The translations under genes were made by a program, and so were the position numbers. Shown here one piece after another: positions 1 through 64,000 of a stretch of DNA of 64,000 bases (positions are counted from its first letter, which is position 1; the number at the start of each line of letters is the position of its first letter). The stretch is from Streptomonospora salina (GTDB lineage: Bacteria > Actinomycetota > Actinomycetes > Streptosporangiales > Streptosporangiaceae), in contig NZ_JACHLY010000001.1 in the NCBI RefSeq assembly GCF_014204715.1, positions 2,936,501 through 3,000,500 on the forward strand. The letters run 5' to 3'. The notes beneath the pieces are model-generated. The model was not told the DNA's origin. It did not search any database and worked only from the letters and a program-made list of their open reading frames with translations.

Positions 1-96
1 CTGCCGCGCGGACCCTTCGGTGCGCCGCGGGGCCGCACCGCGGCAGAGGGCGGCGTGTTGCGATTCACCAGTCCCAGTATGACGACGGAGAGTGCG

Positions 97-882
97 ATGA
101 ACGGCCAGGTGCTGCGCATGAGCGGCGTGACGGTGCGCCGCGGCGAGGCGGAACCGCTGCGCGAGGTGGATTGGACCGTGGAGGAGGACGAGCGCTGGGC
201 GGTGCTGGGCCCCAACGGGGCGGGTAAGACGTCGCTGCTCAGCGTGGCCGCCGCACAGACGGTGCCCGACACCGGATCGGCCGAGGTGCTCGGCGCGTCC
301 CTGGCCGGTGCCGACACCACGGAACTGCGCAGCATGGTCGGGTTCGCCAGTTCCGCGGTGGCCAACCGCATTCCCGATGCGATGACGGTGCTCGATCTGG
401 TGATCAGCGCGGCCTACGGGTATCTGGGCCGCTTCGGCGAGGAGTACGGAACGGTCGACTACGGGCGCGGGCGGGCGCTGCTGAACCGCTGGGGTGCGGG
501 CCACTTGGCCGAGCGGCGCTTCGGCACCCTGTCGGAAGGCGAGCGCAAGCGGGTGCTCATCACCCGGGCGCTCATGGCCGACCCGGAGCTGCTGCTGCTC
601 GACGAACCGGCCGCCGGGCTCGACCTGGGCGGGCGCGAGGACCTGCTCGGGCGGCTGGGCGCGCTGGCCGACGACATCGACGCGCCGACGCTCGCGATCG
701 TGTCGCACCATGTGGAGGAGATCCCGCCCGGATTCACCCACGTGCTGATGATGCGCGACGGCGCGGTGACGGCCGCCGGGCCGGTGGAGTCCGTCATGAC
801 CGGGGAGAACCTGAGCGCGACGTTCGGGCTGGAGCTGAAGCTGGAGCGCGACGGGAAGCGGTGGAACGCCCGCGCCGTATGA
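97..882 (+). CDS. ABC transporter ATP-binding protein
   Basis: This is a cytoplasmic ATPase subunit of an ABC transporter, 261 aa from this start. The Walker A motif GPNGAGKTS lies near residue 39. The ABC signature reads LSEGERKR and is followed by the Walker B region LLLLDEPAAGLDL and an H-loop His in SHHVEE. The family is certain but the substrate is not. No permease or binding-protein gene follows within the window, so partners would have to lie upstream of position 1. An ATG at 79 and a GTG at 55 are also in frame. I prefer ATG 97 because GGAGAG sits five bases before it and it still leaves the first beta strand intact. A stand-alone ATPase role cannot be excluded. Confidence 0.9.
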   Translation: MNGQVLRMSGVTVRRGEAEPLREVDWTVEEDERWAVLGPNGAGKTSLLSVAAAQTVPDTGSAEVLGASLAGADTTELRSMVGFASSAVANRIPDAMTVLDLVISAAYGYLGRFGEEYGTVDYGRGRALLNRWGAGHLAERRFGTLSEGERKRVLITRALMADPELLLLDEPAAGLDLGGREDLLGRLGALADDIDAPTLAIVSHHVEEIPPGFTHVLMMRDGAVTAAGPVESVMTGENLSATFGLELKLERDGKRWNARAV

Positions 883-893
883 CGCATGCGTCC

Positions 894-913
894 GGCGGGG
901 ATCCATCCCCGCC
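894..913 (+). terminator. Hairpin after the ABC ATPase gene, possible terminator
   Basis: A perfect 20-base palindrome, GGCGGGGAT-CC-ATCCCCGCC, begins 12 bases after the ABC ATPase stop codon. As RNA it would form an 8-bp GC stem with a 4-base loop. There is no T-run, which is usual for actinomycete terminators. The rest of the gap up to 1177 shows nothing I can support. Confidence 0.4.
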
Positions 914-1177
914 GTCCCCGGGCTGAGGCCAGGATCAAATCGACATATCGGAGTGGCCGCAATCGGGTGTGCTGTCCGCATGCGGTCAGGTAGTGCCCGT
1001 TCGGCGCGGGACGAGTGGGCTTTTGCGGAGACGTGCGGGTACATCCGGCTTAGGATCGCCGCGTGTGCCGGCGGCGGTGTGCCGCCCGCGCACCGGTTGC
1101 CGCGTACCGGCCGGAGTGGCTCGGCGATCGCGCACTGACCACCTGTGTCCCCGTACAGGAGAGCCGGAGCCGCCCCG

Positions 1178-2164
1178 ATGGGAACCATCGTCATCATCCT
1201 GCTGATCTTCGTCGCCGTCCTGGCCGTGATCGGTTGGCGCAGCGTCCGCATCGTCCCCCAGGCCATGGCCGACGTCGTGGAGCGGTTCGGCGGCTACCAC
1301 CGCACGCTCAGCTCGGGGTTCAACATCGTGGTTCCGTTCATCGACCACGTCCGCCAGCGCATCGACATGCGGGTGCAGGTGGTCAGCTTCCCGCCCCAGG
1401 CCGCCATCACCCACGACAACCTGTCGGTCAACGTCGACACCGCCGTCTACATCAGGGTCACCGACCCCTACAACGCCACCTACCGGGTCGCCAGCTTCAT
1501 CCAGGCGGTCGAGCAGTTGGCTTCGGCGACGCTGCGCAACGTCATCGGCGGGATGGAGCTGGAGCAGACCCTGACCTCGCGCGACGAGATCAACCGGGAG
1601 CTGAGCGCCGTGCTGGACGAGGCCACGGCCGAATGGGGTATCGAGGTCAGCCGCGTCGAGCTGAAGTCCGTCGAGCCCCCGGAGTCCGTCCAGGAGGCCA
1701 TGGAGAAGCAGATGCGCGCCGATCGCGACAAGCGCGCGGAGATCCTCACCGCCGAGGGGCAGAAGCAGTCGGCGATCCTGCGGGCCGAGGGCGAGCAGTC
1801 GGCAGCGGTGCTCAGCGCCCAGGGGTCCGCCGACGCGGAGAAGGTGCGTGCCAAGGCCCAAGCCGAGGCGATGACGGTCCGTGCCCGCGGCGAGGCCGAT
1901 GCGATCACGATGGTGGCCAAGGCGCTGAAGGCCGGCGACGTCAGCCAGGAGGTGCTGGCGTATCAGTACGTGCAGAAGCTGCCCGAGATCGCGCAGGGCG
2001 ACTCCAACAAGGTGTGGATCGTACCCAGCGAGATGGGCAAGGCGCTGGAGGGCATCGGCGACGTGTTCGGGCGCGTCCGCGACGTCGCCGACGAGGCATC
2101 GGCCGGGACGAACGGTGCGACCGGTGCCGACGGAGAGGACGGCGGGCGGCGCCTCGACGGCTGA
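1178..2164 (+). CDS. SPFH/band 7 domain membrane protein (stomatin/slipin-like)
   Basis: This 328-aa protein has one N-terminal membrane helix (roughly residues 2-20, IVIILLIFVAVLAVIGW) followed by a band-7/SPFH domain. A long charged, Ala/Glu-rich coiled region (about residues 185-260) carries repeated AEG/ARGEAD motifs. This is the slipin/stomatin arrangement: a membrane-anchored oligomer thought to organise membrane microdomains or protease partners. The usual partner, an NfeD-like protease, is not adjacent. The start is ATG 1178, just before the hydrophobic segment, with AGGAGAG upstream. An in-frame GTG at 1145 would only add eleven non-conserved residues. The C-terminus is low-complexity Gly/Asp-rich sequence. 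Confidence 0.9.
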   Translation: MGTIVIILLIFVAVLAVIGWRSVRIVPQAMADVVERFGGYHRTLSSGFNIVVPFIDHVRQRIDMRVQVVSFPPQAAITHDNLSVNVDTAVYIRVTDPYNATYRVASFIQAVEQLASATLRNVIGGMELEQTLTSRDEINRELSAVLDEATAEWGIEVSRVELKSVEPPESVQEAMEKQMRADRDKRAEILTAEGQKQSAILRAEGEQSAAVLSAQGSADAEKVRAKAQAEAMTVRARGEADAITMVAKALKAGDVSQEVLAYQYVQKLPEIAQGDSNKVWIVPSEMGKALEGIGDVFGRVRDVADEASAGTNGATGADGEDGGRRLDG

Positions 2165-2380
2165 CGGGCTGTCGGGTAGTCGGCCGGTCGTGGTGGGCGG
2201 TCGGCCGATGCGCAGAACAGTTCCCGAAACGCGTGCGCGGTGCCGTCGGTCCGCGCCTTCGCGCTGCTGCCGCGAAGGCGCGGACGGGTGCCGCGGTGGC
2301 GGCGGGTGCGCCGCGGGGCGCGGCGGAGGCGGATCAGCGCTCCGGCCGAACCGTCCGCCTTCCCCGGTGCGGCGCCGCCG

Positions 2381-2728
2381 TCACCGCTCGGCCTCGGCCG
2401 GGGCGGCGAGCGAGGCGTCCTGGAGCCAGCCTTCCCCTGCGGTCTCCGAGTTCGCCCGCTCGTAGCGTGCCCGTGCTGTCGTCAGCAGATCCCACCACGA
2501 CGTGACGTCCGGGCGCCGCCGCAGCAGCGCCCTGCGCTCGCGTTCGGTCATGCCTCCCCAGACACCGAACTCGATGCGGCCGTCCAAGGCCTCGGCCAGG
2601 CACTCGGTGCGCACCGGGCAGCCGCGGCAGATCAGTTTGGCGCGGTTCTGCGCCGCTCCCTGAACGAACAGTGCATCGGGGTCGACCTCGCGACACAGCG
2701 CGCGGGTCGTCATCTCTGCAGTCCACAT
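2381..2728 (-). CDS. wblA: WhiB-family Fe-S regulator, WblA/WhiB4 type
   Basis: This 115-aa protein has the four iron-sulfur cysteines of the Wbl family: C12, then C34-x2-C37-x5-C43. The GVWGG turn follows at residues 55-59, then a basic tail (RERRALLRRRP). The surrounding residues (DPDALFVQGAAQNRAK, EFGVWGGMTER) match what I know of WblA of Streptomyces and WhiB4 of mycobacteria rather than WhiB1 or WhiD. In Streptomyces WblA controls the switch from aerial growth to sporulation and represses antibiotic production; WhiB4 is a redox regulator. It stands alone, with a gap of about 550 bases upstream as expected for a heavily regulated developmental gene. ATG 2728 has a GGAG-type site upstream; ATG 2713 is an alternative. 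Confidence 0.93.
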   Translation of the reverse strand: MWTAEMTTRALCREVDPDALFVQGAAQNRAKLICRGCPVRTECLAEALDGRIEFGVWGGMTERERRALLRRRPDVTSWWDLLTTARARYERANSETAGEGWLQDASLAAPAEAER

Positions 2729-3278
2729 GTTGCCCCACTCCCAAGATCAGCATGTGTGTCGGATGCGCCGACGGGCGCGGTCGCCGGCGCGGATCGGCGG
2801 GGGCGGGGCACCGGCCGGGAACGTTTCCCGAGCGCTGGTCCGGACAGGGGGTCGGCTCTTCGCGTCGGGCCGGGGTTTCGGCTTGTTGTGTCCCACCTCA
2901 CCGCTGATGTCGAAACTACGGATCGGCGGAGAAGCACGACAGGCCCCATTGGGCCCATTTCTGATATAGCCCGAGTGGGTCATGGCCAAATGGACTCCGG
3001 TTTGCAACACGGTGCGCTTCGGATTAGGCACGTTCGGCGACGAGCGCGGCTCGGCGGTCGCGGGCGAACGAGAGGGGACGGGTTCGGGGGTGTGGCGAAT
3101 GCGACACGGGGCGCGTCTCGGCGGCGCGCACCGGCGAGTGATCCGCAGCGTAGACTGTATGCACTGAACCTCGGGTTCGGCCGAGTCAGCGGCCTCCGGG
3201 GTCCGTACGGCGTGCGGAGCCGCCCGATCGGACTATGCGCTCCTGCCGCCGCTCGTTCCCACTTCGTGAAAGGCGGCC
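2729..3278. promoter_or_regulatory. Divergent upstream region of wblA and the TSUP gene
   Basis: About 550 bases without a supported gene separate wblA (minus) from the TSUP exporter (plus). Short open frames here lack the third-position GC bias of neighbouring genes. The region contains one clear palindrome at 2816-2830 (listed separately). Nothing else stands out, and I could not place a convincing -35/-10 pair for either gene. Confidence 0.4.
2816..2830. promoter_or_regulatory. Palindrome upstream of wblA, candidate operator
   Basis: CGGGAACGTTTCCCG is a near-perfect inverted repeat (CGGGAA and TTCCCG arms around an off-centre CGT). It lies about 90 bases before the wblA start codon. It could be a regulator binding site. 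The factor is unknown. Confidence 0.35.
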
Positions 3279-4037
3279 ATGAGTCCGTGGGAGGCGCTCG
3301 CCATTCTGCTGGCGGGCATCGGCGCAGGCGGGATCAACGCGGTCGTAGGGTCGGGAACCCTGTTCACCTTCCCGGTACTGCTGGCGTTCGGGTTCCCACC
3401 GGTGACGGCGTCGATCTCGAACAGCATCGGCCTGGCTCCGGGCGCCCTCACCGGAACCTTCGGCTACCGGCGCGAGCTGCGCGGCCAGGGCCGCCGCGTG
3501 CTGCGGCTGGCGGCGATGTCCTGCCTCGGCGCCTTGACCGGCGGCGTGCTGCTGCTCAACCTGCCCTCGGAGGTCTTCGAGAGCGTCGTGCCGGTGCTCA
3601 TCGGCATGGCGTGTGTGCTCATCGTCGTCCAGCCGCGCATCGCCCGCCGGATGCGCGAACGCAGGCCCCCCGGCTCGGGCCGGGGACCGCTGGTGCCGCT
3701 GGGGGTCTACGCCGCCGGCACCTACGGCGGTTACTTCGCCGCCGCCCAGGGGATCGTGCTGATCAGCATCCTGGGCACCGCGCTGGACGAGGACGTGCAC
3801 CGGATCAACGCGCTGAAGAACGCGCTCGCCGCCACCGTCAACGCCACGGCCGCGGTCTTCTACATCACCTTCGGGGCGCCGTCGTGGCCCGCGGTCGCGC
3901 TGATCGCGGCGGGCTCGGTCGTCGGCGGCTACACCGGGGCGGTGCTGGGCCGCATGCTCAAGCCCTTCGCGCTGCGCGGGCTGATCGTGGCGGTCGGGCT
4001 GACCGCCGCCGTCCAGCTGGTACTCGAACGGATCTGA
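3279..4037 (+). CDS. TSUP (TauE/SafE) family membrane exporter
   Basis: This 252-aa integral membrane protein has about eight hydrophobic helices in the two-repeat TauE/SafE pattern. The characteristic N-terminal sequence GINAVVGSGTLFTFPVLL is followed by a Ser/Asn-rich segment (ISNSIGL). Repeat 2 begins around GTYGGYFAAAQG. The family exports sulfite, sulfonates or other organic anions across the plasma membrane; the substrate cannot be told from sequence. ATG 3279 has GAAAGG eight bases upstream. The gene appears monocistronic, with a convergent HD-domain gene downstream. Confidence 0.9.
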   Translation: MSPWEALAILLAGIGAGGINAVVGSGTLFTFPVLLAFGFPPVTASISNSIGLAPGALTGTFGYRRELRGQGRRVLRLAAMSCLGALTGGVLLLNLPSEVFESVVPVLIGMACVLIVVQPRIARRMRERRPPGSGRGPLVPLGVYAAGTYGGYFAAAQGIVLISILGTALDEDVHRINALKNALAATVNATAAVFYITFGAPSWPAVALIAAGSVVGGYTGAVLGRMLKPFALRGLIVAVGLTAAVQLVLERI

Positions 4038-4198
4038 GTCCGCCCCGCCGCTCCGCCCCTCGGCGGCGCCGGTCGCCGCGTTTCCAGTGGGAGACGGGCC
4101 GACTCGCCCGACGGACGAGCCGCGCCCCATGCTCCGACCCCGGGGCGGCCGGCTCCGCGGGGATCCCGGTCGGGTCCCCGGTCCGGCCCGCCCCGGAC

Positions 4199-4825
4199 TC
4201 AGCCGGCCGCGAGGTACCCGCGGCGCTCGGCGTCCTCGATCAGCGCCTCCGCGTAGGACCCCAGCGCCGGGGACCCGTCGGCGATGATCTTCACCTTGTC
4301 GGCGACCTGCCTGCGGGTGACGTTGTGGCGCACCCACGTGCCGCCCTCGGTGTGCCAGTTGGCCAGCATCGGCGCCAGCCGGTCGACGGCCTTGGCGAAG
4401 CGCGCCTCCGGCGTCGTGCGCGCCTCGAACTCGTCCCACAGCGCACGCGTGTGCCGGGCCTGGTCCTCGGGCAGCAGGGCGAAGATGCGATCGGCGGCGG
4501 TGCGTTCCCGATCGGCCTGCGAGCCGGTCTCTCGCGTGTCGAAGATGAACGTGTCGCCGGCGTCGATCTCGACGATGTCGTGCAGCACCAGCATCTCCAC
4601 GACCCGGTCGATGTCGGTGCCCTGCGGCGCGTACTCGGCGAACACCCGCGCGGCCAGTGCCAGGTGCCAGGAGTGCTCGGCGTCGTTCTCGCGGCGCGAC
4701 CCGTCGACGAGCATGTTGCGCCGCAGGATGCGCTTGAGCTTGTCGGTCTCCAGAACGAACCGGAGTTGGGACGTGAGCCGTTCGTGGTCGACGCCGCCGG
4801 CGAACACCGGTGCCGGTTCCGTCAC
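4199..4825 (-). CDS. HD-domain phosphohydrolase (YfbR/HDDC2-like 5'-nucleotidase)
   Basis: This 208-aa HD-superfamily protein has metal-binding residues visible in order: the His of NDAEHSWH, the HD pair of VLHDIVEIDAGD, and a later conserved Asp (KAVDRLAP). This spacing is that of the YfbR/HDDC2 group, metal-dependent 5'-nucleotidases acting on (deoxy)nucleoside monophosphates. The exact substrate is inferred. I chose the GTG at 4825 because a perfect AGGAGG lies nine bases before it. Longer in-frame versions would run into the divergent flavoenzyme gene and add Arg-rich sequence unlike the family. Confidence 0.87.
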   Translation of the reverse strand: MTEPAPVFAGGVDHERLTSQLRFVLETDKLKRILRRNMLVDGSRRENDAEHSWHLALAARVFAEYAPQGTDIDRVVEMLVLHDIVEIDAGDTFIFDTRETGSQADRERTAADRIFALLPEDQARHTRALWDEFEARTTPEARFAKAVDRLAPMLANWHTEGGTWVRHNVTRRQVADKVKIIADGSPALGSYAEALIEDAERRGYLAAG

Positions 4826-4953
4826 GTAAGTAGCCCTCCTAGCAACGATGGGTGCCACGTCGGCACCAGGGGAATCTCCCGGATACCACGGGGATGATCC
4901 CATGCGGCGGCGTCCGTACGGTCGGCGCCGAGGCGTCCGGCAGAGGAGACGGC

Positions 4954-6330
4954 ATGGAGCGGCGAGTGAACGAACGGTCACGGCTCATCGTCATCGGCGG
5001 CGACGCGGCGGGGATGAGCGCCGCGTCGCAGGCTCGGAGGCTGCGCGGCGCAGAGGACCTGGAGATCCTCGCCCTCGAACGCGGACACCACACATCCTAC
5101 TCGGCCTGCGGCATCCCCTACCTGGTCGGCGGAACCGTGAACAGCTCCGACTCCCTGATCGCGCGCGATCCCGCGACCTTCCGCCGCGACTTCGGCATCG
5201 AGGTGCGTACCGCGACCGAAGCCGAAGCGATCGATCCGGACCGGGGCACCGTCACCGCCCGCACCGCCGGCGGGCCCGCCGTCGAGGAGCCCTTCGACGC
5301 GCTCATGATCGCCACCGGCGCCGTCCCGGTGCGCCCCGGCCTTCCCGGCATGGACGCGCCGGGAGTGTTCGGCGTGCAGACCCTGGCCGACGGCATCGCC
5401 GTGCGCGACGTCGTCGACACCGGGCGGGTACGCACCGCGGTAGTGGTCGGCGGGGGCTACATCGGGCTGGAGATGGCCGAGGCGTTCGTGCAGCGCGGCA
5501 TCGAGGTGCGCCTGATCGAGGCCGCCTCCGAACCCATGACCACGCTCGACCCCGACATGGGGCGGCTGGTGCACGACGCGCTGCTCAAGATGGGGGTGCT
5601 GGTGCACACCGACGAGCCGGTCACCGGAGTCGAGACCGGACCCGGCGGCGCCGCCCGTGCGGTGGCCACCGACCGCGCGGCCTACCCGGCCGACATCGTC
5701 GTGCTGGGGCTGGGTGTGCGGCCCGACAGCGAAATGGCGGGCGCCGCGGGGATCGACGTGGGGCCCACCGGCGGCATCGCCGTCGACGCCCGCATGCGCA
5801 CCTCCGCCGAAGGGGTGTGGGCCGGCGGCGACTGCGTGCAGAGCCTGCACCGCATCTCGCAGGCGCCCGTGGCCATCGCTCTGGGCACCCACGCCAACAA
5901 GCAGGGGCGGGTGGCCGGTACCGACATCGGCGGCGGCTACGAGCGCTTCGGCGGTGTACTGGGCACGGCCATCAGCAAAGTGTGCGGTCTGGAGGTGGCG
6001 CGCACCGGGCTCAACGAGACCGAGGCCGAGCGCGCCGGGTTCGAGTTCGCGACCGTCGCCCTGGAGTCCACCACCCGGGCGGGCTACTACCCCGGAGCCG
6101 AACTCATGACGACGAAGGTGCTGGCCGAGCGCACGTCCCGGCGGCTGCTGGGTGCCCAGATCGTCGGCCGGGAGAACGCGGCCAAGCGAGTGGACGTCCT
6201 GGCCGCAGCGCTGTGGGGCGCCATGTCGGTGGACGACGTCGCGGGGATGGACCTGGGCTACGCGCCGCCGTTCTCGCCGGTGTGGGACCCCGTCCAGATC
6301 GCCGCCCGCAAGCTGGCCGAGACGGTCTGA
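4954..6330 (+). CDS. CoA-disulfide reductase / NADH oxidase-like FAD-dependent oxidoreductase
   Basis: This is a 458-aa pyridine-nucleotide-disulfide oxidoreductase. An N-terminal FAD motif (GGDAAGMSAA) is followed by a single redox cysteine, C52, in the motif SACGIPY. That motif defines the CoA-disulfide reductase/NADH oxidase/persulfide reductase subgroup. A second nucleotide-binding motif (GGGYIGLEMAE) lies around residue 165 and a dimerisation domain closes the protein. Likely roles are reduction of CoA or low-molecular-weight disulfides or persulfides, or NAD(P)H oxidation. ATG 4954 has AGAGGAG upstream. The gene is divergent from the HD phosphohydrolase gene with 128 bases between them. 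Confidence 0.88.
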   Translation: MERRVNERSRLIVIGGDAAGMSAASQARRLRGAEDLEILALERGHHTSYSACGIPYLVGGTVNSSDSLIARDPATFRRDFGIEVRTATEAEAIDPDRGTVTARTAGGPAVEEPFDALMIATGAVPVRPGLPGMDAPGVFGVQTLADGIAVRDVVDTGRVRTAVVVGGGYIGLEMAEAFVQRGIEVRLIEAASEPMTTLDPDMGRLVHDALLKMGVLVHTDEPVTGVETGPGGAARAVATDRAAYPADIVVLGLGVRPDSEMAGAAGIDVGPTGGIAVDARMRTSAEGVWAGGDCVQSLHRISQAPVAIALGTHANKQGRVAGTDIGGGYERFGGVLGTAISKVCGLEVARTGLNETEAERAGFEFATVALESTTRAGYYPGAELMTTKVLAERTSRRLLGAQIVGRENAAKRVDVLAAALWGAMSVDDVAGMDLGYAPPFSPVWDPVQIAARKLAETV

Positions 6331-6359
6331 GCGGCGCCCCTCCGCTGCCGCCGCCGGGC

Positions 6360-7253
6360 TCAGGCCAGCCGGACGGTCTCCTCGGTCGGCGACGAGGTCT
6401 GGGGGCCGGCGGCGAGGTGGGAGTGGAACCATTCGGTCAGGGCGCGGTCGGCCAGCACGTTGCCGGGCGCCGGCGGGCCGGGCTCCAGTCCCGGTTCCGG
6501 GCCCATCGTGTGGGCGAGGTCGGGCACCTCGATATGCCGCAGCGCCTCAGCGGGATAGTGCGCGGCGAGCGCGTCGTGCAGGGCGCGGCCGCGTTCGGGC
6601 GCGACGACGTCGTCCTGCTGGCCGTTGACGACCAGGAGCGGGGGCTGGGGGCGGCGCTCGGCGATCTCGCCGGCGCGGGCAGCGAAGTCCAGCCAGGCGG
6701 CGACCTCGTGGGAGGTCTCGTTCCAGCTGTAGGGGATGCCCAGGCGCCGCTCGCGGGCGGTGAGCACCGCCTGCGGCTCGATGATCGGGTTGACCGCGCC
6801 GGCGGCGGCGATGGGCAGCTTGCTCTCGGCCAGTGCCAGCAGCGCCGCCGCGCCGCCCGCGCCCACGCCCATCAGGCCCAGGGCCGAGTCGGCGACGGGG
6901 AACCGCGCACGCAGGTCCTTCACCGCACGCGGGAGTTCGGCGGCGGCCTGTTCGACGACCGGTCCGAAGAGCTCGATCAGGTAGTCCGCCTGCCCGCGCC
7001 GGTTGACCTCGGCGACCCCGCCCTCGGGCAGCCGGGCGCCGAACATCGGCAACCCCAGGTAGAAGCGCCACGCGGGCAGGGAGGCCAGTGGCAGGGTTCC
7101 GGCCAGGGCGGCCTCACTGCGCGGGGGCTCGAACGCGTGCAGAGCGAGGATCATGGGCGCCCGGTCGGCGGCGACCGCGGGCGGTACCGCGACGAAGGGG
7201 ATCCCCGCCGCTGTACCGGTGGTCGGATGGGTGAGGGTGCTGTCGGCTCGCAC
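6360..7253 (-). CDS. Alpha/beta-hydrolase (dienelactone hydrolase-like)
   Basis: This is a 297-aa soluble alpha/beta-hydrolase. The strand and oxyanion region reads APMILALHAF. The usual G-x-S-x-G elbow is replaced by LMGVGAGGAAA, so the nucleophile serine is not obvious here. The acid (NGQQDDVVAPER) and the His (DLAHTMGPEP) are present. The function is probably esterase-like or a non-catalytic relative. GTG 7253 is preferred because GGGAGGAG lies just upstream; the longer in-frame start lacks a ribosome site. It follows the TetR gene on the same strand after 90 bases, so the two may be co-transcribed and the regulator may control it. Confidence 0.8.
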   Translation of the reverse strand: MRADSTLTHPTTGTAAGIPFVAVPPAVAADRAPMILALHAFEPPRSEAALAGTLPLASLPAWRFYLGLPMFGARLPEGGVAEVNRRGQADYLIELFGPVVEQAAAELPRAVKDLRARFPVADSALGLMGVGAGGAAALLALAESKLPIAAAGAVNPIIEPQAVLTARERRLGIPYSWNETSHEVAAWLDFAARAGEIAERRPQPPLLVVNGQQDDVVAPERGRALHDALAAHYPAEALRHIEVPDLAHTMGPEPGLEPGPPAPGNVLADRALTEWFHSHLAAGPQTSSPTEETVRLA

Positions 7254-7343
7254 TGAAGGCTCCTCCCGTTTTCGGATGCCGAAAGCCGTCGTGGCGATCT
7301 GGATCGGCCTCATCCGTGCTGAGCATGCCTGTCGCAGCCTAGT

Positions 7344-8069
7344 TCAGCCGAAGTGTCGGCCGAGGTAGGTGCGCAGCAGGATCTTGCTCTCGTCGATGAG
7401 GCGGGGGTCACCGTCGGGGTCGGTGCGGAACGCGAGTTTGAGGACCGCGTCGGCGGCCTCGACGGCCACGGTCACGGCGCGGTCGAGGTCCTCGGTCGCG
7501 TCGGCGCCGGCCACCGATGTCAGCAGGGTGCGGATGCGGGTGGCGATCACCCGGTTGTTCTCGGCCGCCGAGTCCAGCAGGCGGGTGTCGACGACGTCGC
7601 CGAAGTGCAGGCTGCGGAACCCGGGGACGGTGCGGTGCATCTCCAGGTACTCGTCGACGATGGCGTCGGCGGCCTGGATCCAGTGGCTGCGGCCGCCCGC
7701 TGCGAGGCGGTCGCGCACCCGGGCGGTGAACAGGTCCAAATAGCGCAGCGCCAGCGCCTGGGTGATGGCGCGCTTGTCGGGGAAGAACTGATACACCGAC
7801 CCGATGGCCACGCCCGCGCGTTCGGCGATACGTGTGGTGGACAGGTTGGTGTAGCCGCCTTCGTCGAGCAGGTCGGCACAGGCGTCGAGCATGCGCTGCA
7901 CGCGCACCATGCTGCGGTGCTGGGCCGGGAGTCTGCGCAGAGGGGCGTGGGAAAGCGAGGAGCCGGCCGCGCCGAATCCTCTGCCGGGCTCCCGGTCGGC
8001 GGCGTCGGCGGGCGGTTCGGCCCCTGGCGGTGTCGGCACCCAGGCGGTGCCGTGAGTGGAAGTGGTCAT
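7344..8069 (-). CDS. TetR-family transcriptional regulator
   Basis: This 241-aa regulator has a roughly 45-residue Pro/Ala-rich N-terminal extension. A TetR helix-turn-helix follows, running from RMLDACADLL to the recognition helix VAIGSVYQFFPDKRA. The C-terminal domain is all-helical and ligand-binding. ATG 8069 has a purine-rich GAGGGGG upstream. It lies in line with the downstream alpha/beta-hydrolase gene and is divergent from the adenosine deaminase gene, so either may be its target. The ligand is unknown. The N-terminal extension could mean the true start is internal, but no better ribosome site is visible. Confidence 0.9.
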   Translation of the reverse strand: MTTSTHGTAWVPTPPGAEPPADAADREPGRGFGAAGSSLSHAPLRRLPAQHRSMVRVQRMLDACADLLDEGGYTNLSTTRIAERAGVAIGSVYQFFPDKRAITQALALRYLDLFTARVRDRLAAGGRSHWIQAADAIVDEYLEMHRTVPGFRSLHFGDVVDTRLLDSAAENNRVIATRIRTLLTSVAGADATEDLDRAVTVAVEAADAVLKLAFRTDPDGDPRLIDESKILLRTYLGRHFG

Positions 8070-8205
8070 CACGCCCCCTCTGACTCTGCCCTGTGTGCAC
8101 TCGGTTCCCCATCCAAGCCGACGTCGCCGCCGTGATCGCGGTTGTGACCGCATACGGCCATGCCGGCGGATGTGCCGGATCGGAACCGGCGGCGCTCCGC
8201 GGCGC

Positions 8206-8234
8206 TTGGAGCGGGGGCCGCGGCTGAGTAACGT
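8206..8234 (+). promoter_or_regulatory. Predicted promoter of the adenosine deaminase gene (leaderless)
   Basis: TTGGAG (8206-8211) and TAACGT (8229-8234) are 17 bases apart, a good housekeeping-type -35/-10 pair. The -10 ends seven bases before ATG 8242, and no ribosome binding site precedes that ATG. Together these suggest a leaderless mRNA. Confidence 0.55.
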
Positions 8235-8241
8235 CGTCCGA

Positions 8242-9279
8242 ATGGAGCTCCCGAAACTCGCCTCCGACGTCGAGGCGTTCATCCACGAACTCCCCAAGGT
8301 CGAGCTGCACGTGCACCTGGAGGGCTCGATGCAGCCGGCCACGCTGCTGGAACTGGCCCGCAAGCACGGCGTCGCCGGCGTCCCCGCGTCGCTGGAGGAC
8401 GTCCGCGAGTGGTACGTCTTCAGCGACTTCGCGCATTTCATCGAGGTCTACCTGGCGTCGGTGCGCACCCTGGTCGACGAGGAGGACTTCGCCCTGCTGG
8501 CGGCCGACGCGGCTGCGCGGCTGGCGGCGCAGAACGTGCGCTACGCCGAGGTGCACGTGAGCCTCTACGCCCATCTGATGCGGGGCGTTTCCGCACGCGC
8601 GGTCTTCGACGGGATCGAGGCGGCCCGCGTCGAGGCCGAGCGCAGGCACGGGATCCGGCTGCGCTGGATCCCCGACTTCCCGGGCGACTACGGGGTGCAC
8701 ACCGGCGAGCAGGCGTTGGACGCGGTGCTGGCGGAAGGGCCCGACAGCGTCGTGGGGTTCGGTGTGGGCGGGGTCGAGGTCCCCTTCGGGCCGATGGCCG
8801 GGCTCTTCGGCCGCGCTCGCGCGGCCGGGCTGCACAGCCTGCCCCACGCCGGCGAGAACGGCGGCCCCGAGCGGGTGCGCGAGGCGCTGGACCTGCTCGG
8901 GGCCGAGAGGATCGGCCACGGAATCGACAGCATGCGGGATCCCGACCTGGTGGCCCGGCTGCGCGACGAGCGCGTTCCGGTGGACGTCGCGCCGACCTCC
9001 AACCTGCGCACGGGTGCCGTCGGCCGGCTCCTCGACCACCCGCTGCCGCGGATGGTCGAGGCCGGGCTGACGGTGACGCTGAACAGCGACGATCCGCCGA
9101 TGTTCGGGACCGACCTGAGCAACGAGTACCGCACGGCGGCCCGGCTGGGGCTGGGCGCGCCGAGTCTGGCGGCGCTGGCCCGCAACGGCGTTGCGGCGTC
9201 CTTCCTGGAGGACTCCGCCAAGCGGGTGCTGATCGCCGAGATCGACACCGTTCTTGCCGGGCACGCGCACGGATGGTGA
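8242..9279 (+). CDS. add: Adenosine deaminase family protein
   Basis: This 345-aa TIM-barrel metal-dependent deaminase shows the metal-binding HVHLEGS motif near residue 27. SLPHAGEN carries the third metal His and the general region of the catalytic Glu. ERIGHGIDS and LTVTLNSDDPPMFG supply the catalytic His and the Asp ligands. The product deaminates adenosine (purine salvage) or a related 6-aminopurine nucleoside such as aminodeoxyfutalosine; sequence alone does not decide. Length and motif order are normal for the family. ATG 8242 fits a leaderless promoter immediately upstream. Confidence 0.88.
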   Translation: MELPKLASDVEAFIHELPKVELHVHLEGSMQPATLLELARKHGVAGVPASLEDVREWYVFSDFAHFIEVYLASVRTLVDEEDFALLAADAAARLAAQNVRYAEVHVSLYAHLMRGVSARAVFDGIEAARVEAERRHGIRLRWIPDFPGDYGVHTGEQALDAVLAEGPDSVVGFGVGGVEVPFGPMAGLFGRARAAGLHSLPHAGENGGPERVREALDLLGAERIGHGIDSMRDPDLVARLRDERVPVDVAPTSNLRTGAVGRLLDHPLPRMVEAGLTVTLNSDDPPMFGTDLSNEYRTAARLGLGAPSLAALARNGVAASFLEDSAKRVLIAEIDTVLAGHAHGW

Positions 9280-9369
9280 GCCTTCGGCCGGTCCGGGGCG
9301 CCGGGCCCCGCAGCGGTCCGAAGGCCGCGGCGGCGCCCGGACCGCTGGCCGCGGCCCCGGACCGGGCGG

Positions 9370-10554
9370 TCAGCCGGCCTCGGCCGGCTCCTCCCCGCCG
9401 TCCTGGCCCTGCGGGGTCGGGCTGAGCCCGACGGTGCACTCGGTGCGGTAGGACTCCCAGGTCGCTCCCGCGTCCTCGGCGGCGGCGCCTTCGTAGAGCA
9501 CGGGCACGCCGCCGCGGATCCGGCCGGGCTTCCACTCGTCGCCGACCACCTCGCCGTCCTGGAAGGTGAGGTTGAGGACGCCGGTCTCGGCGGTGGGGCC
9601 GCTGTAGTTGTAGAAGGCGAAGTTGCCCAGGCCGTAGTGGACGTAGGAATCGCCCACGTAGCCGCCTGGGGAGAGCACGTGGGCGTGCCCGCCCACTACG
9701 GCGTCGGATCCGGCGTCGGCCAGGGCCTGGGCGAGGCCGGGCGCGTGCGGCTTGGGGCAGTGGTCGCCTTCCCGGCCCCAGTGCAGGTAGGTGATGACGG
9801 TTTCGGCCTCGTCGGCGGCCGACGAGACCGCCTCGACCAGGCGGCTCTGCATCTCGTTCTTGGACGAGGCGAGGCCGGGCTTGCCGGGGCCGGCGGTCCA
9901 GGCGGGGATGAGGTCGGTGTTGAGGACGTCGGTGGCGCCGATGACCGCCACTTTGCCGCCGTCGGTGTCGAAGATGTGCGGTTCGTAGGCTTCCTGTTCG
10001 TCCCGGCCGGCGCCCACGATGGGAAAGTCCGCCTCTTCGGCGTTGGCCAGGGTGTCCTGCAGGCCCTCGGTGCCGTAGTCCATGCCGTGGTTGTTGGCGA
10101 CGGAGGCGACGTCGACGCCGGCCTGCTCCAGCGCGGTGAAGGCGGTCGACGGCGCGCGGAACACGAACCCCTTGGAGGGCGGCGGGGTGCCGCCGTCGGT
10201 GACGGCGGTTTCGAGGTTGACGATCGACAGGTCGGCTGCCGAAAGCGTCTGGGAGACCTCGCCCAGCGCGGTCGCGGGATCGGCGTCCAGGCGCTGGCGC
10301 AGCTCGCCCTCGAAGTGCACGTCGCCGCCGATGGCGACGGTGATGGGGGCGCTCTCGCCGTCCTCGCCGGACGGGGCGGGGGAGGACGGCGCGTCCGGGG
10401 AGGGGCGGTCGTCGCCGGCGGCCTGGCCGGTGTCGTCGGGGTCGCCGGAACCACCCGATGAGCAGGAGGCCAGGAAGACGAGGGTGGCCATGGCGGCACC
10501 CGTGCGTACCGAAGCGCGCATCGGGGAGGCGGGGGTCGAAGCGTCGTTGGGCAT
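9370..10554 (-). CDS. CapA/PgsA-like metallophosphatase-fold lipoprotein
   Basis: This 394-aa secreted lipoprotein has an N-terminal hydrophobic stretch ending in the lipobox FLASC (Cys near residue 31). A Ser/Gly/Asp/Pro-rich linker follows, then a CapA domain. CapA/calcineurin-like metal motifs are visible: IGGDVHFEG, NLETAV, VANNHGMDYG, YLHWGREGDH and GGHAHVLSPGG. In Bacillus the family takes part in poly-gamma-glutamate capsule export or anchoring, but many actinomycete members have no known substrate and no pgsBC genes are nearby. ATG 10554 is chosen because GGAG lies six bases before it; an in-frame TTG at 10566 has none. Confidence 0.88.
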   Translation of the reverse strand: MPNDASTPASPMRASVRTGAAMATLVFLASCSSGGSGDPDDTGQAAGDDRPSPDAPSSPAPSGEDGESAPITVAIGGDVHFEGELRQRLDADPATALGEVSQTLSAADLSIVNLETAVTDGGTPPPSKGFVFRAPSTAFTALEQAGVDVASVANNHGMDYGTEGLQDTLANAEEADFPIVGAGRDEQEAYEPHIFDTDGGKVAVIGATDVLNTDLIPAWTAGPGKPGLASSKNEMQSRLVEAVSSAADEAETVITYLHWGREGDHCPKPHAPGLAQALADAGSDAVVGGHAHVLSPGGYVGDSYVHYGLGNFAFYNYSGPTAETGVLNLTFQDGEVVGDEWKPGRIRGGVPVLYEGAAAEDAGATWESYRTECTVGLSPTPQGQDGGEEPAEAG

Positions 10555-10846
10555 CGAAGGCTCCAAGTAGGAGGCAGCTGCAGTGGTGCGGGGGCGGGGG
10601 TGCCGTCACGGAGCGGGCGCGACCGCGGGGCCGATTCCCGGTTTCGGGGGAAGGGAGCCAAGGAGAGGATACGGGGCGGAGGCGGCGCCGAGATAGCTGC
10701 AGCGCGCGATTGCGACTACACAACGTGGTCGATCTGTGTTCTCGTGTATTCGCGTGTGTGCGGCCGCGTGCGTGCAGCGCGGGGAGAGTCCAGTTCATGC
10801 GGGGGTCGGGACGCGGTCGGCCGCGATACTTGATTTCCTCGCTTTC

Positions 10847-10875
10847 TTGAATAATTCCAGTTTGTGTCCTAGAGT
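10847..10875 (+). promoter_or_regulatory. Promoter and probable Fur operator of the fur-catalase unit
   Basis: TTGAAT (10847-10852) and TAGAGT (10870-10875) with a 17-base spacer form a strong promoter that ends seven bases before ATG 10883. The AT-rich stretch TTGAATAATTCCAG resembles, from memory, the FurA-binding sequence of mycobacterial furA-katG promoters. Autorepression by the Fur protein is therefore likely. The transcript looks leaderless. Confidence 0.6.
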
Positions 10876-10882
10876 GACAGGC

Positions 10883-11344
10883 ATGGACAACGTCGCCGAC
10901 GATCTCCGCTCGGCCGGACTCCGGGTCACCGCGGCACGGGTGGCCATCCTGGAGCAGGTCCGGATCGGCAATCACCTCGACGCCGAACGCATCGCGCGCG
11001 GCGTTCGCGGTTCGCTCGGCCACGTCTCGACCCAGGGGGTCTACGACGCGCTGCATGCGCTGACCAGGGCCGGCCTGCTCCGGCGGATCGAACCCGCGGG
11101 ATCGCCCGCGCGTTTCGAGTCCCGGGTCGGAGACAACCATCACCACCTGGTCTGCCGCTCCTGCGGCGAGGTCGCCGACATCGACTGCGTCGTCGGGGAG
11201 GCTCCCTGTGTGGAGCCGTCGAACACGCGGGGTTACGCGATCGATGAGGCCGAAGTGGTGTTCTGGGGCGTCTGTCCGCAATGCCAGGCACAGTCGGCGG
11301 GATCCGGGAGTGGACAGCCCGCGCGGACCGGGAGCGAGGTCTGA
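10883..11344 (+). CDS. furA: Fur-family regulator (FurA/CatR type)
   Basis: This 153-aa Fur regulator has an N-terminal winged helix (LRVTAARVAILEQV, then the recognition helix around VSTQGVYDALHAL). The metal-sensing motif DNHHHLVCRSCGEVADIDC follows, then a second zinc-binding CPQC pair. The CxxC pairs are those of redox-sensing actinobacterial FurA/CatR proteins that repress a linked catalase gene. That fits the catalase starting 100 bases downstream on the same strand. Oxidation or metal loss would release repression of both genes. The start follows the promoter so closely that translation is probably leaderless. Confidence 0.9.
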   Translation: MDNVADDLRSAGLRVTAARVAILEQVRIGNHLDAERIARGVRGSLGHVSTQGVYDALHALTRAGLLRRIEPAGSPARFESRVGDNHHHLVCRSCGEVADIDCVVGEAPCVEPSNTRGYAIDEAEVVFWGVCPQCQAQSAGSGSGQPARTGSEV

Positions 11345-11444
11345 CCCGCTCCCCGCAGGGCCGGCGGCTGCCGCGAGGGCACCGCATCCCCGGCCCGGTG
11401 CCGTTCATCGAGGCCTCGTCAAGCATTTTCGAAAGGTGCGAGCA

Positions 11445-12890
11445 GTGAGCGTTCCCTACAGCACGGACGACGCCGGCCACCCGGCGCCCAGCGATGGTTT
11501 GTCGCAGTCGGTAGGCCCCAACGGGCCGCTGCTGCTCCAGGACCACTTCCTGATCCAGAAGATGGCCCACTTCAACCGCGAGCGCGTGCCCGAGCGCGTC
11601 GTGCACGCCAAGGGCGGCGGCGCCTTCGGCGAGATGGAGATCACCGAGGACGTCAGCCGGTACACCAAGGCGGACCTCTTCCAGAAGGGGAAGAAGACCC
11701 CGCTGCTGATCCGCTTCTCGACCGTGGCCGGCGAGCTGGGCAGTGCCGACACCGCCCGCGACCCCCGCGGCTTCTCGCTGAAGTTCTACACCGAGCACGG
11801 CAACTACGACCTGGTCGGCAACAACACGCCGATCTTCTTCATCCGCGACCCCTCGAAGTTCTCCGACTTCATCCACTCGCAGAAGCGCCGCGCGGACAAC
11901 CAGCTGCGCGACCACAACATGCAGTGGGACTTCTGGACGCTCAACCCCGAGTCGGCCCACCAGGTCTCGTTCCTGATGACCGACCGCGGGACGCCCAAGA
12001 CCTGGCGCCACATGCACGGGTTCGGCAGCCACACGTTCCTCTGGTACAACGCCGACGGCCAGAAGTTCTGGGTGAAGTACCACTTCAAGACCGACCAGGG
12101 CGTCGAGAACCTCACCGCGGACGAGGCCAAGGCGATGGAGGGCGACCCCGACGCCCACCGCCGCGACCTGTGGCAGGCGATCGAGCAGGGCGACTACCCG
12201 TCCTGGACGGTCAAGGTCCAGGTCATGCCCTTCGAGGACGCGACGAACTACCGGATCAACCCGTTCGACCTGACCAAGGTGTGGCCGCACGAGGACTACC
12301 CCGAGATCACCATCGGGAAGTTCACGCTGAACCGCAATCCCTCGAACTACTTCGCCGAGATCGAGCAGGCGGCGTTCGAGCCGTCCAACCTGGTGCCCGG
12401 TATCGGCGGCAGCCCGGACAAGATGCTGCAGGGCCGGCTGTTCTCCTACCCGGACACCCACCGCTACCGCATCGGCCCGAACTACCTGCAGCTGCCGGTC
12501 AACCAGCCCAAGGTCCAGACCCGCAGCTACAACTTCGACGGGCCGATGACCTACGCCAACAACGCCGACCCGGTCTACGCGCCCAACACCGCGGGCGGGG
12601 CGGTTTCGGCCAACGAGCTCTACGAGGACGAGCACTACCACGTCTCCGGCGACATGGTGCGCTCGGCCTACGAGCTCCACAAGGAGGACGACGACTTCAG
12701 CCAGGCGCGTGCGCTCTGGGAGAACGTCCTCAGCGAGTCGGAGCGGACCAATATGATCGGCAACATCGTCGGCCACGCCTCGGCCCCCGAGGTCACCGGC
12801 GACATGAAGAAGCGCGTGGTCGAGTACTGGACCAACGTCCACCCCGACCTGGGCGCCGGCGTGGCCGAGGGCCTGGGCGTGCAGGCCTGA
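11445..12890 (+). CDS. katA: Monofunctional heme catalase
   Basis: This is a 481-aa clade-3 type small-subunit catalase that dismutates hydrogen peroxide in the cytoplasm. The catalytic His is H54 in the motif RERVPERVVHAKGGGAFG. The catalytic Asn is in VGNNTPIFF (about residue 127). The proximal heme-ligand Tyr is in RLFSYPDTHRYRIG (about residue 335). All key residues are intact and the length is normal. GTG 11445 has GAAAGG eight bases upstream; a second GTG at 11436 overlaps that ribosome site and is less likely. It follows the Fur gene, pointing to peroxide-inducible co-expression. Confidence 0.96.
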   Translation: MSVPYSTDDAGHPAPSDGLSQSVGPNGPLLLQDHFLIQKMAHFNRERVPERVVHAKGGGAFGEMEITEDVSRYTKADLFQKGKKTPLLIRFSTVAGELGSADTARDPRGFSLKFYTEHGNYDLVGNNTPIFFIRDPSKFSDFIHSQKRRADNQLRDHNMQWDFWTLNPESAHQVSFLMTDRGTPKTWRHMHGFGSHTFLWYNADGQKFWVKYHFKTDQGVENLTADEAKAMEGDPDAHRRDLWQAIEQGDYPSWTVKVQVMPFEDATNYRINPFDLTKVWPHEDYPEITIGKFTLNRNPSNYFAEIEQAAFEPSNLVPGIGGSPDKMLQGRLFSYPDTHRYRIGPNYLQLPVNQPKVQTRSYNFDGPMTYANNADPVYAPNTAGGAVSANELYEDEHYHVSGDMVRSAYELHKEDDDFSQARALWENVLSESERTNMIGNIVGHASAPEVTGDMKKRVVEYWTNVHPDLGAGVAEGLGVQA

Positions 12891-13614
12891 CCCGTCCGTC
12901 GCGCATGCCGCAGCGCTGAGCGCCGCCGGGGCCGGTGAACCGGCCGGCCGGAGCGGCGCGCCGCCCCGGGTGCGATCCGCGCGGTACCTCCGGGTACCGC
13001 GGGATCCGCCCGGGGCTTCGTGCTGTCCGGGGCGTCATCCTTGTCCTGGTTCGCGGTTTTTATCTATTCTGTGGTGGAATAGCGAGAAAGTCGGATTGCC
13101 GGTTTCCGGCGATCGGATTTCGGTCTGGGTTCGGTGTCCGTGCACGAGGGTGTGTGCGCCGCACCTTCCGAGTTGACCGGAATATGGGTTGTCTGGGGTG
13201 TTTCGGGCGCCTTCCGGGGGTGTCGCGCTCCGTGGCCGCCGCGCTTATCGGACACCGGTGGCCCGCATTTTATGCTGCCTGATCAGGCGTTACTTCGGTG
13301 TGTAGTTGAGGTTGTGCTCGCCGATTTCTGTTATCGCCCTTTTTCTTGGAAAAAGCCCTGGCGTGCGGCGCGACGCTGTTAGCGTTGTCGATCAACGGCG
13401 CAAGGAAACCCGCCCCGGTTCTTCCCGGGGGTGCGCCGTCCGGATTCCACCGACGCGCGGGTGCGTTCGAACTCGTGCCCCCGCGCCGTCGCGGATGGTT
13501 CCGGTCACCCTGTTGTCCCCCTCGGGGCGACGGATCACTACCCCGCCTTAGGTGACGCCTCGCCTCCGAACGAACACGACCGGTGTTCGCGTCTGCGAAA
13601 GGTCATGCCTGAAC
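12891..13614. promoter_or_regulatory. Long upstream region of the chaplin-like gene
   Basis: A 724-base gap separates katA from the chaplin-like gene, the longest non-coding stretch in the window. The part from about 13050 to 13400 is clearly less GC-rich than the chromosome around it. Short open frames here have no codon bias and no homology I recognise. The only structure I can define is a 17-base hairpin at 13339-13355. Chaplin genes are typically under tight developmental control, so a large regulatory region or long leader is plausible. Confidence 0.5.
13339..13355 (+). other. AT-rich hairpin in the chaplin upstream region
   Basis: CTTTTTC-TTG-GAAAAAG forms a perfect 7-bp inverted repeat with a 3-base loop, about 260 bases before the chaplin start. 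Five consecutive A:T pairs are unusual in this genome. It could be a protein-binding palindrome or an RNA structure in a long leader. Confidence 0.4.
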
Positions 13615-14724
13615 ATGCACAAGCGCTTCTACACGTCCCTGTCCGCCTCGCTGCTGGCCGCCGGCCTGGTCGGGGCCGCACCGGCGACCGCCTTCGCCGA
13701 ACCCGAAAGCGACGGCTCGGGCGGGATCGCCTCCGGCAACCAGGTCAACGTGCCGGCTGACGTCAAGGCCGAACTGTGCGGCAACGCGCTGTCCGTCCTG
13801 GGGATCTCGAAGGCCGACTGCACCCGCGTCGCCGAGGTGCTCTACGCGTCGAGCGACGAGGGGCAGGACTCCCCGCAGACCGACGGCTCCGGCGGCATCG
13901 CCTCCGGCAACCAGATCAACATCCCCGTCGACGCCGCCCTGGACGTGTGCGGCAACTCCGCCGCGATCGGCGGTGTCGCCGAATCGGACTGCACCAGCGT
14001 GGTGAACAAGCTGGTCGAGGAGTCCGACGAGGGGCAGGACTCCCCCCAGACCGACGGCTCCGGCGGCATCGCCTCCGGCAACCAGATCAACATCCCCGTC
14101 GACATCGCCCTGGACGTGTGCGGCAACTCCGTCGCCGTGCTGGGCGCCTCGAAGTCCGAGTGCACCACCGTCGTGAACGTCATCGAGGAGTCGGGCGGCG
14201 GCGACGAGGGGCAGGACTCCCCGCAGACCGACGGCTCCGGCGGCGTCGCCTCCGGCAACCAGATCGACGTCCCCGTCGACGCCGCGGCCGACATCTGCGG
14301 CAACGCCGTATCGGTGCTGGGCGTCGCCGAGGCCCAGTGCCTGGAGACGATCTCCGACGACGGCGGTGAGGACGACCCGGGCAAGGACGAGCCCGGTGAG
14401 GAGACCGAGCCGCCCGAGGAGGGCGAGGAGACCGACGACCCGGACGAGCCGGGTGAGGACGGCCCCGGCGACGGCGACACGACGCCCTCGCCCGAGCCCA
14501 CCCCCGAGACCGGCGACGACACCACCCCGGACACCAAGCCGGCGCCCGAGGGCGACGACACCGACGCGTCCGGCGGCCTGCCGGTGACCGGACCGGCCCT
14601 GGGCGGTCTCGTCGCCGCCGCCGTGGCCGCCGTCGGCGGCGGTGGCGCCGCGATGGCCATCAGCCGCCGCCGCAAGGCCGCCGCGGTCGGTGCGCAGGAC
14701 ACCGCAGCCGGCACCGAGGAGTAG
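13615..14724 (+). CDS. Four-repeat chaplin-like surface protein with LPXTG sortase anchor
   Basis: This 369-aa secreted protein has a signal peptide (residues 1-28, ending ATAFA) and four chaplin-like domains at about residues 33-69, 90-126, 147-183 and 207-242. Each reads GSGG(I/V)ASGNQ(I/V)...P.D.....(L/V/I)CGN....C, with cysteine pairs C55/C69, C112/C126, C169/C183 and C228/C242. An acidic Glu/Asp/Pro-rich wall-spanning stalk (about 245-318) follows, then LPVTG (322-326), a hydrophobic helix and RRRK. This is a sortase substrate displayed on the peptidoglycan. Chaplins form amyloid-like hydrophobic coats on aerial hyphae and spores. Long Streptomyces chaplins that I know have two domains, so four is unusual. 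ATG 13615 directly precedes the signal peptide. No sortase gene lies nearby. Confidence 0.9.
   Translation: MHKRFYTSLSASLLAAGLVGAAPATAFAEPESDGSGGIASGNQVNVPADVKAELCGNALSVLGISKADCTRVAEVLYASSDEGQDSPQTDGSGGIASGNQINIPVDAALDVCGNSAAIGGVAESDCTSVVNKLVEESDEGQDSPQTDGSGGIASGNQINIPVDIALDVCGNSVAVLGASKSECTTVVNVIEESGGGDEGQDSPQTDGSGGVASGNQIDVPVDAAADICGNAVSVLGVAEAQCLETISDDGGEDDPGKDEPGEETEPPEEGEETDDPDEPGEDGPGDGDTTPSPEPTPETGDDTTPDTKPAPEGDDTDASGGLPVTGPALGGLVAAAVAAVGGGGAAMAISRRRKAAAVGAQDTAAGTEE
13855..14280 (+). repeat. Three direct DNA repeats inside the chaplin-like gene
   Basis: Segments of about 78 bases starting at 13855, 14026 and 14203 (period 171 then 177 bases) are almost identical. They encode DEGQDSPQTDGSGG followed by the SGNQ core. 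The first chaplin domain, starting near 13711, is more diverged. The pattern indicates recent internal duplication and a substrate for recombination that could change repeat number. Confidence 0.8.
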
Positions 14725-14746
14725 TCCCCGGAGCCGCACCCGGCGC

Positions 14747-14775
14747 GTGCCGCCCCGCTGAGCGAGGGGCGGCAC
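14747..14775 (+). terminator. Terminator of the chaplin-like gene
   Basis: Arms GTGCCGCCCC (14747-14756) and GGGGCGGCAC (14766-14775) form a perfect 10-bp GC stem around a 9-base loop, 23 bases after the stop codon. No T-run follows. Confidence 0.6.
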
Positions 14776-14910
14776 CGCCGATCCGGCGGGCGCCGCGCCC
14801 CAGGTCCCGACGGGCCCCGGGCGCGGCGCCCGCCTGTGTCGGCCGCCGGTTCCGCCCCGGGCGGGCGGCGCGGCGCCGGCCCGTTCGGGCAGGTCGGCGA
14901 CGGCGACCCG

Positions 14911-14939
14911 CTGACCGCGGGTTCCGTGCCTGCTATAGC
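14911..14939 (+). promoter_or_regulatory. Predicted promoter of the first SURF1 gene (leaderless)
   Basis: CTGACC (14911-14916) and TATAGC (14934-14939) are separated by 17 bases. The -10 ends nine bases before GTG 14949, and no ribosome binding site is present, so the message is probably leaderless. Confidence 0.45.
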
Positions 14940-14948
14940 CTCGAAAGC

Positions 14949-15809
14949 GTGCTCCGTGTCCTGCTCTCCCCGCGCATGCTGGCATTCCACGCGCTGGTGG
15001 CACTGATCGTGCCGTCGTTCGTCTGGCTGGGCTTCTGGCAGCTGGACCGCTGGGAGGACAAATCCGCGGAGGTCGCCCTCCAGGAGTCGAACATGGCGGC
15101 CGACCCGGTCCCCGTCGGGCGGCTCACCGCCCCGGGCGCCGCCGTGACCGCCGACGAGCAGTGGCGCAGGGTCACCGCGACCGGGCACTACGACGCCGAA
15201 CACGAGCTGCTGGTGCGCAACCGCGACGGCTCCGGGGGTGTGGGCCTGCATGTGCTGACCCCCCTGGTCACCGGCGACGGACCCGCCCTGCTGGTCAACC
15301 GCGGCTGGATCGAGCAGCCGCCCACCGCCACCACCCGCCCGGACGTGCCGCCGCCGCCCGAGGGCAGGGTCACGGCCACCGGCCGCCTGCGGCCCGCCGA
15401 GACTGAGGAGACCACCGGTATCCGGGTGCGCGGCGGGCTGCCCGAGGGCCAGATCATGATCGTCGACGTGGACCGGATCGCCGCTGATTCGCCCTACCCC
15501 GTCTACGGCGGCTACGCCGAGCTGACCGACCAGAGCCCGGAAGGCGCCGACCCGCCCGAACAGGTCCCGCCGCCCGAGCTGAACACGGGGATGAACATCT
15601 CCTATGCGGTGCAGTGGTGGATCTTCACCGCGATCGCCGTCGCCGGGTGGATCTTCCTGATGCGCCGCGAGCTCGCCGACGCCCGCAGCGGCGGCGCCCC
15701 CGCCGCGCCGGAGGGCGGCGCAGCGGCCGAACCGGCCCCCGGATCGCCGGGCGGCGACGGCGGCGGGAGCGCGCATCCCCGGTCCCCGCGCTCCGGCGCC
15801 CGGTCGTAG
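14949..15809 (+). CDS. SURF1-family cytochrome c oxidase assembly protein
   Basis: This 286-aa membrane protein has the SURF1 layout. An N-terminal helix runs through LVALIVPSFVWLGFWQLDRWEDK and carries the conserved LGxWQLxR. A large extracytoplasmic domain contains LLVNRGWI and VTATGRLRP. A C-terminal helix begins with the conserved YAVQWW. A disordered Gly/Ala/Pro-rich cytoplasmic tail follows. SURF1 helps insert or stabilise heme a in aa3-type cytochrome oxidase. A second SURF1-like gene lies at 30151-31002. GTG 14949 is read from a leaderless-type promoter. Confidence 0.9.
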   Translation: MLRVLLSPRMLAFHALVALIVPSFVWLGFWQLDRWEDKSAEVALQESNMAADPVPVGRLTAPGAAVTADEQWRRVTATGHYDAEHELLVRNRDGSGGVGLHVLTPLVTGDGPALLVNRGWIEQPPTATTRPDVPPPPEGRVTATGRLRPAETEETTGIRVRGGLPEGQIMIVDVDRIAADSPYPVYGGYAELTDQSPEGADPPEQVPPPELNTGMNISYAVQWWIFTAIAVAGWIFLMRRELADARSGGAPAAPEGGAAAEPAPGSPGGDGGGSAHPRSPRSGARS

Positions 15810-15939
15810 GGCCGCCCGCTGCCGGTAGGGCCGCCCGAGCGGCAGGCGCGGCGGCGCGGCGGCCCCGCCCGGGGGCCCGTGCGCGTGCCGCTCCCGGCGA
15901 TCGCGTGCGCCGGTTCCGGGCGGCTGAAAGGATCGGCGT

Positions 15940-16776
15940 ATGAGCGACGACGCGGGCGGAACCGACATCCAGCGTGTGACCCGGCGGCCGGCCGGCCCGG
16001 ACGAGAGCGCGCGGGCCAACCGCGTGTGGTGGGAGCGCGCGGCCGACGACTACCAGGCGGAGCACGGGTCCTTCCTGCGCGACACGGGCTTCCTGTGGGG
16101 GCCGGAAGGCGTCGACGAGGCCGACGTCCGGTTGCTGGGCCCGGTGGAGGACCTGCGCGGAACCCGGGTGCTGGAGCTGGGCTGCGGCGCCGGGCAGTGC
16201 TCGCGGTGGCTGCGGTCCCACGGGGTCGAACAGGTCGCGGCCGTGGACGTCTCCCACCGCCAGCTGCAGCACGCGCTGCGGATCGACGAGCACACGGGCG
16301 TGCGGGTCCCGGTCGGGCAGGCCGACGTCCAGCGCCTGCCGTTCGCGGCGGAGGCCTTCGACCTGGTCTGTTCGGCCTTCGGCGGGCTGCCGTTCGTGCC
16401 CGACGCCGAGGCGGCCGTGGCCGAGTCGGCGCGGGTGCTGCGGCCCGGCGGGCGGCTGGTGTTCTCCGTGAGCCACCCGTTCCGCTGGTGCTTCCCCGAC
16501 GACCCCGGCGAGCGCGGGCTCACCGTCCGACAGTCCTACTTCGACCGCCGCGCCTACGTCGAGGAGAACTCGGCAGGGCGCGCCGTCTACGTCGAGCACC
16601 ACCACACGGTCGGCGACTGGGTCCGCGCGGTCGTCGGCGCCGGCCTGGTTCTGCGCGACCTGGTCGAGCCCGAGTGGCCCGAGGACAACCCCGAGACCTG
16701 GGACGGCTGGAGCCCGCTGCGCGGCCGCCTCTTCCCGGGCACCGCCGTATTCACCGCGGTGAAGCCCGAGGGGTGA
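15940..16776 (+). CDS. Class I SAM-dependent methyltransferase
   Basis: This 278-aa soluble methyltransferase has the SAM-binding motif I VLELGCGAGQCSRWL near residue 74. The acidic ribose-binding loop VAAVDVS follows, then motif II/III sequence LPFAAEAFDLVCSAFGGLPFV and a post-motif VLRPGGRLVFSVSHP. It resembles UbiE/type 11 methyltransferases of small molecules; the substrate is unknown. ATG 15940 has GAAAGG upstream. It is not obviously in an operon: 130 bases separate it from SURF1 and the aminotransferase gene is convergent. Confidence 0.87.
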   Translation: MSDDAGGTDIQRVTRRPAGPDESARANRVWWERAADDYQAEHGSFLRDTGFLWGPEGVDEADVRLLGPVEDLRGTRVLELGCGAGQCSRWLRSHGVEQVAAVDVSHRQLQHALRIDEHTGVRVPVGQADVQRLPFAAEAFDLVCSAFGGLPFVPDAEAAVAESARVLRPGGRLVFSVSHPFRWCFPDDPGERGLTVRQSYFDRRAYVEENSAGRAVYVEHHHTVGDWVRAVVGAGLVLRDLVEPEWPEDNPETWDGWSPLRGRLFPGTAVFTAVKPEG

Positions 16777-16837
16777 GCCGCCGGGAGGGCGGGGCCGCTG
16801 AAGCGGCCGGATACCCGACGGTCCCGCAGGTGCCCGA

Positions 16838-18016
16838 TCACGGATCGCCGAGTGCGGCGCCCGCCCCCTCCAGGGACGCGACGGCCTCCACGGCCCGGTC
16901 GACGTCGGTGGACGCGGTGGAGACGTGGAAGCTGAACCGCACGCGTCCGGCGCGTTCGGCGGCGACCACCCCGGCGTCGGCGAGGCGCTCGGCACTGCCG
17001 GGCGGCAGCGGGAGCGAGACGATCGCCGAGTCGCCGGGCGGCAGCCCCAGCCCCGACCGGAATCGCGCCGCCAGCGCCAGGTTGTGCCGGTGGATCGCCT
17101 CGACGCCGATCCGGGCGATGAAGTCCAGCGCGGGTGCCTGCCCCGCCCATGCCGGCCAGACCGGCGCCAGATCCAGCCGCCGTGCATCCGATGCGAGACG
17201 CAGCGGCCCGCCGTAGACCGAGTCCCAGATGTCGGCCCCCGCGTACCAGCCCGCCGCCAGCGGCCGCAGATCGGCGAGGGCGTGGGGGGTTCCCGTCAGG
17301 AAGCACGTGCCGCGCGGTGCGAGCAGCCACTTGTAACCGCAGGCCACCAGGAGGTCGATCCGCTCGGCCGGCAGCGGGTACCACCCTGCGGCCTGGGTGG
17401 CGTCGACGAGTGTGCGGGCGCCGGCGGATTCGGCTGCGGCGAGGATCGCCTCCAGCGGTGCGACGGCGCCGTCGGCCGACTGCACAGCCGAGACCGCGAC
17501 CAGGTCGGTGGTCGGCCGCACGGCGGCGGCCAGATCGGAGAGCGGGACGAGGCGCACCCGCACTCCCCGTTCCTGCTGGGCCAGCATCGGGAACAGCAGT
17601 GAGGTGAAGTCGCCCTCGGGCGCCACCACCTCGGCGCCGTCGGGCAGGGCGGCCGCGACGAGGCCGACCAGCTGCGACGCCTGCGATCCCACGGCGACGC
17701 GGTCGGGGGCGACCCCCAGCAGCCGGGCGAACGCCGCGCGGGAGTCGCGCACGGCGGCGTCCATCGCCGCCACGTCCAGGCGGCCGGCCGCGCGGTCGCG
17801 CTCGGCGCGCACGGCGGCCTCGTGGCCGGCCAGGGGCGGAATCCCGTAGGTGGCGGTGTTGAGGTAGGCGGTTCCGGTGCCCGCGGTCCCGAAGTGCTCG
17901 GCGATGTGTGCGGGCAGGAGGCCGTCCGGCGTCGCCGGAGCATTCGGCGCGCTCGGCTGCGGGTCCGGCGCCGGGTGGTGCCCGCGGCCCGGGGCGGGGG
18001 CGTTGTCGGTATCCAT
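16838..18016 (-). CDS. Class V PLP-dependent aminotransferase family protein
   Basis: This 392-aa fold-type I PLP enzyme of the class V group (cysteine desulfurase/isopenicillin-N epimerase/kynureninase-like) shows the PLP phosphate-binding region VGSQASQLV. The aspartate site is in [14 protein letters not shown] and the Schiff-base lysine is in [15 protein letters not shown]. The first 30 residues are low-complexity Pro/Ala. The substrate is unknown and it does not pair with an SUF or NifU gene. It is divergent from the LysR gene with 83 bases between them, the classical arrangement of a LysR regulator and its target. Confidence 0.87.
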
Positions 18017-18060
18017 GCCCCGATCCTGGACGGCGCGGAGGCCAAGGACAATCGGAAGTT

Positions 18061-18091
18061 TTGCGCAGCGGACCCAGAAACGGTTGATACC
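18061..18091 (+). promoter_or_regulatory. Promoter region between the aminotransferase and LysR genes
   Basis: TTGCGC (18061-18066) and TGATAC (18085-18090) are 18 bases apart, and the -10 ends nine bases before GTG 18100. The whole intergenic region is only 83 bases, so regulator binding here would affect both divergent genes. Confidence 0.4.
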
Positions 18092-18099
18092 TTCGGCAC

Positions 18100-19035
18100 G
18101 TGCTCGAACTCCACCGGTTGCGTGTGCTGCGCGACGTCGCCCGCCTCGGGTCGATGAGCGCCGCCGCCTCCGCGCTCTCCTACAGCCAGCCCGCGATCTC
18201 CCACCACATCGCGCGCCTGGAGGCCGAGGCCGGTACTCCGCTCGTCGTGCGGCATGCCCGCGGGGTGCGGATCACCGAGGCGGGCCGGGTGCTGGTGGAG
18301 CACGCCGACAGTGCGCTGGCCGCCCTCTCCGAAGCCGACGAGAAGGTCGCGGCCATCGCAGGGCTACGGGCGGGCCGGGTACGCCTGTCCGCGTTCCCCA
18401 CCGCGGTGTCGGGCTTCGTGCCCGAGGCACTGGCAGCGCTGCGCCGGCGCGCCGCCGACGTGCGGGTTCTGCTTTCGGAGGCCGAACCCGCCGATGCGCT
18501 CGCCGCGCTGCGGGCAGGCGAGACCGACATCGCCGTCGCCTTCGACTATGCCGAAGCGCGGAGCGACCCCGACTCGCGGCTGCGTTTCGTGCCGCTGATG
18601 CGCGACCCCGTCGTGCTCGCCGTCCGCGACGACCACCCGGCCGCCGGGACGCGACCGGTGCGTCTGGCCGATCTGGCCGTCGAGCCGTGGGCCTCCGGGT
18701 GCCGGCGGTGCCGCGACCACCTGGAGTCCCGGTGCCGCACCGCGGGATTCGAGCCGCGGGTCGACTTCGCGACCGACCAGTACGTGGCGGTGCAGCGGCT
18801 GGTCGCCTGCGGGGTGGCCGTCTCGGCGCTTCCGGACCTGGCGTTCGCCTGCCACAGCGAGCCCGGGGTGGCCCGGGTGGCGCTTCCCGAGCTGGGGGCG
18901 CGACGGATCTACGCGGCGGTGTCGGCCGGTCCCCGGCCGCCGGCCGTCGCGGCGATGCTGGACGAACTGGCCGCCGCCGCAGACGCGCACGCGCCGACGG
19001 CCGGTCCCGACGCGGTCGGCGGCGACGGCCGCTAG
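18100..19035 (+). CDS. LysR-family transcriptional regulator
   Basis: This 311-aa regulator has a standard N-terminal LysR winged helix ([38 protein letters not shown], split here only by the wing). A periplasmic-binding-type effector domain follows (about residues 90-295). The effector is unknown. The divergent aminotransferase gene is the natural candidate target. GTG 18100 probably starts a leaderless message. The domain is complete and the last 20 residues are disordered. Confidence 0.92.
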
Positions 19036-19117
19036 CGGCCCGCCGCCGAGCGAAGGTGCACCGTGCGCTCGACGGCGGGCCGGCCGCAACGCCCGGACCC
19101 GGGCGCCGCGGGCGGGA

Positions 19118-19813
19118 TCAGCCTTCGGCGGGCCGCTGCAGGTGCTGGATCCAGGCCGGCGGGAGGTTGGCCATCACCCGCTCGGTGCCGATCCCGTAGC
19201 GGTTGACCCACTCCTCGACGACCCAGCCGGAGCGGGCCTGGCGCAGGTAGTCCTCGCGGGGGGCGACCACCGCCTTGACCTGCTTGGTGTAGAGGTAGCC
19301 GAACAGGGAGAGGCGGCCGCCGGGGCGCAGCACGGTGAAGTAGTACTCCAGGATCTCGCGGACCTCCTCCGCGGTGAAGTTCGCGAAGGGCAGCCCCGAG
19401 ATGATGACGTCGTAGCCGCGGTCGGTACCGAGATCGGTGACGAGCTTCTGGTGCACCGTCGCGCTGTCGGCGATGCGGGCGAGCTCGGGGTCGGTGGTGA
19501 GCTGATCGGCCAGGCGCCCGGCGAACTCCGGGTTGGACTCGACCAGGTCGATCGTGTCGCCCTCGCGCATGTGCTCGGCGATCACCCGTGAGACGGCGCC
19601 TGTTCCGGCACCCGCCTCCATGATCGACAGTGGGGCGTCGGGGGTCGCGCGTTCGTCGACGAACCGGGCCAGCGCGTTTCCGAGGCCGCGGCTGCTGGGA
19701 GCCACCGCCCCCGTGGCGCGGAAGGTACGGACCGCCTGCCGGACGAAGAGCCCGGCGTCGCCGAGCCGCGAATCGAGACCAGTGGATTGCAGTTGTTTCT
19801 GTGGCGCTGCCAT
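19118..19813 (-). CDS. SAM-dependent methyltransferase, PmtA/KsgA-like fold
   Basis: This 231-aa methyltransferase carries the SAM-binding motif LSIMEAGAGTGAVSRVIAEH near residue 63. An acidic loop (DLVESNPEF) follows, and then an IISGLPFANF motif. The N/GLPF-type motif IV resembles phospholipid N-methyltransferases and rRNA adenine dimethylases. The substrate is therefore either an amino group on a lipid or a nucleic acid; I cannot choose. It is divergent from the SDR gene across 249 bases and appears monocistronic. Confidence 0.82.
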   Translation of the reverse strand: MAAPQKQLQSTGLDSRLGDAGLFVRQAVRTFRATGAVAPSSRGLGNALARFVDERATPDAPLSIMEAGAGTGAVSRVIAEHMREGDTIDLVESNPEFAGRLADQLTTDPELARIADSATVHQKLVTDLGTDRGYDVIISGLPFANFTAEEVREILEYYFTVLRPGGRLSLFGYLYTKQVKAVVAPREDYLRQARSGWVVEEWVNRYGIGTERVMANLPPAWIQHLQRPAEG

Positions 19814-19973
19814 GCATGAACGGTAATGCTTCTCACCGTAAGCCGCAGGTTAGTCGGGCCGGTGCGTGTCGGGTAACACCGCTCACACGGGGCTCGGCGA
19901 GCAGGCGCCGGACTTGGTAGACAGGGCCGACCCGGCGGACGGGGCCGCGGCCCGCGACCGGTCCGGCGAGCCC

Positions 19974-20011
19974 GACCGCACCGGCCGGAACAGACCGCAC
20001 CGGCCGGAACA
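19974..20011 (+). repeat. Two tandem 19-base repeats
   Basis: GACCGCACCGGCCGGAACA occurs twice back to back between the divergent methyltransferase and SDR genes, about 50 bases before the SDR start. A diverged partial third copy may follow. It could be a regulator site or simple slippage. Confidence 0.6.
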
Positions 20012-20062
20012 GAGCAGACCGACGAGACCGGGCCGCGGCGCCCGAGTGGAGAGCGAGCATTC

Positions 20063-20959
20063 GTGAGCGAAACCGAGTCCAGCAACGAAACCGGGTCCGC
20101 CCCGCCCGGCCGGGGTGTCCCGCACCGCCGCACCGCGCTGGTGACCGGCGCCTCGGCGGGCATCGGCGCGGAGTTCGCGCGCCTGCTCGCCCACCTCGGA
20201 TACGACCTCGTCCTCGTGGCGCGCCGCGCCGAGCGCATCGAAGCACTGGCCGCGGAGCTGTCCGCGGAGTGCGGCGTTTCCGCCGCCGCCCTGCCGGCCG
20301 ACCTCGCCGACGCCGGCGACCTCGCCCGCGTGGAGGAGCGGCTGCGCGCCGACGGGACGGGCGACGCGGCACCCGTCGACCTGCTCGTCAACAACGCCGG
20401 AATCGGCGGGGGCGGCGATTTCGCCCGGCAGGACCCCGCCGAGATCGACACCATGCTCGACCTCAACGTCCGCGCCGTGGTCCGGCTCGCCCGCGCGGTC
20501 ATCCCGGTGCAGATCGACCGCCGCCGCCGGGCCGGCCTGGCCGCGGACGCCAATCCGCGCATGGGCGTCGTCAACGTCTCCTCCATGGCCGGGGAACTGG
20601 CGGCCAACCCCGGCGGTTCGGTCTACGGCGCCACCAAGTCCTTCGTCCGGCTGTGGAGCGAGAGCGTCGCCGCGGAGACCGCCGGCCGGGGGGTGCGGGT
20701 CACCGCAGTGCTGCCCGGGTTCGTACGCACCGACATGACCGAGGGCGTGCAGGAGAAAGGACTTCCCGACATCGCGTTCGTGTCCAAGGAGCGCGTCGTG
20801 GCCGAATCGCTGCGGGCGTGGGCGGCCGGTCGCGATTCCGTCGTTCCCGGCGCCCAGTACAAGGCCGCCGGCGGTCTGCTGCGGCTGATCCCCGGAGCGC
20901 TGTTCAAGACCGCAGCGCGCCGCGGCGGATCGGAGGAGGACCCGCACGGGCGGGATTGA
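20063..20959 (+). CDS. Short-chain dehydrogenase/reductase (SDR)
   Basis: This 298-aa classical SDR shows the NAD(P)-binding TALVTGASAGIGAEFARLL. The structural LLVNNAGIGG and the catalytic set (VNVSSMAG, then YGATKSF with the YxxxK pair) are intact. The C-terminal segment is consistent with the DltE/YvaG-like or acyl reductase branch. The basic residue after the first strand (VLVARRAER) suggests NADPH preference. The substrate is unknown. GTG 20063 follows a GAGAGCGA stretch. Confidence 0.88.
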   Translation: MSETESSNETGSAPPGRGVPHRRTALVTGASAGIGAEFARLLAHLGYDLVLVARRAERIEALAAELSAECGVSAAALPADLADAGDLARVEERLRADGTGDAAPVDLLVNNAGIGGGGDFARQDPAEIDTMLDLNVRAVVRLARAVIPVQIDRRRRAGLAADANPRMGVVNVSSMAGELAANPGGSVYGATKSFVRLWSESVAAETAGRGVRVTAVLPGFVRTDMTEGVQEKGLPDIAFVSKERVVAESLRAWAAGRDSVVPGAQYKAAGGLLRLIPGALFKTAARRGGSEEDPHGRD

Positions 20960-21121
20960 GCCGTCGGCCGCGGCGCCGGGCGTGTGTCCGGCGCCGCGGC
21001 GGTGTGCGCACGGGTGCCGCAGCGGCGGGGCCGCCGGTCCGGTCCTATGGGCGGTGCCGGGTCACGAGCGGGTCCGGGGTGCGCCTAGGCTGGGAGGGCA
21101 TGCCGCTCTAGGAAAGTGATG

Positions 21122-21385
21122 ATGAAGACCTTCGATGAGCTGTTCACCGAGCTGTCCGAGAAGGCGCGTTCGCGCCCCGAAGGCTCGGGCACAGTAGCGG
21201 CCCTGGACGCGGGCGTGCACGCTGTCGGCAAGAAGGTCGTCGAAGAGGCCGCCGAGGCGTGGATGGCCGCCGAGTACGAGTCGGACGAGGCCGCGGCCGA
21301 GGAGATCTCCCAACTGCTGTACCACCTCCAGGTGCTGATGCTGGCGCGCGGGCTGCGCCTTGAGGACGTCTACCGGCATCTGTAG
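21122..21385 (+). CDS. hisE: Phosphoribosyl-ATP diphosphatase
   Basis: This 87-aa all-alpha NTP pyrophosphatase performs the second step of histidine synthesis (PR-ATP to PR-AMP plus diphosphate). The MazG-fold metal motif is clear: [19 protein letters not shown], followed by [14 protein letters not shown] with the ExxE/ExxD ligands. Length is typical of actinobacterial HisE. Three start codons follow in a row (GTG 21116, ATG 21119, ATG 21122). AGGAAAG ending at 21116 best fits ATG 21122. hisG follows 83 bases downstream, the usual actinomycete hisE-hisG pair. Confidence 0.95.
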
Positions 21386-21468
21386 GCCGGTCCGGGGCGT
21401 TTCGCCCCCGTGGCCGGCCGCGTCCGTGCCCGTGCTCGACGTCGACGTTCAACGAGGACATCCGCTTT

Positions 21469-22323
21469 ATGGCTGACCAGCTCCGCATCGCCGTGCCCAA
21501 CAAGGGCCAGCTCTCCGAACCCGCCAGCGACATGCTCCGCGAGGCCGGCTACCGGCAGCGCAAGGACTCCCGCGACCTGGTGATGGTCGACCCCGACAAC
21601 GAAACCGAATTCTTCTTCCTGCGCCCCAAGGACATCGCCGTCTACGTCGGCGAAGGCATTCTGCAGGCCGGCATCACCGGCCGCGACATGCTCCTCGACT
21701 CGCGGGCGCCCGTGGAAGAGGCGCTGCCGCTGGGATTCGGCGGCTCCACGTTCCGCTTCGCGGCGCCCGGCGGCTCCTCCATGACCGTCGACGACCTCAG
21801 GGGCAAGCGGATCGCGACCTCCTTCGAAGGGGTGCTGGAGAGCTACCTGGAGGGGAAGGGGATCGACGCGCGCGTCATCCACCTCGACGGCGCCGTGGAG
21901 AGCTCGATACAGCTCGGCGTGGCCGACGCCGTCGCCGACGTCGTCTCGACCGGGACCACACTGCGCAACGCCGGCCTGGAGCTGTTCGGCGAGCCGGTAC
22001 TGACCTCCGAAGCCGTCGTGATCCGCCCGCGCGGCGCCGACGACGACCCCAAGATCGAGCAGCTGCTGCGCCGCCTGCGCGGTGTCCTGGTGGCGCGCGA
22101 CTACGTGATGATGGACTACGACGTCCACGCCGAGCAGCTCGACGACGCCGTGGCGCTGACCCCCGGCATGGAGGGCCCCACGGTTTCGCCGCTGCACCGC
22201 GAGGGCTGGGTGGCCGTGCGGGCCATGGTCCCGCGCTCCGCCGCCCAGCGCATCATGGACGACCTGTGGCAGATCGGCGCCCGCGCGATCCTGGTCACCG
22301 ACATCTACGCCTGCCGGCTGTGA
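21469..22323 (+). CDS. hisG: ATP phosphoribosyltransferase
   Basis: This 284-aa long-form HisG is the first and feedback-controlled enzyme of histidine synthesis. The N-terminal catalytic domain starts [14 protein letters not shown]. The PRPP-binding stretch is [23 protein letters not shown]. The C-terminal ACT-like regulatory domain ([18 protein letters not shown]) that binds histidine is present, so no HisZ partner is needed. It sits directly after hisE and is probably co-transcribed. ATG 21469 begins the conserved N-terminus. Confidence 0.96.
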
Positions 22324-22419
22324 CCGCCGGCCGCCGGACCGGGCGCGGGTAGGGTGCGCACCCGGCCGGGGAGCGCCGCTGCCCCGGCCGGACGGCCCGT
22401 CGACCACGAGGGAGGACCG

Positions 22420-23142
22420 GTGGAGGGCGCCGCGGAACGGATCGCGGGATCGGGACCGGAGCCGGAGGTCCTCGACAGGACCGTCGGTGCCACGGGCGGG
22501 GAGCTGGCCCTGCGCCGGGTGGACGGGCATTTCGAGATCATCAGCAACGGCGTGTTCCTGATGGACACCCGTGACGGCGCGTCGGAGCGCGAGATGGTGC
22601 GGGCCTGCCTGGCCGCCCTCCCCGAGGCGTGCGGCGGTTCGGGTGTGCGCGTGGTGATCGGCGGCTTGGGTGTGGGCTTCTCGGCGCGCCGGGCCTTGGA
22701 CGACCCGCGGGTCGAGCGCGTGCACGTGGTCGAGCTGGAGCCCGCGGTGGTGGAGTGGCACCGCGGTCCACTCGGCGCCGCCGCCGGTGATGTACTCGCC
22801 GACCCCCGGTGCGCGGTGGTCTGCGCCGATTTCGCCGTATGGCTGGCCGAGGCCGCTCACGCGGCCGAAGGGCCGTGGGCCGACGTGATCTGCTTGGACA
22901 CCGACAACGGGCCCGACTGGACGGTCGTCGAGGGCAACGACCGGCTCTACGCGCCCGACGCGCTGGCGCGGCTGCGGCGGCTGCTGCGGCCCGGCGGCGC
23001 CCTGGCGTTCTGGAGCGCCATGCCCGCCCCCGGGTTCGCCGCACTGCTGGAACGCGAGTTCGGTACCGTCGCGACGGTCGAGGTCCCCGCCCGGGCCGGC
23101 GGTCCCGACATCGTCTACGTGGTCCGCGTGCCCGCGGCATGA
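22420..23142 (+). CDS. Spermidine synthase-like methyltransferase-fold protein
   Basis: This 240-aa protein has the Rossmann fold of spermidine synthases. VVIGGLGVGFSARRAL replaces the usual GGGDG-rich loop, VHVVELEPAVVEW matches the conserved Glu-containing strand, and ADVICLDTDNGPDW matches the catalytic region. It lacks the tetramerisation N-terminus of true SpeE, as do many actinomycete relatives of unknown substrate. GTG 22420 is supported by GAGGGAGG a few bases upstream. It lies 96 bases after hisG and may share its transcript, which ends at the strong hairpin just after the stop codon. Confidence 0.78.
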   Translation: MEGAAERIAGSGPEPEVLDRTVGATGGELALRRVDGHFEIISNGVFLMDTRDGASEREMVRACLAALPEACGGSGVRVVIGGLGVGFSARRALDDPRVERVHVVELEPAVVEWHRGPLGAAAGDVLADPRCAVVCADFAVWLAEAAHAAEGPWADVICLDTDNGPDWTVVEGNDRLYAPDALARLRRLLRPGGALAFWSAMPAPGFAALLEREFGTVATVEVPARAGGPDIVYVVRVPAA

Positions 23143-23144
23143 CG

Positions 23145-23175
23145 AAGGGGGCGCACCCGAGCGGTGCGCCCCCTT
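23145..23175. terminator. Bidirectional terminator between converging genes
   Basis: A perfect 13-bp stem (AAGGGGGCGCACC at 23145-23157, GGTGCGCCCCCTT at 23163-23175) with a 5-base loop lies between the spermidine-synthase-like gene and trxA. A/T ends on both sides let it work in both directions. Confidence 0.88.
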
Positions 23176-23188
23176 GCGGTACTGCGGT

Positions 23189-23575
23189 TCACTCGGCCTG
23201 GGCCTCCTCGCCTTCGGCCTGCTGCTTTTCGATCTCCTTGCGGACCTCGTCCATGTCGAGATCGCGGGCCTGGCGGATGAGGTCTTCCAGGCCGTCCTGC
23301 GGCAGGGCGCCCGGCTGAGCGTAGATCACCGTCTTTTCGCGGACCACCATCAGCGTGGGGATCGACTGGATGTCGAAGCTGGCGGCCAGTTCCTGCTGGT
23401 CCTCGGTGTCGACCTTGGCGAAGACCAGGTCGCTGTGCTTCTCAGAGGCCTCTTCGTAGACCGGGGCGAACTGCTTGCACGGTCCGCACCAGGACGCCCA
23501 GAAGTCGATGAGGACGAAGTCGTTCTCCGTCAACGTCTCATTGAAGTTGTCCTTGGTGAGTTCGATCGTGGCCAC
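23189..23575 (-). CDS. trxA: Thioredoxin
   Basis: This 128-aa cytoplasmic thioredoxin has the active site WASWCGPCKQF with redox cysteines C30 and C33. The cis-Pro loop is SIPTLMVV. After the roughly 107-residue thioredoxin fold there is a charged extension rich in Glu/Lys/Gln ending EEAQAE, absent from most TrxA proteins and probably helical. No thioredoxin reductase gene is adjacent, so this is a secondary thioredoxin. ATG 23575 has AGGAG upstream. Confidence 0.95.
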   Translation of the reverse strand: MATIELTKDNFNETLTENDFVLIDFWASWCGPCKQFAPVYEEASEKHSDLVFAKVDTEDQQELAASFDIQSIPTLMVVREKTVIYAQPGALPQDGLEDLIRQARDLDMDEVRKEIEKQQAEGEEAQAE

Positions 23576-23887
23576 GAAGTCTCCTGGTGACGGGTCGGTT
23601 ACGTGCTCCTCCTAGAGCGGTCGTGCCCGCTGTTTTGTTCCACACGCGTCCGCTGAGGTGCGGATGCGGGCCGGTCGGCGCCCCGCACGCCCCGCATATC
23701 CCGACATCCCGGCCGGCGGCCGACATCCGCGGGGCCGGCCGTGCGGGTGCCGGCCCCGCGTGCCGGGCCCGCCGGCGATCTCCCGGTTGAACACCGGTTT
23801 GGGGGGAAAATGCCGAGGTCACTAGGGTCGAGGAGGTATGTGGTCCCGGTCGGCCGGTTGCGGTCGGCCGTCGACGGAAGGCGGGGG

Positions 23888-24286
23888 ATGACCGAGGGGA
23901 ACGAGCCCTCCGGCGGAGGGCCGACCGACGCCGGCGCGCAGCGCTCCGGCGGGTCCCGGGGCGTCGAGCCGGACTACCGCTTCACCCTCGCCAACGAGAG
24001 GACTTTCCTGGCCTGGATCCGCACCGCGCTGGCCCTGGTGGCCGGCGCCGTGGCGGTGCTGCATCTGGTCCCGCTGAACTGGGAGTCGGGGCTGCGGCTG
24101 GCGGTCGGGTTCGCGCTGACCGGACTCGCGATCGTCATCACCGTCTACGCGCCGCTGCGCTGGTTGCGGGTGCAGAAGGCGATGCGCCGCGACCAGGCGC
24201 TGCCCATGAGCGCACTGCCCGTCATCACCGCTGTGGGAGTGGCGCTGGTGTGCGCCGTCGTGCTGCTCGGGAACTACTGGTCGTGA
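23888..24286 (+). CDS. DUF202 membrane protein, first of a pair
   Basis: This 132-aa protein contains the DUF202 signature RFTLANERTFLAWIRTALALVAGAVAV, followed by two further hydrophobic helices. The first 35 residues are Gly/Ser-rich and cytoplasmic. Function is unknown for the family. The stop codon overlaps the start of the next DUF202 gene by four bases (GTGA), so the two are translationally coupled and probably form a complex. ATG 23888 is chosen because upstream in-frame sequence is Arg-rich and not conserved. Confidence 0.85.
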   Translation: MTEGNEPSGGGPTDAGAQRSGGSRGVEPDYRFTLANERTFLAWIRTALALVAGAVAVLHLVPLNWESGLRLAVGFALTGLAIVITVYAPLRWLRVQKAMRRDQALPMSALPVITAVGVALVCAVVLLGNYWS

Positions 24287-24696
24287 GCGGTTCCGGAGCG
24301 GGAGGGACCGGCGGCGGCTCCGGCCCGCCGCGCAGGCGGCGCGCCCGCGGTGCCGACGGTCTGCAGGCCGAGCGCACGCTGCTCGCCTGGCAGCGGACGC
24401 TGATCGTGCTCGTCGCGGTGGCGCTGCTCTACCTGCGTGATCCGCTGCTGCCCGGCGGTGTGCAGACGGGAGGCGATCCGCTGAACCGGCTGTTCCCGGT
24501 GCTGGCGACGCTGGCCGCGCTGGGCGGGCTGATCGTGCACCTGCGCCGGCGGTGGCGCAGCACGGAGCACGGGTTGCACGACGATCGGACGGGGCGCCCG
24601 CCCGCGCCCGTCGCCCGCCCGTGGGCGATGGTGCTCGTGAGCGCGGCTGCCTGCCTGCTGGCGGTCGCGGCCGCGGTGGGCGCGTTCGCGGGCTGA
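24283..24696 (+). CDS. DUF202 membrane protein, second of a pair
   Basis: This 137-aa, three-helix membrane protein has a shorter DUF202 signature, GLQAERTLLAWQRTLIVLVAVALLYL. GTG 24283 overlaps the stop of the preceding DUF202 gene. The two proteins are related in design but diverged in sequence, as in other actinomycetes that carry the genes in pairs. No function is known. The remaining 200 bases before the epimerase gene contain nothing I can support. Confidence 0.85.
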   Translation: MSGSGAGGTGGGSGPPRRRRARGADGLQAERTLLAWQRTLIVLVAVALLYLRDPLLPGGVQTGGDPLNRLFPVLATLAALGGLIVHLRRRWRSTEHGLHDDRTGRPPAPVARPWAMVLVSAAACLLAVAAAVGAFAG

Positions 24697-24899
24697 CACC
24701 GGCGTGCTGTCGAACGGATCGTTCCGGACGCGGGCCCGGCCGGGTCGGACGGCTTCCCGCCCGACCGTGCGGATCCTCCCGGGCGCGCACGCGCCCGGCG
24801 TGTGCGCCCCGCCGGAAGCGTCGCCGGGCGGTGTCCGGGGCACCGAAGGGCCGGAAGCGGGGATCCGGCCCTGCGTGCTCCGGGATCGGGGACGGGGAG

Positions 24900-25892
24900 T
24901 CAGGACGCCAGAGCCGGGTGCTGCGGCGGGGTGTCCGCGCGCTTGTCGCCGATGATCGAGGCGATGATGTCGTCGAGCCGCCACTGCGGCTCGTAGCCGA
25001 TGAGGTCGGCGGCCAGGGTGGTGTCGGGCATCCGTCGCCGCATGTCCTCGTAGCCCTCGCCGTAGGCCTCTTCGTAGGGCACGTGGACCACGTCGCCGGT
25101 CGATCCGGTCAGCTCGATCACGCGCTGCGCCAGCTCGCCGATGGAGACCTCCTCAAGCCCGCCGAGGTTCACGGCGCGGTTGCGGGCCGGCGGGCACTCC
25201 AGCAGCCGGACCATGGCCGGGACCACGTCGAACACCGAGCCGAAGCAGCGCCGCTGGGTGCCCTCGCCGTAGACGGTGATCGGTTCGCCCGCCAGCGCCT
25301 GGTCGACGAACCGGGGTACGACCATGCCGTAGCGCCCGGTCTGGCGGGGCCCGACGATGTTGAAGAACCGGGTGATGGCGCAGGGCAGGCCGGAGTCGCC
25401 GCCGTGGATGTAGGCGACGAGCTCGTCGAGCCCTTTGGCGGCGGCATAGGACCAGCGGCTCTTCAGGGGCGAACCGAGGATGCGATCGGCGTCCTCGGTC
25501 AGCCCGTCGGTGTCGTTCTTGCCGTAGATCTCGCTGGTGGAGGCGATGAGGTAGCCGGCGCCGTGCCGCACGGCGGCCTCGACCACGTTCTCGGTGCCGT
25601 GCAGGTTGGTGCGCAGCGACTCCAGCGGCTTGTCCACGATGGTGTGCACACCGACCGCCGCGGCCATGTGGAACACGGTGTCGTGCGCGGCGACGACATC
25701 GTCGACCAGGGCTTTGTCCAGGACCGATCCCTTCACCAGTTCGAAGCGCGGGTGACCGCCGAGCTGCTCCAGGTTGGATTCGGAACCGGTCGACAAGTCG
25801 TCCAGGGCCACCACTTCGTGACCCTGTCCGATCAGGTGGTCGCACAGATGCGATCCGATGAATCCGGCTCCTCCGGTCACAACGGCTTTCAA
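24900..25892 (-). CDS. NAD-dependent nucleotide-sugar epimerase/dehydratase
   Basis: This 330-aa extended SDR carries the NAD motif VTGGAGFIGSHL at its N-terminus and the catalytic SYAAAKG (YxxxK). STSEIYG is the Thr/Ser-containing third catalytic site. It is closest in pattern to UDP-glucose 4-epimerase/dTDP-glucose dehydratase-like enzymes that modify sugar nucleotides. It is the last gene of a minus-strand set with PIG-L and WbqC, facing a divergent glycosyltransferase. This implies a glycan or glycolipid pathway. The exact sugar is unknown. Confidence 0.88.
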   Translation of the reverse strand: MKAVVTGGAGFIGSHLCDHLIGQGHEVVALDDLSTGSESNLEQLGGHPRFELVKGSVLDKALVDDVVAAHDTVFHMAAAVGVHTIVDKPLESLRTNLHGTENVVEAAVRHGAGYLIASTSEIYGKNDTDGLTEDADRILGSPLKSRWSYAAAKGLDELVAYIHGGDSGLPCAITRFFNIVGPRQTGRYGMVVPRFVDQALAGEPITVYGEGTQRRCFGSVFDVVPAMVRLLECPPARNRAVNLGGLEEVSIGELAQRVIELTGSTGDVVHVPYEEAYGEGYEDMRRRMPDTTLAADLIGYEPQWRLDDIIASIIGDKRADTPPQHPALAS

Positions 25893-25968
25893 GTTGCCTC
25901 CCCCGTTTCAGGGTGCTCGTGGATACGCGGTTTCGGTTTCGCGGAGTGGGGTCGGGCCCGGTGCGGGC

Positions 25969-26679
25969 TCATACCAGCCAGCGCATCGCGTAGTAGCCCT
26001 CCGCGGATGCGACCCCGCCTTGCATCCCGCGCAGTACGGCCAGGCTCTGCAGAGTGAGCTCGGACCGCGTGTGCGGGTGGTCGTGGCACTGGCTGCCGTA
26101 CAGGCGCATGGCGGCGATCTTGGCGTCGAAGTCGGCCTGGTCGAGCCGGACCAGCATGTTGGGCGGGGCGGTGGACTGCTGGTGCCACTGGTCGGCGGCC
26201 TCTTCGTAGGCCAGTACGAGGCCGGGGTGGTGGCGCCGCCGGGTGTCGGACGGGCGCAGCGCGGTGTGCACGGCCTCGGCGGCCGCCTGGTGGTCCTGGT
26301 TGTAGCTCAGCCGGTGCGGGGCGATCACCACGGTGGGCTCGACGGCGCCGATGGACAACGGGCTGTGGCGCTCGACGGTGTTGGCGATCTCGAAGCGCGG
26401 GACCGCGTCGAGGCGCAGGTGGTAGTCGTCTCCGGGGAAGGCGATGTGCCAGTCGTCCCAGCGGTAATGGTCGGCGACGGCCTTGATCTCGCCCACACGC
26501 TCGTCGGCGCTGGAGAAGCCCTTGGCGGATACGTCGGCCGTGTCGCCGACGGTCAGGAACTGCACATAGACCTCGGCTCCGGCGGTCTTGGCCCGGTGCA
26601 GCAGGCCACCGCATCCCAGGACTTCGTCGTCGGGGTGCGGGGCGATGACCAGGAGGCGCTGGTGGGACCAGTCGAACAT
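25969..26679 (-). CDS. PIG-L family deacetylase
   Basis: This 236-aa LmbE/PIG-L fold zinc hydrolase begins with the metal-binding motif LLVIAPHPDDEVLGCGG. A later His of the site lies in LSYNQDHQAAAEAV. The family removes acetyl groups from N-acetylglucosamine on lipids, mycothiol precursors or natural products. The neighbours (epimerase, WbqC, GT2) suggest a role in an amino-sugar-containing glycan rather than mycothiol. ATG 26679 has AAGGACG upstream. Confidence 0.88.
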   Translation of the reverse strand: MFDWSHQRLLVIAPHPDDEVLGCGGLLHRAKTAGAEVYVQFLTVGDTADVSAKGFSSADERVGEIKAVADHYRWDDWHIAFPGDDYHLRLDAVPRFEIANTVERHSPLSIGAVEPTVVIAPHRLSYNQDHQAAAEAVHTALRPSDTRRRHHPGLVLAYEEAADQWHQQSTAPPNMLVRLDQADFDAKIAAMRLYGSQCHDHPHTRSELTLQSLAVLRGMQGGVASAEGYYAMRWLV

Positions 26680-26836
26680 GAGCGGCGTCCTTCGCGGGGG
26701 ATTTTCCGTGGATACGCGGGTGCCGGGGCCGGTGCCGGGGGCGGGCGGATCGCGCGGCGGAGCCGGCGCGGCGGTTGCGTGGTGCAGCGTTCGGGAGGGG
26801 TGCGGTGCCGATGGCCGGAACCGGCCGGGCGGCGGG

Positions 26837-27556
26837 TCAGTCGCCGGTTTCGCGTGTGCGGCCGCTGCGCAGGATCCGCAGCGCGTCGGCCGGCCCTGCG
26901 TTGGCGAGCAGATCGAGCGCGGCCATACGGGCGAGGAAGTCCTCCTCGGCACGGTTGTGCTGGGGATAGGAGGGGTGGCGGAACCGTTGCCACTCCACGT
27001 CGACCCCGTAGCGCTCGAAGACCGCGCCGTCGACGTAGTCGCGCGCGCCGTCGCCGGAGAGCATGCTGGTGGCGCCGACCTTCGCGGCGATCTGGGCGAG
27101 CAGTTCGCTCTTCTGCCCGGGAAAGTCGCCGAGCCCGCTGGCGCGTACCAGCGGCGTGTCGATTCCGAATCCGTCCAGGGCGGTGCGCATCGTGGCCATG
27201 GCGAGGTCGGCGAGGCTGTCCCACTCCTGCTCGTAGACGCCCAGAACCTCCGCGCGGAGCGCGGGCCAGAACGGCGCACCGCGGTAGCAGTGCTCATCGA
27301 GGGTCCGACGGTGTTTTTCCTGCCAGGGACGGGAGTTGTCGATCTTTTTGTCGATGATCCGTTCGTTCCGGTTCCGTTGTATCGCCGGAACGGTGAGCAG
27401 GACCGGACCGCCCTTCGTGGCTACGTAGTTGCGGTTCTGCCACCCCCGGCGCTCGTATTGGACATGATCAAGAACGACAAAGAGGTCACTCTGGTCCGCC
27501 TTGTCGATGAGTCCCAGCCACGGCAGGTAATGGGGCTGGTGCATGGTGACGCGCAC
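26837..27556 (-). CDS. WbqC-like family protein
   Basis: This 239-aa protein begins with the WbqC hallmark MHQPHYLPWLGLIDKADQ and contains HVQYERRGWQNRN further on. WbqC-type proteins occur in O-antigen, capsule and glycolipid loci and are thought to add or move acyl or aminoacyl groups; the chemistry is not settled. GTG 27556 is preferred because GAGAGGA lies eight bases upstream; ATG 27544 would also keep the domain. It is the first gene of the minus-strand set. Confidence 0.85.
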   Translation of the reverse strand: MRVTMHQPHYLPWLGLIDKADQSDLFVVLDHVQYERRGWQNRNYVATKGGPVLLTVPAIQRNRNERIIDKKIDNSRPWQEKHRRTLDEHCYRGAPFWPALRAEVLGVYEQEWDSLADLAMATMRTALDGFGIDTPLVRASGLGDFPGQKSELLAQIAAKVGATSMLSGDGARDYVDGAVFERYGVDVEWQRFRHPSYPQHNRAEEDFLARMAALDLLANAGPADALRILRSGRTRETGD

Positions 27557-27920
27557 TGCGGGTCCTCTCCGAGGTGGCTTCGGCACAGGGAGTGGTGCTG
27601 ACCAGTACGGATTCCGCGGATTCGGTCCTGCTAGCGGGTGCTGGCCGGAGCGATCCGGGTGGTGAGGGCGGGAAAGGCTGATACCGGTTGTAACCGACGC
27701 GGAATATGGAGAAACTGCGGACATCGGGTCGTGTTGCTGGCTGACTCCCTCCGGTATTGCATCAACGGGCTCCCCCGACCGCAAGCACATGCCTAAGATT
27801 CGTGTGGCCTAGTTAGGACGCCGTGATCGGTGAACTTCTGCGGCCGCGGGAACGTCAACTCAACGCCGGTTCTTGTGCCGCCGGCCGAACACCCCGAACC
27901 CACTGCCAGGAGGACAAACC
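27557..27920. promoter_or_regulatory. Divergent control region of the glycan locus
   Basis: 364 bases separate the WbqC set from the glycosyltransferase gene. The region must hold promoters for both directions. I see no convincing paired boxes or palindrome, and short open frames here lack coding character. Confidence 0.35.
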
Positions 27921-29534
27921 GTGCGTACGGCGCGTTTCATCGGAAGTTGGCTCGCCGGGGTGATCGCCCTGACGCTGGCCGTGACCCTCTTCGCGCAATG
28001 GCTGGGGTTCGTCCTCGACTCATCCCTCGCGGCAGCCCCGATGCCGCTCCTGCTCGGCATGGCGTTCGGCGTCAACCTCTTCGCGTGGAGCCTGGTCGGC
28101 GCCGCACGGCTGGGCGACGACTCCGTACGCGGGCTGAGAGCGCGACGCAGCTCCAGAGGCGGGCACCGGAGACTCGCCCGCCGCCGTGCGGCCTCCGCCG
28201 ACCCCGCCGACCCCGCCGAGGCGGTCGCGGCCGCCGGCGACGACCGGGTCCTGGTGCGCTCGCATGCCGCGCCCGGCGCGGGCGGCGGCACCGGAACGGC
28301 CGATCCCGCCCTCGGCGCCGGAACGGCCGAGGCGACCGGGGCGGAGCCGGAACCGGAGTCGCCGGAACCGGGGCCGCCCGCCGCCCGCGCCGCAGGTCCC
28401 GAGCACATCAACCTCGCCGTCGTGATCCCGGCGCACAACGAGGAGCCGGTGATCGACGCCGCCATCACTTCGGCACTGCGGCTGTTCGACCGCTGGGACA
28501 TCTACGTGGTCTCCGACAGCTCCGGCGACGCCACCGCCGACATCGCCGCAGAGACCGGCGTCAACGTCCTGGAGCTGCTGACCAACCGCGGCAAGGCCGG
28601 CGCCATCGACGCGGTCGTCGACGAGTTCGGGCTGACCGACAACTACGAGGGCGTGGTCATGCTCGACGCCGACACCGAACTCGACAGCGCCTACGTCGAA
28701 GGCGCCCGCCGCCAACTCGCCGATCCCGGAGTCGCGGCCGTGGCGGGCTTCGTGGTGGCCGAGTGGAAACCCGAACAGCGCACGGTCGTGGGCCGGATGA
28801 TCTCCGCCTACCGCGACCGCCTCTACTGGCTGCTGCAGTACCTGATGCGCTTCGGGCAGACCTGGCGCTACTCCAGCGTCACGTTCATCGTCCCCGGCTT
28901 CGCCAGCGTGTACCGCACCCGCGCCCTCGAAGCCATCGACATCAATCCCAAGGGCCTGGTGATCGAGGACTTCAACATGACCTTCGAGGTGCACCACAAG
29001 CGGCTCGGGCGCATCTCCATGAACAGCGATACCAAGGCGTACTGCCAGGACCCCTTCACTATGGGCGACTACATCAAGCAGGTCCGGCGCTGGACCCTGG
29101 GCTTCTGGCAGACGGTGCGCCGGCACGGGATATGGCCGAGCCTGTTCTGGTTCGCGCTGTTCTTCTACATCCTGGAGGTCATGGTCGTATCGGTGCTGCT
29201 GCTGGCCACGGCGCTGCTGGCGGTCTTCAGCCTCGCCGCGCCGACCACCGGCGGCGCGGTGCTGGAGATCGGCGCCTACGCGGAGGCCTACGGGGCCGTC
29301 TCGGCGGTGCTGCCGCTGACCACGATCCTGGTCGGACTGTTCGTCCCCGACTACATCCTCACCTGCGTGCTGGCGACCGTACGGCGGCGCCCCAGCTACC
29401 TGGTCTACGGCCTGTTCTTCCTGCCGATGCGGATCATCGACGCCTACCTCACCCTGCGCACGGCACCGCAGGCCTGGACCACCCGTTCCGACGGCCGCTG
29501 GCAGAGCCCGACCCGGGAATCGGGCGTGCTGTGA
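27921..29534 (+). CDS. Membrane GT2 processive-type glycosyltransferase
   Basis: This 537-aa integral membrane protein has two N-terminal helices, a roughly 75-residue Ala/Pro/Glu-rich linker, then a GT2 domain. The domain starts NLAVVIPAHNEEPVI, with the metal-binding VMLDADTELDS, the catalytic EDFNMTFEVH and the QVRRW motif. Four or more C-terminal helices follow. This layout resembles poly-N-acetylglucosamine, hyaluronan or cellulose synthases. It probably assembles and extrudes a polysaccharide or glycolipid built with the divergent epimerase, PIG-L and WbqC proteins. GTG 27921 has a perfect AGGAGG seven bases before it. Confidence 0.9.
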   Translation: MRTARFIGSWLAGVIALTLAVTLFAQWLGFVLDSSLAAAPMPLLLGMAFGVNLFAWSLVGAARLGDDSVRGLRARRSSRGGHRRLARRRAASADPADPAEAVAAAGDDRVLVRSHAAPGAGGGTGTADPALGAGTAEATGAEPEPESPEPGPPAARAAGPEHINLAVVIPAHNEEPVIDAAITSALRLFDRWDIYVVSDSSGDATADIAAETGVNVLELLTNRGKAGAIDAVVDEFGLTDNYEGVVMLDADTELDSAYVEGARRQLADPGVAAVAGFVVAEWKPEQRTVVGRMISAYRDRLYWLLQYLMRFGQTWRYSSVTFIVPGFASVYRTRALEAIDINPKGLVIEDFNMTFEVHHKRLGRISMNSDTKAYCQDPFTMGDYIKQVRRWTLGFWQTVRRHGIWPSLFWFALFFYILEVMVVSVLLLATALLAVFSLAAPTTGGAVLEIGAYAEAYGAVSAVLPLTTILVGLFVPDYILTCVLATVRRRPSYLVYGLFFLPMRIIDAYLTLRTAPQAWTTRSDGRWQSPTRESGVL

Positions 29535-29752
29535 CGTCGGCTCCCCGGTCCTGGTGTGCTGTCCCGGCACGTCGGTGACAGGTGCGCTGCGGGGCGCCGG
29601 CGCCGTGTGCGATGCCCCGCATCCGCGGCGCCCACTACGGCGCTTAGGCTCGAATCAGGTCCGCAGTGCGGTAGGCGCTGCGCACCGCAGAGACTGCGCG
29701 GCCCGCCCTCCGGGGCGGAGGCCGCCGCCCCGCCGATAGCACGAGGTGCCCC

Positions 29753-30175
29753 GTGGAGAAGAAGCGTCTGCCGTTCGCCCTGTACCGGATTCTGGCCTAC
29801 GTGACGGGTGTCTTCCTGCTGCTGCTCACGTTCGTGTCGATGCCGGCGAAGTACCTCGTCGGCGAGACCGCGCGGTTCTCGCTGGTCGGCGCCCCCGCGG
29901 GCACCCAGGCGCTCGTCGGCGACGACTCGGTGCTCATGCCGATCGTGGCCGTTCCGCACGGCTACATCTACATGGCCTACGTGCTGGTCGTGCTGTGGCT
30001 GGCGCTGGACCGGCGCTGGAGCGCCCTGCGGACGGTGGGCGTGGCGCTGGCGGGAACGATCCCCTTCGTCGGGCTGGTCATCGAGCACCGCCTGGCCGCG
30101 GCGGAGAAGGCGGGGGAGCGTCCGCAGGACGCGTCCGGGACCGCGTCCGATCAGGTCCGGGCCACCGGCGCCTGA
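29753..30175 (+). CDS. DUF3817 membrane protein
   Basis: This 140-aa protein has three hydrophobic helices and the DUF3817 pattern FALYRILAYVTGVFLLLL, VAVPHGYIYMAYV and TIPFVGLVIEHR. The function is unknown. The family often lies near respiratory assembly genes, which fits the convergent SURF1-like gene whose 3' end overlaps this one by 25 bases. GTG 29753 has CACGAGG upstream. Confidence 0.85.
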   Translation: MEKKRLPFALYRILAYVTGVFLLLLTFVSMPAKYLVGETARFSLVGAPAGTQALVGDDSVLMPIVAVPHGYIYMAYVLVVLWLALDRRWSALRTVGVALAGTIPFVGLVIEHRLAAAEKAGERPQDASGTASDQVRATGA

Positions 30176-31002
30176 CCGGCGCCTCCGCCGGAGGCGGGGG
30201 CCGCCCCGTCACCGCCGCCGGTGCCGTCGTCGCCGGTGGAGCCCTCCTCGTGCAGCGCTCGGCGCACCAGCGAGATCCAGAACACCACGACGGCGATGCC
30301 GAAGATCACCCACTGGGCGGCGTAGCTCACGTTGCGCCAGTTCCATACGACGCCCGCGGGCGGGGCCGGCGGCGGGATCTCCCGCAGCTCGGCGGCGGAA
30401 CCACCGGAAGCGGGGTCCTGCGGGCTCTGCTCGCCCCGCACCACATAGCCCTCGTAGAGCCGGTAGGGCCACTGGTTGACCAGCAGCGAGGGCGCGATGC
30501 GGGCGACATCGCCGTCGGGGACGTCCATGGGGACGTAACCGTCCTCGGCCTTGTCGGGCGGCTGCAGCCACCCGGTCACCGTCACTTCGCCCTCGGGCGG
30601 GGGCGCCACGCTCTGCGCGGAGTCGGTCGCGTCCTCGGGCAGCCACCCGCGGCTGACGGCGACGGCCGTATCGTCGCCGGTGACGAGCGGAGCGACGACG
30701 TAGTAGCCCTTCTCGCCCTCGGGCGACAGTGCCGGCGCCAACCGCTGCTGCGCGGGGTCGTAGACGCCGGTGGCCCGTACCGCCTGATTGCCCTCGCTCT
30801 CGGACATGTAGGCGCCCGGCTCCAGCGCCTCGCTCAGGGGGCGGGCCTGGGAGAGCCGCTCGATCGGGTTGTCCACGACCTCGCGCGAGGGTTCCTGGGC
30901 ACGCACGAACTGCCAGTACCCTGCCGTCAGGCACGCGGCCACGGCGAGTACGGCCAGCAGATGCGTCCCGATCCATCCGGGCTTGACCAACACAGAGTGC
31001 AC
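30151..31002 (-). CDS. SURF1-family protein, second copy
   Basis: This 283-aa protein has the SURF1 arrangement. An N-terminal helix (WIGTHLLAVLAVAACLTAGYWQFVRAQ) is followed by an extracytoplasmic domain with VAVSRGWLP and a C-terminal YAAQWVIFGIAVVVFWI helix. The Gly-rich tail is disordered. It differs clearly from the copy at 14949-15809, so the two are ancient paralogs rather than a recent duplication. They may serve different terminal oxidases. ATG 31002 is followed at once by the membrane anchor. The 6C RNA lies upstream. Confidence 0.87.
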   Translation of the reverse strand: MHSVLVKPGWIGTHLLAVLAVAACLTAGYWQFVRAQEPSREVVDNPIERLSQARPLSEALEPGAYMSESEGNQAVRATGVYDPAQQRLAPALSPEGEKGYYVVAPLVTGDDTAVAVSRGWLPEDATDSAQSVAPPPEGEVTVTGWLQPPDKAEDGYVPMDVPDGDVARIAPSLLVNQWPYRLYEGYVVRGEQSPQDPASGGSAAELREIPPPAPPAGVVWNWRNVSYAAQWVIFGIAVVVFWISLVRRALHEEGSTGDDGTGGGDGAAPASGGGAGQAPVART

Positions 31003-31141
31003 AGACCCAGGTTATGTCCGGCTCACCGGGCAGCCGCGGCGCCCCCGGATCCGCCGGCGGACTTGACCTTGCGGGGCGCGGCTTTGTCCGCGGGTTGAGC
31101 GCATATGGATATTACTTTAAGTAGTTCACTGTGACAGAGGG

Positions 31142-31170
31142 TTGTTACGGCAGGTCATAACCGGTAGTCT
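31142..31170 (+). promoter_or_regulatory. Strong plus-strand promoter with no gene downstream
   Basis: TTGTTA (31142-31147) and TAGTCT (31165-31170) are exactly 17 bases apart. The only plus-strand element ahead is the large hairpin at 31281-31330 followed by GTTTTCTT, which reads as an intrinsic terminator. A transcript of about 160 nt, antisense to the 6C RNA, is predicted. Confidence 0.45.
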
Positions 31171-31238
31171 GGGTAACCAGAGCGAGAGGGAAAACCGACA
31201 TCGGTGAAGCTCTCCCGCCACAACTTAGAGCCTTTAAA

Positions 31239-31330
31239 GGTCGCGACTCCAGGGGGGAGGAGTCGGCGACCGTTCCCAAAGCGAGGGCCGCATCCGTGAT
31301 TTTGAGGGGGGACACGGAGGCGGCCCTCGC
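31239..31330 (-). ncRNA. 6C small RNA
   Basis: Read on the minus strand, two stable hairpins each expose exactly six consecutive cytosines in the loop. The first pairs 31320-31330 with 31281-31291 (11 bp) plus an inner 6-bp stem, with C6 at 31306-31311. The second pairs 31259-31271 with 31239-31250 (12 bp with one bulge), with C6 at 31252-31257. This is the defining structure of the actinobacterial 6C RNA family, represented by B11 of Mycobacterium tuberculosis, which is about the same length (93 nt). C-rich loops are thought to pair with G-rich ribosome binding sites. Its usual septum-related neighbours, as I recall them, are absent here. I could not find a clear minus-strand promoter. Confidence 0.8.
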
Positions 31331-31383
31331 GTTTTCTTGTGCGGGGTGTTCGTGCGCGCCGGCGTGCGCGTTCCGCAGGGCGG

Positions 31384-32946
31384 TCAGTCCATGAGACGGT
31401 CGAAGATCCCGCGGACATCGGCGTCCGAATAGTCGGAGTCGTAATCGCTCGGCGGTCCGAGGTCGAGGTACGTGGAACTCTCGTACTCCAGCACCGGGGG
31501 ACACGGGTCGCCGATCTCCTCGCTGTAGTCGTTCACCGGCTTGCCGGTGCGCAGCGAGTACGCCGTGACGCTGAACTCGCTGGCAAAGAAGTCGACCTCC
31601 GCGTTGCCCTGCTGCGTAACGAGCGGCTGGTCCGCCCCCGCGCTGTAATAGCAGGTCTCCTGGCGGCTACCCCGCTCGGGGCCTTCAACGCAGGTCACCA
31701 GGACCGTTTCGGCGGCTCCGTCGGCCTGCCAGGAGTCGGGGAAGCCGTACTGTGCGGCATCTATCCCGAACGTCTGCATCGCGTGCGGACCGTCGCCCTT
31801 GTAGGCCGGGGCGCCGGGATAGGCGGCCGGGTGCTCGCAGTACTGCTCGTCGGAGAGCAGGGCCTCGGCGGCGTCCGCCGCCGACTCGTGTTCGGGGTAG
31901 GCCTTCAGGTACGCCTGGTAGGCCGCGCCCGCCGCATCCGGGTCGGTCACGCCGAAGGACTCCGCGCAATCGAACATCCGTCCCGGGACCCGATCGGCTT
32001 CCGATGCGACAGGTTCGGCCAGTTCCGGATTCTGCCAGTCCTGGTCGAGCATCCAGTTGTCGATCGCTTTGGCCTTGCACGGCGGGGTCTCGGCCAGGGA
32101 GGCGATGAACGACTCCGTCACCGCGCGCACGCGCCCGCTCTGGCCGGGCGTGTCCTGGAGTGTGTCGGACAGCTGCGTGAAGGCGGCCTCGGTGGCCGCC
32201 AGCGCCGGATCGTCGTCGCCGCGGAACTCTTCGCCGTCGTTCTGCATCGCGACGTCGAGCAGGAACTCGGCGCGCTTGGGGCCGGCGCCGTCCCAGCGGG
32301 CGTCGGGGCGCTCCAGGTAGGCACCGAGCTTTGTGGCCGCGGTTGCGGCGTCTCCTGCGTCGAGGGCGGTCAGCAGCCGCTCGCATGCCGTGCGCTCCGC
32401 TTCGCCGCGCTCGGCCGCCGATCCGTAGGCGGCCCCGTGGATCGGGCCGATCGACCATAGCGAGTCCACCGCGCGGTCGCACTCGCCGGCGGCGTGCGCA
32501 TCCTCGGCGTAGTGCACGACCGTCCAGGTGTCGAAGCGCAGCCAGCCGAACGCGACAAGGAGCAGGCAGGCCGCCAGGAGGACGCGGCGGCGCCACAGCG
32601 GATTCCACCGGCTGCGCGGCTCCGGGGGCTCGCGGGGTGCGGGGGGCGCCGTCCGCCAAGTGTGGATGACCAGGGTCAGCCACCAGGCCACCAGCAGAAA
32701 CCGCCATACCAGGAAGGCGGGGTAGAGGGCGGTGAGCGTCAGCAGGCCGGCCGAGACGGCCAGCGCCAGGGCCGCCAGGCGCGGTCGGCGCAGCAGCAGG
32801 TAGCCGACGCCGAGCAGGGTGGCGTTGCCCAGCACCGCGGAGATCCGGTCGGGCGCAGGCCCCGGATCAGCAGTGGGTGCGGGCGTTGCCGGTTCGGATC
32901 GCGGCGGGAACGGGGGGTTTTCGGGTGGGGGATCGTCGGGGTTCAA
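31384..32946 (-). CDS. Hypothetical membrane protein with large soluble domain
   Basis: I do not recognise this 520-aa protein. It has a Pro-rich N-terminus (about 35 residues). A cluster of two or three membrane helices lies at about residues 40-100, then one more helix at about 120-140 (RRVLLAACLLLVAFGWLRF). A roughly 375-residue soluble part follows, probably extracytoplasmic. The soluble part is Ala/Asp/Glu-rich with helical-repeat character (AYQAYLKAYPEHESAADAAEALL resembles TPR-like packing) and at least ten cysteines that could pair. TTG 32946 is chosen because GAGGAG lies eight bases upstream. It is monocistronic, just upstream of the 6C RNA. Confidence 0.8.
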   Translation of the reverse strand: MNPDDPPPENPPFPPRSEPATPAPTADPGPAPDRISAVLGNATLLGVGYLLLRRPRLAALALAVSAGLLTLTALYPAFLVWRFLLVAWWLTLVIHTWRTAPPAPREPPEPRSRWNPLWRRRVLLAACLLLVAFGWLRFDTWTVVHYAEDAHAAGECDRAVDSLWSIGPIHGAAYGSAAERGEAERTACERLLTALDAGDAATAATKLGAYLERPDARWDGAGPKRAEFLLDVAMQNDGEEFRGDDDPALAATEAAFTQLSDTLQDTPGQSGRVRAVTESFIASLAETPPCKAKAIDNWMLDQDWQNPELAEPVASEADRVPGRMFDCAESFGVTDPDAAGAAYQAYLKAYPEHESAADAAEALLSDEQYCEHPAAYPGAPAYKGDGPHAMQTFGIDAAQYGFPDSWQADGAAETVLVTCVEGPERGSRQETCYYSAGADQPLVTQQGNAEVDFFASEFSVTAYSLRTGKPVNDYSEEIGDPCPPVLEYESSTYLDLGPPSDYDSDYSDADVRGIFDRLMD

Positions 32947-33155
32947 CGTGGCACTCCTCGGCCGTGTTGAGGGGGCGACCGTCGGTGTCAGTCAACCAGG
33001 TCGGGCCGCGAAGCGCCGCATTTCCGCGAATCCCCGTCTCCCTATGAGGGCAGGGCATATCGGGCGGTGTCGTAGGCCGACATCCCCGCAGCCGAAGGAA
33101 GGAAGCCGGGAGCAGGTCCTCCCCGCGCCTGCACCCCCGCGCCCGCCGTACAGCG

Positions 33156-33392
33156 TCACCCGGGCGCGCCCGCGCGGTCGGATCCGCGCGGGCACAGTTC
33201 CAGTTCCACGTCGCAGGCGTCCAGCAGAGCCAGCAGCGTCCGCACCGTCGGGGAGCGTTTGCCGGACTCGTAGTCGCTGATGTTGGGCTGCGGGACGGCG
33301 GTGGCCGCCGCCAGTGCCGATTGGCTCAGGTTCGCGTGCTCGCGGGCCTGCTTGAGCAGTCCCGCGACCCGCTGCGGTGCGGTGGGATTCAC
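33156..33392 (-). CDS. Small XRE-type helix-turn-helix regulator
   Basis: This 78-aa protein is almost entirely a Cro/C1-type DNA-binding domain: LSQSALAAATAVPQPNISDY forms the helix-turn-helix, followed by ESGKRSP and TLLALLDACDVEL. Size and form match antitoxins and small autorepressors. GTG 33392 overlaps the stop of the upstream gene by four bases, so the two are translationally coupled. It may bind the AT-rich palindrome upstream of the pair. Confidence 0.88.
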   Translation of the reverse strand: MNPTAPQRVAGLLKQAREHANLSQSALAAATAVPQPNISDYESGKRSPTVRTLLALLDACDVELELCPRGSDRAGAPG

Positions 33393-33694
33393 CTGGCCGC
33401 ACCGGTCACGGCGGCGGCGATCTCGTCGGCGAGCCGGGCGAGGTCGCCGGTGTCGAACAGGACGAATGCGTTGTAGCGCAGGCGCAGGAGAAGTCCGTCC
33501 TCGGCCTCGGCGACGGTCAGCTCGACCGGGAGGCGGTCGCCGCGGAAGGCCGCCTGGGTGCCGTTGCGGCGCAGGACCGCATGGCCGGGTTGGCGGGTGT
33601 GTTCGACGAAACCGAGGTTCGCGGCCCGGGCGACCGCAGGGTCGATCAGCGTCGGTCCGGGCAGCGTGCGTTCGACGGTCGTCCAGCCGTGCAT
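33389..33694 (-). CDS. Unknown protein in an XRE two-gene cassette
   Basis: I do not recognise this 101-aa soluble protein. It has mixed alpha/beta character (TLPGPTLIDPAVARAANLGF, then strands such as LPVELTVAEAEDGLLLRLRY) and no membrane segment, signal peptide or cysteines. It precedes and overlaps a small XRE regulator gene, the layout of toxin-antitoxin or small phage-type regulatory cassettes. A toxin role is possible but unproven. ATG 33694 has a strong GGAGGAGG upstream. Confidence 0.75.
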   Translation of the reverse strand: MHGWTTVERTLPGPTLIDPAVARAANLGFVEHTRQPGHAVLRRNGTQAAFRGDRLPVELTVAEAEDGLLLRLRYNAFVLFDTGDLARLADEIAAAVTGAAR

Positions 33695-33718
33695 GCGGTC
33701 CTCCTCCGAAAGGCGTTA

Positions 33719-33736
33719 TATAGCTATAAAGCTATA
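33719..33736. promoter_or_regulatory. AT-rich palindromic operator of the XRE cassette
   Basis: TATAGCT-ATAA-AGCTATA is a perfect inverted repeat starting 25 bases before ATG 33694. A run of some 20 bases with almost no G or C is striking here and includes TATA-type -10 sequence for the minus strand. It is a natural binding site for the XRE protein. Confidence 0.65.
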
Positions 33737-34099
33737 GTCCGCGGTGGTGGGCTGTCAACGGAGCCCCGAGGGCGTCGACCGCACGAGGGTGCGGCGTCCG
33801 CCCCGGGGTGCCGGGCCTTTCGGGACGAGGATCGCCGAAGGAAGTCCCGAAACGCCCAAGGAATGCGAATCCGGGTGGTCACGGATCCCGGTTGCGGGCA
33901 TCGGATTCGCGGATGACCTGCATATTCGGAAGATCATCGTATTCGGTGCGGAAGATCGGCTCGTGCTGTCCTCAAGTAGGGGCGAAACACCAAAAAGCAG
34001 CGCGAACGCCCCCTTTCCCTCTACCCTCTTCAGGGGCCGCGAGGCGTGGAATCCGCCGTGCCTCGGGCCCCGCTTGTTCCGTGCATGCGAAGGAGCGCC
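33737..34099. other. Intergenic region before the Roadblock genes
   Basis: About 360 bases lie between the XRE operator and the first Roadblock gene. Open frames are short and lack codon bias. I see no clear promoter, hairpin or repeat. The region from 33890 to 34020 is somewhat AT-richer and probably contains the Roadblock promoter. Confidence 0.3.
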
Positions 34100-34588
34100 G
34101 TGACCGACCTGGATCAGCAGATGGGGGAGCTCCTCGGCCTGGACGGGGTCCTCAGCGTCTGCCTCGTCCACTGGCACGAGGGCCGTGCCCTCGTCTGCCA
34201 CGGTGCCGACGACACCGGTCGGGCGGCCCAGACCGCGGCCGTCGTGCGGGCGGTCGCGGAAGGTCCGCTCCAGCAAGGGCGGACGGTGGAGGAGATCGTC
34301 GTCACCGACGGCGGCCACCACATGATCTACACCGTGCTCGCCCGCGCCGGCCTGTGCCTCCAGGTGCGCATGGACCGCGAGCGCGGCAGTCTCGGCCGCG
34401 TACTGCACCGGCTGCGGCGCCTCGCCGACGAGGCGCAGCCGCCGGTCCCCGACGTCCGCAGAAGGCGGGGGACGCCCGACCCGGGCACAGCCGCCACGAC
34501 CGTCGAGCGGTCCGTCCTCGTCCGGGTCCTCAGCGCCCTGCGGGAGCTGTCCGTCGGCAGTCCCCGGGCCGGCGAGGTGGTCGGTTGA
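34100..34588 (+). CDS. Roadblock/LC7-like domain protein, diverged
   Basis: This is a 162-aa protein. Residues 1-110 have the Roadblock/LC7 fold pattern: MGELLGLDGVLSVCLVHWHEGRALVCHG, then a helix, then MIYTVLARAGLCLQVRMDRERGSLGRVLHRL. It resembles the next gene product in layout but with low identity. A roughly 50-residue basic C-terminal tail follows. Roadblock proteins regulate small Ras-like GTPases of the MglA/conservon type or act as dimeric scaffolds. No GTPase gene is present in this window. GTG 34100 follows AAGGAG. Confidence 0.7.
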   Translation: MTDLDQQMGELLGLDGVLSVCLVHWHEGRALVCHGADDTGRAAQTAAVVRAVAEGPLQQGRTVEEIVVTDGGHHMIYTVLARAGLCLQVRMDRERGSLGRVLHRLRRLADEAQPPVPDVRRRRGTPDPGTAATTVERSVLVRVLSALRELSVGSPRAGEVVG

Positions 34589-34686
34589 CCGGTGGAGCGA
34601 GAGCGCGCGGACACGGCCGACGACTGCGCCGCTGGATCGCCGAGCGGCGGGTGCTGCTCGGGTTCACCCACAGAAGAGAGAAGGAC

Positions 34687-35058
34687 ATGGCCAACATCGA
34701 TTCCGGGCTCAAGGAAATGATGGAAATCGACGGTGCGATGGGCGCCGCTGTCGTCGACTACAGCAGCGGCATGGCGCTGGGCACGCTTTCGTCCACCAAC
34801 TCCTTCGACCTCAATATCGCCGCTGCGGGAAACACCGAGGTCGTACGGGCGAAGATGCGCACCGTCGAACAGCTCGGCCTCAACGAGGCGGTCGAGGACA
34901 TTCTGATCACGCTGTCCTCGCAGTACCACGTCATCCGCCCGCTCACCAGCCGCAAGGGCCAGGGACTGTTCCTCTATCTGGCGCTGGACCGCGGCCGCGC
35001 CAATCTCGCTTTGAGCCGCCACCGGCTCAAGGTGATCGACGATGAGCTGGAGGTGTGA
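34687..35058 (+). CDS. Roadblock/LC7 domain protein
   Basis: This 123-aa protein is one complete Roadblock/LC7 domain: MMEIDGAMGAAVVDYSSGMALGTL, then a central helix, then YHVIRPLTSRKGQGLFLYLALDRGRANLALSRHRL. In actinomycetes such proteins are found in conservons next to histidine kinases and GTPases. Here it pairs only with the diverged Roadblock gene 98 bases upstream. ATG 34687 has AGAGAAGGA upstream. Likely role: regulatory or scaffolding, partner unknown. Confidence 0.87.
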   Translation: MANIDSGLKEMMEIDGAMGAAVVDYSSGMALGTLSSTNSFDLNIAAAGNTEVVRAKMRTVEQLGLNEAVEDILITLSSQYHVIRPLTSRKGQGLFLYLALDRGRANLALSRHRLKVIDDELEV

Positions 35059-35178
35059 AACCCCGCCGGCGGTTTTCTGCCTCCCGCAGAATGCGCCGGT
35101 GCCTGCTCATCAGCGATGGCCGAGCCGGAGCGGGCGGCGTAGCCTCGGGGTGTCCGGGAGTACGTCAGGGGAGGGACC

Positions 35179-35526
35179 ATGGGCCGAGAGTGCCTCGACG
35201 GCGGCGAGCCGCTGATGCGCGACCTCATCGGGGGCGTGCTGCGCCGGGCCAGGCTGGAGCAGGGACGCACGCTCCAGGACGTCGCCGACGACGCGCAGGT
35301 CTCGCTGCAGTACCTGTCGGAGATCGAGCGCGGCCGCAAAGAGCCCTCCTCGGAAGTGCTGGCCGCGGTCTACCGGGCGTTGGGACTGCACCTGGTCGAT
35401 CTCGTGGGCGGGCTGCACACCGAGCTCGCTCCCGCACCGATCGCCGGCGGTGCCGCGCGGCCGATCGGGCCCGGCGGGACGGGTGGGCCCGCCGGAGGCG
35501 TCCAGGCGGTCCTGCTGGCCGCCTGA
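35179..35526 (+). CDS. popR: PopR/ClgR-like XRE regulator of clpP genes
   Basis: This 115-aa protein has an XRE domain ([20 protein letters not shown], then [30 protein letters not shown]). It matches the ClgR/PopR group of Clp-protease gene activators, including the characteristic SEIERGRKE turn. The C-terminal tail is Gly/Pro-rich and ends in VLLAA. In Streptomyces, PopR activates clpP3-clpP4 and is itself degraded by ClpP1/P2 through a hydrophobic C-terminus ending in alanines; the AA-ending tail here fits. The clpP pair lies directly opposite. ATG 35179 has GGGGAGGG upstream. Confidence 0.82.
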
Positions 35527-35655
35527 ACCCCAGCGCCGCCCGGCGGCAGCCGGCGGCAGCCGGGGGCTGCCGCCTCGCCGCCGCTGCGGCGATCGACGGT
35601 CCCGCCGGTCGACGGTCCCCTCGATCGCCGCGATCGCGGGATCCCGGCGCACCCT

Positions 35656-35684
35656 CCGTCGGGGATCCGGCGGATCCCCGACGG
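35656..35684. terminator. Bidirectional terminator between popR and clpP4
   Basis: A perfect 13-bp stem (CCGTCGGGGATCC at 35656-35668, GGATCCCCGACGG at 35672-35684) with a 3-base loop lies between the converging popR-like and clpP genes, ending five bases before the clpP stop codon. Confidence 0.8.
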
Positions 35685-35689
35685 CGGCT

Positions 35690-36301
35690 TCAGGCGGCCG
35701 CGGCGGGCACGGCGCGCCTTCCGCTCACCACCCGGTCGACGAGGCCGTAGTCCCGGGCCTGGTCGGCGGTGAAGATCTTGTCGCGGTCGGTGTCGGCACG
35801 CAGCCGCTCCACGCTCTGCCCCGTGTGGTCCGCGAGGATCTCCTCGATCTCGGAGCGCACGCGCAGGACCTCGGCCGCTTGGATCTCCAGATCGGCGGCC
35901 TCGCCCTGGCCCTCGCTGGAGGGCTGGTGCAGCAGCACCCGCGAGTGCCCCAGCGCCATCCGCTTGCCCGGGGTACCCGCGGCGAGCAGTACCGCGGCGC
36001 CCGACGCCGCCTGGCCCATGCAGACCGTCTCCACGTCGGCGCGCACGAACCGCATGGTGTCGTAGACGGCCGCTACCGCGGAGGTGGAGCCGCCCGGGGA
36101 GTTGATGTAGAGGCTGATGTCGCGCCCGTCGCTCTCGTGGTCGAGGTGGAGCAGCTGGGCCATGGTGACGTTGGCGACTCCGTCGTCGATGGGGGTACCC
36201 AGGAAGATGATGCGTTCGGAGAGCAGCCTGCTGAACACGTCGTAGGCGCGCTCGCCGCCGGAGGTGCGCTCGACGACCGTCGGAACCGTGTACTGGGTCA
36301 T
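35690..36301 (-). CDS. clpP4: ATP-dependent Clp protease proteolytic subunit (ClpP4-like)
   Basis: This 203-aa ClpP serine protease has the catalytic Ser in [15 protein letters not shown], the His in [13 protein letters not shown] and the Asp in [12 protein letters not shown]. The oxyanion and substrate strand [12 protein letters not shown] is intact. It is second in a pair. ATG 36301 overlaps the stop of the upstream clpP by four bases (ATGA), so the two are made together and likely form a mixed tetradecamer used with a ClpX/ClpC unfoldase. The pairing with a PopR-like gene argues for the inducible ClpP3/P4 set rather than the essential ClpP1/P2. Confidence 0.92.
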
Positions 36302-37014
36302 GCCCGCTCCTCCTTCTGCTGCCCGCCTGCCGCTACCGGATCCGGGGTGATACCGGGAGCGTGCTCCGTGCCGAATCCGAAGCGCCGGGCGGTATCGCCG
36401 CCCAGTTCGGCGACGCTCTCGACCACCCGGTCGACGAACCCGTACGCGCGCGCCTCCTCGGCGGTGAACCAGGCGTCGCGGCGCTGGTCCTGGGAGATGC
36501 GCTCGGCCGACTGGCCGGTGTGGTGCGCGATGAGCTCCTGCAGGGTCTTCTTGGTGTAGGCGAGGTTCTCCGCCTGGATGGCGATGTCGGCGGCCGTGCC
36601 GCCCACGCCGCCCGAGGGCTGGTGCATCATGACCCGCGCGTTGGGCAGGCTGTAGCGCTTGCCGGGGGTGCCCGTGCACAGCAGGAACTGGCCCATGCTC
36701 CCGGCCATGCCCATGACCAGCGTCGCCACGTCGTTGGGCAGGAAGCGCATGGTGTCGTAGACCGCCATTCCCGCGTGCACGGCGCCGCCGGGGCTGTTGA
36801 TGATCAGCGTGATGTCGCGCTTGGGGTCCTCCTCGGCGAGCAGCAGCAACTGCGAGCAGATCCGGTTGGCGACCGCGTCGTCGACCTGGGTGCCCAGTAC
36901 GACCATCCGGCCGTGCAGGAGCCGCCCGGCGAGCCGATCGTCGAACGGCGCCCCGCCGTCCTCGGCGGACATGCGCGGAAGCGTCGGCGGGAGTGTGGAA
37001 CGAGTGGTATGCAC
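36298..37014 (-). CDS. clpP3: ATP-dependent Clp protease proteolytic subunit (ClpP3-like)
   Basis: This 238-aa ClpP has an intact catalytic triad: Ser in [11 protein letters not shown], His in [14 protein letters not shown] and Asp in [25 protein letters not shown] supplies the oxyanion strand. It carries a longer N-terminal region and a roughly 25-residue C-terminal extension ending KEERA, as ClpP3 proteins do. GTG 37014 follows a near-perfect AAGGAGG. It is first in the clpP operon and preceded by inverted TCTGCC/GGCAGA half-sites that fit PopR control. Confidence 0.9.
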
Positions 37015-37118
37015 GTCTCCTCCTTGGTTGGTTCGGCGAAACCGGAACCCGAGGGGTGGCCACCGCATCGTCCGGTCGAGTCCAGCCTGCGGCCGGCACC
37101 GGGGCGGAATCGAGCGTT

Positions 37119-37148
37119 TCTGCCCTGAGGCGATCCGCTGCGGGCAGA
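37119..37148. promoter_or_regulatory. Candidate PopR operator upstream of clpP3
   Basis: TCTGCCC (37119-37125) and GGGCAGA (37142-37148) are inverted. Each can also be read as half of an imperfect TCTGCC-N3-GGCAGA box, the PopR target I recall from Streptomyces lividans (10 of 12 matches for the box at 37134-37148, 9 of 12 for the one at 37119-37133). It lies 105-134 bases before the clpP3 start. Confidence 0.55.
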
Positions 37149-37278
37149 GGACGAAGCACCGGAGGGCGCGATCCGCGGGTGATCCCGGGCACACGCCATT
37201 GACCTCGACCTCGGTTCAGATACGACGTCGGGTGCGGAACCAGGTCCACGACCGCGGACGGAAAAGGAAGTGATCGCC

Positions 37279-38250
37279 ATGCGCGCGGTGCAGGCACAGC
37301 GGTTCGGCGGCCCCGAGGTGCTGGAGACGGCCGAGGTTCCCGCCCCCCGGCCGGGTCCGGGGCAGGTGCTGGTGGACGTGGAGGCGGTCGACGTGCTGTT
37401 CGTCGAGACGCAGGTCCGCAGCGGCTGGCAAGCGCAGATGTGGGGGATCGAGCACCCGTGGACCCCCGGAGACGGCGTCGCCGGGCGGGTGGCCGACGTC
37501 GGCCCGGGCGTCGACCGTGCGTGGCTGGGCGGCCGCGTCGTGGCGACCGCCGGAAGTTCCGGCGCCTACGCCGAACGCGTCGTCGCCGCCGAAGAGACTC
37601 TGGCCCCCGTACCGGACGGGGTGAGCTCGCGCGCCGCGGTCGCGCTGGTGCACGACGGCCGCACCGCCCGGATACTGCTGGAAGGGACCGGAGCCGCGAA
37701 AGGGGAGCGGGTGCTGGTGACGGCGGCCGCCGGCGGCCTGGGCCTGGTCCTGGTGCAGCTGGCCCGCGCGGCCGGAGCCGAGGTCGTCGGCGCCGCGCGC
37801 GGAGAGAGCAAGCTCGACCTGGTGCGCAGCATGGGAGCCGGCGCCGCGGTGGACTACTCCGCCCCCGACTGGCCCGACCGGGTCCGGGACGCCTTCGGCG
37901 GCAGCGGTCCCGACGCCGTCTACGACGGGGCGGGCGGGAGCATCGGCGCCCGCGCGTTCGCGATCACCCGGGACGGCGGGCGCGTCTCGGCGCACGGTGC
38001 ACCCGGCGGCGGGTTCGCCGATATCGCGGCCGAGGACGCCGAGCGCCGCGGAATCGTCGTGCGCGGCGTCGAGTACGCCCAGCCCGCCGCGGCCGACAGT
38101 GCGCGGCTCATCGGCGAGGTGCTGGCCGACGCCGCCGCCGGACGCCTGCACACCCCCGTCGGGGCCGTCTTCGGGCTGGAGCGGGCCGCTGACGCGCACG
38201 CCCTGCTGGAAAGCCGCGCCGTGCTGGGCAAGGTGCTGCTGGCGCCGTGA
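37279..38250 (+). CDS. MDR-family NADPH:quinone oxidoreductase-like protein
   Basis: This 323-aa medium-chain dehydrogenase/reductase has a GroES-like domain starting [16 protein letters not shown]. The NADPH-binding stretch [25 protein letters not shown] has AAxGGxG typical of zinc-independent quinone reductases, and zinc-binding cysteines are absent. It reduces quinones or enones; the substrate is unknown. ATG 37279 is preferred to GTG 37270, which lies on top of the AAGGA ribosome site. It is divergent from the clpP operon. Confidence 0.88.
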
Positions 38251-38466
38251 GCGCGCCGTGCGTACCCCGGCAGCCTCCCGGCCGCGCACGCCGGAACCGG
38301 CGTGCGGGCGAACCCGTCGGCGCCGGTAGCGGCGGTGCGGCCGGGGATCGGCCCGGATACGTGGGCCGGAAAGGCCGGGAGCGCGGCCGCCGATCGAACC
38401 GCAAACTCCCCCGGCGCGCTGCGCGGTGCCGTTACGCTGGCCACCTGGAGAACCAGGAGGTCGCGC

Positions 38467-39234
38467 ATGGCTGTCGTCGCCCTCCACTACCGCTTCGACG
38501 GGCCCCGGCACGCCCCGGTCGTGCTGCTGTTGGCCCCGCCGGGTGCGAAGTGGACGCTGTGGGAGCCGCAGATGCCCGAACTGACCCGGGAACTGCGCGT
38601 ACTGCGTGTCAACCACCGCGGCCACGGTTCCTCGCCCGCGCCCGGGGGCGACTACACCATGGACGAACTGGGCGCCGACCTGCTGGCGCTGCTGGACGAG
38701 TTCGGGTTGGACCGGCTGTCGATCGTGGGGGCCGGCCTCGGCGGAATGCTGGCGACCTGGCTGGCCGCCTCCCACCCGGGGCGGGTGGCGCGGCTGGGCT
38801 ATGTGGCGGGCACGGCCGCCGTTCCGCGTGAAGGGCCGTGGCAGCGGCTGGCGGAGCGCGCCCGCCGCGACGGAATGGAAGCCGTCGTCGACGAGGCGAC
38901 CCGCTGCTGGTTCACGCCGACCTTCGCGGAGTACCGCCCCGACGTGGTCAAACGTGTAGCCGAAGAGTTCTCCGGGGTCGCTGCGGCAGGCTTCGCGGGC
39001 TGGTGCGCGGCGGGGGCCGGCCTCGATCAGCGCCGCCTGCTGGCCCGGGTGAAGGCGCCGGCGCTGGTCGTCTCCTCGGTACACGACCCGCTGCTGCCGC
39101 CCGGCCACGGCCGCCGGCTCGCCCGCGGCCTTCCGCACGCCCGCCTGGAAACCGTTTCGGGAGCCGCCCACCTCGCCGGTGTCGAACGCGCCGACCGCGT
39201 CAACGAGTTGCTCACCGAGCACGTGGCCCACTGA
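38467..39234 (+). CDS. Alpha/beta-hydrolase with glycine at the nucleophile position
   Basis: This 255-aa protein looks like a PcaD/3-oxoadipate enol-lactonase type hydrolase: RVLRVNHRGHGSSPAPGG, then a strand-turn-helix, the acid in SVHDPLLPPGH and the catalytic His in SGAAHLAGVE. The nucleophile elbow reads IVGAGLGGMLAT, so residue 90, normally serine, is glycine (GGC at 38734-38736). The acid and His are kept. It may be a non-hydrolytic relative using another mechanism, or inactive. ATG 38467 has a perfect AGGAGG six bases upstream. Confidence 0.85.
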   Translation: MAVVALHYRFDGPRHAPVVLLLAPPGAKWTLWEPQMPELTRELRVLRVNHRGHGSSPAPGGDYTMDELGADLLALLDEFGLDRLSIVGAGLGGMLATWLAASHPGRVARLGYVAGTAAVPREGPWQRLAERARRDGMEAVVDEATRCWFTPTFAEYRPDVVKRVAEEFSGVAAAGFAGWCAAGAGLDQRRLLARVKAPALVVSSVHDPLLPPGHGRRLARGLPHARLETVSGAAHLAGVERADRVNELLTEHVAH

Positions 39235-39338
39235 CGGGGCGAGCGCTCCGTCGCGCCCGGCCCGACGGCGCTGCGACGGTCGGCGGAACCGGACGGGTGC
39301 CCGCCGGGGGCGGCCGCGGCGCTGGTAGGACTGGATCC

Positions 39339-39929
39339 GTGTCCGAACGTCCCGACGCCCCGCACCCCGACGGCGGCGCGTCCGCCCCCGGGGAGGCTTC
39401 CGCGGCCGGGCCGGCTCCGCCGTCGGTCGATCCCGACATCGACCTGCACGTGCCGCGCGAGCGCCGCGAGCTGCGCGACGCCCCGTGGGCGGTGCTCGCC
39501 GCGGTCTCGCTCGGCGGGGCGCTCGGCGGCGCGGCCCGCAGCGCGCTCGGGCTGGCGCTGCCCCAGGAGGCGGGCGGCGTCCCTTGGGCGACACTGTCCG
39601 CCAACCTGTCGGGGTGCCTGCTGATCGGCGTGCTGATGACGGTCCTCGTGCGCGCCCGCCCGGACTCCAAGCTGCTGCGGCCCTTCGCCGGGGTCGGCGT
39701 CCTCGGCGGCTACACCACCTTCTCCGCCCACATCGCCGACGTGCGCGGGCTGCTGGAGGCCGGTGTCTGGGCCGGTGCGGTGGGCTACATCGGCGCGACG
39801 CTGCTGGGCGGCCTCACCGCGGTGTGGGCGGGCGCCGCGCTGACCGAGTCCCTGCTGGACCGGCGCGCCGCGAAGGCGCGCCCGGGCGCCGGGCGGGGCG
39901 GCGGCGAGAACGGGGAGGCGGCGCCGTGA
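39339..39929 (+). CDS. crcB: Fluoride channel subunit CrcB/FluC, first copy
   Basis: This 196-aa protein has a roughly 55-residue hydrophilic N-terminal extension followed by a four-helix FluC channel domain. Motifs are GGALGGAARSALG, WATLSANLSGCLLIGVLM with the pore Asn, and GVLGGYTTFSAHIADV with the TTFS fluoride-coordinating motif. FluC exports toxic fluoride across the plasma membrane as a dual-topology dimer. The second crcB gene overlaps by four bases, so a heterodimer is expected. The start at GTG 39339 has no ribosome site; TAGGACT lies just upstream, suggesting a leaderless message. Confidence 0.9.
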   Translation: MSERPDAPHPDGGASAPGEASAAGPAPPSVDPDIDLHVPRERRELRDAPWAVLAAVSLGGALGGAARSALGLALPQEAGGVPWATLSANLSGCLLIGVLMTVLVRARPDSKLLRPFAGVGVLGGYTTFSAHIADVRGLLEAGVWAGAVGYIGATLLGGLTAVWAGAALTESLLDRRAAKARPGAGRGGGENGEAAP

Positions 39930-40312
39930 CGGTTCTGCTCGCCGCGCTGGGCGCCGCGATCGGCGCTCCGCTGCGCTACCTCGCCGACCGGTTCGTCCAG
40001 CAGCACCACGACTCGACGTTCCCCTGGGGGACCCACGCCGCCAACGCCACGGCCTGCCTGCTGCTGGGTACGGTCAGCGGGTTCGCGCTGCCGGAGTGGG
40101 CAGCGGCGCTTGTGGCGACCGGTGTCCTCGGCGCCCTGTCGACGTATTCGACGTTCGGCTACGAGACGTTCGCGCTGCTGCGCGCGGGGCGGCGCTTCCT
40201 GGCCTTCGCCAACGCCGCCGTGTCGCTTGCGGCCGGACTGGGCGCCCTGCTGATCGGCCTGGCGGTCGCCGCATCGCTGACCGGCGCGGCGTCGCTGACC
40301 GGCGCGGCCTGA
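39926..40312 (+). CDS. crcB: Fluoride channel subunit CrcB/FluC, second copy
   Basis: This 128-aa, four-helix FluC subunit has GAAIGAPLRYLADRF, WGTHAANATACLLLGTVSG and VLGALSTYSTFGYETF. The last contains the STF motif and central sodium-site sequence. GTG 39926 overlaps the stop of the first copy (GTGA) and has GGGGAGG upstream. The two together form an antiparallel heterodimeric channel, the normal actinomycete arrangement. The C-terminus ends with a short duplicated SLTGAA sequence, encoded by an 18-base tandem repeat. Confidence 0.92.
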   Translation: MTVLLAALGAAIGAPLRYLADRFVQQHHDSTFPWGTHAANATACLLLGTVSGFALPEWAAALVATGVLGALSTYSTFGYETFALLRAGRRFLAFANAAVSLAAGLGALLIGLAVAASLTGAASLTGAA

Positions 40313-40329
40313 GCGGGCGGCCGCCGGTT

Positions 40330-40974
40330 TCAAAGGATGTCGGGCCCCGCCCACGCGTAGGCGTTGCGTTCGCGCACTTCGGCCAGCTCGTCCTCGGACA
40401 GGACCCGCGGCTCGCCCAGGCTGCGGGCGCGGAGGTAGACCCCGCACAGCCACTCCAGGAGCCGCGCGTGCTCGAAGGCCTCCTCGGCCCCGGCGCCCAC
40501 GGCCAGTCCGCCGTGGTTGGCCAGCAGCGCGGCGCGTTTGCCCTTGAGCGCCTTGACCAGGTGGTCGGCCAGCTGCCCGGTGCCGTACGTGGCGTAGTCG
40601 GTGACCGGGACCGCACCGCCCAGACGGGCGGCGCTGTGGTGGACCGGGGGGAGCTCGGCGAGTGCGGCGGCGACGACGGCGGCGCTGTCGCCGTAGGCCT
40701 GCACGACTGCACCGGCGTCGCCGTTGCGGTAGGCGGCGGTGTGCAGCGTGGTCTCGGCTGCGGGTTCGCGGCGCCCTTCCAGGACTCCGGCTTCGACCGA
40801 CAGCACCGGGCAGTCGGCGGGCTCGACCTTGTCCAGCGGGACCCCTGCCGGGGTGACCGCCAGGAGGGAGCCGCTGCGGACGCTGACGCTGCCGCCCTCG
40901 TCGCGGGCGAGGCCGCAGTCGACGAGCCTGCGGGCGGTCAGGCATACATCGCGGCGTTGTTGCTCCAGCAGCAT
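40330..40974 (-). CDS. Class II aldolase/adducin-like protein lacking two metal ligands
   Basis: This 214-aa protein has the class II aldolase (FucA/AraD) fold pattern. The Glu of the active site (PAAETTLHTAAY, E74) and the distal metal-ligand His (LLANHGGLAV, H154) are present. The paired HxH ligands are missing: the position reads VVQAYGDS (Q92, Y94). Zinc binding and aldol chemistry are therefore doubtful. It may bind another ligand or act as a regulator. An IdeR/DmdR-like iron box lies 63 bases before the start. ATG 40974 begins the domain. Confidence 0.8.
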   Translation of the reverse strand: MLLEQQRRDVCLTARRLVDCGLARDEGGSVSVRSGSLLAVTPAGVPLDKVEPADCPVLSVEAGVLEGRREPAAETTLHTAAYRNGDAGAVVQAYGDSAAVVAAALAELPPVHHSAARLGGAVPVTDYATYGTGQLADHLVKALKGKRAALLANHGGLAVGAGAEEAFEHARLLEWLCGVYLRARSLGEPRVLSEDELAEVRERNAYAWAGPDIL

Positions 40975-41036
40975 GGGTCCTCAGCAGTCTCCGGCGCGGC
41001 GGTCCGGGATCGGGGACGACGGCGACCCGGCAACCG

Positions 41037-41055
41037 TTAGGTATGCCTAATCTAC
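41037..41055 (-). promoter_or_regulatory. IdeR/DmdR-like iron box
   Basis: TTAGGTATGCCTAATCTAC matches the 19-base actinobacterial iron-regulator consensus TTAGGTTAGSCTAACCTAA at about 15 positions and contains the core inverted repeat TTAGG-N4-CCTAA. It lies 63 bases upstream of the class II aldolase-like gene, suggesting repression by iron. Confidence 0.6.
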
Positions 41056-41327
41056 ATTAACCCGACATGGGGTGCCGCTGTCCAGAGGGCGATCGGCCTG
41101 CCGGTCGGCCACCGGGGGTCCGGGCGCCCGGATCGTCGGCGCACCAGGCGGAACGCGATACCGCGATCGTCGGCGACGGCGCAACGGGATGCGTGTGACG
41201 AGTCACGAAAGCGCTTTCCGATTTCCGACTGTTTACGCAGCTCAGCTATGGTCTAGCGGTTGACACGCGATGAGTGACGTATCTGCACTGGCCGTATCCG
41301 GCCAACCCACCTGGGAAGGAGGGGCCC
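41056..41327. promoter_or_regulatory. Upstream region of the betaine operon
   Basis: This 272-base region between the iron box and betB holds a LacI-type palindrome at 41207-41218 and a consensus -35 hexamer TTGACA at 41260-41265. No convincing -10 follows it at the usual distance. No gene is apparent. Confidence 0.45.
41207..41218. promoter_or_regulatory. LacI/GalR-type operator palindrome
   Basis: GAAAGCGCTTTC is a perfect 12-base palindrome with the central CG step typical of LacI/GalR-family operators. It lies 110 bases before betB. The regulator is not encoded nearby. Confidence 0.55.
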
Positions 41328-42854
41328 GTGACCGGGTCTGACCTTCGACTACCGGCCAAGCCCTACCTGTCCGAACCCGGAAAAGCGGGCCCCGAAAGCG
41401 AATACATCGACGGTGCCTGGCGCGCCGCGGCCAAGGGCGGCACCCGCGAGGTGCTCGACCCCTACGACGCATCCGTACTGACGGTCGTCAGCGAGGGCGG
41501 CGCCGACGACGCCGACACCGCCGTAGCCGCGGCCCGCGCCGCGTTCGACGACGGCGCGTGGGCCCGCCGGCCCGCAGCCGAGCGCGGCCGCATCCTCGAC
41601 CGCATCGCCGACTTCCTGCAGCGCGACCGCGCCGAGATCGCGCTGATGGAGTCCTTCGACACCGGCAAGACCGTCGACGAGGGCGGCATCGACGTCGACG
41701 ACGTCACCGCCGTGTTCCGCTACTACGCCGGCCTCGCCGACAAGGACACCGGCCGCGCGGTCTCCACACCCGAAGGCGTCTCCAGCCGCGTCGTCTACGA
41801 ACCCGTCGGCGTCTGCGCGATGATCACGCCCTGGAACTACCCGCTGCTCCAGCTCGCCTGGAAGATGGCGCCCGCCATCGCCGCCGGCAACACCATGGTG
41901 GTCAAGCCCAGCGAAATCACCCCGGTGACCACCTGCAAGCTCGTGGAGCTGTGCACCGAGGCGGGCGTGCCGGCCGGCGTGGCCAACCTGGTGCTGGGCA
42001 CCGGCGCCGAGGTGGGCTCCGCCCTGGTCGAGCACCCCGGCGTCGACCTCGTCTCCTTCACCGGCGGGCTGGCCACCGGAAAGCGGATCATGGCCTCGGC
42101 CGCCGAGACCGTGAAGAAGGTCGCGCTGGAGCTGGGCGGCAAGAACCCCAACATCGTCTTCCCGGACGTCGACCTCGACACGGCGGTCGACTACGCGATG
42201 ATCGCGGCGTTCTTCCACTCCGGCCAGGTCTGCTCGGCCGGTGCACGGCTGATCGTGCACGAGGACGTCCACGACGCGTTCGTGGCCGAGCTCTGCCGCC
42301 GGGCCGAGCGTGTGCGCCTGGGATGCGGCCGAGACGAGAGTGTCCAATGCGGCCCGCTCGTCTCCGCGGAGCACCGCGCCAAGGTCGAGGCCGCCGTCGC
42401 GCGCGGCGTCGAGGAAGGCGCCACACCGGCCGTCGGGGGGCGCCGCCCCGACGAGCCCGAGCTGGCCGACGGCTTCTTCTACCGCCCGACCGTCTTCACC
42501 GGCTGCCACGGCGGCATGGACATCGTGCAGACCGAAGTCTTCGGGCCCGTCGTCACGGTGGAGACCTTCCGCACCGAGGACGAGGCGATCGCCATCGGCA
42601 ACGACACCGACTACGGCCTCTCCGGCGCCGTGTGGACCGACGACCCGGGCCGGGGCGAGCGCGTCGCCGCCGGGCTCCGCCACGGCACCGTGTGGATCAA
42701 CGACTTCGGCCCTTACCTGCCCGGGGCCGAATGGGGCGGATTCAAGCGTTCGGGCGTGGGCCGCGAACTGGGCCACGCCGGCCTGGACGAGTACCGCGAG
42801 GCCAAGCACATCTACCGCAACCTGGCCCCCGAGCCCCAGCGCTGGTTCGACTGA
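41328..42854 (+). CDS. betB: Betaine aldehyde dehydrogenase
   Basis: This 508-aa aldehyde dehydrogenase has NAD-binding NTMVVKPSEITP, catalytic Glu in VALELGGKNPNIVF and catalytic Cys in FFHSGQVCSAGARL. The C-terminal substrate-site sequence is WINDFGPYLPGAEWGGFKRSGVGRELG. The last motif is typical of betaine or amino-aldehyde dehydrogenases. It oxidises betaine aldehyde to glycine betaine, the osmoprotectant. The context settles the function: a choline-oxidising GMC enzyme and a glycine betaine transporter follow on the same strand. GTG 41328 has AAGGAGG five bases upstream. Confidence 0.93.
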   Translation: MTGSDLRLPAKPYLSEPGKAGPESEYIDGAWRAAAKGGTREVLDPYDASVLTVVSEGGADDADTAVAAARAAFDDGAWARRPAAERGRILDRIADFLQRDRAEIALMESFDTGKTVDEGGIDVDDVTAVFRYYAGLADKDTGRAVSTPEGVSSRVVYEPVGVCAMITPWNYPLLQLAWKMAPAIAAGNTMVVKPSEITPVTTCKLVELCTEAGVPAGVANLVLGTGAEVGSALVEHPGVDLVSFTGGLATGKRIMASAAETVKKVALELGGKNPNIVFPDVDLDTAVDYAMIAAFFHSGQVCSAGARLIVHEDVHDAFVAELCRRAERVRLGCGRDESVQCGPLVSAEHRAKVEAAVARGVEEGATPAVGGRRPDEPELADGFFYRPTVFTGCHGGMDIVQTEVFGPVVTVETFRTEDEAIAIGNDTDYGLSGAVWTDDPGRGERVAAGLRHGTVWINDFGPYLPGAEWGGFKRSGVGRELGHAGLDEYREAKHIYRNLAPEPQRWFD

Positions 42855-43075
42855 GCCCGCGGGGGCGCGCACGCCGCGCCCCCGCGCCGTCGCCGCGCTC
42901 GTCTCCACCTCCACCCCCTACCGCCGGCTAACTGCCCGCGGCACGCGTTCCGTAGGCCCGCACGGGCCGCACGGGCCGCGGCGCGGTTCCGCCGGCGGTC
43001 GCGTCCGCCTGTGCCGCACCGCCCGGCGGCCGCCCTGCGCCATGTCCCCATCCCCTCCCAGAAGGAGTTGTTCAG

Positions 43076-44638
43076 GTGTCCGCACGCGATAACGACACGA
43101 CCCACGAATACGACTACGTCATCGTCGGCGGCGGAACCGCGGGCTCGGTGATCGCCAACCGGCTCACCGAGGACCCCGCCACCAGCGTGTGCGTCATCGA
43201 GGGCGGCCCCTCCGACCAGGGCCTGCAACGCGTACTGCGCCTCAAAGACTGGCTGGACCTGCTCGAAAGCGACCTCGACTACGCCTACCCCACCGTCGAA
43301 CAGCCCCGCGGCAACTCCCACATCGTCCACTCCCGCGCCCGCGTCCTGGGCGGCTGCTCCTCCCACAACACCCTGATCAGCTTCCGCCCCTTCCCCCGGG
43401 ACCTGGACGACTGGGTCGCCGCCGGCGCCCACGGCTGGGACAACGCCACCGTCCAGTCCTACGCCGACCGGCTCAAGAACAACATCACCCCCGTCGCCCC
43501 CCACCACCGCAACCCGATCGTCGCCGACTGGATCACCGCCGCCGCGGCCGCCACCGGCGCCCCCGTCATCGAGGACTTCAACGCCGAAACCTCCCACCGC
43601 GGCGGATTCAGCCAGGGCGCGGGCTTCCTCCCGGTCTCCTACGACCCCCACACCGGCCACCGGTCCTCGGCCTCGGTGGCCTACCTCCACCCGATCACGG
43701 GCCTGCGCGCCAACCTCGCCCTGATGCTGGAAACCCGCGCCTACGAACTGGTGCTGGAGGGCGAGCGGGCCACGGGCGTGCGGGTCGCGACCGCCGACGG
43801 CGAGCGGCGCACCGTCACCGCCCGAAACGAGGTCGTGCTGTGCGCGGGGGCGATCGACACGCCGCGGCTGCTGATGCTCTCGGGCGTGGGCCCGGCCGCC
43901 GACCTGGCCGCGGCCGGCGTCGGGGTGCGCCACGACCTGCCCGGGGTGGGCGAGAACCTGCTGGACCACCCCGAGTCCGTCATCATGTGGGAGACCGCCC
44001 GCGAGGTGCCCGACACCACGGTGATGTCCTCCGACGGCGGCCTGTTCGTGCGCCGCGACGCCTCCGACCCGCGCCCGGACCTGATGTTCCACATCTACCA
44101 GGTGCCCTTCGACGACAACACGGCCCGGTTGGGCTACGACTCCCCGGGCCCGCGCAACGCGATCTGCATGACGCCCAACGTCCCCCGGTCGCGTTCGCGC
44201 GGGAAGATGTGGCTGCGCAGCGCCGACCCGGAGGAGAAGCCGGCGCTGGACTTCCGCTACTTCACCGATCCCGGCGACTACGACGCCGCCACGATCGTGG
44301 ACGGGCTGCGCATCGCCCGGGAGATCGCGGCGACCGAGCCGTTCGCGTCCTGGATCGAGCGGGAGGTGGCGCCGGGGCCGTCGGTGGCCACCGACGCGGA
44401 GTTGTCGGAGTTCGGGCGGCGGGCCGCGCACACGGTGTATCACCCCGCGGGCACGTGCCGGATGGGGGCCGCGGACGATCCCGGCGCCGTGGTCGATCCG
44501 CGGTTGCGGGTGCGGGGCCTGTCGGGGCTGCGGGTGGCCGACGCGTCGGTGTTTCCCACGATGCCCTCGCCCAACCCGATGGTGACCGTGTTGACGGTGG
44601 GCGAACGCGCCGCCGACCTCATCCGCGCCGACCACTGA
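43076..44638 (+). CDS. betA: GMC oxidoreductase, probable choline dehydrogenase
   Basis: This 520-aa FAD enzyme of the glucose-methanol-choline family shows the FAD motif [18 protein letters not shown] at the N-terminus. The GMC signature region is [17 protein letters not shown], and the second signature is [17 protein letters not shown]. The catalytic His is in [16 protein letters not shown], with a final [16 protein letters not shown]. It oxidises choline to betaine aldehyde, feeding BetB encoded 221 bases upstream. GTG 43076 follows AGAAGGAG. The family is broad, so choline specificity rests on context. Confidence 0.9.
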
Positions 44639-44750
44639 CCCCACCGCACCGCGTCCCGGTCCCGGCGAACCCGCTGCCGGACCGAACACCGGGCCGCGCC
44701 GCAGAACCCTACCCGGGGCGGCGCGACCGATCAGAGGAGCGACCCTTCCG

Positions 44751-45857
44751 ATGAACTCTCCAGCAGAGTCCACCGCACGACCGCAAAGCGCCGGATCCGG
44801 CGCAGAACCCAGAATCTCCGTCCGCAACATGTGGAAGGTCTTCGGCAAGAACGCCGGATCGGTGGTCGGCACCGACCTGGCCGAACAGGACCGCGAGACC
44901 GTCCGCGCGCGCACCGGCGCCACCGTCGCCGTACGCGACATGACCTTCGACGTGCACCCCGGCGAGACCTTCGTCGTGATGGGCCTGTCCGGATCGGGCA
45001 AGTCCACCCTGGTGCGCTGCATGACCCGGCTGATCGAACCGACCTCCGGAACCATGCTGCTGGACGGCGAAGACGTCGCCACGTGCGCACCGCGGCGCCT
45101 GCGCGAACTCCGCCGCAGCAGAATGTCGATGGTCTTCCAGCACTTCGGTCTGCTGCCGCACCGGCGCATCATCGACAACGTCGCCTACGGCCTGGAGGTG
45201 CGCGGCACCCCCCGCGCCGAGCGTTACGCCCGTGCCCGCGCGATGATCGAGATGGTCGGCCTGGCCGGCAACGAGGAATCCCGCCCCGGCCAGCTCAGCG
45301 GCGGTATGCAGCAGCGCGTCGGCCTCGCCCGCGCACTGGCCGCGGACCCCGAGGTGCTGCTGTTCGACGAACCCTTCAGCGCCCTGGACCCGCTGATCCG
45401 CCGCGACATGCAGGAAGAGGTCCTGCGGCTCCAGCGCGAGCTGCACAAGACCGCGGTGTTCATCACCCACGACCTGTCCGAAGCACTGAAACTGGGCGAC
45501 CGCATCGCGATCATGCGCAACGGCGCGCTCGCGCAGATCGGTACCCCCGAGGACCTCGTGGGCAACCCCGCCGACGACTACGTCCGCGACTTCGTCAAGG
45601 ACGTCTCCCGCACCACGGTGCTGACCGCGAGCAGCCTCGCGCGCCCGGCCCGCGGCGACGAACCCACCGACGGTCCGGTCGTGCGCGCCGGCACCGTCGT
45701 GGGCGACATCGTCGCACCGCTCGCCGGCGGGACCGCTCCGCTGCGTGTCGTCGACCCCGACGGCGCCGTGCTGGGTTACGTGGGGCGCGAAGACGTGCTC
45801 CGGCTCGTGGCCGAGGACAGCGCGCGGGCGGCGGACACGCCCGCCGCGGGGGTGTGA
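44751..45857 (+). CDS. proV: Glycine betaine/proline ABC transporter ATP-binding protein
   Basis: This 368-aa QAT-type ATPase has Walker [14 protein letters not shown] near residue 80, Q-loop [11 protein letters not shown], signature [16 protein letters not shown], Walker [17 protein letters not shown] and H-loop [13 protein letters not shown]. The N-terminal insertion ([19 protein letters not shown]) is typical of ProV/OpuA ATPases. The C-terminal 90 residues form a partial CBS-like region that in OpuA senses ionic strength. It energises betaine uptake together with the next two genes. The stop overlaps the permease start. Confidence 0.95.
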
Positions 45858-47839
45858 GCGTGAGCACCGACACCGACACCGCCCGCGGCTCGGCAGCGCC
45901 CGCCGGAACGGCCGCCGCCGCGGCTTCTGCCCCCGCGGGGCGCCCCCGCCGCGCAGGGCTGCCCGCCTGGGCGCGACGCCCCTGGATCGCGGCCGTGCTG
46001 GTCGCCGCCGTGCTGGTGGCGGCCGCCCTGCTGCCGCTGCCCCAGAGCGTGACCGCGTTCCCGTCCGGCCCCGGCGCCCGGGTGGACGGCGTGCTCAACG
46101 ACGTCTACGACTGGGCCGTCGCCAACCGCGACAGCAGCCCTGTGTTCATCTACGGGTTCAACTACCTGTCGGTGCTGCTGGGCTCGGCCGTGGTGTGGAT
46201 CGAGACCCTGCTGCAGGCCCTGACCTGGCCGGGCGTCATGGTGCTGGGCCTGCTCGCTTCCTGGCGCGCCGCCGGACGGCGCGCGATGCTCGTCGTGCTG
46301 GCCGCCTTCGCGGTCTTCGGTGTGACCGGGCTGTGGGACGCCGCCATGACCACGCTCGCGCTGATCACCGCATCCGTGGCACTGGCGCTGATCGTGGGCC
46401 TGCCGCTGGGCATCGCCTCGGGCCGCAGCGACCGCGTCGAGCGCGCGCTGCGCCCCGTGCTGGACTTCATGCAGGTCATGCCCGCATTCGCGTACCTGAT
46501 GCCGATGCTGCTGCTGTTCGGTATCGGCAACCCGGCTGCGGCCGTGGCCACGGCGGTCTACGCATTGCCTCCGTCGGTGCGCATCACCTCTATGGCGCTG
46601 CGCAGCGTCGACGGCGGCGCCGTCGAGGCCGCCGCCTCGCTGGGTTCCACCGGACTGCAGACCCTGCTGAAGGTGCGGCTGCCCATGGCCAAGCGCACCA
46701 TCATGCTGGGCGTCAACCAGACCATCATGCTCGGCGTATCCATGGTCGTCATCGCCTCGGTGATCGGGGCCGGCGGCCTGGGCGACGCCATCTACCAGTC
46801 GCTGTCGAAGGTCGACGTCGGCGGCGCGCTGGAGGCCGGACTGGCCATCGTCATGCTGGCGATCGCCATGGACCGGGTCACCGCCGGAGTGGGCGCCGGC
46901 AGCGACGGCGCCCCGACCGCGCTCCGCAGCCCGTGGCTGCGCGCCGGCGCCTACGTGCTCGCCGCAGCGGCGGTGGCCGGGGCGGCGGCGCTGCGCATCG
47001 ACGACTGGCCCCAGCAGCTGCGGCTGTACACGGCCGGTCCGGTCAACCGCTTCAACGACGCCTTCGCCGACGCCGTCGGAGGCGTCACCACCGCTATCGG
47101 GGACGGCACCGTCGTGTGGGTCCTGGATCCGCTGCGGGCCGTGCTCACCCAGTCGCCGTGGTGGCTGGTCGTGCTGGCCGCGGCCGTGCTCGGCCGGGTG
47201 TTCTCCGGCCGGCGCGCCGCCGCCACCGGCGCCGTCGCGCTCACGCTCGTGGGCCTGATGGGCCGCTGGGGCAACGCCATGGACACGCTCTCGCAGGTGC
47301 TGGTGGCCGCGGTCGCCGTGCTGGCACTGGGCATGGCGATCGGCATCGCCATGTCGCGCAGCGACACGCTCGCGGCGTTCCTGCGGCCGGTCCTGGACGC
47401 GATGCAGACCCTGCCCCCGTTCGTATACCTCATCCCCGCCGTCGTGCTCTTCAGCGTCGGCCGCGTGCCCGCCCTCGTGGCGGCGCTGGTCTTCGCTCTG
47501 CCGCCGGTCATCCGACTGGTCAACGACGGCATCCGGGGAGTCCCGCAGAACACCGTGGAGGCCGCTTCGGTCATGGGATCGACCTCGGGCCAGCTGCTGG
47601 CCAAGGTCGAACTCCCCCTCGCCCGGTCGTCCCTGCTGCTCGCCGTGAACCAGGCGATCATGCTCATCCTGTCGATGGTCGTCATCGGCGCCCTCGTGGG
47701 CGGCGGTGCGCTCGGCTACGGCGTGGTGTTCGGACTCAAGCAGAACGAGTTCGGACTCGGACTGACTTCGGGCCTGGCCATCGTGTGCCTGGGCATTCTC
47801 CTCGACCGACTCACTCAAGGTAGGAAAACCGATGCATAA
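45854..47839 (+). CDS. proW: Glycine betaine ABC transporter permease, two fused permease domains
   Basis: This 661-aa membrane protein contains two complete ProW-type permease halves. Each half has five to six helices and its own EAA loop: [20 protein letters not shown] (about residue 258) and [20 protein letters not shown] (about residue 570). A single chain thus supplies both transmembrane domains that usually come from a homodimer. A short hydrophilic N-terminus precedes the first half. GTG 45854 overlaps the proV stop; GTG 45860 is also possible. The 3' end overlaps proX by eight bases. Confidence 0.92.
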
Positions 47840-48815
47840 GACACTCACCCGATTCGCCGGTCCCGCACTGCTCAAGGGAGCGGCTGTGGCCGCCGGGCTC
47901 ACGCTGGCGACGACCTCGTGCGCCGCCACCAGCGGCGACGTCTCCTCCGGAGGCTCCGGCGACGACACCGTCCGCATCGCCGTCAACGGCTGGGTCGGCT
48001 ACGAGGCGTCCGCCGCCGTGCTGACCCACCTGCTCGAAAACGAGCTGGACGTCGACGTCGAGCAGAAGCAGATCGACGAGCAGCCGTCCTGGCAGGGCCT
48101 CAACGACGGCGACCTGGACATGATCGTGGAGAACTGGGGCCATGAGGACCTCATGGCCCAGTACGGCCCGGACGGCAACGACAGCGTCGTCGACGGCGGC
48201 TCCACCGGCAACATCGGGACGCTGGGCTGGTACCTGCCCCAGTACATGGTCGACGAGCACCCCGAGCTCGCGACCTGGGAGGGTGTCAAGGAGAACACCG
48301 ACCTGTTCCAGACGCCCGAGAGCGGCGACAAGGGCGAGTTCCTTGCGGCCGACCCCGCGTTCGTCACCCAGGACCAGGGCATGATCAACCACTTCGACAT
48401 GGACCTGAAGATCGTGCACGCCGGCTCCGAGGCCGCCCAGATCTCGGAGATGCGCAAGCGCTACGAGAGGGAGGAGCCCTTCCTCTCCTACTTCTACGAA
48501 CCGCAGTGGCTGCATAACCACATCGACATGGCCAAGGTCGAGTTCCCGGAGCATACCGAGGGCTGCGCGGACGACGAGGACGACGTCTCCTGCGACTACC
48601 CCGAGTACGACCTGAACAAGATCTTCCGCACGGGCTTCGCCGAGGACGACTCCCCGGCCTACCGCATGCTGGAGAACTGGAACTGGTCCAACGCCGACCA
48701 GGACGCGGTCGCGACCCTGATCGCCGACGAGGGCATGTCGTCCGAGAAGGCCGCCGCGACCTGGGCCGAGGAGAACACCGACGTCTGGCAGGAGTGGATC
48801 CCCGCAGACGCCTGA
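47832..48815 (+). CDS. proX: Glycine betaine-binding lipoprotein
   Basis: This 327-aa extracellular lipoprotein has a signal peptide ending in the lipobox LATTSC (Cys near residue 30). An OpuAC/ProX domain follows with aromatic-rich ligand sites (VNGWVGYEASA, IVENWGHED, LGWYLPQYMV, FYEPQWLH). Those Trp/Tyr residues form the cage for the quaternary ammonium of betaine or choline. A cysteine pair in GCADDEDDVSC may form a disulfide. ATG 47832 lies inside the end of the permease gene with AAGGTAGG upstream, indicating translational coupling. Confidence 0.94.
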   Translation: MHKTLTRFAGPALLKGAAVAAGLTLATTSCAATSGDVSSGGSGDDTVRIAVNGWVGYEASAAVLTHLLENELDVDVEQKQIDEQPSWQGLNDGDLDMIVENWGHEDLMAQYGPDGNDSVVDGGSTGNIGTLGWYLPQYMVDEHPELATWEGVKENTDLFQTPESGDKGEFLAADPAFVTQDQGMINHFDMDLKIVHAGSEAAQISEMRKRYEREEPFLSYFYEPQWLHNHIDMAKVEFPEHTEGCADDEDDVSCDYPEYDLNKIFRTGFAEDDSPAYRMLENWNWSNADQDAVATLIADEGMSSEKAAATWAEENTDVWQEWIPADA

Positions 48816-48874
48816 CGGCGATCCGCGCTCCGCGGGCCGCCGAGTCCGCGGCCCCGGCGTGAACGCCGGGCGCC

Positions 48875-48904
48875 GAGCCGGGACCGGTACGCCGGTCCCG
48901 GCTC
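48875..48904. terminator. Terminator of the betaine operon, shared with a convergent gene
   Basis: A perfect 13-bp stem (GAGCCGGGACCGG at 48875-48887, CCGGTCCCGGCTC at 48892-48904) with loop TACG lies 60 bases after proX. Its right arm runs into the stop codon of the convergent minus-strand gene. Confidence 0.8.
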
Positions 48905-49136
48905 AGCGCCGTTCGTGGCGGCGGCGCACAACGACCCGGTAGACGTTCAGCGCCGCCGCGGCGGCTCCCGCCGACAGCACAACGGTCAGCGGCGCCGAAC
49001 CCAGCACCGCCGCCAGCACGGCGCCCCCTACCAGCACGACCAGCCCGAACACCGCCAGAACGAGCCGGAAGAGCAGCGGGCTGGCCGGGCGCTCATGGCT
49101 GCCCACCGGCCCCTTGAGACTTCCGCGGCGACGCAT
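48903..49136 (-). CDS. Small two-helix membrane protein
   Basis: This 77-aa protein of unknown function has a short basic N-terminus and two hydrophobic helices (LLFRLVLAVFGLVVLVGGAVLAAV and LTVVLSAGAAAAALNVYRVVV) ending in RRRHERR. Both ends are positively charged and thus probably cytoplasmic. ATG 49136 has AGGAGGG eight bases upstream, which supports this short version over longer in-frame Arg/Gly-rich extensions. It may be co-transcribed with the baeRF gene upstream. Confidence 0.75.
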   Translation of the reverse strand: MRRRGSLKGPVGSHERPASPLLFRLVLAVFGLVVLVGGAVLAAVLGSAPLTVVLSAGAAAAALNVYRVVVRRRHERR

Positions 49137-49258
49137 GTCCGCCTGCCCTCCTGCGACGACCCGGGAGCCGCCGCGCGTCCGATCCTCGCCACCGGCCTTC
49201 CCGCTCCGATCCGTGTCGTAGCGGCCCGCGTGCGCCGCACCGCGACCGCCCGGACGGG

Positions 49259-50365
49259 TCAGGACGCCGGGGAGAACCGCAGGAACGCGCCCACACCCTC
49301 CTGCGCATCGCCGGGCTCCGGAAGCCGGGTGAACGCCGCGCTGGTGGCCTGAGCGGCGCGCAGCAGCAGCGAGCCGGCCGGTGCCTCGAACGCCTCGGCG
49401 GGATCGGTCAGCCGGTCGCGGCGCTCGGCCGCCTCCAACGGATCCGACGCCGACGCCCACAGTGTCGGCTCGCCGGCGCGGTCACCGGACAGCAGCAGGC
49501 GGCTCACCCGGCCCGACCGCAGCGCTTCGCACGTCGCGGCGAGCCCCTGCACGGCCCGCCCTTCCCGGCCGAGGTCCTGAGAGAACTCCTCCAGCAGACC
49601 CGACCGCAGGATCAGCGCGGTACGGCGCAGTCCTTCCTCCACGGATTTGCGCAGATCGGCGACGGCGTCCGGGGCGCCGTGGCCGCCGCCGGAGATCTCG
49701 ATGAGCATCTCGGCCGTGCCGCGGGCGAGATGCTCGCGCACCTTGCCCAGGGCACGCTCCTCGCCGCCGACGAACACCGCCGCCGCCTGGACGGCCTGGA
49801 CGGCCTCCTCCACGTCGCGGGCGACCTCGGCGGCGTTGGCGAACCCCGCCTCCTCGGTGTGGCGGTGCCGGTGCTTCCGCCGCCGGCCCCCCGCGGGCTC
49901 CTTGTTGACATGCAGTGTCGCGCCGCTCGTGTGCCGCTCTTCGGACAGGTCGCCGCAGGCAGGGTAGGCGTAGACGTCGGCGCCTTCACGATCCGCGGCC
50001 ACCACCACGTAGGGCAGGCTGTCGTCGAGGTCGCAGACGAGCTCGACGGGGTCGGGCACCGGAAGCAGGGACGCGCGGTCCTCCGGCGGCGGGCCCGAAA
50101 GGGTGTAGGCCGCGATCAGCCCGCCGTCCCCGGCGAACAGCGCCTCACCCTGCGGGCCCGGGACGTCCGGCGTCCCGCCCGCCGCGGAGTCGAGCGCCTT
50201 CAGCGTCGCCTCGGCGGCGCCGCTCTCCGACAACTCCTCCCGGAGTCCGCGCCATCGCAGACCGATCTCGTGCGCGGGGTGGTCCACGGCGCGGGTGGTG
50301 TCCATGCACACCGATGCGACCGGCCCCGGAGCACGGTACAGCGGTTCCAGAAATCGCAGATCCAT
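49259..50365 (-). CDS. baeRF/Vms1-like eRF1-family protein
   Basis: This 368-aa soluble protein resembles the actinobacterial group related to M. tuberculosis Rv2629. They belong to the bacterial eRF1-like (baeRF) / Vms1-ANKZF1 superfamily. The N-terminal domain begins MDLRFLEPLYRAPGPVASVCMD. A middle segment is rich in basic residues (GGRRRKHRHRHTEE). The C-terminal part has the helical GLAATCEALRSGRVSRLLL typical of the eRF1 domain-3-like fold. Such proteins are suspected to release nascent chains on stalled ribosomes or act in hypoxia or stress; function here is inferred. ATG 50365 lacks a strong ribosome site. Confidence 0.72.
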   Translation of the reverse strand: MDLRFLEPLYRAPGPVASVCMDTTRAVDHPAHEIGLRWRGLREELSESGAAEATLKALDSAAGGTPDVPGPQGEALFAGDGGLIAAYTLSGPPPEDRASLLPVPDPVELVCDLDDSLPYVVVAADREGADVYAYPACGDLSEERHTSGATLHVNKEPAGGRRRKHRHRHTEEAGFANAAEVARDVEEAVQAVQAAAVFVGGEERALGKVREHLARGTAEMLIEISGGGHGAPDAVADLRKSVEEGLRRTALILRSGLLEEFSQDLGREGRAVQGLAATCEALRSGRVSRLLLSGDRAGEPTLWASASDPLEAAERRDRLTDPAEAFEAPAGSLLLRAAQATSAAFTRLPEPGDAQEGVGAFLRFSPAS

Positions 50366-50602
50366 GTGGTCGGACCGCAGCCGAACGGCCCCTTCACCTC
50401 CCGACGCCGCTGTCCTGTGGCTGGCAACGCGGTCGCATCCGGCGCACCGCCGGACCGTCCCGTCGGCTCCACTGCCCGAGGCGGCAGGCCGCATGCGGAG
50501 CCCGGCGGGGCGTCCGGCGCTGTTTGCCCGGATGGGGCGGCGGGTAGCCGCTCGGCGTGTAAGCAGCAACGACTGCGCCGACGACCGGCATGGAGGCGCG
50601 CG
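50366..50602. promoter_or_regulatory. Divergent region between the baeRF and small acidic protein genes
   Basis: 237 bases with no supported gene. It must contain promoters for both directions, but no clear -35/-10 pair or palindrome is visible to me. Confidence 0.3.
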
Positions 50603-50812
50603 ATGGCACAAGGCAGCGACAAGCACGGCCCGAAGCTCGACGACGAGATCGAGCGCGAGATGCAGGGCGTGCTGAAGGGCGACAAGCCCACCCGCGTCCA
50701 GGAAGAGCAGGAGCCGGAGCCCACCGTCACCGACGAAGGGGAAGCGGCCACCGACCCTGCGGCCATCGACGACGACGCCGAACTGCCGGAGGACGAGCGC
50801 CGCGGCCGGTAA
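50603..50812 (+). CDS. Small acidic conserved actinobacterial protein
   Basis: This 69-aa, highly charged, probably disordered protein reads MAQGSDKHGPKLDDEIEREM, then a basic patch LKGDKPTR, then an acidic Glu/Asp-rich tail ending ERRGR. Proteins of this kind, with the KHGP..DDE opening, are widespread in actinomycetes and unnamed. ATG 50603 has GGAGG upstream. It is divergent from the baeRF gene. The function is unknown. Confidence 0.75.
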   Translation: MAQGSDKHGPKLDDEIEREMQGVLKGDKPTRVQEEQEPEPTVTDEGEAATDPAAIDDDAELPEDERRGR

Positions 50813-50947
50813 CCGCCCCGGGGCGGGCCTCGTAGAGCGCATCCACGGCCCCGCGGCCCGAGGCCGGCGACCGGTGGAGCGGGGGCCCGGGCGGTCCCCG
50901 GGGCCCGGCACCGGCACCGCCTTCCAGGGCACCGGCCCCTTCAGCGT

Positions 50948-53248
50948 TTACGCGTCCTTCAGGGCCTCCGGCAGCGTCGATCCGTGGGCGGTGCGCACGG
51001 TCTCCAGGTCGACGCTGAACCCGCCTTCCGCGTGGGTGACGGTCACCGACGTGCCGCCCACGATCCCGATCTCGGCCGCGGGCACGTGGTGTGTGCGGCA
51101 CAACCGGGCGAAAGCGCCCTCGTCCTCGGAATCCACGACCACGATCGCGCGGGCGCCCGACTCGCTGAACAGCGCGGTGAACGGGTCCTCGCCCAGGTGC
51201 ACCGAGCAGCCCACCCCGCCGCGCAGCGCCGATTCCGCCAGTGCGACGGCCAGGCCGCCGTCGGAGAGGTCGTGGGCGGCCGTCAGCAGCTGCTCGTCGA
51301 CGGCCGCGGCCAGCAGGCGGGCCAGAGCCGCCTCGGCGCCCAAGTCGACCTGGGGCGGCAGCCCGCCGAGGTGGCCGTGGACGACCTCGGCCCAGACCGA
51401 ACCGCCCACCTCCTCGGCAGTGCGGCCCAGCAGCATGATGCGCGAGCCCTCGCCGTGCCGCGGGAACGCGCTGGTCGGCCGCGAGTGGACGTCGTCGATC
51501 ACGCCCAGCACCCCGATGACCGGGGTGGGATTGATCGCGGTGTCGCCGGTCTGGTTGTAGAAGCTGACGTTGCCGCCGGTGACCGGGGTGCCCAGCTTCT
51601 GGCAGGCGTCGGCGAGGCCCCGGGTGGATTCGGCGAACTGCCACATCACACCGGGGTCCTCCGGCGAGCCGAAGTTCAGGCAGTTGGTGACCGCCAGCGG
51701 CCGGGCCCCGGAGGCGGCGACGCTGCGGTAGGCCTCGGCGAATCCGGCCTGGGTGCCGGTGTAGGGGTCCAGGCGCGCATAGCGGCCGTTGCCGTCGGTG
51801 GCCAGCGCGATGCCGCGGCCTCCGTCCGCGCCCAGCCGGATCATGCCGGAGTCGTGCGGCGCCGAGAGCACGGTGTCGCCGCGGACGTAGCTGTCGTACT
51901 GCTCGGTGACCCACGAGGGGTCGCACACGCCGGGGGCCGCGAGCACGTCGAGCAGCTGCGCGCGCAGCTCCTCGTCCCCGCGGGGCCGCTCCAAGGCGTC
52001 GGGGGTATCGGCCTGCAGCGCGTCCTGCTCGGCGGGGCGCGCGTACGGGCGCTCGTAGACCGGGCCCTCGTCGGAGGCGGTACGCGGCGGCAGGTCCACC
52101 ACCGTCTCGCCGTTCCAGGTCATCACCAGGCGCCCGCCGCGTGCGGCCTCCTCGGGCGTGACGTCGGTGACCTCGCCGATGACACTGGCCTGCACGCCCC
52201 ACGTGCCGCAGGTGTCCATGAACGCGTCGAGGCTGCCCGGTTCGACGACGGCCATCATCCGTTCCTGCGACTCGCTCATCAGGATCTCCTCCGGAGTGAG
52301 CGTGGAGTCGCGCAGCGGCACCCGGTCGAGCTCGATGCGCATGCCGCCGGTGCCGCCGGCGGCGAGCTCGGTGGTGGCGCAGGAGACCCCGGCCGCGCCG
52401 AGGTCCTGCACGCCCACCACCAGCCCGTCGCGGAACAGCTCCAAGCTGCATTCCACCAGGAGCTTCTCCAAGAACGGGTCGCCCACCTGCACGCTGGGCC
52501 GCTTGGTGTGGCTCTCGTCGTCGAAGTTGGCGCTGGCCAGCACCGACGCGCCGCCGATGCCGTCGGGACCGGTGGTGGCGCCGAACAGCACCACCTTGTT
52601 GCCCGGGCCCGGCGCCTGGGCGAGCTGGATGTCGTCGTGGTCGAGCACGCCCACGCACAGGGCGTTGACCAGCGGGTTTCTGGCGTATCCGGCGTCGAAC
52701 CCCAGCTCGCCGCCGATGTTGGGCAGTCCCAGGCAGTTGCCGTAGAAGGAGATGCCCGAGACCACCCCGGGCAGCACGCGGCGGGTGTCGGGGGCCTCCA
52801 GCGGGCCGAACCGCAGCGCGTCCATCACCGCTACGGGCCGTGCGCCCATCGTCAGGATGTCGCGGACGATGCCGCCCACGCCTGTGGCCGCGCCCTGGTG
52901 CGGCTCGACGAAGGAGGGGTGGTTGTGCGACTCGATCTTGAAGGTGACGGCGCGGCCGTCACCGACGTCGACCACGCCCGCGTTCTCGCCCATCCCGACC
53001 AGCAGCGCGTCGCTGTGCGGCGCCTTCTCCCCGAACTGGCGCAGGTGGACCTTGGAGCTCTTGTAGGAGCAGTGCTCGCTCCACATCACCGAGTAGATCG
53101 CCAGTTCGGCGGCGGTGGGGCGGCGGCCCAGGATGGTGCGGATGCGCGCGTACTCGTCGTCGGCCACACCCAGCTCGGCGTAGGGCTGGTCGGTATCGGG
53201 GGTGTGCTGCGCGGCGGCGACGGTGTCCGGCCGGGGCTGTTCGGGCAT
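50948..53248 (-). CDS. purL: Phosphoribosylformylglycinamidine synthase subunit PurL
   Basis: This is the 766-aa synthetase subunit of the three-part FGAM synthase (PurS-PurQ-PurL), step 4 of purine synthesis. The small-PurL hallmarks are present: [16 protein letters not shown] with the catalytic His, [37 protein letters not shown], and the second half [13 protein letters not shown] and [17 protein letters not shown]. Length is normal for the small form. It needs PurQ for ammonia and PurS for assembly, both encoded upstream on the same strand. ATG 53248 begins the protein; no strong ribosome site is seen. Confidence 0.96.
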
Positions 53249-53324
53249 GCGGTGTTTTCCGTTCAGGGCGTGCTCGGCGGGGCGGTTGCGGTTCGGGTGC
53301 GGACACGGGCTCCGGCCGCAGGGG

Positions 53325-53861
53325 TCAGGAACCGGGCTCCTGGGCGTTCATCAGCATCAGGCCGGCGCTGGCTTCGGGCGCGTCGACCGGGGTGGCCGTG
53401 ATCAGCACCTGCCCGTCGGTGAGGTAGCTCTCGCCGAGCGGGACGTCGTCGGGGTCGGCCTCGTTGTCCGGCAGCACCCGTCCCCAGCCTTCGTCGAGCA
53501 GGTGGTTGAAGACGGTTTCGATCGCCTGCTCGGTGGCCTCGTCGGAGCCCTGCTCCGCGCTGCCGTCCTCGACGGAGACGCCGACGACCCGCACGCACTC
53601 CACGTCGGGGCACTGTTGGCCGAAGTCGGAGTAGGAGGTGCCGTCGGGGGCGTCGCCGAGCCGGTCGAGCGGGGGCGCCGCCGCCGGCGAGGAGACGCTT
53701 CCCGGCGGTCCGGTCTGCCCCGCCGCCGGGGCGGGGCCGGGGTCGGGCCTGTTGAGCGCCCGGAACAGGCCCACCGCCCCGGTGGAGACCAGTGCCACGG
53801 TGACCACGGCAGCGAGTACCACCATGGTCACTCGCGACCGCAGCTGGTCCATCAAGCGCAT
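53325..53861 (-). CDS. Hypothetical single-pass membrane protein in the pur cluster
   Basis: This 178-aa protein has one N-terminal helix ([23 protein letters not shown]), a Pro/Ala/Gly linker and a small extracytoplasmic domain with two cysteines ([12 protein letters not shown]). The domain could be a compact alpha/beta fold ([13 protein letters not shown], then QVLITATPV). I do not recognise it. It sits between purQ (30 bases) and purL (76 bases) on the same strand and is likely co-transcribed with them, though a role in purine synthesis is not implied. Confidence 0.75.
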
Positions 53862-53891
53862 ACCGTCTCCCGGACGTCGCGTGGGCGGTCG

Positions 53892-54596
53892 TCAGCCGGT
53901 CGCGGCAGGCGCCGCGGTGCTGGATTCCAAATGCGCGAGGAGGGAGGTGAAGAAGTCGAGCCCGTCGGTCGAGGGGCCGGTCAGTTCCTCCACGGCGTGT
54001 TCGGGGTGGGGCATCAGGCCCACCACGTTGCCGGGCCCGTTGCATACGCCGGCGATGCCGCGGTGTGCGCCGTTGGGCGCCTCCCCCGTGTAGCGGGCGA
54101 CCACGCGGCCCGAGCGCTCCAGCTCGTCCAGCGTGGCGTCGTCGGCGACGAAATTGCCCTCGCCGCTCTTGAGGACGATGCGGACTTCCTCGCCTTCGGT
54201 GTAGCGGTTGGTCCAGGCCGTGTCGGTGGACTCGATCCGCACCCTCTGAGGGCGGTTGATGAACCGCAGCGAGCTGTTGCGGGTGAGTGCGCCGGGCAGC
54301 AGGCGGCTTTCGCACAGGATCTGGAAACCGTTGCAGATGCCCAGGACCGGAAGCGCGCCCGAGCGGGCTGCGGGCACCAGCTCGTTCATGACCGGGGCGA
54401 AGCGGGCGATGGCGCCGCAGCGCAGGTAGTCGCCATAGGAGAAGCCTCCGGGCAGCACGACGGCGTCGACGCCCTGCAGGTCGGGGTCGTCGTGCCAGAG
54501 CGGCACGGGACGGGCGCCGGCGATGCGGACGGCGCGTTGGGCGTCCCTGTCGTCGAGGGAGCCGGGGAAGGTGACGACGCCCACACGGGCTGTCAT
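53892..54596 (-). CDS. purQ: Phosphoribosylformylglycinamidine synthase glutaminase subunit PurQ
   Basis: This 234-aa class I glutamine amidotransferase has the nucleophile Cys in [13 protein letters not shown] (C88) and the His/Glu pair in [30 protein letters not shown] is the PurQ signature. It supplies ammonia from glutamine to PurL. ATG 54596 is preferred because GGAGAG lies seven bases upstream; a second ATG six bases earlier is less well placed. An RsbW-like gene separates it from purS. Confidence 0.96.
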
Positions 54597-54702
54597 GGGC
54601 ACTCTCCGGGTACGGGTCGGATGGGAGCCGGGCGCCGTGTGCGGCCGGACCGCTTCCGACGCTTCCGGATCCCGAGGTTACCTGCCGGCCCCGGTACCGG
54701 GG

Positions 54703-55155
54703 TCAGCGCAGGACCGGCTCCATACGACTCCACTCGCCGTGCTCGGGCGGACCCGGCCGGCAGCGGATGACGCGCTTGGCCATGTGCAGCCGGGTGCTGC
54801 CGTCGGGGTCGGCGAGGACCGCGACCTCGTCCATGATCTGGCGCATCAGAAGAAGGCCCCTGCCCGACTCGGATTCGATGTCGGGCAGGGGCACCCGGTC
54901 CGGGTCGAACCCGATGCCCCTATGGGCGACGTCGACCTCGCAGGATTCGGTTCGCACCCGGGCCGTGACCCGGTACCCGGTGGACGGGGATCCGTGGTCG
55001 ACGGCGTTCGCGCAGGCCTCGGAGGCGGCGAGCAGGATCGGGAAGCGGCAGTCGGCGCAGACGCGGGTGCTGCGCAGCGCTTCGTTGAGGAAGTCCCGCA
55101 CCACGGCCACGGTGTACGCCTGTCGGGGGAGCGCAATCGAGAATTTCACATCCAT
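54703..55155 (-). CDS. RsbW/SpoIIAB-like ATPase domain protein with altered G1 box
   Basis: This 150-aa protein has the HATPase_c (Bergerat) fold of anti-sigma and regulatory serine kinases. The N-box EACANAVDHG is at residues 46-55 and the glycine-rich G2 region SGRGLLLM at 97-104. The G1 box, normally DxGxGF, reads HRGIGF with His78 in place of the adenine-contacting Asp. It may bind nucleotide poorly. Dozens of such proteins occur in actinomycetes, often as switches for anti-anti-sigma factors. Here it lies between purS and purQ on the same strand. ATG 55155 is followed directly by the domain. Confidence 0.82.
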   Translation of the reverse strand: MDVKFSIALPRQAYTVAVVRDFLNEALRSTRVCADCRFPILLAASEACANAVDHGSPSTGYRVTARVRTESCEVDVAHRGIGFDPDRVPLPDIESESGRGLLLMRQIMDEVAVLADPDGSTRLHMAKRVIRCRPGPPEHGEWSRMEPVLR

Positions 55156-55336
55156 CGCAAGCCCTCACGACCGGTAGGCACACGGTGAAACTTTCCCGGG
55201 GTGCGCTCTGCGAAACGGACATGGGCGGGAGTTGGCCGGATGCGGCAGGTGATATGGCGGTTCCGCAGCGCTACCCAACCCGGGTGCCGGTCCGCGACGA
55301 ATTCGGGTCACTGTCGGCGTGCCGTCTCGACGCGTC
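55156..55336. other. Intergenic region between purS and the RsbW-like gene
   Basis: 181 bases without a supported gene. It is long enough for an independent promoter of the RsbW-like gene, but I see no clear boxes or terminator. Confidence 0.3.
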
Positions 55337-55579
55337 CTAATCCACGTGCAGCGAGAAATCCTCGATGACCGGATTGGCGAGCAGCGTCTCGGCCATTCGC
55401 CGGACCTCCTCCAGCTTGGCCTCGTCGGCCTCGCCCTCGACCTCCACCTCGAAGCGCTTTCCTTGGCGGATTCCGCGGATTCCGGAGAACCCGAGGCGTT
55501 CGCAGGCGCCGGCGATGGCCTGGCCCTGGGGATCCAGAATCTCCGGCTTGAGCATGACGTCAACCACGACGCGGGCCAC
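55337..55579 (-). CDS. purS: Phosphoribosylformylglycinamidine synthase subunit PurS
   Basis: This 80-aa structural subunit of FGAM synthase matches the family along its whole length: ARVVVDVMLKPEILDPQGQA, then GFSGIRGIRQGKRFEVEVEG and ETLLANPVIEDF. It bridges PurQ and PurL. GTG 55579 has GGAGG five bases upstream; a GTG at 55591 would add four residues over the ribosome site. It is the first gene of the minus-strand purine cluster and faces the sigma-factor gene across 500 bases. Confidence 0.95.
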   Translation of the reverse strand: MARVVVDVMLKPEILDPQGQAIAGACERLGFSGIRGIRQGKRFEVEVEGEADEAKLEEVRRMAETLLANPVIEDFSLHVD

Positions 55580-56079
55580 GGGGTCCTCCACTGATCGATC
55601 GGGCGGCGGGTTCGGTGCGGGGGGAGTCGCGTCCGCGTCCGCGGGTAGCGGGGCGGAGGCAGCAGAAAGCGTACGGCACCGGGGCGGTTCCGAGCAGGCA
55701 CCGTGCGGGCCGTTGCGTCGGCGTCTATCCTGGACGGAGGTGCATGTGGTTCACCGTCACCCTCGAACCGCCCGCGAAGGGCCTGCACAGGGGGCGCGCC
55801 GCGTCCCTGCCCCTTCGCAACGCCGTCACCGCCCGCTCTCAGGGAGACGCATCGCAGCCCGAATCCGTCCCCGCACCGTCGGCCGTCGCTACGCCACGGA
55901 GACCGTGCGCATCCGCTCGCATGAAGGCGTTCCGCGGACCTGTCCACCGGATTTCGGAAGGGAGCGGACTCCGCCCCGGGGATTCGGTGACAAGCATCAC
56001 CCGGGCCGGAGGCATCATAGAAGGCCTTTGCGTGCGTCTACCCGACCAGTAGCACGGCCGGTCGTCCCAAGGGGGAGAT
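55580..56079. promoter_or_regulatory. Upstream region shared by purS and the sigma factor gene
   Basis: A 500-base divergent region. One weak open frame (55744-56052, plus, 102 codons beginning MWFTVTLEPPAKGLHRGR) has GGAGGT just before its ATG, but codon bias fades after about 20 codons and it matches nothing I know. I did not find a SigR-type GGAAT/GTT promoter. Purine regulation would be expected near the purS end, but no element is obvious. Confidence 0.35.
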
Positions 56080-56682
56080 TTGACGACCATTGACCTGGAG
56101 CGAGTGAGCGAATCCGCCGAGCCCGCCGAAGAGCTCGACTTCGCCACCGCCGTCACCCCGTACGCCGATCAGCTCTACCCCACGGCGCTGCGCATGACCC
56201 GCAACTCCGCTGACGCGGAGGATCTGGTGCAGGAGACGTTCGCGAAGGCGTTCGCCAACTTCCACCAGTACCGGGCGGGCACCAACCTGCGCGCGTGGCT
56301 CTACCGCATCCTGACCAACACCTTCATCAACGGCTACCGCAAGAAGCAGCGCGAGCCCCGCCAGGACTCCACCGACGAGATCAAGGACTGGCAGCTCGCC
56401 GCAGCCGAGGCGCACTCCTCCACGGGACCGCGCTCGGCCGAGGCCGAGGTACTGGACCGCTTGCCCGACTCCGCCATCCGGCACGCGCTGGCCGCGCTGC
56501 CCGAGGACTTCCGCCTGGTCGTCTACCTCATCGACGTCGAGGGTTTCACCTACAAGGAGGTGGCGGCCCGCATGGGCACGCCGCTCGGCACCGTGATGTC
56601 GCGGCTGCACCGCGCGCGCCGCCAGCTGCGCGGGCACCTGGCCGACTACCGCAAGGACCGCGGCGTCAGCGCCGCGGCCTGA
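56080..56682 (+). CDS. sigR: ECF sigma factor, SigR/SigH type
   Basis: This 200-aa sigma factor matches the thiol-oxidative-stress factors SigR (Streptomyces) and SigH (mycobacteria). Region 2 is [30 protein letters not shown] with [29 protein letters not shown]. The linker is [22 protein letters not shown]. Region 4 is [46 protein letters not shown]. It should direct thioredoxin and thiol-repair genes. The cognate zinc anti-sigma RsrA, normally encoded just downstream, is not found. TTG 56080 follows GGGGGAG closely; GTG 56104 with GGAG is a credible shorter start. Confidence 0.92.
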
Positions 56683-57138
56683 CCTCGCGCGCACCCGGCG
56701 AGGCCGCGCCCCGAACGCGCAGGGCGGCCGCTCGATCGCGGCATGCCCCCGGGCGCGAAACCGCCCGCCGTCCGGATGCGCCGGCGGGGCCGCCCCCTTC
56801 CCGGAGAGGCCCCCCGGTGTAGCTCTGTGTAACCGCTTCCCGCTGTGCGGTCACCCGGTATGCCACGGGTGGCCCGCTGTGGTTCTCGGCCGTCCGAATT
56901 CTTCTTCGGACGGCCTTGCAATTGGTAGGAAGCCCTGCTAGTTGCACTTTCCGGTGTCTCGGTCATGATGGGGCCGCGGACGAAAGTCGGCGCTGGGCCC
57001 TTGCGCCTTCAGCGGTGAGTTCTGTCACGATGTCGGTAGGGCTGTCCGCTTATACCCGTTACCCCGGGTGAGCGGCAGAGATCCGGCCGACGTAGTGGCA
57101 CCCCGCGAAACCGGCCCCGAGTACCCGAGGAGCGACAG
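56683..57138. other. Intergenic region between sigR and the dehydrogenase operon
   Basis: 456 bases with one clear hairpin at 56888-56915 (listed). No HxxxCxxC-type anti-sigma reading frame is present in any frame. The promoter of the dehydrogenase operon should lie in the last 150 bases; TATACC at 57051-57056 is a possible -10 but has no good -35. Confidence 0.4.
56888..56915 (+). terminator. Intrinsic terminator downstream of sigR
   Basis: A perfect 11-bp stem (GGCCGTCCGAA at 56888-56898, TTCGGACGGCC at 56905-56915) with a 6-base loop is followed by TTGCAATT. It lies 205 bases after the sigR stop codon, so the sigR transcript would have a long 3' end. Confidence 0.7.
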
Positions 57139-58254
57139 GTGTCGGACAACACCGCGCATGGAGAACCCGAGCTCGTCCAGCTCTTGGCTCCGGACGGAGA
57201 GCTGCACGACGACCCCGACTACCCGCTGGACATCAGCGCCGAAGAGATCCGCGGCCTCTACCGCGACCTCGTCCTGGTCCGCCGCGTCGACACCGAAGCC
57301 GTCGCGCTGCAGCGCCAGGGCGAACTGGGCCTGTGGGCCTCGCTGCTGGGGCAGGAGGCCGCCCAGATCGGTTCCGCGCGCGCATTGCGCCCGCAGGACA
57401 CGGCTTTCCCCTCCTACCGCGAGCACGGCGTCGCCTGGGCGCGCGGCGTAGCGCCCAAGGAACTGCTGGGCCTGTTCCGCGGCGTGACCAACGGCGGCTG
57501 GGACCCCGCCGAGTACGGCCTGCACCTCTACACCATCGTCATCGGCAGCCAGACCCTGCACGCCACGGGCTACGCCATGGGCGTCCAGCGCGACGGCGCC
57601 ACCGGTGAGGACGGTTCGGCGGTCATCGCCTACTTCGGCGACGGCGCCAGCAGCCAGGGCGACACCAGCGAGGCGTTCACGTTCGCCGCCGTCAACAACG
57701 CCCCCGTCGTGTTCTTCTGCCAGAACAACCAGTGGGCCATCTCCGAACCACCGGACCGCCAGACGCGCGTCCCGCTGTACCGCCGCGCCGCCGGATTCGG
57801 CTTCCCCGGCGTGCGCATCGACGGCAACGACGTCCTGGCGTCCCTGGCGGTCACCCGCAAGGCGCTGCAGCAGGCCCGCGAAGGGCAGGGCCCCATGCTC
57901 ATCGAAGCGTTCACCTACCGCATGGGCGCCCACACCACCAACGACGACCCCACCCGCTACCGGGCGTCGGCCGAGCTGGAGGAGTGGAAGGCCAAGGACC
58001 CCATCCTGCGGCTGCGCACCCACATGCAGACCGCCGGCATCGCCGGCGACGACTTCTTCACCGAGGTCGAGGACGAAGCCGACCGCCTCGGCGAGCGGCT
58101 GCGCGCGGAGTGCCGGTCACTGCCCGACCCCGACCCGCTGGACATCTTCCACGAGGTCTACGCCGAGCCCAACACCCAGATCGACCTGCAGCGGGCCGAG
58201 TTCGCCGACTATCTGGCGTCGTTCGACGACGCCGGCGCCGAAGGAGGGCGGTGA
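57139..58254 (+). CDS. 2-oxoacid dehydrogenase E1 component, alpha subunit
   Basis: This 371-aa thiamine-diphosphate enzyme subunit has the TPP-binding motif GDGASSQGDTSEAFTFAAVNNAPVVFFCQNN. Upstream catalytic-site sequence is LGQEAAQIGSARALRPQDTAFPSYREHG. C-terminal sequence EAFTYRMGAHTTNDDPTRYR contains the phosphorylation-loop region of the family. With the beta and E2 genes that follow it forms a branched-chain 2-oxoacid or pyruvate dehydrogenase complex. In actinomycetes this gene order is usually assigned to branched-chain keto-acid breakdown, which supplies acyl-CoA starters. GTG 57139 has GAGGAG upstream. Confidence 0.93.
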   Translation: MSDNTAHGEPELVQLLAPDGELHDDPDYPLDISAEEIRGLYRDLVLVRRVDTEAVALQRQGELGLWASLLGQEAAQIGSARALRPQDTAFPSYREHGVAWARGVAPKELLGLFRGVTNGGWDPAEYGLHLYTIVIGSQTLHATGYAMGVQRDGATGEDGSAVIAYFGDGASSQGDTSEAFTFAAVNNAPVVFFCQNNQWAISEPPDRQTRVPLYRRAAGFGFPGVRIDGNDVLASLAVTRKALQQAREGQGPMLIEAFTYRMGAHTTNDDPTRYRASAELEEWKAKDPILRLRTHMQTAGIAGDDFFTEVEDEADRLGERLRAECRSLPDPDPLDIFHEVYAEPNTQIDLQRAEFADYLASFDDAGAEGGR

Positions 58255-58256
58255 CC

Positions 58257-59234
58257 ATGAGCGTCGACCTCACGATCGGGAAGGCGATCAACGCCGGCTT
58301 GCGCCGCGCGATGGAGTCCGACCCCCAGGTGCTGGTCATGGGCGAGGACGTCGGCCGCCTCGGCGGGGTGTTCCGCGTGACCGACCAGCTGTACAAGGAC
58401 TTCGGCGCCGACCGCGTCATCGACACCCCCCTGGCCGAATCGGGCATCGTCGGCACCGCCATCGGCCTGGCCCTGCGCGGCTACCGGCCGGTCTGCGAAA
58501 TCCAGTTCGACGGCTTCTTCTTCCCGGCCACCAACCAGACCTTCGCCCAGCTCGCGAAGATGCGCCGCCGCTCCGCGGGGGCGCTGAACGTCCCGGTCGT
58601 GCTGCGCATCCCCTACGGCGGCGGCATCGGCGCCGTCGAGCACCACAGCGAGTCGCCGGAGGCCTATTTCGCCCACACGGCGGGGCTGCGGGTGGTGACC
58701 CCGGCCAACGCGGTCGACGCCTACTGGATGATCCAGCAGGCCGTCACGTCACCCGACCCGGTGGTGTTCTTCGAGCCCAAGCGGCGCTACTACGACAAGG
58801 CCGAGGTCGACACCGGCGCATCGGAGGCCGCCGCGGCGATGGGATCGGCCCGCGTCGCGCGTCCCGGCAGCGACGTGACGCTGCTGGCCTACGGGCCCAT
58901 GGTCAAGACCGCGCTGCAGGCCGCCGAGGCCGACACCGAGCGCTCCATCGAAGTCGTCGACCTGCGCTCCCTCGCGCCGGTCGACTACGCCACCGTCGAG
59001 GAGTCGGTGCGGCGCACCGGACGGCTGGTCGTCGCGCACGAAGCCCCCGTCACCGGCGGCATCGGCGGCGAGGTCGCGGCGCGCGTCACCGAGTCCTGCT
59101 TCTACCACCTGGAGTCGCCGGTCATCCGCGTCGGCGCCTTCGACACCCCCTACCCGCAGTCCCGCCTGGAGGAGCACTACCTGCCCGATCTGGACCGGAT
59201 CCTCGACGGCGTCGACCGCGCGTTCGCGTACTAG
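58257..59234 (+). CDS. 2-oxoacid dehydrogenase E1 component, beta subunit
   Basis: This 325-aa transketolase-fold subunit shows MGEDVGRLGGVFRVT, DTPLAESGIVGTAIGLALRG, EIQFDGFFFPATNQTFAQLAK and GGIGAVEHHSESPEAYF, with the C-terminal domain VTLLAYGPMVKTAL and GGIGGEVAARV. It completes the E1 active site with the alpha subunit. ATG 58257 follows GGAGGG and the upstream stop by two bases; an in-frame GTG at 58251 overlaps that stop and is possible. The spacing implies one operon. Confidence 0.95.
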   Translation: MSVDLTIGKAINAGLRRAMESDPQVLVMGEDVGRLGGVFRVTDQLYKDFGADRVIDTPLAESGIVGTAIGLALRGYRPVCEIQFDGFFFPATNQTFAQLAKMRRRSAGALNVPVVLRIPYGGGIGAVEHHSESPEAYFAHTAGLRVVTPANAVDAYWMIQQAVTSPDPVVFFEPKRRYYDKAEVDTGASEAAAAMGSARVARPGSDVTLLAYGPMVKTALQAAEADTERSIEVVDLRSLAPVDYATVEESVRRTGRLVVAHEAPVTGGIGGEVAARVTESCFYHLESPVIRVGAFDTPYPQSRLEEHYLPDLDRILDGVDRAFAY

Positions 59235-59254
59235 AAGGGGGCGGGAGAGACAAG

Positions 59255-60751
59255 GTGAACCAGGTGAACACCGAACAAGGCGGCGTACAGGAGTTCCGGC
59301 TGCCGGACGTGGGCGAAGGGCTCGTCGACGCCGAGCTGCTGCAGTGGTATGTGCAGCCCGGCGACGAGGTGCAGGTCAACCAGATGATCTGCGAGGTCGA
59401 GACCGCCAAGGCGGCCGTCGAGCTGCCCAGCCCGTACGCGGGCACCGTGCGCGAGCTGCTGGCCGAGGCCGGATCCACCGTCGACGTGGGCGCGCCCATC
59501 ATCACGATCGACACCGGCGGCGCGGACCCCGGCGGCACCGGGGCCGGCGCGGAGGAGACCGAGGAGCGGGAGAAGCCGCTGGTCGGCTACGGCGAGCGCG
59601 CGTCCTCGACCACCCGCCGCCCGCGCCGCAGGCGCACGGGTGCACAGGCCGGTACTGCCGCTGCGGCGCCCGCCGCACCCGGCGGCGCGTCCGGTGGCTC
59701 CGATGGGGAGGCCGCACCGGCCGCACCGGCCGTACCCTCCGCACCGGCGGCCCCGTCGGGTCAGGGCGCCGGGAGCGTGTCCGACCCGGCGGCGGGCAAC
59801 GGCACTCGGGCGCGTGCACTGGCCAAGCCGCCGGTGCGCAAGCTCGCCAAGGATCTGGGTGTCGACCTGGCGTCGGTCGCCCCGACCGGACCGGGAGGCC
59901 TCGTCACCCGCGACGACGTCCGCCGCGGCGCCGGCGAGGCGGCAGCACCCGCCGCCCCCGCCGCACAGCCCGCGCCGGCGGCACAGCCCGGGCAGCCGGA
60001 GCGGCCCGAGCAGGAGTCCGTGCCCGCGCCCGCGGCTGATGCCGGGGCGCGTGAGGAGCGCATCCCGGTCAAGGGCGTACGCAAGCACACCGCCCAGGCC
60101 ATGGTGCGCAGCGCGTTCACCGCGCCGCACGTCACCGAGTTCCTGCAGGTGGACGTCACCGAGGCGATCGCGACCGTCGACGAGCTGCGCGACCGGCGGG
60201 AGTTCGCCGACACCAAGGTGTCGCCGCTGCTGCTGGTGGCGCGCGCCCTGCTCACCGCCGTGCGCCGCCACCCCGAGGTGAACTCCTCCTGGGACGACGA
60301 GCGCCAGGAGATCGTGCGCAAGCACTACGTGAACCTGGGCGTCGCGGCGGCCACCGACCGGGGACTGGTGGTGCCCAACATCAAGGAGGCCCACACCAAG
60401 CCGCTGCCGGAGCTGGCACGGGAGTTGCAGGCGCTCACCGAGACCGCCCGAGCGGGCGACGCGACCCCGGCCGACCTCACCGGCGGCACGATCACCGTCA
60501 CCAACGTGGGGGTGTTCGGCGTGGACGCCGGAACGCCCATCATCAACCCGGGGGAGGCCGCGATCCTGGCGTTCGGCCAGATCCGCGACATGCCCTGGGT
60601 GCATGAGGGCGAGCTGGCGGTGCGCAAGGTGACGACGCTGTCGCTGTCCTTCGACCACCGGCTGGTCGACGGCGAACTGGGCTCGAAGGTCCTGCGCGAC
60701 ATCGGCGCCATGCTGGAGGACCCCAAGACCACGGCGCTGATCTGGGGCTGA
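59255..60751 (+). CDS. Dihydrolipoamide acyltransferase (E2)
   Basis: This 498-aa E2 core enzyme has a single N-terminal lipoyl domain with the lipoyl-lysine in EVETAKAAVELP (about residue 50). A long Ala/Pro/Gly linker holds a peripheral-subunit-binding domain (VRKLAKDLGVDLASVAPTGP, about residues 190-230). The catalytic domain ends with SFDHRLVDGEL, the HxxxDG active site. It transfers the acyl group to CoA. The E3 (lipoamide dehydrogenase) gene is not in the window. GTG 59255 follows GGGAGAGA; GTG 59264 is an alternative. A strong terminator follows directly. Confidence 0.94.
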   Translation: MNQVNTEQGGVQEFRLPDVGEGLVDAELLQWYVQPGDEVQVNQMICEVETAKAAVELPSPYAGTVRELLAEAGSTVDVGAPIITIDTGGADPGGTGAGAEETEEREKPLVGYGERASSTTRRPRRRRTGAQAGTAAAAPAAPGGASGGSDGEAAPAAPAVPSAPAAPSGQGAGSVSDPAAGNGTRARALAKPPVRKLAKDLGVDLASVAPTGPGGLVTRDDVRRGAGEAAAPAAPAAQPAPAAQPGQPERPEQESVPAPAADAGAREERIPVKGVRKHTAQAMVRSAFTAPHVTEFLQVDVTEAIATVDELRDRREFADTKVSPLLLVARALLTAVRRHPEVNSSWDDERQEIVRKHYVNLGVAAATDRGLVVPNIKEAHTKPLPELARELQALTETARAGDATPADLTGGTITVTNVGVFGVDAGTPIINPGEAAILAFGQIRDMPWVHEGELAVRKVTTLSLSFDHRLVDGELGSKVLRDIGAMLEDPKTTALIWG

Positions 60752-60756
60752 CGCCT

Positions 60757-60790
60757 GTAGCGGGGCGGGGCTGCGGTCCCGCCCCGCTAC
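60757..60790 (+). terminator. Terminator of the 2-oxoacid dehydrogenase operon
   Basis: Arms GTAGCGGGGCGGG (60757-60769) and CCCGCCCCGCTAC (60778-60790) form a perfect 13-bp stem around an 8-base loop, six bases after the E2 stop codon. Confidence 0.85.
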
Positions 60791-61002
60791 GTGTGCCGGG
60801 CGGCCGGGCCGTGCCCGGACACCGGGCGGGTGCGCCCGTTGTGTCGGGTCCGCCGAAAACGAGTGCGGGATCTTGACCGTTTTCCAGCACTGTGCCGGTA
60901 ATAACCTCGCGCTCGGCGGGAGAACAGCACGCCCCCAGCCCGATGCCGGGCGGTCCCGCCCCCGCTATGCGCAGCCTGCGTGCTGAATCATAGGATTAGA
61001 GG

Positions 61003-61182
61003 ATGTTCGCCCTCTCCCCGATGATCCTCGTCATCGGCGTCGTGGTCCTGCTGGCTGTCGTCGCGGTGGTGGCTCTGGTGATCGTGCTGGCTGTGAAGTC
61101 CGGCACGTCCGATGAATCCGGCCCGCCCCAGCCGCCGCAGCGCCCCTACCCGGGCGACCCGCCCGGCCCGCCCCCGCAGTAG
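61003..61182 (+). CDS. Small single-helix membrane protein
   Basis: This 59-aa protein has one long hydrophobic helix (residues 2-32, FALSPMILVIGVVVLLAVVA onwards) and a Pro-rich tail (PPQPPQRPYPGDPPGPPPQ). Codon use has strong third-position GC, supporting a real gene. The tail is probably cytoplasmic or wall-exposed and could bind SH3-like or other Pro-binding domains. ATG 61003 has AGAGG just upstream. The function is unknown. Confidence 0.6.
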   Translation: MFALSPMILVIGVVVLLAVVAVVALVIVLAVKSGTSDESGPPQPPQRPYPGDPPGPPPQ

Positions 61183-61241
61183 CGCAACCTCCTCCAGCAG
61201 CAGGCCGCCGCGTCCGGTGCCTCCGCCCTCGCGGGCCGGGG

Positions 61242-61421
61242 TCAGCGGAGGCCGTCGGCCCGCAGCGCGGTGACGAAGGCGTGCCATTCGTCGGCGGGGA
61301 AGCCGAGGTGGCCCTGGTCGCGGTGCTGCGTATCGCGGACGAGGGTCTCGTTCCCCTCGGCGACCTCGACGCAGTCGGCGTCTTTAGCCCCGCTGTAGCT
61401 GCTCTTGTGCCACTTATCCAT
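61242..61421 (-). CDS. DUF397 protein, second of a tandem pair
   Basis: This 59-aa protein carries the DUF397 hallmark WHKSSYSGAKDADCVEVAEG, then LVRDTQHRDQGHLGFPADEW and VTALRADGLR. DUF397 proteins are small partners of WhiJ-like XRE regulators in actinomycetes and are thought to relieve or alter their DNA binding. This copy differs from its neighbour by only about two residues (A-D instead of P-N in the first motif). ATG 61421 has GGAGGAGA upstream, better than that of the other copy. Confidence 0.88.
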   Translation of the reverse strand: MDKWHKSSYSGAKDADCVEVAEGNETLVRDTQHRDQGHLGFPADEWHAFVTALRADGLR

Positions 61422-61442
61422 GAGTCTCTCCTCCGGCCGGGG

Positions 61443-61622
61443 TCAGCGGAGGCCGTCGGCCCGCAGCGCGGTGACGAAGGCGTGCCATTCGTCGGCGGGG
61501 AAGCCGAGGTGGCCCTGGTCGCGGTGCTGCGTATCGCGGACGAGGGTCTCGTTCCCCTCGGCGACCTCGACGCAGTTGGGGTCCTTGGCCCCGCTGTAGC
61601 TGCTCTTGTGCCACTTATCCAT
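61443..61622 (-). CDS. DUF397 protein, first of a tandem pair
   Basis: This 59-aa DUF397 protein (WHKSSYSGAKDPNCVEVAEG, then LGFPADEWHAFVTALRADGLR) is nearly identical to the downstream copy. Its ATG at 61622 lies inside the end of the XRE/DUF5753 gene with an eight-base overlap, so it is translationally coupled to the regulator. AAGGAAAG precedes it. This is the standard WhiJ-like regulator plus DUF397 arrangement. Confidence 0.9.
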   Translation of the reverse strand: MDKWHKSSYSGAKDPNCVEVAEGNETLVRDTQHRDQGHLGFPADEWHAFVTALRADGLR

Positions 61623-62418
61623 GAGTCTCTTTCCTTATGCGTTCGATCAGCCGGATCGATTCCGATTGAGAGAGGGATTCTGAACACAGCTCCCCGAAGA
61701 CGCCCACCATTTCAGTGACCTCGTTGGGCTTCTGTATGACGGCTTGCCCCCGCGCGTGATCGGCGTGCACGACCTGCCTACCGCCTTCCAGCGTCATGAT
61801 CCGGAAGGCTCCGGCGATGGCAGGACGCCACGGGGCCTGCGTAGGCAGCACCAGAGGCACTACAGAGCTGGACTCGGCGAGCCACAGCACATGCTCCAAC
61901 TGCTCTCGCATGACGTGTTCGTCTCCGGCGACACGGCGTAGAACTCCCTCATCCATGATCACCCGCAGGATAGCGCCCGGCCTGAGGTTTCGGATCCGGT
62001 CTGCCCTGACTTTGATGCTTTGCTCCGGAGCGCCGTGGTTGTCGCATTCCCGGCGCATGACCCAGCGGATGTAGGTCTCGCATTGGAGGAGGCCCGGGAT
62101 GAGGAGCGGCTGGTACTCCCAGATCTCTTTGGCGGCCCGTTCCAGCTTGATGAAGTCGCGCCACTCTTCGGGAATCTCAGCGGCATGGCTCATGTCTTGC
62201 CAGAGCTGCCACAGAGCGCCGCCTGTAGACAAGTGCCCGTCAAATTTGCTGGCAATGTCGGATTTCGGTGCTCTTGTGGCCATCTCATATTTGCTGACGA
62301 CTTGTCGGCTCATGTTGGCTGCCCGTGCGAGCTGAGTCTGCGTCATACCAGCTAGTTCCCGGTTCTGCTTGAGAGCAGTGGCCCAAGGCAACCATTCTTC
62401 ATGTACGTGCTCAACCAT
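61615..62418 (-). CDS. XRE regulator with DUF5753 domain (WhiJ-like)
   Basis: This 267-aa regulator has an N-terminal XRE helix-turn-helix (LKQNRELAGMTQTQLARAANMSRQVVSKYE). The roughly 180-residue DUF5753 domain typical of the WhiJ family follows (LIPGLLQCETYIRWVMRRE, then ILRVIMDEGVLRRVAGDEHVM and VVPLVLPTQAPWRPAIAGAF). These proteins repress developmental or antibiotic genes and respond to DUF397 partners. Base composition is visibly lower in GC than the chromosome (for example ATA, TTG and CTT codons), suggesting later acquisition. ATG 62418 has only a weak ribosome site. Confidence 0.9.
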   Translation of the reverse strand: MVEHVHEEWLPWATALKQNRELAGMTQTQLARAANMSRQVVSKYEMATRAPKSDIASKFDGHLSTGGALWQLWQDMSHAAEIPEEWRDFIKLERAAKEIWEYQPLLIPGLLQCETYIRWVMRRECDNHGAPEQSIKVRADRIRNLRPGAILRVIMDEGVLRRVAGDEHVMREQLEHVLWLAESSSVVPLVLPTQAPWRPAIAGAFRIMTLEGGRQVVHADHARGQAVIQKPNEVTEMVGVFGELCSESLSQSESIRLIERIRKETHG

Positions 62419-62591
62419 GCGTCCATCGTGCTCTACCTGTCTTCAGGCTGTCTACGGATTCTCTAAAAAGACCCGATTGTGTAGCGATCATAGAAGGTTC
62501 GCATTGCGCAGGGGATCCTTGAACGCGAAAGACCCCCGCGACACGGGCGGTGTCCGGGGGCATGGTCCCCAGCTGAAGTGGAGCTGACGAC
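62419..62591. promoter_or_regulatory. Divergent region between the WhiJ-like gene and a small-gene operon
   Basis: 173 bases, AT-richer than average on the left side. It contains a hairpin at 62533-62560 close to the plus-strand genes. Promoters for both directions are expected here, and it is a likely binding site for the XRE regulator. Confidence 0.4.
62533..62560 (+). other. Hairpin upstream of the small-gene operon
   Basis: CCCCCG-C-GACAC pairs with GTGTC-CGGGGG around loop GGGCG: 11 base pairs with one bulge, 31 bases before the first ATG. It could be a leader structure hiding a ribosome site or an attenuator. Confidence 0.45.
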
Positions 62592-62717
62592 ATGTCGATC
62601 CTAGTAGGGCTGCTCGGCCCGGTGGCGCTCGTCGCCCGACTGGTGCGCCCGTCACGCGGTCTGCACGCCGCACCCGTCCGGTGGGTCCGCTTCGAGCCGG
62701 GCCCGGTGGCGCTGTGA
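62592..62717 (+). CDS. Very small protein, first of an overlapping trio
   Basis: This 41-aa peptide opens hydrophobic (MSILVGLLGPVALVARLV) and becomes basic and aromatic (RWVRFEPGPVAL). It could be a small membrane-associated peptide or a leader that couples translation. Its stop overlaps the next start by four bases (GTGA), the main evidence that it is translated. GGAG lies 11 bases upstream. Confidence 0.5.
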   Translation: MSILVGLLGPVALVARLVRPSRGLHAAPVRWVRFEPGPVAL

Positions 62718-63022
62718 GGGCCGCGAAGGGGCTGGTCGAAAGCCCGCGCTCGTGGCGCGACGTCCCCGAGTCGGGAGCCGTCTACCGCATCGGCGCCGAA
62801 GCCGGGGCCGTACTCATGGAGTGGCGACCGGCTCCGGACGGGAGGTGCGTCGACGTCTTCATCCACCGCGCGGTCTACGACCGCCGCCGCGGGGTGCGGC
62901 TCGCCCTTCCGGCGGCGGACTTCCAGCTCCGACTGTTCAACCGGATCCGCTTCCAGTCGTGGGATCCGTGCATCTACCCCCTCGGCTTTCCCCGCGACCG
63001 GGAAGAAGGAGGTGCGCCGTGA
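62714..63022 (+). CDS. Hypothetical protein, second of an overlapping trio
   Basis: I do not recognise this 102-aa soluble protein. It contains WRDVPESGAVYRIGAEAGAV, a strand-rich middle (VLMEWRPAPDGRCVDVFIH) and a C-terminal aromatic region (NRIRFQSWDPCIYPLGFP). No membrane segment is present. GTG 62714 overlaps the preceding stop and its own stop overlaps the next start, so all three are one translational unit. Confidence 0.7.
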   Translation: MRAAKGLVESPRSWRDVPESGAVYRIGAEAGAVLMEWRPAPDGRCVDVFIHRAVYDRRRGVRLALPAADFQLRLFNRIRFQSWDPCIYPLGFPRDREEGGAP

Positions 63023-63207
63023 GCGCGCAGCGGTGGGCGTGCCGGCTCTGCACGCGCCCCAACACCGGGACGGTCTGCGGCTTCTGCGGGAACCCGCTGT
63101 CGGAGCAGTGGCGCCTACCGCCCCTGACCGCCGAGCGCGGCAGATCCCGCCGCGACCGGACCGCCCGCGTACGCCCCTACGTCCGGGCGTTCACCGGCGA
63201 GCCGTAA
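63019..63207 (+). CDS. Small zinc-ribbon protein, third of an overlapping trio
   Basis: This 62-aa protein has two CxxC knuckles, WACRLCTRPNTGTVCGFCGNP, forming a zinc ribbon (RanBP2/zinc-ribbon-like), followed by a strongly basic tail (RGRSRRDRTARVRPYVR). Such proteins often bind nucleic acid or other proteins. GTG 63019 overlaps the stop of the preceding gene and has AAGGAGG six bases upstream. Confidence 0.75.
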   Translation: MSAQRWACRLCTRPNTGTVCGFCGNPLSEQWRLPPLTAERGRSRRDRTARVRPYVRAFTGEP

Positions 63208-63235
63208 GACCGCCCTGATTCCCGCCCCGGTACGG

Positions 63236-63274
63236 CCGCCTCGGGTCAGCGGGGGCGGTCGGAGCCCGAGGCGG
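63236..63274. terminator. Terminator after the zinc-ribbon gene
   Basis: CCGCCTCGGG (63236-63245) and CCCGAGGCGG (63265-63274) form a perfect 10-bp stem around a 19-base loop, between the plus-strand trio and the convergent small membrane protein gene. Confidence 0.6.
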
Positions 63275-63368
63275 TGCCGGGGCGTGACCGCCGCGCAGAA
63301 GCGATGGCCGTGGCAGCGCCACGAGATCCCCGTGAGCGCCGGTCACGCCTTCGCGGGATCAGCCCGGA

Positions 63369-63575
63369 CTAGCCGCCGTGGGAGGTGGGCGTCGACGGCC
63401 GCAGGAACCGCGCCCCCGCTGCGCAGACCACGGTGAGGCACGCGAGCATCCCGACGGCCCAGACGCTGCCCTGCTCGCCCGAGTGGAACAGCGGTGGGAT
63501 GAGCGATATCAGCACGGCAGCCGACACGGACATCCCGAGCAGGCTGACCACGAACATCCACGTCTTCTTCATCAT
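63369..63575 (-). CDS. Small two-helix membrane protein
   Basis: This 68-aa protein has two hydrophobic helices (MFVVSLLGMSVSAAVLISLI and SVWAVGMLACLTVVCAAGA) joined by a short loop, and a polar tail ending PTSHGG. The start is ATG 63575, with a second ATG three bases on. No family is recognised. Confidence 0.6.
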   Translation of the reverse strand: MMKKTWMFVVSLLGMSVSAAVLISLIPPLFHSGEQGSVWAVGMLACLTVVCAAGARFLRPSTPTSHGG

Positions 63576-63624
63576 GGACCCGATCGGATCATCCGGCGGC
63601 GGCTCCGGCGCGGCTGCCCCGCGT

Positions 63625-64000
63625 TCAGGGGTGGCGGCTTCCGAGGACGCAGAACTCGTTGCCCTCCGGGTCGGCGAGTACGACCCAGTCCGTATCGCCT
63701 TGGCCGACGTCGACGCGCCGTGCGCCCAGATCGAGCAGGCGGCGGACCTCGTCGTCCCGTTCCCCGTCGGTCGGGTTGACGTCGATGTGGACCCGGTTCT
63801 TGGCGGCCTTCCCTTCGGGCACGGGCAGGAACGTCAGCGTCGGCGGCACCGGGCCCGGGCGGTCCTTGCCTTCGGGCACCGCAGGGGAGCCGATCGCGAC
63901 GCCCCCTTCTTCCTGGGCCTGCACCTCGTAGCCGAGGACCGCGCACCAGAACCGGGCGAGACCGGCGGGATCGGCGCAGTCGATCGCGAGCTCGGTGAAT
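63625..64000 (-). CDS. VOC-superfamily (glyoxalase-like) protein, cut by the window edge
   Basis: The frame is open to the end of the window, giving 125 residues of the C-terminal side. It reads FTELAIDCADPAGLARFWCA, then an LGYEV strand, LTFLPVPEGKAAKNRVHIDV with a metal-type His, and WVVLADPEGNEFCVL with the metal-type Glu. This is a single VOC domain pair of the glyoxalase/bleomycin-resistance/dioxygenase superfamily. The start codon lies beyond position 64000. The substrate is unknown; actinomycetes have many such paralogs. Confidence 0.85.
   Translation of the reverse strand, partial: FTELAIDCADPAGLARFWCAVLGYEVQAQEEGGVAIGSPAVPEGKDRPGPVPPTLTFLPVPEGKAAKNRVHIDVNPTDGERDDEVRRLLDLGARRVDVGQGDTDWVVLADPEGNEFCVLGSRHP

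Follow-up and report, generated by a model that had tools for sequence, protein, structure and literature searches.

A conserved four-domain variant chaplin bearing a sorting signal in Streptomonospora salina, a candidate wall tether for the chaplin layer

The open reading frame at positions 13615-14724 (+) of the window (the whole 64,000-nucleotide stretch of Streptomonospora salina DNA that was analyzed) encodes, in the window translation from its ATG, a 369-aa protein that is a member of Pfam family PF03777 but not a canonical ChpA-C long chaplin, and we therefore refer to it as a variant chaplin. Chaplin domains are the building blocks of the hydrophobic amyloid sheath that covers the hyphae of Streptomyces. 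Comparison with related genomes indicates that its four-domain form is a standing, old architecture of the family, not peculiar to the S. salina genome, and that the four domains are conserved distinct types in a fixed order, not interchangeable copies of one another. We consider it reasonably probable that the protein serves as a multivalent tether between the wall and the chaplin layer, anchored by its LPVTG signal and co-assembling with secreted chaplins.

The protein begins with a signal peptide (residues 1-28; 13615..13698, +), which was identified by visual inspection and could be aligned across 27 orthologs, the start methionine having been set by hand in 11 of them. It is followed by four chaplin domains, D1 (residues 35-72; 13717..13830), D2 (residues 92-129; 13888..14001), D3 (residues 149-186; 14059..14172), and D4 (residues 208-245; 14236..14349), all on the + strand, which scored 40.4, 40.9, 43.8, and 39.7 bits, respectively, against PF03777, were each recovered by our own domain profile, and are joined by linkers of 19, 19, and 21 aa. 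A proline-rich acidic stalk recognized by composition (residues 246-321; 14350..14577, +; 31 D+E, 2 K+R, and 14 P among 76 aa) leads to the LPVTG sorting motif (residues 322-326; 14578..14592, +), and the remainder of the sequence (14593..14724, +) comprises a hydrophobic helix, an RRRK tail, and the stop codon, aligned in 27 orthologs. Each part listed in a preliminary description of this gene (signal peptide, four CGN...C repeats, acidic Pro-rich stalk, LPVTG, helix, and RRRK) could thus be located. The mature protein has a charge of -59 and a GRAVY of -0.52. As regards the start codon, the open reading frame list opens this frame earlier, with the GTG at 13552, but the ATG at 13615 is the likelier start, because 26 of 27 orthologs keep the hexamer GAAAGG 7-13 nt 5' of the aligned ATG, usually at a distance of 12 nt. 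In the window, GAAAGG is included in the leader GCGAAAGGTCATGCCTGAAC (13595-13614), which directly precedes the start codon; a gap of mostly 12 nt is rather long for a ribosome-binding site. A scan for promoters and terminators found nothing.

The assignment of the repeats to the chaplin family, which the preliminary description had proposed from their appearance, is borne out by profile searches. The whole protein matched PF03777 (ChpA-C) over four stretches with E = 4.9e-40 and 135.6 bits (cut-off, 21), and in a six-frame search of the genome each of the four domains exceeded that cut-off singly (39.7-43.8 bits). No other Pfam family matched the protein at E up to 1, no NCBIfam model reached its own cut-off, and a PDB sequence search gave no match at E up to 1. 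The cysteines of each of the four CGN...C pairs are 14 residues apart, and the eight cysteines, two per domain as in PF03777 and presumably disulphide-bonded, are invariant in all 27 orthologs. Among the 107 of 108 ortholog domains that were parsed (D2 of L036 was left out because its first GN is absent), the spacing is 14 in 106 and 12 in the remaining one, D2 of L014.

These domains depart from the Streptomyces type in several respects. A canonical chaplin domain, as described in the accessible part of PMC13251363, has three GN motifs 12-13 residues apart and two cysteines; in the S. salina protein the first two GN motifs are present and the third is absent. The third GN, which lies just before the second cysteine, occurred in none of the 107 ortholog cores versus 63 of 63 Streptomyces-type domains, a set chosen by its cysteine spacing of 18 and containing one domain from the window's family (L013). 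The mean net charge of the ortholog cores was -2.6, compared with 0 for 27 Streptomyces-type cores from single-domain ORFs and -1.0 for 36 from two-domain ORFs, and their mean GRAVY of 0.57 compares with 0.74 and 0.41, respectively; six short chaplins from other genera of the family had a charge of 0 and a GRAVY of 1.20. Members of Streptomonospora are halophiles, and the acidity of the protein may go with salt tolerance.

The nearest named relative is Streptomonospora alba, at 86% identity, followed by Streptomonospora sp. PA3 and S. mangrovi and then by species of Nocardiopsis, Murinocardiopsis, and Marinactinospora and one metagenome bin, which together make up a set of 12 named loci. Streptomonospora is placed in the Nocardiopsidaceae, to which we take Nocardiopsis, Murinocardiopsis, and Marinactinospora to belong likewise. 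The S. salina gene is flanked by genes for a catalase (Pfam, 620 bits) and a SURF1-family protein, and this neighborhood points to an old chromosomal locus because, in the fetched flanks, catalase recurs upstream in 9 of the 12 named loci and SURF1 downstream in 11 of the 12, at varying distances. Catalase had no match in the flanks of L043, L047, and L050, with only 467 bases available on that side of L047, and SURF1 had none in the fetched flank of L042.

The four-domain form was present in six of six Streptomonospora genomes. A 27-row profile of the four-domain region (A1) was searched against a sample of 250 genomes of the family, here a coded group wider than Nocardiopsidaceae, and gave matches of full length (from position 1-2 to position 215-216, at 290-370 bits) in 46 of the 250 genomes and 15 of 68 genera. 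When the best 30 of the 46 were recounted with our own domain profile, every one had four domains with two cysteines each, and 29 of 30 had L[AP]xTG near the end; in the exception, L104 (the genome of L035), the frame crosses an ambiguous base at that place. The remaining 16 were counted as four-domain from their coverage of the profile. Relatives with three domains and an LxxTG signal occurred in five fetched genomes (L144, L145, L146, L147, and L151), so that the count in related genera called for by the preliminary description gave four domains in 30 of the 30 best matches and three in these five. One of the five, from Nocardiopsis suaedae (L146 and L050 are one ORF), retains D1, D3, and D4 and represents a clean loss of D2. 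The gene is split into two frames in one metagenome bin (L051/L148), and genome G502 (L149) has a different four-domain ORF that lacks LPxTG and whose first domain is Cys-less.

The domains of the array have distinct identities. Each of the 108 domains (four from each of 27 orthologs) was compared with domains from other species or, for the six Streptomonospora, from other genera; its nearest neighbor occupied the same position in the array in 107 cases, the sole exception being one D2 that was nearest to a D3. We also built a quick maximum-likelihood tree of the ortholog domains and 25 other chaplin domains (52 columns, with 74 of 130 inner branches open), in which D1 formed one clade (support 100), D4 formed one clade (support 90), D2 and D3 were partly mixed (3 and 6 changes), and the added domains all fell outside the four-domain set (support 99). 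In L015, D2 is almost the same as D3, its score being slightly higher as D3 than as D2. Recent tandem amplification was rejected as the origin of the array given the agreement by position, the D1 and D4 clades, and the placement of the other domains outside. It is likely that internal duplication preceded the split of the genera and that the four positions have been kept since.

The comparison with Streptomyces used genus g85, which we took as Streptomyces on the basis of the spacing of 18 in its domains, the LAxTG form of its signals, and its closest plasmid records (19 of 25 from Streptomyces); the four-domain search as a whole covered the window's family and g85. Profile A1 gave some match in 196 of 199 g85 genomes, and none among the best ~150 matches listed was full length without stops; as the list is ordered best first, a four-domain form of g85 should top it. 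The match at L120, which spans positions 5-207 with stops, corresponds to a gene with two domains next to one with a single domain. Thus, no common occurrence of four-domain forms in Streptomyces, which would have told against the preliminary description, is evident among the g85 matches listed. That description had also stated that long chaplins of Streptomyces carry two domains, a form already in print (PMC3079736 and PMC13251363, in their accessible parts); the longest chaplin ORF has two domains in 16 of the best 20 g85 loci, so that the statement describes the usual case, but in the other 4 of 20 it has three. The S. salina protein resembles Streptomyces ChpA-C in being a secreted-type protein with tandem N-terminal Cys-paired chaplin domains and a long variable region, ending in a sortase signal, a helix, and a basic tail. 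ChpA-C, however, have two domains (three in those four loci), a cysteine spacing of 18 (the motif scan also shows a few stray CGN motifs with no cysteine nearby), the third GN, and LAxTG, whereas the S. salina protein has four domains with a spacing of 14, no third GN, LPVTG, and cores that are acidic relative to the Streptomyces type. With the short ChpD-H it shares a chaplin domain with a cysteine pair (ChpE excepted), but these have one domain, no anchor, and near-neutral cores (as measured on Streptomyces-type single-domain ORFs), in contrast to its four domains, anchor signal, and acidity. CwpA and CwpB of Actinoplanes missouriensis are likewise sortase-dependent hydrophobic wall proteins in morphogenesis, but lack chaplin domains according to the authors, in the part of PMC13251363 that was accessible.

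The S. salina genome encodes further chaplins. A two-domain chaplin (L082 9075-9962, -) has a cysteine spacing of 14 and LPVTG, as in the four-domain protein, but its domains are of another subtype and group outside the four-domain set (support 99). It is adjoined by a secreted five-domain chaplin-like protein (L082 7388-9199, -; genome position about 1.99 Mb) with SGN in place of CGN, no cysteine in its domains, and no LPxTG. Because ChpE of Streptomyces is likewise Cys-less (available text of PMC5618241 and PMC3079736), the five-domain protein could be a ChpE counterpart. A profile built from the family's domains additionally recovered a short chaplin (L155 9199-9510, -; G000:C1:1959205), which scores 18 bits against the Pfam cut-off of 21, so counts based on Pfam can miss short chaplins. 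The idea that the genome has no soluble chaplins, suggested by a Pfam search that found none, was rejected when this gene was found, and the published remark that long and short chaplins seem to occur together in all sporulating actinomycetes (PMC3079736, accessible part) therefore stands here. A further ORF with LPVTG (308 aa; L154 3269-4192, -; about 1.93 Mb), which the chaplin profile does not match, lies some 24 kb away from the gene for the short chaplin. The other five genomes of the genus show the same pattern, with frames holding four, two, and five matches (the last 502-596 aa) and at least one short frame; the pattern was scored by matches per frame, with sequences read for G002, G003, and G004 and the short ones for G002. 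Other genera of the family have chaplin ORFs with six, seven, or eight domains and 588-787 aa (L138-L143 and L150), among them L139 with eight PF03777 stretches (169 bits, Pfam). The first domain of these is Cys-less in seven of seven, and the rest are Cys-paired in six and mixed in L141; an LPxTG near the end was found in none of the seven (fetched family genomes).

The sorting signal of the S. salina protein is LPVTG and not the LAxTG of class E sortases, and those of its orthologs are LPVTG, LPLTG, LAVTG, or LALTG. The NCBIfam LAVTG anchor-domain model gave the protein 15.1 bits, below its cut-off of 27, and a genome search with Pfam Gram_pos_anchor found two genes, the two-domain chaplin and one other gene, the four-domain gene not being among them. 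Sortases of class E (one) and class F (two) are encoded in the genome. The class E enzyme (NF033747, 185.5 bits versus a cut-off of 160), a type found above cut-off in 26 of the 26 genomes examined, is most likely the sortase that acts on the protein. In the accessible part of PMC5148588, class E sortases are described as acting on LAxTG and as employing a conserved tyrosine. We found a tyrosine in the corresponding loop of 26 of 26 class E sortases (L158-L183), equating it with that residue by its place in the loop, outside any SrtE1 alignment. Since 16 of these genomes have LPxTG signals and 10 have LAxTG, class E enzymes here would either accept both signals or another sortase would act. 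The proposal that the choice of LP or LA tracks a switch of this tyrosine was rejected on the same count. In genomes G192 and G500 (g46), the signal is LPVTG, yet the sortase resembles that of LAVTG relatives.

We propose the tethering role on the model of the long chaplins of Streptomyces, for which the available text of PMC5618241 says that short chaplins co-assembling with long-chaplin domains contribute to tethering of the layer. In S. salina, the protein would be secreted and a sortase would join LPVTG to peptidoglycan, so that the four Cys-paired chaplin domains would be held off the wall on the acidic stalk; there they would co-assemble with the cell's own secreted chaplins (the short chaplin and the five-domain protein that lacks cysteines), and such co-assembly would keep the hydrophobic layer attached to the wall of the hypha. 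Four PF03777 domains, orthologs in 46 of 250 genomes, invariant cysteines, a kept domain order, sortases, and genes for partners (the short, the two-domain, and the five-domain protein) argue for this reading. Acidic cores (-2.6 versus 0, both in Streptomyces-type single-domain chaplins and in the six short chaplins from the family), the lack of the third GN, and an LPVTG signal in place of the class E LAxTG argue against it. Given the acidic cores and the missing third GN, co-assembly or amyloid formation is not to be assumed.

These same features invite a different account, in which the four domains fold as separate soluble non-amyloid modules and the protein acts at the wall surface as a hydrated, acidic adhesin or spacer that has kept the chaplin domain for binding. 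Strong net acidity (mature charge -59, GRAVY -0.52), the missing third GN motif, and four conserved distinct domain types in a fixed order, as expected of specific binding sites, would be at home in such a protein, but its cores, at a GRAVY of 0.57, lie between the Streptomyces-type two-domain (0.41) and single-domain (0.74) cores, and the same genome encodes soluble chaplin partners; on balance we regard this account as unlikely. The preliminary description had proposed instead a dense, cooperative, anchored amyloid nucleator, in which four domains per stalk would speed the start of fibrils relative to two. Four domains per chain and a sorting signal are real and conserved, and it is the domain number that makes this reading possible; however, that number stays at four in the orthologs counted and at three in a few, the domains are not interchangeable copies, and their cores are acidic. 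Moreover, the family's six- to eight-domain proteins have no LPxTG near the end in seven of seven cases, so high copy number is not tied to anchoring there, and we give the nucleator little credence. Distinct types in a fixed order agree no less well with dedicated docking positions than with a simple rise in copy number. Taken further, four fixed docking sites could form a position-coded template that orders the entry of chaplins (the short one, and the Cys-less five-domain one in the role of ChpE), a speculative extension that we think improbable; were it true, it would describe a chaplin apparatus made of multi-domain proteins rather than of many short ones.

Work on chaplins rests on Streptomyces, with its two-domain anchored and one-domain soluble forms, and Streptomonospora, Nocardiopsis, and their kin add to these a long-kept form of the anchored type with four non-interchangeable domains, beside Cys-less five-domain proteins. 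In the open-licence literature, outside which most subscription papers lie, we found no paper on four-domain chaplins, none that joins Streptomonospora with chaplin, and nothing on chaplin domain number in Streptomonospora and its relatives; the accessible part of PMC4255298 notes chaplin-like genes in Nocardiopsis, Thermobifida, and Streptosporangium and gives no domain counts. The family supplies a natural series of domain numbers, including the six- to eight-domain proteins, that could be used to learn whether attachment and assembly of the layer depend on how many domains a protein has or on which types, and the loss of D2 in Nocardiopsis suaedae is a natural deletion from which that question could start. 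PF03777 matches also occur in other families of the class, e.g., six in G206 and seven in G372, and a sequence of Nonomuraea gerenzanensis (NZ_LT559118.1) matched over 97% of the four-domain query with 40% identity.
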